Origin: an uncultured Collinsella sp.
Lineage (GTDB): Bacteria > Actinomycetota > Coriobacteriia > Coriobacteriales > Coriobacteriaceae
Reading direction: 5' to 3'
Length of the DNA: 44,504 bases
Assembly: GCA_934630855.1 (NCBI GenBank)
Contig: CAKTWW010000013.1
Span: forward strand, 1 to 44,504
Both the position numbers and the translations under genes were made by a program. Shown here in pieces: positions 1-44,504 of this stretch; the stretch's first letter is position 1, and every line of letters begins with the position of its first letter. The notes below the pieces were generated by a model that saw only the letters and a list, made by a program, of their open reading frames with translations, made no database searches and was not told the DNA's origin.

Positions 1-10
1 GGGTATCGGG

Positions 11-50
11 TTCCCACATTCATCCGCACATGTACGGATGAATGTGGGAA
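11..50. repeat. Perfect 16-bp inverted repeat (hairpin)
   Basis: The arms TTCCCACATTCATCCG (11-26) and its exact reverse complement (35-50) flank an 8-base loop, CACATGTA. CGGATGAA occurs inside the right arm and again just after it (56-63). There is no following T-run, so it is not an obvious terminator. It may be a repeated intergenic element or an operator upstream of iorA. Confidence 0.7.
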
Positions 51-223
51 GTGTTCGGATGAAGTTGATAATCAAGGAAAGCCTAGCGAGCTGCGCCTTT
101 TTAGAGGGGATGTTCGCATACTTTAGTTTAATGGAGTACACTGTTTCTCGTTGATTTCGTACCGAGTCGCGGCGGCAGACGCCCGTCCTGCCGTAACGCG
201 CCGGCGACATCGAGAGGAAACAG

Positions 224-2134
224 ATGCATAAGAAACTGGTTATGGGGAACCAAGCCTTTGCGTATGCCGCGCTTGCAGCGGGCGTTCGCGTCGTTGCCGG
301 TTACCCGGGCACGCCGTCGACGGAACTGGTCGAGACGGTTGCCAAACTCAAGGCCCAAGGTGCTGCCGAAGGCGTCCACGTTGAGTGGTCGACCAACGAA
401 AAGGCCGCGCTCGAAGTGCTGGCAGGCGCATCGTATGCAGGAGCGCGCTGCCTCTTTACCTGCAAACAAGTTGGATTAAATGTTGCCTCCGACCCGCTCA
501 TGAGCCTTAACTACGTTGGCATCAAGGGCGGCCTGGTGCTGTTTGTCGCCGATGATCCCGGCCCCATCTCCTCCCAGACCGAGCAGGATACGCGCCGCTT
601 TGCCGCGTTCGCCAAGATCCCCGTGCTCGATCCGCAAAACCTGGAGCAGGGCTACGCAATGATGCAGGAAGCGTTCGAGATCTCGGAGCGCTACCACACG
701 CCCGTTATCGTACGCCCCACCACGCGCGTCTGCCACGCCTCGACCTATCTGGAGGTGCCCGAGCACACCGTCGCACGTCCCGCCGGCACCTTTGAGAAAG
801 ACCCCAAATGGGTCATCTTCCCGCGCCGTTCGTTTGCCGCCCATGGTGAGGTCAACGAGCGACTGCCGCAGATTGCAGATGCCTATTCCAACGGCGAGGC
901 TACAGACTCGTTCAACCCCATCGAGAACCATGGCGACGCCGCGCCGCATCTGGGCATTATGGCCGGTGGTGTCAGCTACGCCTACACACGCGAGGCGTTA
1001 GCAATCATCGAACGCCGTGCCGCCGCAGAAAACGTCGCCGTACCGCCCTATCGCCTGATGCAGGTCGGCCTTCCCTATCCCTTCCCCGCCAAGGCTGCCG
1101 AGCGCTTTGCCGAGGGGCTGGATCAAGTCCTCACCGTCGAAGAGCTCGATTTTGTCCTTGAGGACGAGATGCTGCGCCTGGCAGGCCGCACTCATGCGGC
1201 GTACACCGTGCGTGGCAAGCTCGACGGCACCATGCCCGAACGCGGCGAGAACACCGTCGACGACCTGGTTGAGCGCCTAGCGGCATACCTCGGTATCCCC
1301 GCCCAGGCCGTTGCCCCGCGCGCCGACGCCGCACTTCCCGTGCCACCCGCACTTCCTGTGCGCCCGCCGGTGCTCTGCCCCGGATGCCCGCACCGCGGCA
1401 GCTTCTACGCCATCAAGCAGGCGCTCAAGGCCCTCGGTGCAACCGACGCCGTCCTTTCGGGAGACATCGGCTGCTATACGTTGGGCAACGCCGCCCCGCT
1501 CGATGCCGTCGATACCTGCCTGTGCATGGGCGCCGGCATTACCATGGCTCAGGGCCTAGGGATAGCTGAGCCCGAGCGCAAGCAAATCGCCTTCGTAGGC
1601 GACTCCACGTTCTTTGCCAGCGCCATGACCGGCATTGCCAATGCCGTCTACAACGGCCATGACATCACCGTCGTCGTGCTGGACAACGCCATCACCGCCA
1701 TGACGGGCGGCCAGCCCCACCCCGGAACGGGCCTGCGTCTGGATGGCAACAAGTCCGAGCCCATCAAAATCGAAGCCGTGCTGCGCGCCCTGGGCGTCAC
1801 CTGTGTCGAGCACGCCAACCCGTTTGACCCGGCGCAAACGACCGAAGCTGCCCAGCGCGCCGTCGCGCACGAGGGTCCCTCGGCACTCATTTGCGAGGGT
1901 CTCTGCATCACGCTGAGCAAACCCAAGCCCGCGCTCTGCGTCGATGAGAGCCGTTGCACCGGCTGCAAACGCTGCATCACGCAGATCGGTTGCCCCGCCA
2001 TCGCCTGGGACGCTGAGCAACGCTGCGCGCACGTCAATCCGACCCTCTGCAATGGATGTGGCCTCTGCACGCAAGTCTGTAAGTTTGGGGCCATCGGTCC
2101 AAACGCCACGGCAGCGAAGGGAGGCGAAGCCTAA
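224..2134 (+). CDS. iorA: Indolepyruvate:ferredoxin oxidoreductase, alpha subunit
   Basis: This is the catalytic subunit of the enzyme that oxidatively decarboxylates aryl-2-oxoacids (indolepyruvate, phenylpyruvate, 4-hydroxyphenylpyruvate) to aryl-acetyl-CoA and reduces ferredoxin. At 636 aa it has the usual family length. The N-terminal GYPGTPSTE motif (about residues 26-34) belongs to the pyrimidine-binding domain. The central CPGCPHRG (from about 384) and GDSTFF segments form the thiamine-diphosphate domain. The C-terminus has two [4Fe-4S] ferredoxin motifs (CTGCKRC..., CNGCGLC...). GAGAGGAAACAG precedes the ATG as ribosome site. The stop overlaps the iorB start by one base (TAATG), so translation is coupled. 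The substrate preference is inferred from family membership and the paaK neighbour. Confidence 0.95.
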   Translation: MHKKLVMGNQAFAYAALAAGVRVVAGYPGTPSTELVETVAKLKAQGAAEGVHVEWSTNEKAALEVLAGASYAGARCLFTCKQVGLNVASDPLMSLNYVGIKGGLVLFVADDPGPISSQTEQDTRRFAAFAKIPVLDPQNLEQGYAMMQEAFEISERYHTPVIVRPTTRVCHASTYLEVPEHTVARPAGTFEKDPKWVIFPRRSFAAHGEVNERLPQIADAYSNGEATDSFNPIENHGDAAPHLGIMAGGVSYAYTREALAIIERRAAAENVAVPPYRLMQVGLPYPFPAKAAERFAEGLDQVLTVEELDFVLEDEMLRLAGRTHAAYTVRGKLDGTMPERGENTVDDLVERLAAYLGIPAQAVAPRADAALPVPPALPVRPPVLCPGCPHRGSFYAIKQALKALGATDAVLSGDIGCYTLGNAAPLDAVDTCLCMGAGITMAQGLGIAEPERKQIAFVGDSTFFASAMTGIANAVYNGHDITVVVLDNAITAMTGGQPHPGTGLRLDGNKSEPIKIEAVLRALGVTCVEHANPFDPAQTTEAAQRAVAHEGPSALICEGLCITLSKPKPALCVDESRCTGCKRCITQIGCPAIAWDAEQRCAHVNPTLCNGCGLCTQVCKFGAIGPNATAAKGGEA

Positions 2135-2742
2135 TGCTCAATATCATGATTACCGGCGTGGGCGGTCAGGGCACCGTCCTTGCTGCCAAGCTGCTCGCGC
2201 AGGCCGCCGAGACGCGCAACTGGCGCGTGCGCACCGCCGAGACTATCGGCATGGCCCAGCGCGGCGGCTCCGTCGTGTCACATGTGCGCCTGGCAAACCA
2301 GGGCGAGCCCAGCGTCGACGCGCCGCTTATCGCCCACGGCGAGGCCGACCTCATCATCGCCTTTGAGCCCGCGGAGGCCGTACGTTGCCTAGGCTACCTG
2401 CGCCCCGGCGGTGCCCTGGTGAGCGCCACGAGCAGCGTACAGCCTGTGACGGCGGCACTCTCGCGCGAGGCTTACAGCGCCGAGCCCTTCCTGGAGTACC
2501 TGCAGCAGGCCGTTCCCGGCTGCCTGCTCGTTGACGACACCGCGCTCATTGAGCAAATCGGCTCGCCCAAGGCGCTCAACGTCGCGCTGCTGGCAAGTGC
2601 CATCGCCATCAGTGACCTTGGCATTACCGTCGAGGAGCTCCGAGCTGCCATGCACGCCAGCGTGCGCCCGCAGTTCGTCGAGCTCAACGACCGCGCCATC
2701 GATATCGCGGTCGCCTCCGTCTCCACATACGCCTCCCGTTAA
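2134..2742 (+). CDS. iorB: Indolepyruvate:ferredoxin oxidoreductase, beta subunit
   Basis: This is the gamma-domain subunit that partners IorA. The 202-aa protein opens with MITGVGGQGTVLAAKLLA, the glycine-rich start typical of 2-oxoacid:ferredoxin oxidoreductase gamma domains, followed by AETIGMAQRGGSVVSHVR, a conserved block of the family. It starts on the A of the iorA stop codon, so the two subunits are probably made in equal amounts. It contains no iron-sulfur motif of its own, as expected because IorA carries the clusters. Confidence 0.95.
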   Translation: MLNIMITGVGGQGTVLAAKLLAQAAETRNWRVRTAETIGMAQRGGSVVSHVRLANQGEPSVDAPLIAHGEADLIIAFEPAEAVRCLGYLRPGGALVSATSSVQPVTAALSREAYSAEPFLEYLQQAVPGCLLVDDTALIEQIGSPKALNVALLASAIAISDLGITVEELRAAMHASVRPQFVELNDRAIDIAVASVSTYASR

Positions 2743-2757
2743 CGCAAGGAGAACACC

Positions 2758-3993
2758 ATGAAGATGCAACCCGCGCAGCTTGAACTCATCACCAAACAGT
2801 TCCAGACCCTCAAGGACCGCTCGCCGTTCTATGCCAAAAAGTTCGACGGCATCGACATCGCGAGCATCACCACGCAAGAGGAGTTTGAGCAGCTTCCCTT
2901 TTCCGAGAAGGCGAATCTGCGCGAAGCCTATCCGTTGGGCATCCAGGCCGTACCGGACGAAGAGGTCGTGCGCATCCACAGCTCGTCTGGCACCACCGGC
3001 ACGCCCGTGATCATCCCCTACACCAAGCAGGATGTGGATGACTGGGCCGAGATGTTTGCCCGTTGTTACCGCACGGCCGGCATTACGCCCCAGGACCGCA
3101 TCCAAATCACCCCGGGCTACGGCCTGTGGACGGCAGGTATCGGTTTTCAGCTGGGCTGTGAGCGCCTGGGCGCCATGGCCATTCCGATGGGCCCCGGCAA
3201 CACCGAAAAGCAGCTCAAGATGATGCAGGACCTGGGTTCGACCGTCATCACGGCGACCTCGAGCTATGCCCTGCTGCTGGCCGAGGAGATTACCAAGCGC
3301 GGTCTGCGCGACAAGCTCCACTTAACGCGCGGCGTCATCGGATCCGAGCGCTGGGGAGAGAAGATGCGCCAGCGCATCCAAAACGAGTTGGGCATCGAGA
3401 TCTTCGACATCTACGGCCTTACCGAGATTTACGGTCCGGGCATCGGCATCTCGTGCAGCGAGCATGACGGCATGCATATCTGGTCCGATTACGTGTACTG
3501 CGAGATTGTCGACCCCAAGACCGGCGAGGTGCTTCCCGACGGCGAGGTCGGCGAGCTGGTGCTCACGACGCTGCGCAAGCAGGGCGCCCCGCTCATCCGC
3601 TACCGCACGCACGACCTGACGCGTATCATCCCCGGCAAATGCGCCTGTGGCCTTGACCACCCGCGCATCGACACTCTGGTGGGCCGCACCGACGACATGA
3701 TCAAGGTCAAGGGCTGCAACATGTTCCCCGCCCAGATCGAGGAAGTCCTTAAGTTTGTCGATGGCGCGAGCTCCGAGTACCAGGTGATGATCGAGGCCGT
3801 TAACGGCCGCGACGTGCTTGAGCTGCTGTTCGAAAGCGAGCTGACGGGCGCCGAGCGCGACGCATGCGAGCGCGAGGTGGCCGCCGTCTTTAAGGCCAAG
3901 ATCGGCTGCACACCCAAGGCAACTGCCGTACCGCTCGGCGAGCTGCCCCGTTCCGAGAAAAAGACGAGGCGCATCTTCGACAGCCGCTACTAA
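2758..3993 (+). CDS. paaK: Phenylacetate-CoA ligase (AMP-forming)
   Basis: An adenylate-forming enzyme of 411 aa that interconverts aryl-acetate and aryl-acetyl-CoA. The P-loop-like SSSGTTGTP lies near residues 76-84, and YGLTEIYGPG near 219-228 is the second adenylation motif. A C-terminal domain with VGRTDDMIKVKG follows. It begins 15 bp after iorB with AAGGAGAACACC as ribosome site, so all three genes form one operon. With IorAB it can either activate aryl-acetates or, run in reverse, release aryl-acetate with ATP formation during aromatic amino-acid fermentation. The direction is inference. No ring-hydroxylating Paa genes are present, which fits an anaerobic role. Confidence 0.92.
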   Translation: MKMQPAQLELITKQFQTLKDRSPFYAKKFDGIDIASITTQEEFEQLPFSEKANLREAYPLGIQAVPDEEVVRIHSSSGTTGTPVIIPYTKQDVDDWAEMFARCYRTAGITPQDRIQITPGYGLWTAGIGFQLGCERLGAMAIPMGPGNTEKQLKMMQDLGSTVITATSSYALLLAEEITKRGLRDKLHLTRGVIGSERWGEKMRQRIQNELGIEIFDIYGLTEIYGPGIGISCSEHDGMHIWSDYVYCEIVDPKTGEVLPDGEVGELVLTTLRKQGAPLIRYRTHDLTRIIPGKCACGLDHPRIDTLVGRTDDMIKVKGCNMFPAQIEEVLKFVDGASSEYQVMIEAVNGRDVLELLFESELTGAERDACEREVAAVFKAKIGCTPKATAVPLGELPRSEKKTRRIFDSRY

Positions 3994-4010
3994 TTCCCTG
4001 CCAACGCAAA

Positions 4011-4048
4011 GGGGCGCACGACCAAACACGGTCGTGCGCCCCTTTTTT
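4011..4048 (+). terminator. Intrinsic terminator of the ior-paaK operon
   Basis: GGGGCGCACGACC (4011-4023) pairs perfectly with GGTCGTGCGCCCC (4030-4042) across a 6-base loop, followed by six T (4043-4048). An A-tract precedes the stem, so it may also stop the convergent diguanylate cyclase transcript, whose stop codon begins right after it. Confidence 0.93.
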
Positions 4049-5191
4049 CTAGCGTATCTGGACACCGGCCCTTTTCTTCTCGGCCTTGACGCGGTAGAGC
4101 TCCGCATCGGCGGCGCGAAGTAGGTCTTGCCAAGTATCGACACCAGCGCCAACGCGCGCGTAACCGATGGACATCCGCAATGCGTACGGCACCTCGGCGC
4201 GTGCGAGCTCGTCGTTGATCGCCGAGCACAAGCAGACAACGTCATGCTCCGTTGCCCCCTTCTGCAACACCACGAACTCATCGCCGCCATAGCGCGCAAT
4301 AAAGCCGCCGGATGGCGAGCAGACGCCCTTGAGCGCCGCGGAAATAACCTGAAGGGCATGGTCGCCCTCAACATGTCCATACCGGTCATTGATCTGCTTA
4401 AACCCGTCCGCATCCATCATGAGCAGATACACATCGTCGGCCTGATCGACATTCGAGAATAGCGACAATATATAGGTCTCAAAGCGGTTGCGATTATTGA
4501 GACCGGTCAGTGGGTCGGTCGAGATCAATTGTTCCTGATAGACAACATAAAGCGACAGAATGCTAATCATTATGCCGACGCAAAGACCGGGCACCGAGAA
4601 CACGACCTGAAAGGTGCCGCCAACCAGCGCAGGAATGGCAAAAAACGCAAGGGTACGATAAATGGTCTTCTTTTGCAGGCTTTCGACCCGTTGCGAATGC
4701 ACAAAAGCATGCAAGGACGTAAATATGACGTAGCAGTAGCTCACGATAGGCTGAATCATATAGGCAAAGCCACGACGATATATACCCTGGGCATCGATAT
4801 AAAACAGGGTATGCGTCCAGTAGCTGGTAAACGCCAGCACAACTACCAGAACCGTAGGCAGCGTCAAAAGTACTACCCTAGAACGTGTGGTCAGAAGCCG
4901 AGAACCCTGTAACGTCTCGGAATACATAAACCAGATGAGGCAAGCGATGGCAAACAGCGAAAACGAGACTGCGTTGGAAATCCAGTTGGCCGCAACACTC
5001 AGCATGTCACCGGCCCCGTCCGAGATGACCCAGATCATGTCAAAGAAAATGTACGCCGCAGACGTGTAGCCGAGCATGCTAAACAGAAGTTGTTGGGTGC
5101 TCGAGAACAGGGAGCGACGACTCCGCACGGCAAGCCCGATAAGAATAATCATGCACAGCAGAAAGATCTCAATCTTGAGTGCCTTAACCAC
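4049..5191 (-). CDS. Membrane-anchored diguanylate cyclase (GGDEF)
   Basis: Predicted to make cyclic di-GMP from two GTP. The N-terminal ~215 residues contain about six hydrophobic segments, a membrane sensor of no recognised family. The C-terminal ~150 residues form a GGDEF domain that starts at DPLTGLNNRNRFE and has an intact YGGDEF active site near residues 299-304. The RxxD product-inhibition site usually just before GGDEF is not seen (the region reads CSPSGGFIA), so feedback inhibition may be lost. The start is GTG, with GAGGGG upstream. No EAL or PilZ gene is nearby, so the effector is unknown. Confidence 0.88.
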   Translation of the reverse strand: MVKALKIEIFLLCMIILIGLAVRSRRSLFSSTQQLLFSMLGYTSAAYIFFDMIWVISDGAGDMLSVAANWISNAVSFSLFAIACLIWFMYSETLQGSRLLTTRSRVVLLTLPTVLVVVLAFTSYWTHTLFYIDAQGIYRRGFAYMIQPIVSYCYVIFTSLHAFVHSQRVESLQKKTIYRTLAFFAIPALVGGTFQVVFSVPGLCVGIMISILSLYVVYQEQLISTDPLTGLNNRNRFETYILSLFSNVDQADDVYLLMMDADGFKQINDRYGHVEGDHALQVISAALKGVCSPSGGFIARYGGDEFVVLQKGATEHDVVCLCSAINDELARAEVPYALRMSIGYARVGAGVDTWQDLLRAADAELYRVKAEKKRAGVQIR

Positions 5192-5382
5192 CAGGTGTCA
5201 TCCCCTCTTATATCCAAGTGGTCAGAATCGCCCGCGTCGTCTCCGGGCTGCAAGCACCCCTTATCTCCACAGGGGTAAGGGGAATAATAGCAGAGCGCCC
5301 GAACGTCACTGCAGAACAGTTGCCGACCGGACGCTCGGATGGCGTGAATTGCACGCGCCGTTTCATTGACTCGATGAAACGA

Positions 5383-6405
5383 TTACTCGCCGTCGATATC
5401 GGTCGCGACAGCCTCCTCGATAGCCTCGACACCGACAACCGACAGGTCTTCCTTGCCGCCGCAGAATTTCTTGTCGACCCAGCCGGTCAGGATCGGGGCC
5501 ATGATCGCCGTGATGATGACGGCGGTAGCGATCTGGGCGTACGCGGTGGGCGCAAGCTCGGCATAGCGCGGCGCAACCTCGGCAAGCGCGACCGGCGTGG
5601 TCATGGCCGTACCGGCGATGGTGGAACAGGCAACAGCAGCCTTGCCGTTGCCGCCGCACAGGCGCTCAAAGGCAAAGGTGATGGGGCCGACGATAAAGAG
5701 CGTGATGAGGCCAAGCAGAATGCCCGAGATGCCGCCGGTGATGAAGCTCGACAGGCTCATGGACGCACCGAGCTGAAAACCGATGACGGCAATTGCGGGA
5801 TTGGTGCCGGGGACCAGCAGGTTCTTGATGAACGGGAACAGGTTGCCCAAAACCATGCCGATAACGAGCGGAAGGATAGAGCCGATGATGGTACCGACGG
5901 GAATGTTGGCGAGGCCGGAGACACCGAGAATGATCATCGTGACGGCGGGGCCGGCCGTAAAGAACAGGATGCCCACGGCGCCTCGCTCGGACTCGTCGCC
6001 GAACTCGCCCATGATGCCCGTATAGAGCGCCATGTTGCAAAACGTGATGCCGCCGATGATGGACACGGAGCTCAGGCCCAGGAAGTTGTCGTTAAAGAAA
6101 TACGCTACGCCCAAACCAAGAGCCGCCGCGACGACAAGCTTGGGGATCAGCACGACGATACCGGTCTTGATGGCGCCCGGCGTGGACTTAAAGCTGATAC
6201 CAGCGCCCACGAAGAGCAGGATTGCCGCAACGATGGTGTTGGAGCCGCCGCGGCAGGCAGCCGTAAAGAAGCCGCCGATCTCAAAGACCTGCGGGCAGAA
6301 GGTGTTGAGCAAAAGGCCGACGATCATGGGATAGATCATGATGTCGCCCGGGATGCGCGGGACCTTGAATTTCTTTTGCTCGGTGGCGGTTGCTTCCTGT
6401 GCCAT
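5383..6405 (-). CDS. kdgT: KdgT-type 2-keto-3-deoxygluconate permease
   Basis: A hydrophobic carrier of about 340 aa with roughly ten membrane segments and the glycine-rich repeats of the KdgT family (PMIVGLLLNTFCP, GGSNTIVAAILLFVGAGI, VACSTIAGTAMTTPVAL). It is predicted to import 2-keto-3-deoxygluconate or a similar sugar acid with protons. I placed the start at the ATG of MAQEATATEQ, preceded by GGGGG four bases upstream; an in-frame TTG ten codons earlier lacks such a site. No KDG kinase or aldolase gene is near, so the substrate rests on family membership alone. Confidence 0.85.
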   Translation of the reverse strand: MAQEATATEQKKFKVPRIPGDIMIYPMIVGLLLNTFCPQVFEIGGFFTAACRGGSNTIVAAILLFVGAGISFKSTPGAIKTGIVVLIPKLVVAAALGLGVAYFFNDNFLGLSSVSIIGGITFCNMALYTGIMGEFGDESERGAVGILFFTAGPAVTMIILGVSGLANIPVGTIIGSILPLVIGMVLGNLFPFIKNLLVPGTNPAIAVIGFQLGASMSLSSFITGGISGILLGLITLFIVGPITFAFERLCGGNGKAAVACSTIAGTAMTTPVALAEVAPRYAELAPTAYAQIATAVIITAIMAPILTGWVDKKFCGGKEDLSVVGVEAIEEAVATDIDGE

Positions 6406-6555
6406 GAAACCCCCATTTCCGTTGACGTGACACAAAAGCCCATGTCACGCTTTGCTACAGTAAAGTCTGAACATGGTACCAGAAGAAGCAGACCACCTCG
6501 GTGAGAAATTCGACAAGTTCGGATGGCACGAGATTCGGCGCCCGCGGCGCCACCC

Positions 6556-6879
6556 TTATATAAGGCTCAAGACGATATAGAGCACGATGCCCGAGACGCA
6601 GCACCACAGCATCGACTTTGTCTTGATTGCCACCGCCACGACGCCGGCCGCTGCGATCCAGGGGACCAACCCCGGCCAGAGTCCCGCGTCGAACGCACCG
6701 GGGCTCACCAGATCATTGGCGACCAGCGCCGCAAAGGCAGCGGGCGGGATGTAGCCCAGTGCCTCGGTGACGCGGAGCGACAAGGTACGCCCGCGCAGGA
6801 CAAATGCCGGGGCAATGCGGAAGAACGCGATGGCCGCCCACGACGACAGCCACAGGACCAGAAACTCGTTAACGGACAT
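6556..6879 (-). CDS. azlD: AzlD-family branched-chain amino acid exporter subunit
   Basis: A small membrane protein of about 107 aa with four hydrophobic segments. The sequence RIAPAFVLRGR near the N-terminus, followed by ALGYIPPAAFAALVANDL, is typical of AzlD. It pairs with AzlC to export branched-chain amino acids. The chosen ATG (MSVNEFL) lies within the end of azlC and overlaps it by 11 bases, indicating coupled translation. An upstream extension of 18 codons would reach further into azlC and is less likely. Confidence 0.85.
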   Translation of the reverse strand: MSVNEFLVLWLSSWAAIAFFRIAPAFVLRGRTLSLRVTEALGYIPPAAFAALVANDLVSPGAFDAGLWPGLVPWIAAAGVVAVAIKTKSMLWCCVSGIVLYIVLSLI

Positions 6880-7561
6880 CGCGGGCACCCCTTCCATCCG
6901 TAAGGGCATCGCACGCGAGCGCCACGGCAACACCGACGAGCACGCTCACCGGCACAGCGACATTCGTCCACCCAAAAAACTTGCATATAGCGACGGATAC
7001 CGCAGCCAAAACGGCGGCCACGACATTGCCGCGCGACAATCGCTGCGAAAAGAGCAGGCAGATAAAGAGCGAGGTGCAGACAAAACCTGCAATAGCGGTG
7101 GGAACATCGATGACGGCGCCGACAACGGCGCCCATCGTGCATGAGACGCCCCACGTTGCGATGAGGATCACGTTGAGCACAAAGGACTCGCGCGGGCCCC
7201 AGTCATCCCCCTCGACCAACTTGGCTAGCGAGATGCCGTACGCCTCTTCGGTGAGCGTCGCGGTGACCGCCAGCGTCTGACGCTTCGAGGCGCCCTTCAG
7301 ATGCGGGGCAAGCGATGCCGAATAAAGTGCAAAACGCGAGGAAATGGCGGCGACGCTCGCGATAATCGAAGGTGCCGGTACGCCCGCCAGCCACAGGTTG
7401 CAGATCATAAACTGGCCGCTGCCCGTCACAAACGTGCTGCTCAGGGCAAAGACCATCCAGGGTTCCATTCCCGACTGCCCCATGATCATTCCGCACGGCG
7501 CGCCTATTGCAACATAGGTAAGCATCACCGGCCAGACGGTTCTAACGATTTTGAGCACCAT
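6869..7561 (-). CDS. azlC: AzlC-family branched-chain amino acid exporter
   Basis: The large membrane subunit of the AzlCD exporter, 230 aa from the chosen start (MVLKIVR), with multiple hydrophobic segments. Family blocks include PVMLTYVAIGAPCGM, SSTFVTGSGQFM and LTEEAYGISL. AAGGAG lies a few bases upstream of this ATG, so I prefer it to an in-frame codon 23 residues earlier. The gene diverges from the HD-domain gene; the 126-bp gap must hold both promoters. Confidence 0.87.
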   Translation of the reverse strand: MVLKIVRTVWPVMLTYVAIGAPCGMIMGQSGMEPWMVFALSSTFVTGSGQFMICNLWLAGVPAPSIIASVAAISSRFALYSASLAPHLKGASKRQTLAVTATLTEEAYGISLAKLVEGDDWGPRESFVLNVILIATWGVSCTMGAVVGAVIDVPTAIAGFVCTSLFICLLFSQRLSRGNVVAAVLAAVSVAICKFFGWTNVAVPVSVLVGVAVALACDALTDGRGARDVR

Positions 7562-7687
7562 ACGCTCCTTATCCCGACAAGGTCTCCGAGCCGCATGCAG
7601 CGACACGTCAGAATCATCATCCGGCAGCAACCGAGTTCACCTACAATTGCCACCGGATCGAAAGACACAACTTTTTAGGAAGTCATT

Positions 7688-8500
7688 ATGACAGCTATCG
7701 ATCGGAGCCGGGCGACCGCGGCCTTCAAACGCTATACCGATGCTTACGATGCCGCCAATCCGCGCATCGCACTCAAGATCGAACATACCTATCACGTGGC
7801 AGAAGCATGCGATGTCATAGCGCGCGAGCAGGGCTGGTCGTCAGAAGATATTGACCTGGCCTGGCTTTGCGGTCTGCTGCACGATATGGGCCGCTTTGAG
7901 CAGCTGCGACGCTGGGACACCTTTAAGGATGCCGAGAGTATGAGCCATGCGACGCTGGGCGTCGAGGTCCTCTTTGGCAAGAACCTCGCAGACGCGCCTG
8001 CCACAACAAGCATCCGAGAATATATTGAGACCGACGAGTACGACGAGCTCGTCCGCGCGAGCATCGCCCATCACAGCGGCTTTCGCCTGCCGACGCAACT
8101 CGATGATCGCATGCGACGCTTCTGCGATATCGTGCGCGATGGCGACAAGATCGACATTATGCGCACCATCGCCGACAGCACCGTCGACACCATCCTCAAG
8201 GTCGATGAGGACACGTTTCTTGCCAGTCACTTCTCGGCACCGACGCTCGCCGCTTTTGACGAGCGCCGGTGCGTAGCACGCGATGAGCGCGATGAGCCCG
8301 CGGACTACCTGGTGGGGCTCATCTGCTTTATGTTTGAGTTCGTCTATCCGACAAGCCGTGCTCTGGCGCGTGAGCAAGGCGATATCTACCGCCTGCTCGA
8401 CGCGCCCTTTGGCATTACGCGGCCCTTCACCGACCCCGCCACACAGGCAACATGGGAGCGTCTAAAGGACATGATGCGCGATTGGCTGGCGCGTGCCTAG
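7688..8500 (+). CDS. HD-domain phosphohydrolase
   Basis: A 270-aa soluble protein with the metal-dependent HD fold. Visible ligands are H in IEHTYHVAE, the HD pair in GLLHDMGRFEQL (about residues 65-66), HH in ASIAHHSGFRLP and D in IVRDGDKIDIM. Relatives hydrolyse phosphate esters of nucleotides, but the substrate cannot be read from the sequence. AGGAAG precedes the ATG. The stop overlaps that of the convergent etfA gene by four bases (CTAG, 8497-8500), so the two transcripts run into each other with no terminator between. Confidence 0.82.
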   Translation: MTAIDRSRATAAFKRYTDAYDAANPRIALKIEHTYHVAEACDVIAREQGWSSEDIDLAWLCGLLHDMGRFEQLRRWDTFKDAESMSHATLGVEVLFGKNLADAPATTSIREYIETDEYDELVRASIAHHSGFRLPTQLDDRMRRFCDIVRDGDKIDIMRTIADSTVDTILKVDEDTFLASHFSAPTLAAFDERRCVARDERDEPADYLVGLICFMFEFVYPTSRALAREQGDIYRLLDAPFGITRPFTDPATQATWERLKDMMRDWLARA

Positions 8501-9702
8501 CTCTCTAGCTGGGCCAGCAGCTCCTCGACGACCTCGACGGCGTCGCCGACAACCTTGTACTGGGCGGCGCCAAAGATGGGGGCATCCGGGTCCTCGTTGA
8601 TGGCGATAATGCACTCCGCCCCACCGATGCCGGCAAGATGCTGGATGGCACCCGAGACGCCGATGCTCACGAGGAGCTTGGGCGAGACCGATACGCCCGT
8701 CTGACCAATCTGATGGCGATACTCCAACCAGCCGGCCTCCACCACGGGGCGCGTGCAGCCGAGCTCGGCGCCCAGGGCCTCGGCAAGTTTTCGCATCAGC
8801 GGAAGGTTTTTCTTGGAGCCGATACCGCGACCCACCACGACGAGACGCTCGGCATCGGCAATCGAGGCCTGCTGTCCCCACTCCTCGGCAGGGATTGAGA
8901 TCTCGACACGGGCCTTGGCGTCTTCTGCAAGCGTCACCTGGGTGATCGAGCCGGAACGGCCGTAGTCAAAATCGGGCGCCTTAAAGATGCCGGGACGCAC
9001 CGTTGCCATCTGGGGACGGTGATTGGGGCAGATGATGGTGGCCATCAGGTTGCCGCCAAACGCCGGGCGCGTCTGCTGCAACAGCCCCGTCTCCGTATCC
9101 ATCGAAAGCACGGTACAGTCGGCCGTAAGGCCTGTCTGTAAGCGAACGGCGATACCAGGCGCTAGCTCGCGACCAAAGGCGGTCGCGCCGTAGAGGATGG
9201 CCTCGGGTTTGCGCTCGGCCACCAGATCGCAGATCAGACGAGCATAGACTTCCGCGTCATTTTGACGCAGGCGCTCGTCGCGACAGGCCAGCACTTCGTC
9301 GGCGCCGGCGCAGACCAGATGCTCAAGCTCCTCGAGTGAACTCTCGGGGCTCACACCGACCAGTGCCACCAAGCGGCAGCCGCGGGCATCGGCAAGCTCG
9401 CGGCCCTTGCCCATGAGTTCATAGGCCACGGGAGCCACTCTATCGTGCTCGTCGGTCTGCACGAATACCCAAATGTCCTGGTAGGCGTCAAGGTCTGCTG
9501 CGCCGGCGGCCTCGTCACGCTCGATCGAGATGGCGTTGACGGGACAGGCGTCGACGCATCCACCGCACAGGATACAGCCATCGGTCACACGGGCACAGCG
9601 GTTGGGGCGCTCGCCTTCCACCACAATGCCGCCCGAGGCGCAGGCACGGACGCAGCGACCGCAGCCGATGCAGGCATCGCTATCGATAATCAGTCCGCTC
9701 AT
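8497..9702 (-). CDS. etfA: Electron transfer flavoprotein alpha subunit with N-terminal ferredoxin domain
   Basis: A 401-aa fusion. Residues 1-60 carry cysteines C11, C14, C17, C21 and C43, C46, C49, C53, two 4-Cys sets for [4Fe-4S] clusters. A linker follows, then a full EtfA with its C-terminal FAD domain (VVVGRGIGSKKNLPLM, GQTGVSVSPKLLVSIGVSGAIQH). The known relative is LctC of the Acetobacterium woodii lactate dehydrogenase complex, whose N-terminus is ferredoxin-like. It starts directly after the etfB stop with no gap. The likely role is passing electrons between ferredoxin, NAD(H) and the partner FAD oxidase. Confidence 0.92.
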   Translation of the reverse strand: MSGLIIDSDACIGCGRCVRACASGGIVVEGERPNRCARVTDGCILCGGCVDACPVNAISIERDEAAGAADLDAYQDIWVFVQTDEHDRVAPVAYELMGKGRELADARGCRLVALVGVSPESSLEELEHLVCAGADEVLACRDERLRQNDAEVYARLICDLVAERKPEAILYGATAFGRELAPGIAVRLQTGLTADCTVLSMDTETGLLQQTRPAFGGNLMATIICPNHRPQMATVRPGIFKAPDFDYGRSGSITQVTLAEDAKARVEISIPAEEWGQQASIADAERLVVVGRGIGSKKNLPLMRKLAEALGAELGCTRPVVEAGWLEYRHQIGQTGVSVSPKLLVSIGVSGAIQHLAGIGGAECIIAINEDPDAPIFGAAQYKVVGDAVEVVEELLAQLES

Positions 9703-10524
9703 CTATGCCATCCCCTCGATAATCTTGGCAAGTTTTGCCGCCTGCTCGGACGCCGTTCCCTCAACGGCCTCACACGATTGATCGCGGTCGGGCACAAACG
9801 AGCGCACGACCTGCGTCGGCGAGCCGGCAAGACCGCAGCGCGCGGGGTCGGCATGCACGTCGACAGCATTAACCACGCGCACGTCCGCATCCTCGGCTGC
9901 ACGAATGCCGGCGATGCTCGGCATGCGCAGCTGGCCGATCTCCTTAGCGGTCGTCATCGCGCACGGCATCTCAAGATAGACCGTCTCTTCACCGGCATCG
10001 CATCCGTGGACGAGCGCCAGCGAGCCACACGTCGTAAAGCCCGCGCTCTGCACGCAGCTCACGTCGGTCACGCAGGGAATCTCGAAGGCGCCGGCAAGCT
10101 CGGGCCCGATTTGCGCTGTATCGCCGTCTACCGCCATCTTGCCGCAAATGAGCAGGTCAAAGTCTTCGTCAAGCGCCTCGATACCGCATTTGAGCGCATA
10201 GGTGGTAGCCAGGGTATCGGCGCCCGCAAAGGCACGGTCGGTCAGCAACAGGGCGTCGTCGGCGCCGCGGGCGATACAGTCACGCAGCAGCGATTCGGTC
10301 GCGGGAATGCCCATCGACACTACCGTCACGCGCACATCCATGCCAAAGCCGATAAAGTCGTCCTTCAACGCCAGGGCGCACTCCAGGGCGCTCGCATCAA
10401 AGGGATTGATGACCGCCTGCTTGCCGTCGCGCACAATCGTATTGGTCTTGGGGTCCATCTTGACCTCGGTGCTGCCTGGCACCGCCTTGACGCACACCAC
10501 CATATGGAAATCGCTCATCTTCAC
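9703..10524 (-). CDS. etfB: Electron transfer flavoprotein beta subunit
   Basis: A 273-aa EtfB beginning FHMVVCVKAVPGSTEVKMD, with NPFDASALECALALKD and the AVDGDTAQIGPELA block typical of the family. It binds the second flavin (or AMP in classical forms) and, in bifurcating types, NAD. The GTG start overlaps the TGA of the oxidase gene (GTGA); GGGGG lies five bases upstream, and an in-frame ATG two codons later is the alternative. Order and spacing (oxidase, EtfB, EtfA) show one operon. Confidence 0.93.
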   Translation of the reverse strand: MKMSDFHMVVCVKAVPGSTEVKMDPKTNTIVRDGKQAVINPFDASALECALALKDDFIGFGMDVRVTVVSMGIPATESLLRDCIARGADDALLLTDRAFAGADTLATTYALKCGIEALDEDFDLLICGKMAVDGDTAQIGPELAGAFEIPCVTDVSCVQSAGFTTCGSLALVHGCDAGEETVYLEMPCAMTTAKEIGQLRMPSIAGIRAAEDADVRVVNAVDVHADPARCGLAGSPTQVVRSFVPDRDQSCEAVEGTASEQAAKLAKIIEGMA

Positions 10525-12122
10525 GCGCCCCCTTTCTGGACGAGTTCATCCAAGAGCTTCTCCGAAAACAGGTTTCCGCGGCCCAGCTGTCCGGCGGGGT
10601 CGAGCTGGAGCTTGAGCTGCGCCGACTCGACCATGGCCTCGTGGCCGTACATCGTCTCCAAGAAACCCGCCTTGATCTTGCCGACGCCGTGCTCGGCAGA
10701 GACCGCACCGCCCATGGCCGTAACCTCGGAAGCCCATTGGGCAAAGAGCTCTCCGCCGCGGCGGTAGTCCTGCGCATCGCGCGGAAGAATGTTCACGTGC
10801 AGGTGGTTGTTGCCGATATGGCCCCACGCGGCGGACTCGAGACCGCTTTGGGCAAGCGTTTTGCGATAGAGGGCGATGACATCGGACAGACGCGCGTTGG
10901 GCACCGACATGTCCGAGCCCAGCTTGGTAATGGTGGGATCGGTGCGGCGGCGCTCGTCGATGAGCATATTGACGCTCTCGGGAACTGCATGGCGGAAGAA
11001 TCGCTGGCATTCGCGATCGACCTCGGTGCGCGCGACCCATGTCGTGTCGTCACGGCCGCCCGCAAGCTCCAACACCCAGCCCAAGTGATACAGCTCCTCG
11101 GTCGCCTGGGCCTCGTCGTCGCAGTCGAGTTCCACGTATACGCAGACCTTGGCATCTTCGTCGAGCGCTGGAAGCGAGGCGAACGCGGTCGACTGCTCGC
11201 GCTGACGGCGCAGGATATCCAGGGCGCCGGCATCGAAATACTCGATGGCAGCGGCATGGGATAGGACGGGACGCACGGAATCGGTAAAGGACACAGCTTT
11301 GTCTTCGCTGTCAAAGAAGCAGCTCACGCCCCAAACGACCGAAGGTGCCGTCTGCAGGGCAATCTCAAGCTCGGTGATGACACCGAGCGTGCCGCACGCA
11401 CCGATAAACAGGTCGATGGCATCCATGTCGTCCGCGACGAAATAGCCCGAGGCATTTTTGGTCTTGGGCATGACGTAGCCGGGCAGATCGAGATCGAGCG
11501 TGTGGCCCTGCGCCGTGACGAGCGAAAGGCGACGACCCTGCGCAAAAACTTCGCCACGCCTAAGCTCGAGCAGGTCACCGTCGGTCAGCGCGACGTGAAG
11601 GCCCGTAACGTGCGGACGCATGGGGCCGTAAGCGTAGCTACGGGCGCCGGAAGCGTTGCATGCCGCCATACCGCCCAGGCAGGCAGATGCCTCGGTGGGA
11701 TCGGTAGGAAAGAATTGCTCGGGAGCTGCCTGAAACTCCTCGTAAGCCTTAAGCGAAGCCTGGTCCCAACCTGCGGTCGGAAGTACCTTCTTGCCCAGCT
11801 GCTTGCGCAGCTCAGACAGCACGACGCCGGGCTCAACACGCAAGAGAAAGCAGCCCTCGTCATCGCGGCGAAGACCAAGGTAACGATTCATGCGGGAAGT
11901 ATTGAGGATGTGGCCACCATGAGGCACGGCGCCGGCAGCGAGGCCCGTTCGAGCGCCCTGGACAGTCACCGGGACACCGTCGACATGGAGCTGCCGCAGA
12001 ATGGCGCGAACCTCGTCTTCCGATGTTGGAAACGAGATACTCGAGGCCTCGCCCGACGAGCGAGACTCGTCGCGACCGTATTCCTCGAACTCATCGGTGA
12101 AGGGTTTGATGGTTGCAGACAT
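10521..12122 (-). CDS. FAD-linked 2-hydroxyacid oxidase (GlcD/D-lactate dehydrogenase type, LctD-like)
   Basis: A 533-aa flavoenzyme of the VAO/PCMH superfamily. The N-terminal half holds the FAD domain (VPVTVQGARTGLAAGAVP, TEASACLGGMAACNASGARS). The C-terminal half has GNNHLHVNILP and SAEHGVGKIK, the histidine motifs of the substrate/metal site. Known relatives oxidise D-lactate or glycolate; with a ferredoxin-type Etf the closest described system is LctBCD, which couples lactate oxidation by NAD to ferredoxin oxidation. No lactate permease is adjacent, so another 2-hydroxyacid, including aryl-lactates, remains possible. GGGGAG precedes the ATG. Confidence 0.88.
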   Translation of the reverse strand: MSATIKPFTDEFEEYGRDESRSSGEASSISFPTSEDEVRAILRQLHVDGVPVTVQGARTGLAAGAVPHGGHILNTSRMNRYLGLRRDDEGCFLLRVEPGVVLSELRKQLGKKVLPTAGWDQASLKAYEEFQAAPEQFFPTDPTEASACLGGMAACNASGARSYAYGPMRPHVTGLHVALTDGDLLELRRGEVFAQGRRLSLVTAQGHTLDLDLPGYVMPKTKNASGYFVADDMDAIDLFIGACGTLGVITELEIALQTAPSVVWGVSCFFDSEDKAVSFTDSVRPVLSHAAAIEYFDAGALDILRRQREQSTAFASLPALDEDAKVCVYVELDCDDEAQATEELYHLGWVLELAGGRDDTTWVARTEVDRECQRFFRHAVPESVNMLIDERRRTDPTITKLGSDMSVPNARLSDVIALYRKTLAQSGLESAAWGHIGNNHLHVNILPRDAQDYRRGGELFAQWASEVTAMGGAVSAEHGVGKIKAGFLETMYGHEAMVESAQLKLQLDPAGQLGRGNLFSEKLLDELVQKGGA

Positions 12123-12467
12123 GCAGAACTCCCCTTTAGCTAACTACAGTGTTTGCAGGGAGATGTTACCGCATCGTTTCGCTGACGTGTTCGAGACCGT
12201 CTCCATAATTGAGGATTTTTACGTTCGCGCAATTCGGCGAGCGGCTAGCAGATCTCGGTAGGCGATGTTTTAGACACATATCGCTTCACCGCCAACAATC
12301 GCGAAATTGGCACTCGAAAAATGTTGAAGTATTTTTTACCACCTGTTACCTGCGGCGATGCAATTCCGTCAAGTGTTTGGTCAGCTTTTGGTCAAGTAGC
12401 GGCTGATACGTTCGGTCTCGACAGCCAAAGCCGATGGAAGTTTTGGCCCAAGAGCAGGGAGGTTCCC
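12123..12467. other. Intergenic region of about 345 bp
   Basis: This gap holds the upstream region of the minus-strand oxidase operon and of the plus-strand cassette. It is more AT-rich than its surroundings toward 12300-12350. An open frame from 12321 continues in phase into the next gene, but it has no ribosome site and a low-GC third codon position, so I do not count it as coding. I see no hairpin terminator or repeat here. Confidence 0.5.
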
Positions 12468-12764
12468 ATGGCATATTACTGGCCCCAGTACGGCATCGCC
12501 ATCGAAGTCGACGACGACCCCTATCTCTTGCCCTTCGACGAAGAGGCATTCCCCGATACGGCGGTCTACCACGTCACCACCGATGTCATCTGCGACCCCG
12601 AGTCGTTCTCGGCACTCGCTCACTCCATCGCGTACATCCACGACATCAAGCTCCCTCCCGATTTCGATGAGCTTATCTACTCACGCCGCCTGATGCTTCA
12701 CATGCTCTTTGGGGCAGACCCGTCCACATTTGCGCGCGTCTACAATGCCAAGGATGCCGCATGA
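12468..12764 (+). CDS. Hypothetical protein, 98 aa
   Basis: I do not recognise a family with confidence. The protein begins AYYWPQYGIAIEVDDDP, with an acidic E-V-D-D-D run that loosely recalls the core of a PD-(D/E)XK fold, but no lysine follows, so activity is doubtful. AGGGAGG lies five bases upstream of the ATG, which fixes the start; an in-frame ATG at 12321 without such a site would give 147 aa. Its stop overlaps the next start (ATGA), linking it to the exported-protein cassette. Confidence 0.65.
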   Translation: MAYYWPQYGIAIEVDDDPYLLPFDEEAFPDTAVYHVTTDVICDPESFSALAHSIAYIHDIKLPPDFDELIYSRRLMLHMLFGADPSTFARVYNAKDAA

Positions 12765-13270
12765 GCGCGAAGAAGCCACCCCGGCCCGCGAGTCCGGGGC
12801 GTCGCAAGAAGCTCATCGTTGCCTGCCTGGCCATCGTCTGCGCCCTCGTCGCCGTAGGACTGTATGCCTGGCAATCACAGCCCCTGCCCGAGGCAGGCGC
12901 TTCGGTTACGACGGCCGAGGGCAAAACGCGCCAGGAGATCCAGGACGAGCTCGACGCCATCGTCCGCGACAACATGATGACGATATCCGTCGCACCGGTG
13001 GCCCAGCTGCAGGCGGGCGGCAAGCTACGCGTCAATGTGCAAAACGTTAAAGACAACAAGTTTCCCCAGCGCTTCCGCGTCATCCAAAACGACAAGACCG
13101 TTTACGAATCCGACGTAGTCGAGGCAGGTAAGACGGTTGAGACCTGCCCTGCCGGAGAGGTTGAGGAGGGCGAGGCATACATAGAGATTCAGGCGCTTGA
13201 CGCCAAGACCTACGACGACCGCGGCAACCCCACACGCGTCAAAGTGCGGGTGGAGCAGGCAGAAGGCTAG
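12761..13270 (+). CDS. Membrane-anchored extracytoplasmic protein of unknown function
   Basis: A 169-aa protein with a short basic N-terminus (RRKK near residues 14-17), one membrane helix (about 18-37) and an outside domain of about 130 residues. The domain is rich in predicted beta strands (KLRVNVQNV, RFRVIQNDKTVYES, YIEIQALD, RVKVRVEQ), consistent with a small Ig-like sandwich. It has only one cysteine outside the helix region (TCPAGE). There is no LPxTG signal, so it is probably a signal-anchored surface protein. It overlaps the preceding gene by four bases. Confidence 0.75.
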   Translation: MSAKKPPRPASPGRRKKLIVACLAIVCALVAVGLYAWQSQPLPEAGASVTTAEGKTRQEIQDELDAIVRDNMMTISVAPVAQLQAGGKLRVNVQNVKDNKFPQRFRVIQNDKTVYESDVVEAGKTVETCPAGEVEEGEAYIEIQALDAKTYDDRGNPTRVKVRVEQAEG

Positions 13271-13359
13271 CTTTTCGGAACCGCGGCGCTGCACGAGGCT
13301 CGCCTAGCATTCGTCCAATCATCGCGGGGGTGGCCCGCGACGAATAGAAAGGAACAACT

Positions 13360-13980
13360 ATGGACATCACCAGGAACCCAAACGGAGCCAGAGCGCTCGC
13401 CGTGGGCGCGGGGCTGGCGCTCATGTTTGCGATGAGCGCCGGACCGACACCGGCCATGGCAGAAGGGCGTGTCGGAACCACCGATGTCAGGGTCAGGACC
13501 GAAATCGACAACATTTCGTTCAAGGCCCCGACGGTCATTCCGTTTGTTGCCCAGGCCGACGGCATGCTTCAGTGCCCTTCCGAGGATGCCATCACCATCG
13601 ACAACCTCTCGGCCTACGGCATTCACGTTACTAATATGAAGATTGACGCCACGAATACTTGGACCATCGCCGCCGACGCCAAGGCCGGATCTGCCCAGAA
13701 CTCCATCGACTTTAAGGTCGGCCCGGCAGACAGCCTCCAAGACGCTTACGCCGCAACGCAGGGAACAGGTATCGACCTTTCCAAGAACGCAGCCTTCGAC
13801 ATGGGCTACCAGGGCATTACGGGCGGCAAGGACAAAATCAAGCTTAAGGCAAGTGGAAACGTCGCCCGCGTCACCCGTGACATTTACCACCTCACAAGCG
13901 CTGCGAATAAGGCTGAAACCGGTGACTCGGTAGCAAGCATCACCTGGACGGTTGAGCCCGGTGCGCACGTCGCGTCTTAG
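13360..13980 (+). CDS. Secreted protein of unknown function, 206 aa
   Basis: It has a clear export signal: hydrophobic core ALAVGAGLALMFAMSAG and a probable signal-peptidase site after PAMA (residue 34). The mature part is about 170 residues of beta-rich sequence without cysteines apart from one (LQCPSED), ending ITWTVEPGAHVAS. The repeated use of short hydrophobic-polar strands suggests a surface or fibre subunit, but no named domain is recognised. GAAAGGAACAACT precedes the ATG. Its end overlaps the next gene, a sortase-type peptide, which suggests the two products act together at the cell wall. Confidence 0.75.
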   Translation: MDITRNPNGARALAVGAGLALMFAMSAGPTPAMAEGRVGTTDVRVRTEIDNISFKAPTVIPFVAQADGMLQCPSEDAITIDNLSAYGIHVTNMKIDATNTWTIAADAKAGSAQNSIDFKVGPADSLQDAYAATQGTGIDLSKNAAFDMGYQGITGGKDKIKLKASGNVARVTRDIYHLTSAANKAETGDSVASITWTVEPGAHVAS

Positions 13981-14221
13981 AGCCATCGCGTTGGTGGTCG
14001 TCGCCGGCATTCTGACGCTCGCCCCGACAGCGGCACTTGCCCAGCAAGATCAGGCACAGGCCGCCACACAGGTGACTGTCGACCTCACGGCGCTTGACCG
14101 CGGCGACCATCACGAGGCGCTCGCCCAAACCGGTGATGCATCGGCACCCGCTTCGGTCTGCATCGCCGCCGCGGGCATGGCCGTAATGTGTCTTGGCCTG
14201 AACATCAAACGAAGCCGATAG
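13961..14221 (+). CDS. Very short sortase-type surface protein (LAQTG anchor)
   Basis: About 86 aa from GTG (an in-frame TTG at 13952 is the alternative). The N-terminus is a signal peptide (LRAIALVVVAGILTLAPTAALA). The C-terminus has LAQTGD, then a hydrophobic stretch (ASVCIAAAGMAVMCLGLNI) and a basic tail KRSR: the layout of an LPxTG wall-sorting signal with Ala in place of Pro. Only about 30 residues would remain after both cleavages. It overlaps the preceding gene by 20 bases. It may be a wall anchor or base unit for the neighbouring secreted proteins; no sortase gene lies in the window. Confidence 0.7.
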   Translation: MRTSRLRAIALVVVAGILTLAPTAALAQQDQAQAATQVTVDLTALDRGDHHEALAQTGDASAPASVCIAAAGMAVMCLGLNIKRSR

Positions 14222-14263
14222 GCCAGACACGGCAAGACGGAAGATTGGACAGTAAGGAGAACC

Positions 14264-15676
14264 ATGGCACCCAGAAAACTTTTGCCCGTCGCCGCGCTCT
14301 GCAGCGCGCTGGCGACCGGAACGCCTCTCGCCGCCTGGGCGACACCCGTCATGGCAGACTCCTTACCGACGGCCCTAAGCCCCGCGCCAGCTCCGTCGAG
14401 CACCATTACATGCAAGCGATTTTCGCTCGCGCAGGCGACAATCTCGACCTCGGGATGCCTTACCTGTAATACGGACGGCTCGATAGTCGTGGATATCAAA
14501 CGTCCGAACAGGGAAAATGACCCCCAGACGGGTTGTGCCACCTGCACGTGGAAATCAATTGCGTTCGATGCCGATGGCGACGTTTGCGACGCAAGATTGC
14601 GCATCGACATCGCCCCGATCGATGACTCGGCGAACGGGGCGAAGGTCGCCTTCGACAGCGCAATGAGTACAGAAGGAGGAGGTGTATGCCTGGGCTGCGT
14701 TCCCTCAAATGCCGATGGCGCGCAGCCCACCATCTCCTACGCGGCATCACTGCAGCTAACCAAGGCAGGCACCGACGCCGTCGCAACAGGAGAAGCTCCC
14801 CTATCGCTCTTCGCGCTCGGCTCGGGCGACCAAAAAGGCCAGAACAAAACACAGAAGGGCTCACTCAGCGTCATACGTGGGTCGGAACCCTGCCCTATCG
14901 ATATCGACGCCCAGGCGCAAGGTGCGCAGCGCATTTTTGCCGATCCGGCGCTCCTCCAAATGGCCTGGAGCGGAACGGGGGCCATCGGGATTGCCTCCCC
15001 CACGCCCGGCGAAATGAGCGGTCGCCCAGAGGACAAGGACGAGGACGCGGAAACGTCAGCGCGTGTTGATATCGCAGACGATGCACCGTCGCAAGATAAC
15101 AACACCGCAGCTCCTTCCGAAACATCAGGCGGCACCGCTGCCGAACCAAGCAATGACCAGCCCGATGACGGCCTAGGCTTTGTGGCACCCCCAGATGTCG
15201 ACGAGGGCAACTGCTGCATGATGGTCGCGCTCGACCACACGGAAACCGTCGACGCCGCAAGTATTGAGCCAGTCGCCGCCGACAATCCCACCCGAAAAAA
15301 CACCCTTATCACGTTCCCCAAGACTGTCGACCTCGTCTTTTTGCCTTCGGGCGAAATCGTGGCGCCCTCGGTTCTCACATTGCTGGGGGCAAAGAGAGAC
15401 CGTAACAGAATTGAAAAGATCACGGTTGTCGACCCCGCGACCTCCGCCACGTTGCGCTTGTATGCCATCGGTGCAGACGGAAGCAAGACCGAGGAATTCG
15501 ACGGTGAGAAACTCCTAGCCACCCGGGTTCTTCAAAAAAACGAGGACATCTCGTATGAGCTGCGGCTCGAAGGATTCGACCGCGCTCGCGACGCCGATAT
15601 CATTGCGGCGGCGATCGAGTCCCCGCAGCGTCTCATGACGCTTCGCTTCGATTACGCCTCGTACATCGTGCCGTAA
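14264..15676 (+). CDS. Secreted cysteine-rich protein with three CxxC motifs
   Basis: A 470-aa exported protein with a signal peptide ending near TPVMA (residue 31). The N-terminal part has CLTC, CATC and CLGC, three CxxC pairs, plus other cysteines and a later CC pair, 11 in the mature chain by my count. A disordered acidic, Ser/Thr/Pro-rich linker (about residues 250-310) separates it from a C-terminal domain of about 150 residues rich in beta strands. There is no sorting signal or membrane helix at the end. Paired cysteines could form disulfides or bind metal or a cofactor. I recognise no family. AAGGAGAACC precedes the ATG; the gene closes the cassette. Confidence 0.75.
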   Translation: MAPRKLLPVAALCSALATGTPLAAWATPVMADSLPTALSPAPAPSSTITCKRFSLAQATISTSGCLTCNTDGSIVVDIKRPNRENDPQTGCATCTWKSIAFDADGDVCDARLRIDIAPIDDSANGAKVAFDSAMSTEGGGVCLGCVPSNADGAQPTISYAASLQLTKAGTDAVATGEAPLSLFALGSGDQKGQNKTQKGSLSVIRGSEPCPIDIDAQAQGAQRIFADPALLQMAWSGTGAIGIASPTPGEMSGRPEDKDEDAETSARVDIADDAPSQDNNTAAPSETSGGTAAEPSNDQPDDGLGFVAPPDVDEGNCCMMVALDHTETVDAASIEPVAADNPTRKNTLITFPKTVDLVFLPSGEIVAPSVLTLLGAKRDRNRIEKITVVDPATSATLRLYAIGADGSKTEEFDGEKLLATRVLQKNEDISYELRLEGFDRARDADIIAAAIESPQRLMTLRFDYASYIVP

Positions 15677-15802
15677 GACCTCGAGCGGCATTGTATCTGC
15701 GGCGTTCGAATACCGCATACATAACGTATTAGACGTGTTATAGCGCAGCCTCGCGCCCCGTTCTGCTACGATTGCCGCGTTAGCATCAATACAGGAGGGT
15801 TC

Positions 15803-16519
15803 ATGCCGGGTTTGGGAACGATCATCAACGTAGCGCTTTTGATTGCAGGCGGCCTTTTGGGACTGGCCGGCGGGCGTTTTATCACGCCCCGGATCCAGGA
15901 CACGCTCATGAAGGCGTCGGGGCTGTGCGTCCTGTTTATCGGCCTGGGCGGAACCATGCAAAAGATGCTCGTCATCGACGGCGACGCCCTCTCGACCACC
16001 GGCACCACCATGCTGATCGTCTCGTTTGCCCTGGGCTCGCTCATCGGTGAGGCCATCAATCTAGAGGCGGCGATCGAAAACCTCGGCGAATGGCTCAAGC
16101 GAAAAACCGGCAGCGAGGGCGACAACGAGTTCACCAATGCCTTTGTCTCGGCATCGCTCACGGTATGCATCGGCGCCATGGCCATCGTGGGCTCGATCCA
16201 GGACGGCCTGCTCGGCGACTGGTCCACACTCGCTCTAAAGGGCGCGCTGGACTGCATCATCGTCTGCACCATGACCGCCTCGCTCGGACGTGGCTGCATC
16301 TTCTCGGCCCTGCCCGTCGCCGTGTTCCAGGGAACGATCACGCTGTTTGCCGGTGCGCTCTCCCCCATCATGACCGCTGCGGCACTCGACAGCCTTTCGC
16401 TCGTGGGCTCCATGCTCATCTTCTGCGTCGGCGTCAACCTTATCCGACCTCAAACCTTCCGCACGGCCAACATGCTTCCCGCCGTCGTCATTGCCGTCAT
16501 CTACGCCCTCCTGTTTTAA
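15803..16519 (+). CDS. DUF554 family membrane protein
   Basis: A 238-aa membrane protein with six to seven hydrophobic segments and DUF554 features: N-terminal GTIINVALLIAGGLLGLAGG, GLCVLFIGLGGTMQ, then ASLTVCIGAMAIVGSIQDGL and LPVAVFQGTITLFAG. Members of this family (such as YdfK) are of uncertain function, possibly transporters. AGGAGGG lies just upstream of the ATG. The gene stands alone, with gaps of about 125 and 90 bp on either side. Confidence 0.85.
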   Translation: MPGLGTIINVALLIAGGLLGLAGGRFITPRIQDTLMKASGLCVLFIGLGGTMQKMLVIDGDALSTTGTTMLIVSFALGSLIGEAINLEAAIENLGEWLKRKTGSEGDNEFTNAFVSASLTVCIGAMAIVGSIQDGLLGDWSTLALKGALDCIIVCTMTASLGRGCIFSALPVAVFQGTITLFAGALSPIMTAAALDSLSLVGSMLIFCVGVNLIRPQTFRTANMLPAVVIAVIYALLF

Positions 16520-16561
16520 GTCAATCTACGTAGCGGAATCTCGAACATCTGTTTGATGCTG

Positions 16562-16570
16562 TGCTATGAT
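16562..16570 (+). promoter_or_regulatory. Extended -10 promoter element for the terB-brxD-helicase operon
   Basis: TGCTATGAT fits the extended -10 pattern TGnTATAAT, with TATGAT at 16565-16570, and lies 39 bases before the GTG start of the TerB gene. No good -35 is visible, as is common for extended -10 promoters. No operator dyad is apparent. Confidence 0.5.
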
Positions 16571-16608
16571 ATGAGGTCACCGACACCGTATAGGGAGAGG
16601 AGAGGGCG

Positions 16609-18369
16609 GTGGCCGATCAGGACATCAAGTTGCTCATCGAGCGCATTATGGCCGAGGCCCGGACTCATCAGTCCGCCCGCTTCTCAAACGAAGTCTATGC
16701 TGATGAGCCGATTCTCAAGACCGGCCGACAGATGCAGAACTTCCTCCCCGACCAGTACCGCAAAATGCGCGAGATATCGCGCTGGCAAGACGACCCCAAG
16801 GGCGGTGCGGGCCGTTGGCTTTCGGAGGCAGAGCTCTTCTACCGCCAAGGCCTGCTCATGGCCGATTTTGAGGATGACTGCCCCTACAACGGCACGTTTA
16901 AGTCGTACTTTCCCACCTACAATGCCATGAGCGACCGACAGCTGCGCGGCTACTTTACCTGGCGCGCGCGGGTACGTCGCGGAACCGTGGAAGAGACGTC
17001 TACCTCCTTTGCTTTCCTATATCTCTATGAGCTGATCTGTGGCGTTGGCGTAGATGATCCGCTCGACGGCTTTAACAAGATCAAGGCGTTTTGGGATGCC
17101 TATCGCGCCTTTGAGCCCGGTATCGACCGGTTCGCGCGCGTGTGGTTGCAGGATTACGCTGTATTTCACGGGCTCGACCCCAAGCTGCTTCGCGACTCTA
17201 AAACCGTCATGTTCGACAACGCCCTTATCGAGCTGCGTCGCGCGGCGCGAGACCTTACACCTACGACGGTCCCGTCCGACCGGGCCCCCAAGCGTCGCAA
17301 GACCTCCGAGCCTACGCTCCCCCTTCCGCCCGACGAGGCGCGCGAGGAGCGACTCATGGCCGCCATCAATGCGCTCTCCACGTACAACCTCAATAACTCA
17401 CGGCTCGACCGCAGCCATCATCGCGACCTGCGCCACGTGGCATGCGCCGTATATGTCCGCATGGCGCGCTACTATGACACGCATCGAAAGACCGGCATCG
17501 TAGCGAGCTTGTTTGGGGAGGAGACGGCCATGCCCTACACCATGTTTGCCTCGGCCGTGTTCTTTGCGCCCGAGCGCCACGAAGACTGCGAATATCACCT
17601 GGACCCCATTCACATCTACCGCTGCCAAAACGGCTTTTGGGAGTGTATGCGCATCCACGGCAGCAGACAAAAGAGCAGCAAGCTTGGCGAGATGATGCGC
17701 GCCTGCGACCAGCGTCTGCGTCTGGCGCTGGACCCCACCCATCCCCTTAAGGAAGAAAAGGTCCCCAAATATCTGGCCAAGATCATCGATGACGAGATCG
17801 TAGCGTGGCTTTCTTGGGATGCCGCGCACCAGCCCGTCAAGATCGATATCGACCTGAGTCAGCTGGGGCATATCAGAAGCGCCGCCGCACAGACGCGCGA
17901 GGCGCTTTTGATCGACGAGGAACGCGAGGACGACGTGTTCGCAGAGGTCGATACGACGGGGTCCGAGCAGCCGGAAGCCGAGCCCGCGATCGATATGGTT
18001 GCCAAACCGGTCGCGGCGCCCACGCGACAGGATGAGGCCGACGAGCCGACCATCCCCACCGAGCAGTTTGGCGTCGTGGCCCCGCTCCTCGCGCCGACTC
18101 CCACGTTCGCAGCGGCCACACCCGTCGACACCGCATCCGCACTCGCCCCCGCTGCAGGCGCCTATCTGCGCGCGCTGCTCGAGCAGAACACAGCGCAGGC
18201 GGCATCGGCGGTAGAGCAATCGGGACAGAGCGAGGACATGCTTGTCGACAGCATCAACGAAGCACTCTTTGACCTGGTGGGCGACACCGTTATTGAATTT
18301 GGCGCGGCAGGGCCGCAGATTATCGAGGACTACGAAGCAGACGTGAGAGGATACCTAGACCATGAGTGA
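16609..18369 (+). CDS. TerB-N/TerB-C domain protein
   Basis: A 586-aa protein beginning with a GTG after GGAGAGGAGAG. Residues about 45-230 resemble the TerB-N domain (RWLSEAELFYRQGLLMADFEDD, YFPTYNAMSDRQLRGYFTWRARVRRG, LYLYELICGVGV). Residues about 375-450 resemble TerB-C (VPKYLAKIIDDEIVAWL, VKIDIDLSQLGHIRSAAAQTREALLIDEE). A low-complexity acidic/proline-alanine tail follows. These domains were first noted in tellurite-resistance and predicted stress or defence systems; they are structural, not catalytic. The stop overlaps the ATP-binding gene by eight bases. It is probably the scaffold or sensor of a complex with the ATPase and helicase downstream. Confidence 0.8.
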   Translation: MADQDIKLLIERIMAEARTHQSARFSNEVYADEPILKTGRQMQNFLPDQYRKMREISRWQDDPKGGAGRWLSEAELFYRQGLLMADFEDDCPYNGTFKSYFPTYNAMSDRQLRGYFTWRARVRRGTVEETSTSFAFLYLYELICGVGVDDPLDGFNKIKAFWDAYRAFEPGIDRFARVWLQDYAVFHGLDPKLLRDSKTVMFDNALIELRRAARDLTPTTVPSDRAPKRRKTSEPTLPLPPDEAREERLMAAINALSTYNLNNSRLDRSHHRDLRHVACAVYVRMARYYDTHRKTGIVASLFGEETAMPYTMFASAVFFAPERHEDCEYHLDPIHIYRCQNGFWECMRIHGSRQKSSKLGEMMRACDQRLRLALDPTHPLKEEKVPKYLAKIIDDEIVAWLSWDAAHQPVKIDIDLSQLGHIRSAAAQTREALLIDEEREDDVFAEVDTTGSEQPEAEPAIDMVAKPVAAPTRQDEADEPTIPTEQFGVVAPLLAPTPTFAAATPVDTASALAPAAGAYLRALLEQNTAQAASAVEQSGQSEDMLVDSINEALFDLVGDTVIEFGAAGPQIIEDYEADVRGYLDHE

Positions 18370-19657
18370 TACCGCATCCGCAGCACCCCGCGTGCCCAAG
18401 CGCGTCGCCGCCGTCATTCTCAACTCGCTCAAGGGCGGCGTCGTCCCGCGCATCGGCCTTCCCTACATCACCGTGGGACGTGAGGTCGAGATCCGCGCCC
18501 TGCTCACCGACCTGAGCCTCATCGCCGATGGCGGCGCGAGCTTCCGCTTCCTGGTCGGTCGCTACGGCGCCGGCAAGAGTTTTTTGCTCCAAACCATTCG
18601 TACACATGCCATGGGCGAGGGTTTCGTCGTCGCCGATGCCGACCTTTCCCCCGAGCGCCGACTGCAGGGCGGTCAGGGGCAGGGCCTCGCTACCTACCGC
18701 GAACTCATCCGCAACATATCGACCAAGACGCGCCCCGAGGGCGGCGCACTCAACCTTATCCTGGATCGTTGGGTTGCCTCGTGTGACGATGCCGACGAGT
18801 CGGCCATCAATGCCCAGCTCGCTCCGCTCGAGGAGATGGTCCACGGCTTCGATTTCACCCGTATGCTCCGTCGCTATCGTACGGCCGTCGCAGAGGGAGA
18901 CGAAGAGACCATGAGCCGCGTGACTAAATGGATTCGCGGCGAGTATCGCACCAAGAGCAAGGCGCGCACCGAGCTAGGCTCCTCGACCATCATCAGCGAC
19001 GACGACTGGTACGACTACACCAAGCTCATCGCACGCTTTTTGGTCTGCAGCGGCTACAAGGGCATGCTGGTGCTCATCGACGAACTTGTAAACCTGTACA
19101 AGATTCCCAACGCCATCACGCGCCAATACAACTACGAGAAAATCCTGACCATGTACAACGACACGCTGCAAGGCAAGGCGCAGTACTTGGGCATGATTAT
19201 GGGCGGCACGCCGACCTCTATCGAGGACCGCCGCCGCGGCGTGTTTTCCTACGAGGCCCTGCGTAGCCGACTCGCCCAGGGCCGATTTGCGCGCGAGGAC
19301 CTCAAGGACATGCTCGCGCCCATCATTCGTCTGCAGCCGCTCACCTACGAGGAGCTGCTGGTCTTGATTGAAAAGCTCATGCAAATCCATGCCGGCTACT
19401 TTGGTTGGACCCCTACGCTTACCGAGAACGACTTGGTGGACTTCCTCAAGATTGAGTTTGGTCGCGTGGGAGCCGATACGCACCTGACGCCCCGTGAGGT
19501 CATCCGCGAGTTTATCGAGTTGCTTGACATCCTGTGTCAAAACCCCGATGCCGACGTGGCCGAGTTGCTGCAAAGCGTCGGCGGCGATGCCCTCGCGCCG
19601 GCCAGCGAATCGCCCGCATCATCCGACGACCGCAACTTCGCCGAGTTCACCATCTAA
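18362..19657 (+). CDS. BrxD-like ATP-binding protein (DUF2791)
   Basis: A 431-aa P-loop ATPase. Walker A is GRYGAGKS (66-73) and Walker B is LVLIDE (236-241); GGTPTSIEDRRRGVFSYEALRSRLA downstream is the sensor-like block of the DUF2791 family. That family includes BrxD of type 2 BREX phage-defence systems. The start overlaps the TerB gene by eight bases. The stop TAA lies inside the left arm of a hairpin (19656-19692). No PglX, PglZ, PglW or PglY gene is nearby, so this is not a complete BREX locus. Confidence 0.85.
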   Translation: MSDTASAAPRVPKRVAAVILNSLKGGVVPRIGLPYITVGREVEIRALLTDLSLIADGGASFRFLVGRYGAGKSFLLQTIRTHAMGEGFVVADADLSPERRLQGGQGQGLATYRELIRNISTKTRPEGGALNLILDRWVASCDDADESAINAQLAPLEEMVHGFDFTRMLRRYRTAVAEGDEETMSRVTKWIRGEYRTKSKARTELGSSTIISDDDWYDYTKLIARFLVCSGYKGMLVLIDELVNLYKIPNAITRQYNYEKILTMYNDTLQGKAQYLGMIMGGTPTSIEDRRRGVFSYEALRSRLAQGRFAREDLKDMLAPIIRLQPLTYEELLVLIEKLMQIHAGYFGWTPTLTENDLVDFLKIEFGRVGADTHLTPREVIREFIELLDILCQNPDADVAELLQSVGGDALAPASESPASSDDRNFAEFTI

Positions 19658-19692
19658 CCTGCCAAAAAGGGACAGGTTTATTTTGGTAGGTT
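19656..19692 (+). repeat. Hairpin between the brxD-like and helicase genes
   Basis: AACCTGCCAAAA (19656-19667) pairs with TTTTGGTAGGTT (19681-19692), 12 bp with one G-T pair, around a 13-base loop containing GGGACAGG. The left arm includes the end of the upstream stop codon. TTTTATCT follows, so it could partly stop transcription inside the operon. Confidence 0.65.
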
Positions 19693-19773
19693 TTATCTGG
19701 GCAAACGCCGATGTTGCAAGATATCGCGCCGTTGCCCGCTACGTTGATCAGCCCGTTGTTGAGAGGAGGCCCC

Positions 19774-22218
19774 GTGAACGCTTTTGACCGATATGCTCCG
19801 TTTATCCAAGACTTCATCTACTCCCACGATTGGGAAAGCCTGCGCTCTATCCAGGTTGCGGCAGCAGATGCAATCTTTAACACGCAGGACAATGTGCTCC
19901 TGACGGCATCCACGGCATCCGGCAAAACCGAGGCGGCCTTCTTTCCCATCCTGACCGAGTTTTGGGAGAACCCGCCCGCGAGCGTGGGCGCCCTCTACAT
20001 TGGCCCCCTCAAGGCGCTCATCAACGACCAGTTCGTCCGCCTCAACGACCTCTGCGAAGAGGCCGATATCCCTGTCTGGCACTGGCATGGCGATGTCTCG
20101 CAATCGCACAAGGCCAAGCTCATCAAAAAGCCGAGCGGTATCCTGCAGATTACGCCCGAATCACTCGAGGCACTCCTGATCCATAAGCACATGGCGATCC
20201 CGCGCATGTTCTGTGACCTGCGCTATGTGGTCATCGACGAGGTCCACTCGCTCATGCGCGGTGACCGCGGCGGGCAGACGCTCTGCCTTATCGAGCGCCT
20301 CTCGCGCATGGCCGGCGTACGGCCCCGCCGCATCGGCCTTTCGGCCACCATCGGCGACCCCGAGCGCACGGGCGCCTTCCTGTCGCAGGGGACGGGACGC
20401 GACTGCGTCATTCCCCGCTTTGAGGAGCCGCGCCGCGTGTGGCGTATCTCCATGGAGCACTTCTACAACTCGGGTCCCCAGGCGCAGCAGCGAGGATTCA
20501 CGAGCACAGGTCCACGGGAAGCCGAGGTGCTCGCATGCGAGCGCATTGAAGCAGCGGCACCCGCGGCACTGCCCGCCAGCACCCAAGAAATGCGCCACAG
20601 CGGACAACTCACACAGGAGGAGCGCCGTCAACGTCGCGAGCAGGCACGGGGCAAAGCTGCCCCCAAGGACCGTCGCACCTCCTCGGCCCCCGAAGGCGAA
20701 GTCGACATCCCACAGGCAACAGAGCAGGCGCTGCTCAACCCCACCGATACCGCGCCCGACAACGCCGATCCCGGCATAGGCTATATCTTTGAACATACCC
20801 GCGGCCGCAAGTGCCTGGTCTTTGCCAACTCGCGCGAGGAGGCAGAGGCCGTGTGCTCCATGCTGCGCAGCTACTGTGAGAACCGGCACGAGCCCGACCG
20901 CTTCCTGATCCACCACGGCAACCTCTCGGCATCGCTGCGCGAGACCGCCGAGGAGCTCATGCGCGACGAGGAACAGGCACAGACAACCGTTACCACCTCC
21001 ACACTGGAGCTCGGTATTGATATCGGCCGTCTGGAGCGCGCGTTCCAGATCGATGCGCCGTTTACTGTCAGCTCCTTTTTGCAGCGCATGGGGCGTACAG
21101 GCCGTCGCGACCTTCCGCCCGAGATGTGGTTCGTCATGCGCGAGGAAGAGCCCGAGCCGCGCACGATGATGCCCGAAACGATTCCCTGGAAGCTCCTGCA
21201 GGGCATCGCACTCGTGCAACTCTATCGCGAGGAAAAGTGGGTCGAGCCGCCCGAGCTCGATCGACTCCCCTACAGCTTGCTCTATCACCAGACCATGTCG
21301 ACGCTCGCCAGCACCGGCGAGCTCACACCGGCCGAACTTGCCCAGCGCGTGCTCACGCTCAGCTATTTCCACCGCGTCTCCGCCGATGACTACCGCGTGC
21401 TGCTGCGCCACCTCATTAAGATCGACCACATCCAGGTCACCGAGGGCGGCGGGCTCATCGTGGGCCTCGCGGGCGAGCGCGTCATCAACAACTTTAAGTT
21501 CTACGCCGTGTTCCAGGAGAACGAGGAGTTTACCGTTCGCAGCGAATCGGCCGAGCTGGGCACGATCGTCAATCCGCCACCACCTGGCGAACGCATCGCC
21601 ATCGCAGGCCATTGCTGGATCGTCGAGGAAGTGGACTGGAAGCGTCACACCGTCTTTGCCACGCAGGTCAAGGGCCGTGTGCCGGCCTACTTTGGCGACT
21701 GTCCCGGAGACATCAATACGCATGTGCTCGAGCGCATGCGCCAAGCGCTCAACGAGCATGTGGCATATCCGTACCTCATGGGTAACGCACGTGCACGACT
21801 TGCGCAGGCTCGTCATACGGCTGAGATTTCGGGCGCGGGAACTAAACCGCTCATCAACCTGGGCGGCGACACCTGGGTGCTCTTCCCCTGGCTGGGCAGC
21901 TATGCCTTCTTGGCACTCGAGCGTATGCTCAAAATTAAATGCGCCGCGAAGCTGGGCCTTCGCGGGCTCGATCCATCGCGTCCGTACTTTATGCAGTTTA
22001 AGATGAAGGCAGACGAGGAAACGTTCTTTGAGGTACTCGCTGCCGAGGCCGAGAAGGACTTCGACCCCATTGAGCTCGTCTATCCCGGCGAGGTGCCCTA
22101 CTTCGATCGTTACGACGAGTACGTTCCCGAGGAACTCGTTCGCAAAGGCTTTGCCGAAGGCGTCCTTGACATCCAAGGCATGAAGCAACGCGTCCTCAGC
22201 TGGCGCAACCACGCATAA
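19774..22218 (+). CDS. BrxHI/Lhr-like DEAD/DEAH-box helicase
   Basis: A superfamily 2 helicase of 814 aa. Motif I is ASTASGKT (45-52), motif II DEVH (155-158), motif III SAT (190-192), and motif VI FLQRMGRTGRR. A charged linker (about 230-320) with many Arg, Glu and Pro splits the two RecA-like domains. The C-terminal ~330 residues match the Lhr-like extension. In type 2 BREX, BrxHI helicases accompany BrxD. The start is GTG after GAGGAGG; an in-frame ATG 21 codons upstream has no ribosome site. It is third in the operon after the TerB and BrxD-like genes. Confidence 0.85.
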   Translation: MNAFDRYAPFIQDFIYSHDWESLRSIQVAAADAIFNTQDNVLLTASTASGKTEAAFFPILTEFWENPPASVGALYIGPLKALINDQFVRLNDLCEEADIPVWHWHGDVSQSHKAKLIKKPSGILQITPESLEALLIHKHMAIPRMFCDLRYVVIDEVHSLMRGDRGGQTLCLIERLSRMAGVRPRRIGLSATIGDPERTGAFLSQGTGRDCVIPRFEEPRRVWRISMEHFYNSGPQAQQRGFTSTGPREAEVLACERIEAAAPAALPASTQEMRHSGQLTQEERRQRREQARGKAAPKDRRTSSAPEGEVDIPQATEQALLNPTDTAPDNADPGIGYIFEHTRGRKCLVFANSREEAEAVCSMLRSYCENRHEPDRFLIHHGNLSASLRETAEELMRDEEQAQTTVTTSTLELGIDIGRLERAFQIDAPFTVSSFLQRMGRTGRRDLPPEMWFVMREEEPEPRTMMPETIPWKLLQGIALVQLYREEKWVEPPELDRLPYSLLYHQTMSTLASTGELTPAELAQRVLTLSYFHRVSADDYRVLLRHLIKIDHIQVTEGGGLIVGLAGERVINNFKFYAVFQENEEFTVRSESAELGTIVNPPPPGERIAIAGHCWIVEEVDWKRHTVFATQVKGRVPAYFGDCPGDINTHVLERMRQALNEHVAYPYLMGNARARLAQARHTAEISGAGTKPLINLGGDTWVLFPWLGSYAFLALERMLKIKCAAKLGLRGLDPSRPYFMQFKMKADEETFFEVLAAEAEKDFDPIELVYPGEVPYFDRYDEYVPEELVRKGFAEGVLDIQGMKQRVLSWRNHA

Positions 22219-22249
22219 AACCAGTCCTTTTGGGACGGGGCTCAATGAG

Positions 22250-23125
22250 CTAGTCGTGAAGGGCGGCACCGAGGAAGTCGGCGTCGAAAGGCACGGCTTC
22301 GATGAAGGTGTAGTCACCGTCGCTGGCGATGAGCAGGTAGTTTTCCTCGCCGCCGAACTCTGTATCGCCACAGGGAATCACCCAAGCGTGGTCGAACACC
22401 TCGAGCGCCGTTGCGGCGCAATCTCGCAGGAACGACACATCGCTCCCCTCGTTCGCGCTCACGATATTGGCTACATAGATGCCGCCCGGGTTCAAGCTGC
22501 CCCGGGCGAAACGGAGCGCCTCAACGGTCGCCAGCTCGCGCACGGGTTCGGCGCCGCCAAAGCAATCGCTCACAACCACGTCGTAGCGACGATGTCCCAC
22601 GCTCGTCACACCCAGGTACGAACGCGCCTCGGCGGTAATCACCCGTAGGCGATCGCCAACCGTGCGCTCCAGCTCGTCCAAGTAGAACCAACGACGCGCC
22701 AGACGCGTAATCTCGGCATCGTACTCGATGACGTCCATGCGCAAGCCTTCATGCGACATCAGCGCAAACTTGGGATAGGCAAACCCGCCACCGCCCAGCA
22801 TGAGCATGCGGTCGATACCATGCCCGCAAGTATCGCGCATTGCATCCTCGGCCTCGAACACATCGTCAAATGCGCGATAGTACACAAAGACCGGCTCCAC
22901 CCAGCGATCGCCAACATAGCTCGCGCTTTGGTAGACGCCGCCCTGCACCAGCACGCGGACCTCGTCACCGTTCTCATCGTGCACACGCTTCACGCGCGCC
23001 AATCCGTTGCGGGTTCGCGCGACCTGCAGACAGGCAGCGCGAACAGCGACGGCAGCCGCGCCCAGTGCCGCGGCTCCCAGGGCAACGCCGGCAACGACGC
23101 CAGCAGAAACACTCGGCTTGTTCAT
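22250..23125 (-). CDS. Membrane-anchored spermidine-synthase-like protein
   Basis: A 291-aa protein with an N-terminal Ala/Gly-rich membrane helix (about residues 8-31) followed by a Rossmann methyltransferase fold of the spermidine synthase type: LMLGGGGFAYPKFAL is the nucleotide-binding loop, VIEYDAEIT the acidic loop, and YDVVVSDCFGG the strand-4 motif. Such stand-alone relatives are often annotated SpeE-like or fused-MFS; whether this one makes polyamines is unknown. It begins directly after the elp3 stop (no gap), so the two are co-transcribed. Confidence 0.78.
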   Translation of the reverse strand: MNKPSVSAGVVAGVALGAAALGAAAVAVRAACLQVARTRNGLARVKRVHDENGDEVRVLVQGGVYQSASYVGDRWVEPVFVYYRAFDDVFEAEDAMRDTCGHGIDRMLMLGGGGFAYPKFALMSHEGLRMDVIEYDAEITRLARRWFYLDELERTVGDRLRVITAEARSYLGVTSVGHRRYDVVVSDCFGGAEPVRELATVEALRFARGSLNPGGIYVANIVSANEGSDVSFLRDCAATALEVFDHAWVIPCGDTEFGGEENYLLIASDGDYTFIEAVPFDADFLGAALHD

Positions 23126-25030
23126 CTAGAGCTCCTTCTGCAGATAAAGGCCATGGTCGCAAAAACCCAGGTGGCGGTAGTACTCGCGCGTACCAATCGC
23201 GCTGATCACATTGATGTGTGTATAGCCCGCATCCTGAGCAATCTGGCACGCGCGTTCCACGAGCAGACGCCCCAGACCGTGATGCTGAGCCGCCTGGCCC
23301 TGATCGCCCATGCGCGCCGCCATACCATACACGTGCACCTCGCGAATCATCGCCTCGTCCGGCAACGTCGGTAGCTCGTCCGCATGCGCGGCAACAAACG
23401 CGCGATCGGGCAACGACAGGCGCAAAAAGCCGGCGATCTTGCCCTCGGGCGTCACCCACTGCAAAAAACGTTCGCTCGTCACCGGCGTCTCGTAAGCAAC
23501 CTCATCAAGAGAGAGCTCATCCAAATCGGCACCCGCGGTACTGATCTCGCGGTAGCGGATCTCGCACACCGTCGCACCATCGCCGCAGGCCTCCAAACGA
23601 TTCTCGACGAGCTGGCGCAGATTGGGCTTCTTATTGCCCACCATGATGTCGTCGGAGCTAAAGTCGCGAATCATACGGCTGATACGGCAAAACGCCGGCG
23701 TCACCACAATGTCGTCGGCCAGCACGTCGAGCAGCTCCTCCTCGGTATAGGGGCGCCACTCGCCACGCTCGTAGCAGCCCACCAGGCGCGAACCCTCAAT
23801 GAGCGCGCACGGGTAGACCTTGACCTCGTCGGGCATAAAGGTGCCCTCGGTCATAAAGCGCTCGTAGTCGCGTTTGTCCCCCTCGGGCGTAGCGCCCAGC
23901 AAGTTGAGCATAAAATGCGCGTGGATCTTAAAGCCAAACAGTCTTGCAAGCGAAAACGCACGCTCAATCTGAGCCACCGTAATGCGACGCTCGTTAATGT
24001 CGAGCAGGTGCTGGTCAAGGCTCTGAATACCCATCTGGATCTTGGTGCAGCCCAGGCGGCGAATGAGTGTAAGCGCCTGCGGCGTCACGGCATCGGGGCG
24101 GGTCTCGATGACGAGCCCCACCACGCGATGCTTCGCCGTCTCGTTAATGCGCTGCTGTCGCTCAAGCTCCTCCATCGTTGCCGTCTGCCACTCGGCGACC
24201 TCGCCCCACGGCGTACCAGGGCCGTACAGCCGACGCACCGCACGGTTGTAGCCGCCCACGGCAGCGTCCACGCGCTCCTGTTCGCCGGCAACACCTGCCG
24301 CAAGTTCACGCTCATCGATTGCAATACCGGCAGCCCGATAGCGCTCGCGACGCTCCGCCACCACCGGCGGCAACGCATCGGTGGGCGCGTCATCGAGCAG
24401 GCGTCCCGCCTCGGCGTGGCTGATGCCCGGGCGGGCCAGCATGGGATTAGCCGCCACGCCGGCCACGGCATCGTCATTGAGTGCGCGGAAGAGCTCCGTC
24501 ATAAACCAGGTCTGATAGCCTTCCGGATAATCGCTCCAGGTGCCGCCGAGCACGATGAGCTCAATCTTGTCGGTCGCGTGCCCCATCTGCGAAAGCGCCG
24601 TCAAACGGGCACTCACCTGCAAATACGGATCAAAGCTATTTTGCTCTGCACGGGCGCACGCCGGCTCAGCGTGCAGATAACTCTTGGGCATGCGCAGGTC
24701 GTTAGGGCAAAACAGGCAATCGCCCGAGCACGGCCAAGGCTTGGTGATGACGGTGATGGTCGCCACGCCCGATGCCGTGCGGCGCGGCTTCATGCGCAGC
24801 ACCTGCAGCAGTTGACGCTCCAGCTCGGCATCGACATTCCACCCAGCCCAACGAGCCGGCTCTTCGCGCTTCACCCGCTGGTAAAACGGCAGCAGGCGAC
24901 GCTTGGCCAAATCGCGTTTGTCGGCACCCTCGCGGCGCGCCTCGGCATGTATCAGTTTGACGAGCGCCTTGTCGTCCACGGTCTCACCGCGACGCAGGGC
25001 CTCGAGTATGTTCAAGATAATCTGTTCCAT
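23126..25030 (-). CDS. elp3: Elp3-type tRNA uridine(34) acetyltransferase/radical SAM enzyme
   Basis: A 634-aa two-domain enzyme. C101, C105 and C108 (CSGDCLFC) hold the radical-SAM [4Fe-4S] cluster, followed by the Elp3 body (VLGGTWSDYPEGYQTWFM, TKIQMGIQSLDQHLL). The C-terminal ~100 residues form a GNAT acetyltransferase (HHGLGRLLVERACQIA, REYYRHLGF). Archaeal, eukaryotic and a few bacterial Elp3 proteins add a carboxymethyl-type group to C5 of wobble uridine in tRNA. It heads a two-gene minus-strand operon with the SpeE-like gene. A Trm9-like methyltransferase gene lies 2 kb away. Confidence 0.92.
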   Translation of the reverse strand: MEQIILNILEALRRGETVDDKALVKLIHAEARREGADKRDLAKRRLLPFYQRVKREEPARWAGWNVDAELERQLLQVLRMKPRRTASGVATITVITKPWPCSGDCLFCPNDLRMPKSYLHAEPACARAEQNSFDPYLQVSARLTALSQMGHATDKIELIVLGGTWSDYPEGYQTWFMTELFRALNDDAVAGVAANPMLARPGISHAEAGRLLDDAPTDALPPVVAERRERYRAAGIAIDERELAAGVAGEQERVDAAVGGYNRAVRRLYGPGTPWGEVAEWQTATMEELERQQRINETAKHRVVGLVIETRPDAVTPQALTLIRRLGCTKIQMGIQSLDQHLLDINERRITVAQIERAFSLARLFGFKIHAHFMLNLLGATPEGDKRDYERFMTEGTFMPDEVKVYPCALIEGSRLVGCYERGEWRPYTEEELLDVLADDIVVTPAFCRISRMIRDFSSDDIMVGNKKPNLRQLVENRLEACGDGATVCEIRYREISTAGADLDELSLDEVAYETPVTSERFLQWVTPEGKIAGFLRLSLPDRAFVAAHADELPTLPDEAMIREVHVYGMAARMGDQGQAAQHHGLGRLLVERACQIAQDAGYTHINVISAIGTREYYRHLGFCDHGLYLQKEL

Positions 25031-25044
25031 GCCCCCATTGTAAA

Positions 25045-25080
25045 GGCAAAGGCGCCGGAGCCGACCACGGCCCCGGCACC
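25045..25080 (-). terminator. Intrinsic terminator after the XRE-DUF4097 operon
   Basis: On the minus strand a 12-bp stem (25080-25069 with 25062-25051, two G-T pairs) with a 6-base loop is followed by TTTGCC and further T residues. It sits between the DUF4097 stop and the elp3 start, separating the two minus-strand operons. Confidence 0.7.
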
Positions 25081-25127
25081 TCCATCAAAGAGCGCGGCTA
25101 TGTTTATCGGTCCTCGATAACCGTCCG

Positions 25128-26027
25128 TCATTCCGGATTGAACGACATGTCGCCCGAACCGACCTCAAAACGATACGTGGCAGACTTATCGCCGTTATCG
25201 AATTCAAGCTTCAAAATGGTCTCGCCATCGTAGTCAAGCGGAAGGAAAACGCTCTCAAAATCACCGCTGCCCAGAGCAAGACTTGCCTTAAAGCCCGTAG
25301 AGTTCGGAACCATTATCTCAACATCGCCCGAGCCAACGCTCACGTCCATCGACTTCGCGGGGGCCTGATAGAGCTCAAACGTCACATCGCCCGAACCGAC
25401 CTCGGCATTCAGGGTATCGGTCACGGTGCCCGTAAACTCAACATCGCCCGAATCCAGCGTTAGATTCAGATCGTGACACGCAATGCCCGCGACCGTCAGG
25501 TCGCCCGACCCTACATTCGCTGTTATGCCCACCAGGTTATCCGCAACCTCGCGCGGCAGTTCGACGGTAACCGTGCGGTCAATCGCACGCTCGTCATCGC
25601 AGTCGAACTGGCTAATCTTGAGCGTAGAGCCCTTGATTTCGGCCAGGTTCCGGGTTGCCGCATCGAAGGCAACGGTCCCCGTTGCCACGCGACCGCTTTC
25701 GATTACGCGCACCGGCCCGCCGGAGACGTGCTTGACCTCGACCGTGCCCGACGTCACATCTAGATCAAGGGACTGGAATGAGTCAGCATCAAAGGTTACA
25801 CTCGAAAGCTTCTGAGGCCGAGCGGAATAACTACCGTCGTCCAAGGGATCATCCTCGTCAACCTCATCGTCCAGACCAGACAAGCTGGATGCAAGATCAC
25901 TAAGGTCCCACGGTCCCTCGAAATGAATCAAAGTCCTCGAAGCGCCAAAGACGAGCCCAATGATGAGCACGAACGCCCCAATGCCAACGCCCAAGCGTAC
26001 CTTGGATTCATGCGAAAGCTTCATCAT
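25128..26027 (-). CDS. DUF4097 (putative beta-solenoid) membrane-anchored protein
   Basis: A 299-aa protein with one N-terminal membrane helix (about 12-30), a short acidic linker, and a C-terminal domain built from repeated strands. The motif GSGD or a variant recurs in regular spacing: VGSGDLTV, LDSGDVEF, VGSGDVTF, VGSGDVEI, LGSGDFES, VGSGDMSF. This matches DUF4097, annotated as a putative adhesin with a right-handed beta-helix. The first ATG overlaps the regulator gene by four bases. Similar pairs with a DNA-binding partner appear in envelope-stress loci; that role is inference. Confidence 0.85.
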   Translation of the reverse strand: MMKLSHESKVRLGVGIGAFVLIIGLVFGASRTLIHFEGPWDLSDLASSLSGLDDEVDEDDPLDDGSYSARPQKLSSVTFDADSFQSLDLDVTSGTVEVKHVSGGPVRVIESGRVATGTVAFDAATRNLAEIKGSTLKISQFDCDDERAIDRTVTVELPREVADNLVGITANVGSGDLTVAGIACHDLNLTLDSGDVEFTGTVTDTLNAEVGSGDVTFELYQAPAKSMDVSVGSGDVEIMVPNSTGFKASLALGSGDFESVFLPLDYDGETILKLEFDNGDKSATYRFEVGSGDMSFNPE

Positions 26028-26746
26028 TCATCACCCTCTTTGGCACTCGGCTCAGCGGTGGCCGCGGCAGCCATGCCAGCGTCAACCGCAGTGGAAACGT
26101 CCTCCCCCTTAGTCCTAGCGACCGCCGGCACCGGACCAACCTGGATATCCCCACGTGCCCAATCGCCATCAAGCGCACGTGCCACCCAGTGATAGATAGG
26201 AATCGTAAAGAAGATCAGTGCGGGAAAGGGGCTGGCACCAACCAGGAACATCAGTAAAAAGAACAGCAGCCAGCACACGGCCCAATACGGGAATGACTGG
26301 AACGGGCCTTTCACTGGAGTCGGGCTGGCCGCGCCACCGCCCGTCACCTGCGCCGTCGCGGCATTGGCGGCCTGCGCACTCCAGCTTGCCGCCTGCGCCG
26401 CCTTGGCTGCCGCGTCACTTGCCTGCGTTGCCGCCTCGGTGGCGCGTGCCGCCGCCTCATGGGTGCGGGCGCGCTCTGCCGCCTCGGCCTCGCGCTGACG
26501 GGCGCGGTCCTCGTTCTCAAACTCGATATCGTCCTCAATCTCGTCGCTCGGATTGAGGAGCTCGTCCAAACTCACGCCATAGAGTTTAGCGAGCGAGATC
26601 AGGTTCTCGGTATCGGGCGAGCTCTCCGCGCGCTCCCATTTACTGACCGCCTGGCGCGACAGTCCCAGCTTTCGTGCCAGCCCTTCTTGGCTAAAACCCT
26701 TGCTGCGACGAAGGTCGGCGAGCCGCTGCGCAGTTTCTACATTCAT
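26024..26746 (-). CDS. XRE-family transcriptional regulator with membrane segments
   Basis: A 240-aa protein. Residues 1-66 are a Cro/CI-type helix-turn-helix (SQEGLARKLGLSRQAVSKWE). An Ala/Glu/Arg-rich coiled segment (about 75-135) follows, then two hydrophobic stretches (YWAVCWLLFFLLMFLVGA and FPALIFFTIPIYHWVA). It probably represses its own operon and senses the envelope through the membrane helices or through the DUF4097 partner it overlaps. AGGAGG-like bases lie just upstream of the ATG. Confidence 0.87.
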   Translation of the reverse strand: MNVETAQRLADLRRSKGFSQEGLARKLGLSRQAVSKWERAESSPDTENLISLAKLYGVSLDELLNPSDEIEDDIEFENEDRARQREAEAAERARTHEAAARATEAATQASDAAAKAAQAASWSAQAANAATAQVTGGGAASPTPVKGPFQSFPYWAVCWLLFFLLMFLVGASPFPALIFFTIPIYHWVARALDGDWARGDIQVGPVPAVARTKGEDVSTAVDAGMAAAATAEPSAKEGDE

Positions 26747-26850
26747 GGTTCCTCCTATGCTTTTGCCAGCCGTGCCGCCGGACCGCTTTTGTTCTTAAGG
26801 CGCCTTGCACAGTTAAAAATCTATCCGCCACCGCCAAAAACATGCCACCT

Positions 26851-26882
26851 ATTCTAGTGAGTATTTTGACAACCGGCGGTTG
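26851..26882 (-). promoter_or_regulatory. Possible promoter and operator of the XRE regulator gene
   Basis: The 13-base palindrome CAACCGGCGGTTG (26870-26882) lies about 13 bases upstream, on the minus strand, of TAGAAT (26856-26851), a fair -10 box. Position and symmetry suit a self-regulatory site of the XRE protein. No clear -35 is seen, so confidence is limited. Confidence 0.35.
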
Positions 26883-27014
26883 CGGGCGCATATGAGCTGC
26901 GGAAATGTGTCTAAACAGAGCAATGATCCGCCGCTTGGTTGTCCCCGTTGCGGCGTTAACGGTAGTATGGTCGTACTGTTTATTCCGCACCGCCAACGGA
27001 GGGAGTCCCGCGCC

Positions 27015-27887
27015 GTGAACCGCGATTTCGCCTCATCGCTCATCCAGCTCAACAATACGTTCTATCGCGAGCACTCCGCCTCCTTTTCCGACACACGCCA
27101 GGCCCCGTGGCCCGGCTGGGTGCGCACTATGGACATCGCGCTCGGGCAGCTCGACGTTGCCACAATTGAGCATCCCGTCCGCGTCTTCGATCTTGCCTGC
27201 GGCAACATGCGCTTCGAGAACTTTGCCGCCGGCGGCACGCTGGCCGCCAAAGGCGTGGATGGCACGAGCCCCTCGGCAGACGCTAGCTGCCCCTTCGAGT
27301 TCTATGGCGTCGACTCGTGCCAGGACCTGGCCATCGATGCACGCGGCCACGCACTGCGCATCCCCAACTTGCACTTCCAAGAACTCGACGTGCTCGATGC
27401 CCTCATGAAGCTCAACCCCGCCGAGACGCCCGACGTGCTTTTCGACGCCCCGCTCGCCGACATCTCGGTCTGCTTTGGTTTTATGCACCATGTGCCGTCG
27501 TGCGAGTACCGCGTACGCGTGCTCGACGCCCTGGTACGCCAAACGCGCCCGGGCGGCATCATCGCCATCAGCTTTTGGGAGTTTATGAACGACGAGCGCA
27601 TGGCGCGCAAGGCCGTTCGCGCCGAAGCCCGCGCCGAGCTCACCCCGCCGTTTGAAGGCTATGACTCTGCGCAGTTCGAAGCCGGCGACCACCTCATTGG
27701 CTGGCAAAACGACCGCCACGCCTACCGCTATTGCCATCACTTTGACGATCAGCAGATCACCGACCTGGTGCGCGGCGTGCGCACATTCTACAAGAGCGGC
27801 GAGGTCCCTGTGCGCGAACTTGAGCGCTTCCACGCCGACGGTCGCAGCGGCGAGCTCAACCGCTACGTGATCCTCAAGCGATTGTAA
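27015..27887 (+). CDS. Trm9/ALKBH8-like SAM-dependent methyltransferase
   Basis: About 290 aa from a GTG preceded by GGAGGGAG; an in-frame ATG 45 codons earlier runs into the regulatory gap. Motif I is VFDLACGNMRF, and the acidic region ADISVCFGFMHHVPS followed by RVLDALVRQTRPGGIIAISFWEF recalls Trm9-type enzymes, as does YRYCHHFDDQQITDLV and the C-terminal SGELNRYVILKRL. In eukaryotes Trm9 methylates carboxymethyl-uridine made via Elp3. The Elp3 gene here makes the same pathway plausible, though a bacterial Trm9 function is inference. A generic class I methyltransferase is the fallback reading. Confidence 0.7.
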   Translation: MNRDFASSLIQLNNTFYREHSASFSDTRQAPWPGWVRTMDIALGQLDVATIEHPVRVFDLACGNMRFENFAAGGTLAAKGVDGTSPSADASCPFEFYGVDSCQDLAIDARGHALRIPNLHFQELDVLDALMKLNPAETPDVLFDAPLADISVCFGFMHHVPSCEYRVRVLDALVRQTRPGGIIAISFWEFMNDERMARKAVRAEARAELTPPFEGYDSAQFEAGDHLIGWQNDRHAYRYCHHFDDQQITDLVRGVRTFYKSGEVPVRELERFHADGRSGELNRYVILKRL

Positions 27888-28003
27888 GGCCAAGCAGCTC
27901 GCCCCGAGCCGCACCGCATCTTTCGGGCACATTGTGTCCGCCCCTTCCAACCCATTGCTGGAACGCGCGGCCATGCGTTCCATACTTATGACCAAGGAGC
28001 CTC

Positions 28004-28843
28004 ATGGGAGCCGTCCACGTTCGCACGCCCAAGAACTTCGTGCTCGAGGAGCGCCTGGAGCGCTACGCCGACGCCATCGAGACGAGCCCCGAGAACTATG
28101 CCGGACACTGGTGTGAGGCATGCACGCCGGCTGGCGGCAAGCCCTTCGGCCGCCTTCATCTCGATCTGGGCTGTGGCAAAGGAACCTACCTAGTCGAGCG
28201 CGCCCACCGCGAGCCCGACACGCTCTTTATCGGTATGGACCAGGAACCCATCTGCATTGCCTATGCCGCGCAGAAAATCTGCGAGCAGGAGCTGCCCAAC
28301 GCACTTGTCCTGCCCCGAGGTGCCGCATCGCTGCCGCGGCTGTTTGCCGCAGGCGAGCTCGATGCCATCACCATCAACTTTCCCACGCCGCAGCCCAAGG
28401 CTAAGTACGCCAAAAAGCGACTCGTGCATGTTGACCATCTGATGCTCTACCGTCCGCTCTTTGCCGCCGGTGCCACCGTCACGCTGCGCACCGATAGCAA
28501 GCCGCTGCGCGACTACGCCTTGGGGCAGTTTGCCGCGGCTGGCTACGACACGCTTTGGGTAAGCGATGACGTTCGCCGTGACCATCCCGAGCATCCCGAG
28601 ACCGAGTACGAATGCCGCACGCGCGAGATGGGCGCCGTCGTCTATGGCATCTGTGTCACATCCGGCGAGGAGCCTACCGAAGAGCAGCTCGCGGCAGGCC
28701 GGGCGCAGGAGCAGAGCCTCGCCTGCTACCTGCCCGACGATCTCGATGAGCTCACCTACGTGCCCCTCGGCATGGAAGAGGCCGTCGAGAACTTTAAGAA
28801 CCGCGCCCGCAAGGGCAAGAAGCGTTTACCGCAGGAGTCCTAG
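28004..28843 (+). CDS. trmB: TrmB-like tRNA (guanine-N7) methyltransferase
   Basis: A 279-aa enzyme with TrmB features: LHLDLGCGKGTYLVERA (SAM loop), FIGMDQEP, and TLRTDSKPLRDYAL near the C-terminal side. TrmB adds a methyl group to N7 of G46 in tRNA. The usual PDPWPK segment reads FPTPQPKAKYAKKRLV here: the aspartate held to be catalytic in E. coli TrmB and the tryptophan are absent. A C-terminal extension of about 45 residues is charged. AAGGAG lies a few bases before the ATG. The gene follows the Trm9-like gene after 116 bp. Confidence 0.8.
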   Translation: MGAVHVRTPKNFVLEERLERYADAIETSPENYAGHWCEACTPAGGKPFGRLHLDLGCGKGTYLVERAHREPDTLFIGMDQEPICIAYAAQKICEQELPNALVLPRGAASLPRLFAAGELDAITINFPTPQPKAKYAKKRLVHVDHLMLYRPLFAAGATVTLRTDSKPLRDYALGQFAAAGYDTLWVSDDVRRDHPEHPETEYECRTREMGAVVYGICVTSGEEPTEEQLAAGRAQEQSLACYLPDDLDELTYVPLGMEEAVENFKNRARKGKKRLPQES

Positions 28844-29152
28844 AGGCCTCTGATGGTCGCGGCGTCGGCAAACAAGCGCAAATAGCTGCCAGCGAACGAC
28901 CCTCAAATCTAAGTGAGTAGACTTTTTGCAATAGCCAAGCACAACCCACATAGCGAAAAATAAAACCGCAGGTAGAGCCCTTGCGCAAAAGCCGTGTGCT
29001 CGCGATATTGCAAAAAGTCTACTCACTTAGCTGTCAACTGCACCAAAGGACTGGGTAGAACGCCCATTTCCTGCATTTTCTCGCGCGCTGGCGCCCCGCG
29101 CCGCCGCTACGCCATAATGGATGGCGGACAAACGCGAGAGAAAGCAAACCAC
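28844..29152. other. Intergenic region of 309 bp containing palindromic repeat copy A
   Basis: Apart from the repeat at 28909-29030 it carries only short flanks. The start of the helicase gene is placed at 29153, with GAGAG about 12 bases upstream. No promoter is clear, and no terminator for trmB is seen other than the repeat itself. Confidence 0.5.
28909..29030. repeat. Palindromic repeat family, copy A (best-paired copy)
   Basis: Terminal inverted repeats of 25 bp (28909-28933 and 29006-29030) match perfectly; their outer 20 bases are CTAAGTGAGTAGACTTTTTG. An inner stem pairs AGCACA (28938-28943) with TGTGCT (28995-29000). The core CCGCAGGTA is at 28966-28974. Homologous copies lie at 39685-39807 and 41105-41227, in the same orientation by the core. 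No open frame runs through this copy. Confidence 0.95.
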
Positions 29153-31807
29153 ATGGCACAGACCACGACAGATTCTTCCGCCAGCTCGTTCTCGGGCGGC
29201 ACAGGCACCGAGGCCGAGTTCGGCTCGCTCGGCGTGCTCTCCCCCACCTGGTGGGAGCCCGAGGACGGCAGCGAGCCCGAGCCATGGCTCACGCCCGACC
29301 AGGCCTTCGAGCGCTTCTTTGAATGGACGAGTGACCGCGGCATTTCGCTGTGGGACCACCAAGAAGAAGCCCTCATGGACCTAGCCGCCGGCGATCATGT
29401 CATTTTGGGCACGCCAACCGGCTCGGGTAAATCGCTTGTCGCGCTGGGCATGCTCTTTATGGGCATGGCGCAAGGCAAGCGCTGCTATTACACCGCCCCC
29501 ATCAAGGCCCTGGTCAGCGAGAAGTTTTTTGACCTGGTGCAGGTACTCGGCCGCGATAACGTCGGCATGATCACCGGTGATACGCATATCAACACCAAGG
29601 CGCCCGTCATCTGCTGCACGGCCGAGATCCTTGCCAACGACGCGCTGCGCGAGGGCGAAGACGCCGACGTGGGTTGCGTCGCCATGGACGAGTTCCACTA
29701 CTTCGCCGACCCCGACCGCGGCTGGGCTTGGCAGGTGCCGCTGCTCACCCTGCCCCATACACAATTCATGCTTATGAGCGCCACGCTCGGCGATGTCACC
29801 GCTATCGCCGTCTCACTCGAGGAGCACACCGGCGCCACCTGCGACCTGGTCGTCGACGCCCCGCGTCCTGTGCCGCTGAGCTACGACTACGTAACGACCT
29901 CGCTCGAGGGCACCGTCGAGCTCGCGATGCGTCGCGGCGAGGCCCCGCTCTACATCGTGCACTTTAGCCAGGATGCCGCGCTTGCAACGGCACAGTCACT
30001 CGCCAACTTCGGCATTGCCAGCAAGGAACAGCGCGAGGCCATCAAGGAAGCCGCCAAGGGCACGAGTTTCTCGACCGCCTTCGGCAAGATTCTCAAGCGC
30101 CTGCTCGGCTGCGGCGTCGGCGTGCACCACGCCGGCATGCTGCCGCGCTATCGCTTGCTGGTCGAACGTTTGGCGCAGCAGGGCTTGTTGCCCGTCATCT
30201 GCGGCACCGACACGCTCGGTGTCGGCATCAACGTGCCCATCCACACCGTGGTGCTCACCGCGCTCACCAAGTTCGACGGATACAAGATGCGTCGCTTGCG
30301 CGCCCGCGAGTTCCATCAGATCGCCGGCCGCGCCGGCCGCTCGGGCTTTGACACCGAGGGCATGGTCATCGCCGAAGCCCCGGAGCACGAGATTGAGAAC
30401 GCCAAGCTCATGGCCAAGGCGGGCGACGACCCCAAAAAGCTCCGCAAGATTAAAAAGAAGAAGGCCCCGGAGGGCTTTGTCACCTGGAACAAGCAGACCT
30501 TTGAGCGCCTGATTGAGACGCAACCCGAGACGCTCAAACCGCGCCTGCGCATCACGCACTCCATGGTGATCAGCGTGGTCGAACAGGGTGGCGACGCTCG
30601 CGCCCGCGTGCATGACCTCATCGAGACAAGTCTGCAAACGCCTGAGGAAAAGGCGAAGCTCGAGGTTCGCGCCGATGAGATTTTTGCCACGCTCATCGAC
30701 TCCGGCGTCGTCGTGCGCACCGAGGTGCCGCCCGCGCCCGACGCTCCGGCTGACGCCGCGCCTGACATCGACTACGCGCTGACGGTCGACCTGCCCGAGG
30801 ACTTTGCACTCGACCAGCCGCTCTCGCCGTTTTTGCTCGCCGCGCTGGAGCTGCTCGACCCCGAGAGCGAGACCTACACCATGGACCTCATCTCGATGGT
30901 TGAGGCTACACTCGAGGACCCCAAGCAGGTGCTGCGCGCACAGGAGCGTGCTGCGCGCGACCGTGCCATGGCTGAGATGAAGGCTGACGGCATCGAGTAC
31001 GAGGAGCGCCTGGAGCGCATCCAGGATGTGACCTATGAAAAACCGCTTGAGGACTTGCTCGATGCCGCCTTTGATAAGTACTGCCAGGAAGTACCCTGGG
31101 CCAACGACTACCAGCTCTCGCCCAAGAGCGTCCTGCGCGACATGTTGGAGAGCGCGAGCGACTTTAAGGGCTATATCCAAAAACTCGGCATCGCCCGCTC
31201 CGAGGGCATTCTGCTGCGCTACCTGGCCGAGGCCTACCGTTCCCTCGATCGCACCGTGCCCATCGAGAAGCGCGATGAGCGCTTGCGCGACATCATTTCG
31301 TGGCTCGGCTTTGTAGTGCGCTCGGTCGACTCGAGCCTGGTGGACGAGTGGGAGAACGCCGGCAACCCGGCCGCACTCGACGCCGCGCCGCCTCAGGGTA
31401 TCGACGAGGTTGTGGCAGACCGCCGCGGCTGCACCCTGCTGGTGCGCAATGCGCTCTTCCGCCGCGTGACCCTTGCAGCCCGCGAGCACGTCCGCGATCT
31501 GGGCGAGCTCGACGAGGACTGGGGCATGAGCGAGGTCCGCTGGCAAAAGGCGCTCGACGCCTATCACGAGCAGCACGAGGAAATCCTCACCAACGGCGAC
31601 GCTCGCAGCGCCGCGATGTTTACCATCGACGAGAGCGATGAGAAGACCGATCACGTATGGCACGTGCATCAGATCTTTGCCGATGAGAATGGCGACCACG
31701 ACTTTGGCATCATGGGCGATGTCGATCTGGACGCCACGCAAGACGGCGGCGAGGTCATCTTCATCCACTACCGCGTCGGCTTTATCGAGGACCTGCTCGA
31801 AGACTAG
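29153..31807 (+). CDS. Ski2-like/DUF3516 DEAD-box helicase
   Basis: A superfamily 2 helicase of 884 aa. Motif I is GTPTGSGKS (86-94), motif II MDEFHYF, motif III MSATLGD, motif VI HQIAGRAGRSGFD. VHHAGMLPRYR and GTDTLGVGINVP are the Ski2/Brr2-like signatures. The C-terminal ~450 residues match DUF3516, common in actinobacterial helicases of this type. It probably unwinds RNA, perhaps in decay or ribosome work; the substrate is not known. The ATG at 29153 is chosen over an in-frame ATG at 29117 because of spacing to GAGAG. A strong terminator follows. Confidence 0.87.
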   Translation: MAQTTTDSSASSFSGGTGTEAEFGSLGVLSPTWWEPEDGSEPEPWLTPDQAFERFFEWTSDRGISLWDHQEEALMDLAAGDHVILGTPTGSGKSLVALGMLFMGMAQGKRCYYTAPIKALVSEKFFDLVQVLGRDNVGMITGDTHINTKAPVICCTAEILANDALREGEDADVGCVAMDEFHYFADPDRGWAWQVPLLTLPHTQFMLMSATLGDVTAIAVSLEEHTGATCDLVVDAPRPVPLSYDYVTTSLEGTVELAMRRGEAPLYIVHFSQDAALATAQSLANFGIASKEQREAIKEAAKGTSFSTAFGKILKRLLGCGVGVHHAGMLPRYRLLVERLAQQGLLPVICGTDTLGVGINVPIHTVVLTALTKFDGYKMRRLRAREFHQIAGRAGRSGFDTEGMVIAEAPEHEIENAKLMAKAGDDPKKLRKIKKKKAPEGFVTWNKQTFERLIETQPETLKPRLRITHSMVISVVEQGGDARARVHDLIETSLQTPEEKAKLEVRADEIFATLIDSGVVVRTEVPPAPDAPADAAPDIDYALTVDLPEDFALDQPLSPFLLAALELLDPESETYTMDLISMVEATLEDPKQVLRAQERAARDRAMAEMKADGIEYEERLERIQDVTYEKPLEDLLDAAFDKYCQEVPWANDYQLSPKSVLRDMLESASDFKGYIQKLGIARSEGILLRYLAEAYRSLDRTVPIEKRDERLRDIISWLGFVVRSVDSSLVDEWENAGNPAALDAAPPQGIDEVVADRRGCTLLVRNALFRRVTLAAREHVRDLGELDEDWGMSEVRWQKALDAYHEQHEEILTNGDARSAAMFTIDESDEKTDHVWHVHQIFADENGDHDFGIMGDVDLDATQDGGEVIFIHYRVGFIEDLLED

Positions 31808-31829
31808 CCCAGCGTGGCGGAACGAAACG

Positions 31830-31870
31830 AAGCGGGGCCGCTGGCAACATCGCCAGCGGCCCCGCTTTTT
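31830..31870 (+). terminator. Intrinsic terminator after the DUF3516 helicase
   Basis: GCGGGGCCGCTGGC (31832-31845) pairs perfectly with 31852-31865 over a 6-base loop; two flanking A-T pairs lengthen the stem to 16 bp. The T-run is 31866-31870. It lies between convergent genes and probably insulates both. Confidence 0.95.
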
Positions 31871-31887
31871 GCGCCGTGTGCTATGCG

Positions 31888-33645
31888 CTACTCGGTTTCC
31901 TCGACCTCATACGCATCGGCCTCGGCGGGTTCATCGCCCGTGCCCGCTGCCGTCTCGCGCGCCTCGTCAAACGCCGCCTTCATGGTCTTGTTGCCCCAGG
32001 TGAGCTTGCGGATTGTAAGCTCATCAGCCTTGTTGTGGGCCAGACGCAGATTCTCGGTACTGCGACGTAGGTCGTCCTTGGTCTTCTCGAGCTGTTTAAT
32101 AGCAGCATCGATCTCCTTGATCGCCGACTCGAACTGCTTGCTCGCCAAGTTGTAGTTGCGCGAGAAACCATCCTTGAACTTTTCCATCTTGGCTTCGAAG
32201 TTCGTGACGTCGATATTCTGCTGTTTGTACTCCGCCAGCTCCTGCTTATAGCGCAGCGAACCCATGGCGGCGTTGCGCAGCAGCGTGATCATCGGGATGA
32301 AGAATTGCGGGCGGATCACATACATCTTCTCGTAGCGATAGCTCACGTCCACGATGCCGGCGTTATAGAGCTCGCTCTCGGGCTCGAGCAGGGTGCAGAG
32401 CACCGCATACTCGCAGCCTTTCTGGCGGCGATCGTGGTCGAGTTTCTTAAAGAAGTCCTCGTTCTTGTGCTTGGTCGCGGTTTCGTCATTCTCGTTTTTC
32501 ATCTCGAACATAATCGAGATGATCTCGTTGCCGCTCGCGTCGCACTCACGGAAGATGAAGTCACCCTTGGTGCCCTCGGATGCATCGTTGTCTTTCTCAA
32601 AATACGCGTTGGGAAACGCCATCATGCGCAAGCGATTGAACTCAGTCTCGCAGTGCTGCTCGAGCGACTCGCCCACCATCTTGGTGGACAGGCGAACCTT
32701 CATATCCTTCAGACGCTCAATCTCTTCGTCCTTGTAGCGGACCAGCTCGTCGCTCGCACGTTTGGCCTGTGCAAGCTCGAGCTCGTGGGCAGCCTTGGCC
32801 TGCTCCTCGCGAGAATCGCGCACCGCGAGTTCGCTCGTGAGCTTCGCGCGTGCTTCATCGCGCTCGCGCTCCGCCGCAGCGACCGCCTCCGACAGGTTCA
32901 TTTTTGCCGTCAGCTCCTGTTCGCGCAGCTGGGCGCGCAGACCTTCTGCCTCCTGCGCAGACTGAGCCTTTGCGGCGGAGAACTTCTCCTGCACCTTCGC
33001 CTGATAGTCGGCAAGCGTGCGCTCGGCTTCGCTGCGAGCCGCAGCGAGCTCGCGCTGCGACTCGGCGGCCGCAGCGGCGAGCGCCATCTCCTGGGCCTTG
33101 TCTGCCGCGGAGAGCTTCGCCTGCAGCTCGGCAATCTGGGCGTCGCGGGCGGACAGATCGTTTTGAACGGCATTGCGCACCGCTGCCTCGGCGAGCTTGG
33201 CCTCGTCATCCTTGCGACCCAACTGCGCACGTAAGCTATCAATCTCGCGCTGGAGCTCCGCATTCTCCTTTTGAGCATCGGCACGGGCCTCAACAGCCGC
33301 ACGCTGGCTTGCGCTCTCGCGCTCTGCGGCAGCGCCCTCGAGCTTGGCACGCAGCTCGGCAAGCTCGGCGTCGCGCTTGGCAACTTCCTGCGCCAACTCC
33401 TGAGCCGCGGCGTTTTTCTGCTCAGCGAGCTGAGCGTCGCGCTGAGACTCCGCCTCCTGCAAGGCGGCAGTCGAGCGCGAGCGCTCAAGCTCCAACGCCT
33501 GCTCACCCTCGCGCTGGACGGCCTTCACGCGCTCATCCAGGTCGCGCGAGAACTCCGCATCGCGCACCTGTTTGACGATATCCGCATAGCCGGACGCATC
33601 GACCTTAAAGACTTCGCCGCAATGCGGGCACTTGATCTCGTTCAT
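31888..33645 (-). CDS. DUF2130 coiled-coil protein with putative nuclease core
   Basis: A 585-aa protein. The N-terminus (MNEIKCPHCGEVFKVD) has a CxxC that may bind zinc. Residues about 25-290 are a long coiled coil rich in Ala, Glu, Gln and Arg. The C-terminal third has GDFIFREC and ISIMFEMKNENDE, an D...E-x-K arrangement compatible with a PD-(D/E)XK nuclease core, as proposed for DUF2130. No phenotype is established. It is convergent with the helicase and has a 115-bp upstream gap that holds a separate hairpin. Confidence 0.85.
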   Translation of the reverse strand: MNEIKCPHCGEVFKVDASGYADIVKQVRDAEFSRDLDERVKAVQREGEQALELERSRSTAALQEAESQRDAQLAEQKNAAAQELAQEVAKRDAELAELRAKLEGAAAERESASQRAAVEARADAQKENAELQREIDSLRAQLGRKDDEAKLAEAAVRNAVQNDLSARDAQIAELQAKLSAADKAQEMALAAAAAESQRELAAARSEAERTLADYQAKVQEKFSAAKAQSAQEAEGLRAQLREQELTAKMNLSEAVAAAERERDEARAKLTSELAVRDSREEQAKAAHELELAQAKRASDELVRYKDEEIERLKDMKVRLSTKMVGESLEQHCETEFNRLRMMAFPNAYFEKDNDASEGTKGDFIFRECDASGNEIISIMFEMKNENDETATKHKNEDFFKKLDHDRRQKGCEYAVLCTLLEPESELYNAGIVDVSYRYEKMYVIRPQFFIPMITLLRNAAMGSLRYKQELAEYKQQNIDVTNFEAKMEKFKDGFSRNYNLASKQFESAIKEIDAAIKQLEKTKDDLRRSTENLRLAHNKADELTIRKLTWGNKTMKAAFDEARETAAGTGDEPAEADAYEVEETE

Positions 33646-33717
33646 AGCAGCTCCTCGATGGACGCAAATTTCAACCGCCTACACTCTACCGCGCCATGCG
33701 GACAAAAATGACGCCAG

Positions 33718-33754
33718 AACCACCACAAAGGTGTCTGTCCCCATCGTGGTGGTT
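33718..33754 (-). repeat. Intergenic hairpin with GGGGACAGACACC loop
   Basis: AACCACCAC (33718-33726) and GTGGTGGTT (33746-33754) form a perfect 9-bp stem. Read on the minus strand, the 19-base loop begins GATGGGGACAGACACC. No T-run follows on either strand, so it is not a standard terminator. It lies between the metallophosphoesterase and DUF2130 genes, and its layout resembles the hairpin at 19656-19692. Confidence 0.65.
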
Positions 33755-33760
33755 TGAGGG

Positions 33761-34306
33761 CTACAGCCCAAAGAAGCTCAAGATTTGGTCTCGGCTTACG
33801 GGCTTGTAGTTGTTGGCGTCGAGGCCGACATCGTAGCGGCAAATGGGGCGCTCGCGATCACGGTTGCGCGTGTTGGTGCGGTCTCCCTTGCTGTGGATAT
33901 GCCCGTGCAGCATAATGGCACCGCGCGCCTTGCCGTTCCAGCTGAGCATGGGGTAGTGGCTCAAAACCAGGCGATGCCCTTTAGCGTAGCCGGGGGCAAT
34001 CTCCAGGTAATCGCGTACGTCATCCCAAATTTGCGGTGCGTCCGGATCTTCCCAATCGCCGTCATGGTTGCCCTGTATGAGCGTGACGTTTTGGCAGGCA
34101 ATGCGCTCGCGCAGGCGCACGGCCTCCGCCATGGGCAAGCGATACGTAAAGTCTCCCAGAATATAGAGGCGGTCGTCCGCAGCAACGCACTCGTTAATGG
34201 CGTCAATAACCTTGCGGTTCATCTCCTCGACCGAGGCGAACGGCCGATCCATATCGTGCAGGATATTCGTATCGCCCAAGTGCAGGTCGGCGGTAAACCA
34301 CATCAT
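33761..34306 (-). CDS. Calcineurin-like metallophosphoesterase
   Basis: A protein of about 181 aa with all the metal-binding motifs: DLHLGD, LGDFTY, GNHDG, LSHYPM and LHGHIHSKGD. Members cleave phosphomonoesters or diesters; the small size suits the YfcE-like/MJ0936 group, but the substrate is unknown. The ATG at 34306 has GAGGA eight bases upstream; an in-frame ATG five codons earlier would place that site inside the gene. It is the last gene of a minus-strand run with the 59-aa and HIRAN genes. Confidence 0.85.
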   Translation of the reverse strand: MMWFTADLHLGDTNILHDMDRPFASVEEMNRKVIDAINECVAADDRLYILGDFTYRLPMAEAVRLRERIACQNVTLIQGNHDGDWEDPDAPQIWDDVRDYLEIAPGYAKGHRLVLSHYPMLSWNGKARGAIMLHGHIHSKGDRTNTRNRDRERPICRYDVGLDANNYKPVSRDQILSFFGL

Positions 34307-34372
34307 CGTCTGTGTCCTCATTTCGCAACGCGTCTAACACGTGCCTAGTATACAGACGCTTTGGCGCCGCGG

Positions 34373-34552
34373 TTACCCAAAGAGCCCGCCAAACAATCCA
34401 CGGCGGCGCTTATCATTCTTTTTCGATGCGTCGCCTTGCGCGTTCTTATCCTTCCGCTTTTTGCGATCCTGCTCCAGCTCATCGTCATCAAGCAGCAAGT
34501 CCCACTCAAACGGATCGTCCGTCAGATCGAACAGGTCGTCGTCATCAAACAT
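34373..34552 (-). CDS. Small charged protein, 59 aa
   Basis: This short frame starts MFDDDDLFDLTDDPFEWD and ends KRRRGLFGGLFG. It has an acidic first half, a lysine/arginine-rich second half and a hydrophobic glycine-phenylalanine tail. AGGGGAG lies seven bases upstream of the ATG, and it starts 18 bases after the HIRAN gene stop in the same direction, so I regard it as a real co-transcribed gene. I know no family. The polar halves could bind a partner or nucleic acid. Confidence 0.55.
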   Translation of the reverse strand: MFDDDDLFDLTDDPFEWDLLLDDDELEQDRKKRKDKNAQGDASKKNDKRRRGLFGGLFG

Positions 34553-34570
34553 GGCAGTCTCCCCTAGCGG

Positions 34571-34897
34571 CTAGCGGGCATCCGCCACATAAAGGCCAAC
34601 GCGCACCTGATGCCAGGGGCTGCGCTCGGGCGCAACCTGCTGCACGCGGGCCTCAAACACATCTTCGTGCCCGTAATACATCATCACGGACAGAGGGCCG
34701 ACCTCGTTTCCCGGAACATAGCCGAGCTTAGTCTTACCGTAATAGATCGCGACCGCCTCAGGATCATGGGGGTTATCGCGCTCGGCACACAGCGTCAGCC
34801 TATCGCCCGCTTTTAGATCGCCCAGGACTAATGCGCCATCGGCATACTGAAATCCCGCGATATGAAATGACAGAAGAACGCGTGAAGGCTCGTACAT
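34571..34897 (-). CDS. Stand-alone HIRAN-domain protein
   Basis: A 108-aa protein that is almost entirely one HIRAN domain: FHIAGFQYADGALVL, AGDRLTLCAERDNPHDPEAVAIYYG and KLGYVPGNEVGPLSVMM. HIRAN modules bind DNA ends or damaged DNA, either alone or in helicases such as HLTF. Here it stands alone, followed by the 59-aa gene and the phosphoesterase. Its cellular role is unknown; an involvement in DNA repair is inference. Confidence 0.87.
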   Translation of the reverse strand: MYEPSRVLLSFHIAGFQYADGALVLGDLKAGDRLTLCAERDNPHDPEAVAIYYGKTKLGYVPGNEVGPLSVMMYYGHEDVFEARVQQVAPERSPWHQVRVGLYVADAR

Positions 34898-34999
34898 AAC
34901 AGCTCCTCTAACGGCCGGAATAACCGGCGCTTAACCTTATAGAGAAGTCTACGAACTCGTGCGGACACAAATTCACCCACCTCGTGTCTTTTCGACCGC

Positions 35000-35028
35000 T
35001 TGCCGCAACGCTTGCAGATACGATAAGG
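35000..35028 (+). promoter_or_regulatory. Possible promoter of a small RNA
   Basis: TTGCCG (35000-35005) and GATAAG (35022-35027) are 16 bases apart, a fair -35/-10 pair. They lie just upstream of the structured stretch that ends in a T-run terminator, with no plus-strand gene nearby. Confidence 0.4.
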
Positions 35029-35033
35029 GCACG

Positions 35034-35127
35034 TATGGCACCCGTTGCAGCGGGTCTTGCCAACTCCGATACACGTTTACATCGTGAGAAGCGGCCGTCT
35101 TCGCTTACGCGGGGGCGGCCGCTTTTT
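35034..35127 (+). ncRNA. Candidate structured small RNA of about 94 nt
   Basis: The stretch has three possible hairpins: TGGCACCCG with CGGG...TGCCA (35036-35062, 3-base bulge), CACG with CGTG (35073-35087), and a terminator, AAGCGGCCG (35089-35097) with CGGCCGCTT (35116-35124) and T-run to 35127. It lies between two minus-strand genes, so the plus-strand T-run has no coding gene to serve. The alternative is that it is only a weak terminator for the aldehyde dehydrogenase operon read the other way. No known RNA family is recognised. Confidence 0.45.
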
Positions 35128-35146
35128 CGTTATCTTCTATCTCGTT

Positions 35147-36526
35147 CTAGTGCACAAACATGCGCACGAATTTGCGCTTCCAGCTTGCGTAGGGGGCGTA
35201 GCGGAACGGTACATCCAGCCATGTTGCCTTGTTCACGATGCTCTTCTTGTGGCTAAACGTATCGAAACTCTCGCGGCCATGGTATTGCCCCATGCCGCTC
35301 GCGCCCATGCCGCCAAAGCCCATATGACTTGTGGCCAGATGCATGATGGTGTCATTGACGCAACCGCCGCCAAAGGGCACGTAGCGCACAAAGCGCTGCT
35401 GCACCGCGCGATCCCGACTAAAGATATACAGGGCCAGCGGCGTTGGACGATCCGTGATAAACGTCTCGGCCTCGTCCAGGCTCTCAAACGTCAGCACCGG
35501 CAAGATGGGACCGAAAATCTCCTCCTGCATCACGGCATCCTCGGGCGTCACGCCGTCCAGGATCGTCGGCTCAATCTTGAGCGACGCCTCGCGCGCCGCA
35601 CCTCCTAGCACAACTTTATCGGGGTCAATCAACCCGCGCACGCGCGCGAAATGCTTGGCGTTGACGATATGGCCGTAGTCCTCGTTGTCGAGCGGGTGCT
35701 CGCCAAACATGTGGCGGACCTCCTCCTTGATGAGTTCCAGCAGCTCATCGTGCACGCGCGCATCGACCAGCAGATAGTCGGGCGCTACACAGGTCTGGCC
35801 CACGTTGAGCCACTTACCAAAGGCGATGCGGCGTGCTGCCACCTTCAAGTTTGCGGAGGCATCCACGATGCAGGGGCTCTTGCCGCCCAGCTCAAGTGTC
35901 ACGGGCGTGAGGTTTTTGCTCGCGCGCTCCATGACGAGCTTGCCGACCGGAACGCTGCCGGTAAAGAAAATCTTATCCCAGCACTCATCGAGCAGTGCCT
36001 CGTTCTCGGCACGACCGCCCTCGACGACCGTCACCAGACGCGGATCAAACGCTTCCTCGCAAATCTGCCTGAGCACGGCGCTCGACGCCGGCGCATATGC
36101 ACTCGGCTTGATAACCACGGTGTTGCCCGCGGCAAGGGCACCGGCAAGCGGTTCGAGCGTCAGCAAAAACGGATAGTTCCAGGGTGCCATGATCAGCGTT
36201 ACGCCATAGGGCACGACCTGCGTCTTGCACACGCTAATAGCATTGGCGAGGTCGCACGGGCGCAGGTGCGCACGACTCCACTGGGCCACATGCGCAATCT
36301 GGTGGCGAATCTCGGAAAGCGATGTGCCGATCTCGCACATGTACGCCTCGTCATGCGACTTACCCAAATCGGTCTTGAGCGCATGGGCGATATCGTCCTC
36401 GTGTGCCCGAACCGCATCGCGCAGGCACATGAGCGCGCGACGGCGAGCATCGACATCAAACGTGGCATGCGTCTTAAAATAGACGCGCTGGCTGCTAACG
36501 ATGCGCGCGATTTCCTCGGTGTTCAT
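35147..36526 (-). CDS. NAD(P)-dependent aldehyde dehydrogenase (class 3 type)
   Basis: A 459-aa enzyme with the short length of the class 3 group. The substrate cysteine is in NVGQTCVAPDYLL and the general base glutamate in LELGGKSPCIV; APWNYPFLLTLEPL and FFTGSVPVGKLV are cofactor-binding blocks. It oxidises aldehydes to acids, or reduces the reverse under suitable conditions. It begins eight bases after the alcohol dehydrogenase stop, so together they form a two-step alcohol/aldehyde/acid pathway. Its physiological substrate is unknown. Confidence 0.92.
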   Translation of the reverse strand: MNTEEIARIVSSQRVYFKTHATFDVDARRRALMCLRDAVRAHEDDIAHALKTDLGKSHDEAYMCEIGTSLSEIRHQIAHVAQWSRAHLRPCDLANAISVCKTQVVPYGVTLIMAPWNYPFLLTLEPLAGALAAGNTVVIKPSAYAPASSAVLRQICEEAFDPRLVTVVEGGRAENEALLDECWDKIFFTGSVPVGKLVMERASKNLTPVTLELGGKSPCIVDASANLKVAARRIAFGKWLNVGQTCVAPDYLLVDARVHDELLELIKEEVRHMFGEHPLDNEDYGHIVNAKHFARVRGLIDPDKVVLGGAAREASLKIEPTILDGVTPEDAVMQEEIFGPILPVLTFESLDEAETFITDRPTPLALYIFSRDRAVQQRFVRYVPFGGGCVNDTIMHLATSHMGFGGMGASGMGQYHGRESFDTFSHKKSIVNKATWLDVPFRYAPYASWKRKFVRMFVH

Positions 36527-36534
36527 GGGCCCTC

Positions 36535-37755
36535 CTAGTTCTCGTCCTCAAACATACCACCCGCGACGACCTCGTACATATGCTCGAGCTCCAAACGGTC
36601 CATCAAAAGCGGGACAGGATACAGCGGATTGGCCTCGGCATCGGCATGGGCGGCCATTTGCGGAATATCGGAGCGGCGAATACCCGAGACGTATTTAGGA
36701 ATTCCCAAGGCATCGTTCATGCGATCGACCCAATCGATAAAGGCCTCGGCAGCCAAGCCGTCCTGCGCGTTAGCCGGCGCAATGCCCGCCATGCGAGCAA
36801 GATCGGCAAGCTTGGGAGCGGCAGCTTCGCCATAAGCGCGAAGCATGTGCGGCAGGATAATGGCGTTGGCCAAACCGTGCGGAATGCCATATCGGCCACC
36901 CAGACTGTGCGCGATGGCATGCACATATCCAACATAGGAGCGCGTAAATGCGACGCCCGCCTTATACGCCGCCGAAAGCATATTGCGACGCGCACGCATG
37001 TTGTCGCCATGCTCATAGGCCTCGAGCAAATTGTCGTGGATGAGCTGAACCGCTTGGCGCGCCATCTTGCGCGTGTAGGGCGTGGTGCTACGGCCGATAA
37101 AAGCCTCGACGGCATGCGTCAGAGCATCCATACCCGTCTGCCCCGTAATGGACGCCGGCAGCCCACGCGTAAACTCGGGGTCGTGAACCGCAAAGCGCGG
37201 AATGAGCACAAAGTCGTTAATAGGGTACTTATAGTGCGTCTCGTCATCGGTGATAACCGCCGCGAGCGTGACTTCGCTTCCCGTACCGGCGGTAGTGGGA
37301 ACCGCGATAAGCAGCGGCAGAAGACGGTGAACGCGCAACAGGCCGCGCATCTTGTTGATGGGCTTGTTTGGCTGCGCAATGCGCGCGCCCACGCCCTTGG
37401 CGCAGTCCATGGCCGAACCGCCACCAAAGCCGATAATGGCCCGGCAGTCGTTCTCGCGATACAGCGCCGCCGCTTGCTCCACATTCGAGACCGTGGGGTT
37501 CGCACGCGTTTCGGCATAGACCGTAACGCCAATCCCCTTTGACGCGAGCGCGCGCTCGAGCGGCGCCGTAAGCCCCAGACGGGCAATACCGGGGTCTGTC
37601 ACGATGAGCACACGCTGAATCGAACGCTTTTGAAGCACCGCGGGCACATCCTCGGCATGCTCCAAAATACGCGGCTCGGTATAGGGCAGGATCGGCAATG
37701 CGATGCGAAAAACCGTCTGATATGTTCGGCACCAGGCACGACGGGCTAGATGCAT
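36535..37755 (-). CDS. Iron-containing alcohol dehydrogenase
   Basis: About 406 aa of the group III metal-dependent alcohol dehydrogenase family. The glycine-rich cofactor site is IIGFGGGSAMDCAKGVG, with VPTTAGTGSEVT, and metal ligands lie in TGMDALTHAVEAFIG and GYVHAIAHSLGGRYGIPHGLANAI. The ATG at 37755 has AAGGAG about nine bases upstream; an in-frame extension of 27 codons runs into the promoter region. The upstream gap contains TGTTGA-TGGG-TCAACA, a possible operator. It converts a primary alcohol to an aldehyde for the neighbouring dehydrogenase or the reverse. Confidence 0.92.
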   Translation of the reverse strand: MHLARRAWCRTYQTVFRIALPILPYTEPRILEHAEDVPAVLQKRSIQRVLIVTDPGIARLGLTAPLERALASKGIGVTVYAETRANPTVSNVEQAAALYRENDCRAIIGFGGGSAMDCAKGVGARIAQPNKPINKMRGLLRVHRLLPLLIAVPTTAGTGSEVTLAAVITDDETHYKYPINDFVLIPRFAVHDPEFTRGLPASITGQTGMDALTHAVEAFIGRSTTPYTRKMARQAVQLIHDNLLEAYEHGDNMRARRNMLSAAYKAGVAFTRSYVGYVHAIAHSLGGRYGIPHGLANAIILPHMLRAYGEAAAPKLADLARMAGIAPANAQDGLAAEAFIDWVDRMNDALGIPKYVSGIRRSDIPQMAAHADAEANPLYPVPLLMDRLELEHMYEVVAGGMFEDEN

Positions 37756-37943
37756 AAAGGAAACTCCTTCATTTGTTGATGGGTCAACATTTGCTCGACC
37801 GATTGTACTCATCGAAGGCCATATGAGCCCCGTCAACCGTTAATCAATCAACATCTACATATTGTTTGGAGCTGTTTGGCGTCATCCGGTGTTAGTCTTT
37901 CAGAATCCATTGGATTCACGTCCGCCGCAAAGGAGGCGCAAAG

Positions 37944-38837
37944 GTGCACGACATCTGGAACCCCTGGCATGGCTGCACGCGCGTCAGCGAGGGATGCGAC
38001 AACTGCTACATGTATTACATGGACGGACAACGCGGTATCGACCCCTCCGTGATTAGCAAAAGCAAGTCGGGCTTTACTTATCCCCTCCAACGCCGCCGGG
38101 ACGGCAGCTACAAAGTTCGCGCCGGCGAGCTTATCCGCATCTGCATGACAAGCGATTTCCTATTGCCCGAGGCCGATCCCTGGCGACCAGAGGTATGGGA
38201 TATCATCCGCCAGAGACCCGACGTAAAGTTCTTCATTCTGACCAAACGTCCCGAGCGCTTTAACGAGTGTCTTCCCGGCGACTGGGGCGATGGCTGGCAA
38301 AACGTCATGCTCAACGTAACCTGCGAGAACCAGCGCAGGGCAAATGAGCGGATTCCCCTTCTGCTCGCCACGCCGGCAGCACACCGCGGCATCATGTGTG
38401 CGCCGTTTATCGGAAGCGTGTCGGTCGAGAAAGTCGCCCCCGGTAGCCTTGGAAAGCCAGATGGGATTGAGCAGGTTATCGCGGGCGGAGAAAACTACGC
38501 GGGAGCACGCCCCTGCCATTACGAATGGGTGCGCCAGCTGCATGCCGAATGCGTGGCGGCAGATGCGACGTTTGCTTTCATCGAAACCGGAAGCACCTTC
38601 GTTAAGGACGGGCGAACATATCACCTTCGTGGCAAAAATCTGCAAAGCGAGCAGGCATGGAAATCAGGCCTCCAGTACCGCGGCCGCCAAATCGAATGGG
38701 ACCTAAGGGACCCGCTCGGCCTGGAAATCCCCAGCTCGGAGCTTTGGGATCCACCGTATTTTGAATGGTGCGAAACCTGCGGAAGCAAGTTCATCTGCAA
38801 CGGCTGCGTCCGCTGCGGACTATGTGGACGCTGCTAG
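37944..38837 (+). CDS. DUF5131 (phage Gp37/Gp68-like) cysteine protein
   Basis: A 297-aa protein from GTG with AAGGAGG seven bases upstream. WNPWHGCTRVSEGCDNCYM is the family signature; C11, C18 and C21 form a C-x6-C-x2-C cluster suggesting an iron-sulfur centre, as in radical-SAM-like proteins. The C-terminus has a second cysteine-rich zone (CETCGSKFICNGCVRCGLCGRC, first residues near 274) likely to bind zinc or another cluster. The family is found in phages and bacteria; its reaction is not known to me. Confidence 0.8.
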   Translation: MHDIWNPWHGCTRVSEGCDNCYMYYMDGQRGIDPSVISKSKSGFTYPLQRRRDGSYKVRAGELIRICMTSDFLLPEADPWRPEVWDIIRQRPDVKFFILTKRPERFNECLPGDWGDGWQNVMLNVTCENQRRANERIPLLLATPAAHRGIMCAPFIGSVSVEKVAPGSLGKPDGIEQVIAGGENYAGARPCHYEWVRQLHAECVAADATFAFIETGSTFVKDGRTYHLRGKNLQSEQAWKSGLQYRGRQIEWDLRDPLGLEIPSSELWDPPYFEWCETCGSKFICNGCVRCGLCGRC

Positions 38838-38882
38838 ATGACAGGGTCAAAATTGTTTTATTAAAAATCATTCCTAATAGGC

Positions 38883-38910
38883 TTCACATTCAGTCTCATT
38901 TATGGATAAT
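38883..38910 (+). promoter_or_regulatory. Promoter of the reverse rubrerythrin gene
   Basis: TTCACA (38883-38888) and GATAAT (38905-38910) are 16 bases apart, in an AT-rich stretch unlike its surroundings. An upstream TTTTATTAAAAATCATTCC segment could be a PerR/Fur-type site, as expected for an oxidative-stress gene, but its dyad is poor. Confidence 0.5.
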
Positions 38911-38994
38911 AGAACTCGTCAAGACGCGCGTCCGGAGAGGGCCCTTACGGGACCGGACAAGCGCCCCATCGCCATCGATCGAAAGGATCGAATC

Positions 38995-39555
38995 ATGAAG
39001 TTTGTTTGCCCCGTTTGCGGTTATGTGGAAGAGTTCGACGGCGACCAGCTGCCCGAGGACTTCAAGTGCCCCCAGTGCGGCGTCCCCGGTTCTCGTTTCC
39101 TGAAGCAGGAGGAGGGCCAGCTCGAGTGGGCTGCCGAGCACGTCGTGGGCGTCGCCAAGATGGAGGGCGTCTCCGAGGATATCGTTGCCGACCTGCGCGC
39201 CAACTTTGAGGGCGAGTGCTCCGAGGTCGGTATGTACCTGGCCATGGCTCGCGTTGCTCATCGCGAGGGCTATCCCGAGATCGGCCTGTACTGGGAGAAG
39301 GCTGCCTACGAGGAGGCCGAGCATGCCGCCAAGTTCGCTGAGCTGCTGGGCGAGGTCGTGACCGACTCCACCAAGAAGAACCTCGAGATGCGTGTTGAGG
39401 CCGAGAACGGCGCCACCGCCGGTAAGACCGATCTTGCCAAGCGCGCCAAGGCCGCTGGCCTCGATGCCATCCACGACACCGTGCACGAGATGGCTCGCGA
39501 CGAGGCTCGCCACGGCAAGGCTTTCGCCGGCCTGCTCAAGCGCTACTTTGGCTAA
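38995..39555 (+). CDS. Reverse rubrerythrin (NADH peroxidase-type)
   Basis: A 186-aa protein. The N-terminus is a rubredoxin-like iron site (C5, C8, C25, C28) and the rest is a ferritin-like diiron domain with [21 protein letters not shown] and DEARHGKAF. The rubredoxin part comes first, so it is the reverse type known from Clostridium, reducing hydrogen peroxide and oxygen in anaerobes. The start has AAAGGA nine bases upstream. Codons favour GCT, GTT and CTG, suggesting high expression. A terminator follows. Confidence 0.92.
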
Positions 39556-39589
39556 GATAGCTGCCTGAGACATAACCTCTAGCTCAATG

Positions 39590-39619
39590 AGGCCCGGACC
39601 ACACGGTTTGGGCCTTTTT
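39590..39619 (+). terminator. Intrinsic terminator of the reverse rubrerythrin gene
   Basis: AGGCCC (39590-39595) pairs with GGGCCT (39610-39615), with ACC/GGT inside, followed by T residues to 39619. It lies 35 bases after the stop codon. Confidence 0.85.
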
Positions 39620-39684
39620 GTGTCTCGAGGACTCGTTAACGCCCTGAAATAGGACCGTCTTAGGCATCGGCATCTCGTCAAAAA

Positions 39685-39807
39685 CTAAGTGAGTAGACTT
39701 TTTGGAACTTGCCGAGCACACCATCCATATTGCTTTATAAAGCCGCAGGTAAATGACTTGTTGCAAAACGGTCTGGTCGCCAAAGTGCCAAAAGTCTACT
39801 CACTTAG
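39685..39807. repeat. Palindromic repeat family, copy B
   Basis: Left end CTAAGTGAGTAGACTTTTTG is mirrored at the right end with one missing T and one mismatch near the inner edge of the arm. The inner stem pairs CGAGCACACC (39713-39722) with GGTCTGGTCG (39770-39779), 8 of 10. The core CCGCAGGTA is 39743-39751. Its right end supplies the last three codons and stop of the neighbouring minus-strand gene. Confidence 0.93.
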
Positions 39808-40923
39808 AACCGCAGCCGTCCACGATCGAGCTGTCTTGCGTCTAACGGGCATCTTTCCGTCAATTACTCCCAATTTTGTCCAGTCAACGAATAGTTCAGA
39901 CCGAAGTAATGTCTCAGCCCTTTGCTCATCTGAGCTTTTATCACGATATTCAACATCGAGCATCCTGCATACGGCCTTAACAATCGCGCAGAATCTACCC
40001 TCATCGGATATCTGTCTGTGTGTCAGGAGAAGTACATCGTAGCCCATGGTCTGAAGGGCTGTCATGCGGTCAGCGTCACGCAGGCCATCCCCTGCGCGTC
40101 CGTGCGAGGCCTTCCCCTGACATTCAATGGCCACCTGTCGCCTGCCGTCCGGCGAAGAAAGAAGTAGGTCGATATATACACGGGACTTTCCCACAATCGC
40201 TCGAGCACTTGTGCTTAGCGTCACTTCGACATTGAGCTCTATGCAGCAGAACCCTTCGCCTCCCAGGGCTCGCGGCAGTCCAAGCAACAAATACGCCTCG
40301 ACCTCAAAAGGCGACGCGGCACCCAATGGAACGAGTTGCGATACCGCCATAAATCTATTGCCGTAACGCATCCCGCAAACATCTGAACAAAAATGGTCAA
40401 GGTCTCTACCCAAAACCAAAGCGTCTCGACGCCATAAATTTGAGGCAGCGCCGTCCTCGGACGGGCAGCGCACCCAACCGAACGTTGTCGAAATCGCGCC
40501 CGAATCAATTGCGCGCGCAAGCTCCGCCTCAAGCGCCGCCGGCAGAGCGCACACCGCAAACAAGCCACACATCTCCGCCAATACCAAAAGAAGCTGAAGA
40601 TCCGTCAGATGCCGCAACATGATGAATGCCGTCAGTAGAGGAGACGTAATCAAAAATCCATGCTCCGTTTCCAGCACGGATTCCCTGGGGAGCTCACCGA
40701 GGAACAGCCGCTGCCTAATGCTGGCAGGACAAGTCCGCTTGTTTCTCGTCCGAACCAATGTATACAACGGAAAGCCGAGCGCAACCGCAGCCGTCGGGTT
40801 ACGGGCGAGATCATATCGCTGCCGGTCTTCTTCCGGCCGTGGAAGCGGCGGACACAAAGCGCGGACCTGAGGGGGCAAACGCCAGTACCTAAAAGCCGAT
40901 ATGTCACAAAGTAGATCCTTCAT
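39796..40923 (-). CDS. Putative endonuclease-domain protein
   Basis: A protein of about 375 aa. The C-terminal region has SRVYIDLLLSS and RRQVAIECQGKASH, an acidic D...E-x-Q pattern like Vsr/DUF559-type PD-(D/E)XK endonucleases. The N-terminal 150 residues hold aromatic and arginine-rich segments with no recognised fold. ATG at 40923 or GTG at 40929 are possible starts; neither has a strong ribosome site. The last residues (LSE and the stop) come from repeat copy B. Copies of such proteins are common in Collinsella as I recall. Its function is unknown. Confidence 0.6.
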   Translation of the reverse strand: MKDLLCDISAFRYWRLPPQVRALCPPLPRPEEDRQRYDLARNPTAAVALGFPLYTLVRTRNKRTCPASIRQRLFLGELPRESVLETEHGFLITSPLLTAFIMLRHLTDLQLLLVLAEMCGLFAVCALPAALEAELARAIDSGAISTTFGWVRCPSEDGAASNLWRRDALVLGRDLDHFCSDVCGMRYGNRFMAVSQLVPLGAASPFEVEAYLLLGLPRALGGEGFCCIELNVEVTLSTSARAIVGKSRVYIDLLLSSPDGRRQVAIECQGKASHGRAGDGLRDADRMTALQTMGYDVLLLTHRQISDEGRFCAIVKAVCRMLDVEYRDKSSDEQRAETLLRSELFVDWTKLGVIDGKMPVRRKTARSWTAAVLSE

Positions 40924-41215
40924 AAGCACAGGAAAACACGAATTTCAACCCAATCGGTCTTGCATTGGCGCGAACGCACCAAAAATGGCGTCGAACGGAC
41001 TGCTAAGTTTTCAACAGCCCTCCCCAACTGACCAAAAGCTTGCCGAGAACTGGACGAAGCCCTGTTGAAAACCCCATTTATTTCTCATGCGGAAGCTTTG
41101 CACGGCAAGTGAGTAGACTATTTGGAACACCCCGAGCAGACCGGTCATCCTACTTTTCAAAACCGCAGGTAGATAGCTTGTTACAAAACTGCCTGGTCGC
41201 CAAAGTTCCAAAAGC
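40924..41215. other. Intergenic region of about 290 bp with two palindromic elements
   Basis: It contains an 11-bp inverted repeat (41007-41072) and most of repeat copy C (from 41105). I see no good promoter for the endonuclease-domain gene. No coding potential is seen. Confidence 0.5.
41007..41072. repeat. 11-bp inverted repeat
   Basis: GTTTTCAACAG (41007-41017) is the exact reverse complement of CTGTTGAAAAC (41062-41072), enclosing 44 bases. It differs from the 122-bp family but lies only 33 bases from copy C. Confidence 0.75.
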
Positions 41216-41227
41216 CTACTCACTTAG
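41105..41227. repeat. Palindromic repeat family, copy C
   Basis: The left end reads GCAAGTGAGTAGACTATTTG, so the outermost bases and one inner base differ from copies A and B; the right end is intact apart from GCC for GTC. GGAAC near 41124 pairs with GTTCC near 41205. The inner stem is CGAGCAGACC (41133-41142) with TGCCTGGTCG (41190-41199). The core CCGCAGGTA is 41163-41171. The right end provides the stop codon of pdxR. Confidence 0.92.
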
Positions 41228-42655
41228 GTTGCAGAGTGTCCCCATTAGCTGCAATTCCAAGGTTGTTAGCACTTTTGGACTCAGATCGTCATACTGAACA
41301 AGAATTTGAGTTGAGTTTTCAGAAACAGATGCGCCGTCGGCACACCAATAACAGTCACTGATATCGATGAACGGGATGCTTAAGCGCGTAAGGGTCCGCA
41401 TAAAAGAGCTTCCGCCCGTATCACGCTCCACAGCCACGACGCAGTAAAGGCCCGCATCTGCATGCTCGATCGAGACCTCCCCTGCTGGAAACGCTTTCCG
41501 TACAAGCGACGCTAGGCCATCGCGTGTCTCGCGAGCACGAACGCGCACGCGGTTCACATGCCGCTCGTAATCACCCGATTCCAGCAAGCGCGCTAAAGCG
41601 ACCTGGTCAACAGAACTCACCGACGAGGCGTAAAAACCAAGGTTGCGCCTAAACCGTTCCATCAGCTCATCAGGCAGGACCATATACGCCAAACGCAGGG
41701 CCGACGACAGACTTTTTGAAAAGGTGTTGGTGTAGATGACCGATTGGGCGGCATCGATCGACGCGAGCGCGGGAATCGGCTTGCCGGCAAGGCGAAACTC
41801 ACAATCAAAGTCATCTTCAATGAGATACCGGTCCGGCTGCTCGGTAGCCCAGCTCAGCAGGGCATAGCGACGCGCAATGCTCGTCACAAGGCCGGTCGGA
41901 TACTGATGGGACGGCATCAGGTGAAGGACATCGGTCCCGGTTTTCTGCAGAGCGCTCAAGTCCACGCCCTCACCGTCCAACGGGATATGTCGAACTTTGC
42001 AGCCCATAGCCTGATAGATGCGCGTCAGGCGCAAATAGCCCGGGTCCTCAACGGCATACACCTTGTCCGCGCCAAGCAGCTGAACCAACATGGTATCGAG
42101 CAACTGGGCGCCCGCACCGATAACGATGTTGTCGGGGTCGACATTCATGCCCCTTATCCCGCGAAGATGATGCGCAATTGCACGCCGGAGACGCGCGGTG
42201 CCTTGCGCAGGTGCGGGCGAGAAGATTTCGCGTTCGTCTTCGGTCGTTAGCGTCACCCGCAGAGCACTTTGCCACAGGCGCGCGGCTTCCAAGGCAGATG
42301 GAGAGAGCGGAGCGAATTGCTCGGGCTGTCCACCAGCATCATGTGCGTTAAAGCCCGCAGGAGCAGAATCTCGATCGAGCTCTGTCTCGGCCGAAGCTAG
42401 AACCGGGGCTTCGGGAAGCTCGCACGCGTAGTAGCCACGACGCGGCTTTGAGCAAATATAACCCTCGGCGAGCAACTGGCTATATGCATTTTCGATCGTA
42501 ATGACACTGATTCCCAGATGACTGGCAAAGGCACGCTTGGACGGCAGGTGCTCCCCCGCCGCAATGCGACCAGCAACGATATCATCTCGAATTTGCTGGT
42601 AAACATACTCATAGAGCGATGCTCCGCCACGTTGTTCCAAATTGTAGTCAAGCAT
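41216..42655 (-). CDS. pdxR: MocR/GntR-type PLP-dependent regulator of pdxST
   Basis: A 479-aa protein. Residues about 8-75 are a winged-helix GntR domain (YQQIRDDIVAGRIAAGEHLPSKR). The remainder is an aminotransferase-like fold with LIEDDFDCEFR (Asp holding PLP nitrogen) and TNTFSKSLSSALRLAY (PLP lysine). Such PdxR regulators sense PLP and control pdxST, which is divergent here. The ATG at 42655 has AGGTGG upstream; a TTG 11 codons earlier is an alternative. The last codons, LSE and stop, lie in repeat copy C, so the natural C-terminus may have been replaced. Confidence 0.92.
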   Translation of the reverse strand: MLDYNLEQRGGASLYEYVYQQIRDDIVAGRIAAGEHLPSKRAFASHLGISVITIENAYSQLLAEGYICSKPRRGYYACELPEAPVLASAETELDRDSAPAGFNAHDAGGQPEQFAPLSPSALEAARLWQSALRVTLTTEDEREIFSPAPAQGTARLRRAIAHHLRGIRGMNVDPDNIVIGAGAQLLDTMLVQLLGADKVYAVEDPGYLRLTRIYQAMGCKVRHIPLDGEGVDLSALQKTGTDVLHLMPSHQYPTGLVTSIARRYALLSWATEQPDRYLIEDDFDCEFRLAGKPIPALASIDAAQSVIYTNTFSKSLSSALRLAYMVLPDELMERFRRNLGFYASSVSSVDQVALARLLESGDYERHVNRVRVRARETRDGLASLVRKAFPAGEVSIEHADAGLYCVVAVERDTGGSSFMRTLTRLSIPFIDISDCYWCADGASVSENSTQILVQYDDLSPKVLTTLELQLMGTLCNLSE

Positions 42656-42800
42656 GAGTTCGCCACCTGGCCTTATCGCATCATTCAATCTGGTATTAGT
42701 CTGACCTTGTTATTATCTCGAAAACTGAGTATTCCGCCATACCCAGCTCCCCTATAGGATGTTCCGTCAAGCAATAAACATGCCAACCAAGGGAGCAACC
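42656..42800. promoter_or_regulatory. Divergent pdxR-pdxST control region
   Basis: A possible pdxS promoter is TTGTTA (42707-42712), 17 bases, then TATTCC (42730-42735). GGTATTAGTCTGACC (42692-42706) is an imperfect dyad that could be part of the PdxR operator, since MocR sites lie between such divergent genes. Boxes are weak. Confidence 0.4.
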
Positions 42801-43691
42801 ATGGCAGAACAGACCAGCAAGGCCGATCGCGTCAAACTCAACCGCGAGCTCGCGCAGATGCTCAAGGGCGGCGTCATCATGGACGTCACCACGCCCGAGC
42901 AGGCACGCATCGCCGAGAAGGCGGGCGCCTGCGCCGTCATGGCGCTCGAGCGCATCCCGGCCGACATCCGCGCCGCCGGCGGCGTGTCGCGCATGAGTGA
43001 CCCCAAGATGATCAAGGGCATTCAGGAGGCCGTCTCCATCCCCGTCATGGCCAAGTGCCGCATCGGCCACATCGTCGAGGCCCAGATCCTTCAAGCCATC
43101 GAGATCGACTACATCGATGAGTCCGAGGTCCTCTCCCCTGCCGACGATGTCTACCACATCGACAAGACGCAGTTTGACGTGCCGTTCGTCTGCGGTGCCC
43201 GCGACCTCGGCGAGGCGCTGCGCCGCGTCGCCGAGGGCGCCACGATGATTCGCACCAAGGGCGAGCCGGGCACGGGCGATGTCGTCCAGGCTGTGCGCCA
43301 CATGCGCAAGATTCAGAAGCAGATCCGCGACGTTGTTGCCCTGCGTGACGACGAGCTCTTTGAGGCGGCCAAGCAGTTGCAGGTTCCGGTCGAGCTGGTA
43401 CGCGAGGTTCACGCCACGGGCAAGCTCCCCGTCGTAAACTTTGCCGCCGGAGGCGTGGCGACTCCTGCCGATGCCGCACTGATGATGCAGCTGGGTGCCG
43501 AGGGCGTTTTTGTGGGCTCGGGCATCTTTAAGAGCGGCGACCCCGCCAAGCGCGCCGCCGCCATCGTCAAGGCCGTGGCAAACTTCACCGATGCCAAGCT
43601 CATCGCCGAGCTTTCGGAGGACCTGGGCGAGGCCATGGTGGGCATCAACGCCGACGAGATCGAGATCATCATGGAGGAGCGCGGACGCTAG
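42801..43691 (+). CDS. pdxS: Pyridoxal 5'-phosphate synthase subunit PdxS
   Basis: A 296-aa synthase subunit that joins ribose 5-phosphate, glyceraldehyde 3-phosphate and ammonia to make PLP. The barrel features include [59 protein letters not shown] and [17 protein letters not shown]. The ATG at 42801 has AAGGGAGC just upstream; in-frame ATGs at 42759 and 42780 lack as good a site. pdxT follows after 20 bases, in one operon, and ammonia is delivered by that subunit. Confidence 0.95.
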
Positions 43692-43711
43692 TCCGGCAGA
43701 AAGGATCGCAC

Positions 43712-44299
43712 ATGAGCGATTACGCAGATCAGACGGTCGCCGTGCTGGCGGTCCAAGGCGCCTTTGCCGAGCACGAGGCGAGGCTGTCCGAGCTGGGCGC
43801 ACGATGCATTGAGCTGAGGCAGGCAGCCGATTTGAAGCGGAACTTTGACCGTCTGGTACTTCCCGGCGGCGAGTCCACTGTTCAAGGGAAGCTGCTTGAT
43901 GAGTTGGGCATGCTCGATGAGCTTCGTGACCGTATTACCGAAGGCATGCCCGTCATGGGCACCTGCGCCGGCTTGATTCTGCTGGCGCACGCTCTTGCCG
44001 CCCACGACGATAAAGGCACGCCGCGCTTGGCGACCATGGATGTACTTGTCGAGCGCAATGCCTACGGCCGTCAGCTCGGCAGCTTTCGAACCAAGGGACA
44101 GGTGGCCGGCATCGACGGTGAAGTGCCGTTGACGTTTATCCGCGCGCCCCGCATCGTCGAGGTCCACGGCGACGCCAGGGCCTTAGCGAAAGTCGACAGC
44201 CGCATCGTTGCCGCCCGCCAAGGCAACCAGCTCGGCGTAGCCTTCCACCCCGAACTCGACGAAGACACCCGCCTCCACGAGCTATTCCTGCAAATGTAG
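43712..44299 (+). CDS. pdxT: PLP synthase glutaminase subunit PdxT
   Basis: A 195-aa class I glutamine amidotransferase. LPGGESTVQGKLL is the substrate loop, C in MGTCAGLILLA the nucleophile, and FHPELDED the His/Glu of the triad. It removes ammonia from glutamine and passes it to PdxS. The start has AAAGGA upstream. The gene is followed by tandem palindromic elements and no simple terminator, so the operon end is unclear. Confidence 0.95.
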   Translation: MSDYADQTVAVLAVQGAFAEHEARLSELGARCIELRQAADLKRNFDRLVLPGGESTVQGKLLDELGMLDELRDRITEGMPVMGTCAGLILLAHALAAHDDKGTPRLATMDVLVERNAYGRQLGSFRTKGQVAGIDGEVPLTFIRAPRIVEVHGDARALAKVDSRIVAARQGNQLGVAFHPELDEDTRLHELFLQM

Positions 44300-44319
44300 G
44301 CATCATTGTCAATAAACAC

Positions 44320-44383
44320 GAGAGTGGATAATCTCTCACTTTGAACCTGAATATGAGCTCAAACCGGGAGATTATCCACTCTC
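44320..44383. repeat. 17/18-bp inverted repeat after pdxT
   Basis: GAGAGTGGATAATCTCTC (44320-44337) matches the reverse complement of 44366-44383 at 17 of 18 positions, around a 28-base loop. It starts 20 bases after the pdxT stop. There is no T-run. Confidence 0.8.
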
Positions 44384-44388
44384 ATTCT

Positions 44389-44437
44389 GACTAGTCATTG
44401 GGGACGTTCTTAAACGACTAGTCATTCAAGAACGTCC
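44389..44437. repeat. Compound direct and inverted repeat
   Basis: GACTAGTCATT occurs at 44389-44399 and 44416-44426. Between them starts GGACGTTCTT (44402-44411), whose exact reverse complement AAGAACGTCC is at 44428-44437. GACTAGTC is itself a palindrome, so two alternative pairings are possible. Confidence 0.8.
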
Positions 44438-44461
44438 ATTACAGTCGAGATTGTCAGCCCG

Positions 44462-44503
44462 GGCCCGTCTCGGGCTACGATTGAGGCGCGCCCAGAACGG
44501 GCC
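44462..44503. repeat. Short inverted repeat at the window end
   Basis: GGCCCGT (44462-44468) and ACGGGCC (44497-44503) could pair. The window ends here, so the rest of the element and any T-run cannot be seen. Confidence 0.4.
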
Positions 44504-44504
44504 G

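Follow-up and report, generated by a model that had tools for sequence, protein, structure and literature searches.

Interspersed palindromic elements of Collinsella: a proposed, apparently undescribed superfamily of non-autonomous DNA repeats with a probable IS110 landing site in its core

The window, i.e. the whole stretch of 44,504 nucleotides of Collinsella DNA analysed here, carries three repeats of 122–123 bp on the + strand, which the sequence-only reading had located at 28909, 39685 and 41105 and which are far beyond chance: the arm AGTGAGTAGACTTTTTG is matched six times in the window with at most three mismatches (0.02 expected), these six being the six arms of the copies, and a covariance model run up to an E-value of 1 returns the three repeats as its sole matches in the window. 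Copy A (28909..29030, 122 bp, covariance model score 110.4 bits) is placed between a Methyltransf_4 (trmB-like) gene (28004-28843, + strand) and a DUF3516 helicase gene; its left arm (28909..28933, +) is the perfect complement of its right arm (29006..29030, +), and its core AAACCGCAGGT (28963..28973, +) is broken by an IS110-type insert in three relatives. Copy B (39685..39807, 123 bp, 131.1 bits) has its core CCGCAGGTA at 39743..39751 (+), and its right arm contains the stop codon of a minus-strand ORF (39796-40929) with a weak match, below cut-off, to the MTES_1575 REase family. Copy C (41105..41227, 123 bp, 108.6 bits) has its core CCGCAGGTA at 41163..41171 (+), and its right arm contains the stop codon of a GntR/aminotransferase (MocR-like) ORF, likewise on the minus strand (41216-42688); B and C thus both lie at 3' ends of minus-strand ORFs. 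The core CCGCAGGTA runs the same way (+) in A, B and C, as had been claimed, and a fourth match to it at 12347 lies outside any element.

Folded as DNA (+ strand), A, B and C each beat all 200 shuffles, with z-scores of -8.2, -5.4 and -3.9, respectively. The compensating arm differences reported from the sequence are present in two copies (GCAATA/TATTGC in A, GGAAC/GTTCC in C), but copy B has GGAAC/GTGCC, with one mismatch. It had also been stated that no transposase frame lies inside the repeats, and indeed the list of ORFs of at least 100 aa contains none confined to an element, a threshold to be read against an element length of ~122 bp, which has room for 40 codons at most.

These repeats are not a local three-copy family, as the elements occur in numerous Collinsella genomes. 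A pattern scan of genome contigs, using both 10-bp ends of the window's subfamily with a free gap between them, returned 97 stretches, 83 of them from Collinsella by record title; these 83 hold 99 two-armed matches, all except one with an accepted core. We left out the 14 non-Collinsella stretches, which hold repeats without the core, one row (L021), and the one Collinsella match (L014 5533) whose core was too divergent for the filter. With the window's three included, 101 copies form 7 clusters by their flanking sequence (two paralogous loci being joined in one of them), and the span between the outer 9-mers is exactly 117 bp in 97 of the 101. Since so many copies share so few flank clusters, the window's subfamily is old, its copies having mostly descended with their loci.

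A covariance model (R1) built from 40 sequences has matches in 31 of 43 genomes of the genus (E<=1e-6). Its weaker matches are alike in interior and length and entirely different in their outer arms (e.g. GGAAGTATGCGGCAAATT, GGAAGTGCGGGGAAAAAT, TTTAGGGGACGGTTTTG, CGAAGTGAGTGCTTC, GCAAATGCGCGGATAA or CCTCGTGTGCAGG), each alternative arm having a near or full complement at the opposite end of the element. A second model (R2), built from 38 sequences with differing arms, is matched in 89 of the 247 sampled genomes of the order (E<=1e-5); because 14 candidates were scored per genome, its copy counts are lower bounds. Once both-strand doubles had been removed, we counted 6, 9, 12 and 29 distinct places in G015, G016, G026 and G038 (E<=1e-5), and 39 and 54 in G022 and G042 (E<=1e-3). 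Each element is built from inverted outer arms of ~16-25 bp that are specific to the subfamily, a second, inner inverted repeat with the sequence GAG(C/T)A.../...T(G/A)CTC and a central AAACCGCAGGT common to the subfamilies. By eye, TA, a terminal feature of the ERIC/RUP/Correia group, stands at both termini in many AAGTGAG and TTTA copies and is absent from the GGAAATGC copies of G022 and from the GGAAGTATG copies. No palindromic interspersed elements of Collinsella or Coriobacteriia were found among the matches listed from open-licence papers, and the element family is apparently undescribed. Carriage by phages was considered and dropped, since four scans of viral contigs gave 0, 1, 1 and 0 stretches, both matches lacking the core. 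A replication-strand bias of orientation, apparent in G022 with boundaries picked by eye, was gone on a hand count; twenty GC-skew samples place the switches of skew elsewhere than those boundaries.

Some relatives lack the element at a locus where others have it. At locus L130, the sequence is continuous without the element in 8 of 22 genomes (G001, G004, G006, G007, G009, G014, G017, G026), the filled form is present in full in G013, G016, G032, G033 and G035, the element is found with one flank in G002, G008 and G010, and the other six genomes gave neither form clearly. The filled form exceeds the empty one by ~158 bp, of which 35 bp are additional to the element. G002, G033 and G035 lack the element at locus A and have ~200-210 bp less there, and many relatives are shorter by up to ~350 bp at locus L029, the gap containing short repeated palindromes. 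None of these three loci displays a clear target-site duplication, and the comparison with the empty forms is unpolarised with respect to gain and loss. Given the many copies and the relatives without the element, the outcome that had been named in advance as contradicting the idea of a mobile, foldable repeat (three copies only and no covariation) did not occur.

The distance between the arms is rigid. The pattern of one arm family, searched in six genomes, has 129 matches in G036, G041 and G042 together, and its control has zero. Among the neighbouring plus/minus arm pairs, 49 of 52 are 105-109 bp apart (43 of them at 107), two are at 266 bp, corresponding to two adjacent elements, and one is at 55.9 kb. 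Close pairs account for 98 of the 129 arm matches, the other 31 being without an exact partner. None of the 52 pairs of this arm family frames a gene in the three draft genomes, unlike in a classic miniature inverted-repeat transposable element (MITE) with a parent, an observation that counts against a mobile-element reading.

As to covariation of the arms, the expectation was borne out across subfamilies but only weakly inside the window's own subfamily, where the covariation term is -0.55 and two-sided changes occur at 2 of 19 pairs. Across subfamilies, the covariation score is 0.581, compared with 0.187 when shuffled and 0.073-0.140 for slid partners, two-sided changes occur at all 16 pairs of the outer helix (helix 1), in which pairing reaches 95.9%, and the top 14 column pairs by corrected mutual information comprise 13 from the outer stem and one from the inner stem. 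The model used to find the cross-subfamily members favours 13 outer pairs and so biases this result, but that bias could not by itself yield single-genome E-values as low as 1e-14. Within one genome (G042), the 6-mers of the left and right arms agree in 26 of 32 copies of the TTTA subfamily, compared with 10.8 when shuffled (0/10000), and the arms are unlike in the other 6. At least one unlike-arm copy (L342) looks like a left/right chimera.

RNA pairing would favour G-U. Across subfamilies we counted 10 G-T pairs versus 9 A-C mismatches in the outer stem and 17 versus 17 in the inner stem, and in the window's subfamily G-T is the rarer of the two (12 versus 20 in the outer and 19 versus 43 in the inner stem). 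As G-T is no commoner than A-C, the covariation looks like that of DNA, not RNA. Thus, the earlier proposal of selection for folding in DNA or RNA loses its RNA half and retains at most the other: if folding is selected for at all, it is as DNA. The strong hairpin potential and the location of the elements could still suggest a structured non-coding RNA or an mRNA 3' element. In a gene-context survey of 57 loci, of which 7 are at edges and 15 fall within ORFs of at least 100 aa that are probably spurious, 30 of the 35 classifiable loci have the 3' end of one or more genes beside the element, 16 of the 35 being between convergent genes and 5 between divergent ones. Nevertheless, with neither stem preferring G-T to A-C and no Rfam family matching at its cut-off, we regard an RNA element as very improbable. 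In the window no known RNA reaches its gathering score, and a search of six loci with E-values up to 1 brought up a single microRNA match, which falls far short of its gathering score; neither a known RNA family nor G-U-tolerant stems were thus found.

Template-switch repair of imperfect palindromes could create the same arm pattern without selection. Under this explanation the element would be a neutral repeat, its arms kept alike by quasi-palindrome correction only and its covariation uninformative about function. Multi-base compensatory changes are described for this mechanism (PMC8794818, PMC7202029), and concerted multi-base arm changes are found in one genome (GGGGAC, GAAGAC, CGGTTC). 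However, correction of this kind leaves the fixed spacing, the slower change of the core and the dispersal unexplained, and mismatches persist in place, as at arm pair 10-108 (19 mismatches and 9 GT among 97 copies), so that as a complete account it seems to us improbable.

The core was compared in eight orthologous groups (76 distinct sequences), under a strict regrouping that itself favours alike flanks. The mean pairwise difference is 0.036 over the 11 core columns and 0.03 in the inner repeat, versus 0.09-0.13 in the flanks and 0.10-0.15 in the other interior segments; with a looser grouping, in which two paralogous loci are merged, the flanks are at 0.11-0.22. Seven of the 11 core columns are at 0.00-0.02, with CAGGT nearly fixed, and the A-C-C-G part is at 0.05-0.17. 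The ends of the element were left out of this reading because the pattern-scan copies had been chosen for exact 10-mers at both ends. At resident copies the core changes at about one third of the rate of the flanks, a constraint that is about threefold and not near-total. Slower change than in the surroundings argues for function or continued use of the core.

Such constraint on the core and the inner repeat is unexpected for dead mobile copies, and it could instead point to a DNA site that serves the host: a fixed nucleoprotein platform, for chromosome organisation, relief of supercoiling at gene ends or insulation of transcription, with a conserved Coriobacteriales protein on the core and inner repeat and with the arms as subfamily specificity. 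The excess of convergent over divergent gene pairs noted above is in agreement with this, as are the element lengths, which at 149 places in six genomes fall into classes of 119-125 bp (139 places), 132-133 bp (6) and 141-142 bp (4) with none between. Three 142-bp forms that we read contain the core motif twice, ~22 bp apart. These classes hint at helical phasing or steps, but the longer ones comprise few, partly orthologous copies, and they come from matches to a covariance model that penalises long inserts. Moreover, the presence of the element differs between relatives, its copy number ranges from 6 to 54 across six genomes, and the constraint is of moderate degree. A search of 1.44 Mb of DNA gave 171 exact cores, a raw count that is biased because the DNA was mostly chosen for containing elements; only 2 independent loci are clearly outside elements and without arms, one of them coding (by eye). 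We consider a host-serving site unlikely.

The core of copy A has also served as a target. Element A is interrupted at a single core base (query 419, corresponding to window position 28968) in G001, G006 and G008. The insert in G008 is 1303 bp long and encodes a protein on the opposite strand; this protein has the DEDD-type motif GVDTHKD, and a 48-residue piece of it matches Pfam PF01548 (DEDD_Tnp_IS110) with an E-value of 2.8e-5, below the family cut-off. Compared with 42 genomes of the genus, the insert DNA has matches in 8, those in G009 and G015 being distant and partial only. Every one of the 15 distinct left junctions has AAACCG at its end, and 11 of 12 right junctions start with GCAGG or GCTGG, whereas the twelfth looks like the end of the insert repeated. 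The number 15 refers to different sequences and not to independent loci, locus A accounting for three of them, in three genomes. An element arm, from one of four arm subfamilies, is present in 13 of the 15 left flanks, and the complement of these left-flank arms recurs among the right flanks, although sometimes in that of another copy. From these junction sequences we conclude that the IS110-type element uses the shared core of the palindromic elements as a landing site, at one base. Neither the constrained core nor this use of it was foreseen by the sequence-only reading. The 5' non-coding part of the insert contains ACCTGC (found by script) and CAAATCCG (found by eye), which lie on either side of a small predicted hairpin and correspond to the two target halves as read on that strand (6/6 and 7/8, respectively). 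The predicted fold is no better than shuffles (z -0.59), and a guide loop in the insert is therefore only an inference. REP palindromes are already described as targets of IS110 elements (PMC1525189, PMC11208160), and the likeness to IS110/IS621 on REP elements is that of a DEDD-type insertion sequence entering a palindromic repeat at one base; the Collinsella target is a larger and different element family in another bacterial group.

Among known systems, the elements resemble ERIC/RU-1 of enterobacteria (127 bp) in length, terminal inverted repeats, intergenic repetition and an unproven mobiliser, as described in PMC2229807. They differ, in a comparison by description and not by sequence, in their many subfamilies, whose matched arms vary while the core stays the same, and in their host, which by record titles is Collinsella and not an enterobacterium. 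RUP of pneumococcus (107 bp) is also short and repeated, with terminal inverted repeats and no ORF, and IS630-Spn1 is its proposed mobiliser (PMC2229807), whereas we found no arm pair of insertion-sequence size in one arm family of three genomes. REP/REPIN elements with RAYT are interspersed palindromes as well, and alternative complementary stem residues distinguish REP subfamilies (PMC3733652), but REPs are described as 20-40 bp long with frequent GT pairing in their stems, which the Collinsella elements lack. An origin from RAYT/REPIN was rejected: at 22 Y1 loci there is no R1 match (E<0.5), and the arms give scattered 3-mismatch matches, none convincing. G022 has 39 element places, yet no Y1_Tnp match at E<=1e-5, and no element was found to neighbour a Y1/RAYT gene and depend on it. 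With MITEs the elements share short length, terminal inverted repeats and lack of an ORF; ends shared with an autonomous insertion sequence were not found for one arm family in the drafts of G036, G041 and G042.

The earlier likening of the repeats to miniature non-autonomous elements agrees with their gene-free, interspersed character and with paired arms that change together, but a parent transposase did not emerge, and a partial search for a transposase-bearing parent yielded no mobilising gene. The lack of a clear target-site duplication and the copies with unlike arms (6/32) also count against such a reading. Our best reading is nevertheless a new superfamily of ERIC/RUP-like non-autonomous palindromic DNA, now mostly inherited. 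We think it probable, if well short of certain, that such a superfamily spans the Coriobacteriales and that A, B and C belong to one of its subfamilies, as old copies passed on mostly by vertical descent, with mobility conferred by a recombinase encoded elsewhere and with the core as an IS110 landing pad. Such a recombinase would need both ends alike at a set spacing, and the match of the arms could be renewed by the same process or by template-switch correction. The core would be a DNA recognition site and not an RNA motif, and the IS110-type element would then take this multi-copy core as its landing pad, probably via a guide RNA. More speculatively, and with doubt on our part, the element may be the substrate of a dedicated, undescribed recombination or chromosome-organising complex of Coriobacteriales, in which the arms would be interchangeable specificity modules that must match, one shared protein would bind the core and inner repeat, spacing would follow helical steps, and IS110 guides would have evolved against the core.

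This proposed superfamily adds order-wide interspersed palindromes in common human gut bacteria, and it is unlike the classic cases, as these are described in the sources cited, in that complete arms are swapped pairwise, each with its match, while the core is shared, with rigid spacing and slower in-place change of the core. It offers a new, genome-rich test system for the old question of what moves ERIC-like elements, as well as, for an IS110-type element, a natural target present in many copies. Tandem pairs, in which elements of two different subfamilies lie 13-14 bp apart, were seen in five genomes, at loci with only partly alike surroundings.

The right arms of two of the three palindromic element copies in the window, B (39685-39807) and C (41105-41227), each read CTA AGT GAG TAG on the minus strand, at positions 39796-39807 and 41216-41227 respectively, and because of this reading the ORFs that adjoin them (39796-40929 and 41216-42688) both terminate in LSE followed by the stop codon. 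The sequence CTAAGTGAGTAG presents stops in all three frames, from whichever side translation enters.

Elements also occur in tandem in five genomes (loci L132, L133, L138, L141 and L146), as pairs that each combine two different arm subfamilies across a spacer of 13-14 bp; these five loci resemble one another only partly. Variants of 142 bp (L288, L289 and L292) carry the core motif twice, approximately 22 bp apart, and display two-sided changes in their inner stems as well.

In several Collinsella genomes, an IS110-type element (positions 2010-3312 of L365; also loci L410-L439) is located in the core of the palindromic element, at one base, in four arm subfamilies; the middle of the IS110-type element was masked in the sequence data. 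In genomes G008 and G010 (L386 and L387) the right flank of the element differs from that in L380, while the left flank and the element itself are the same, as if a rearrangement had taken place via the element. Several Y1/RAYT-type transposase loci (among L174-L195) possess short inverted repeats of their own, e.g. GGTTGGGGACGTGTTCC and TTTGGGGTC, which are dissimilar to the 122-bp element.
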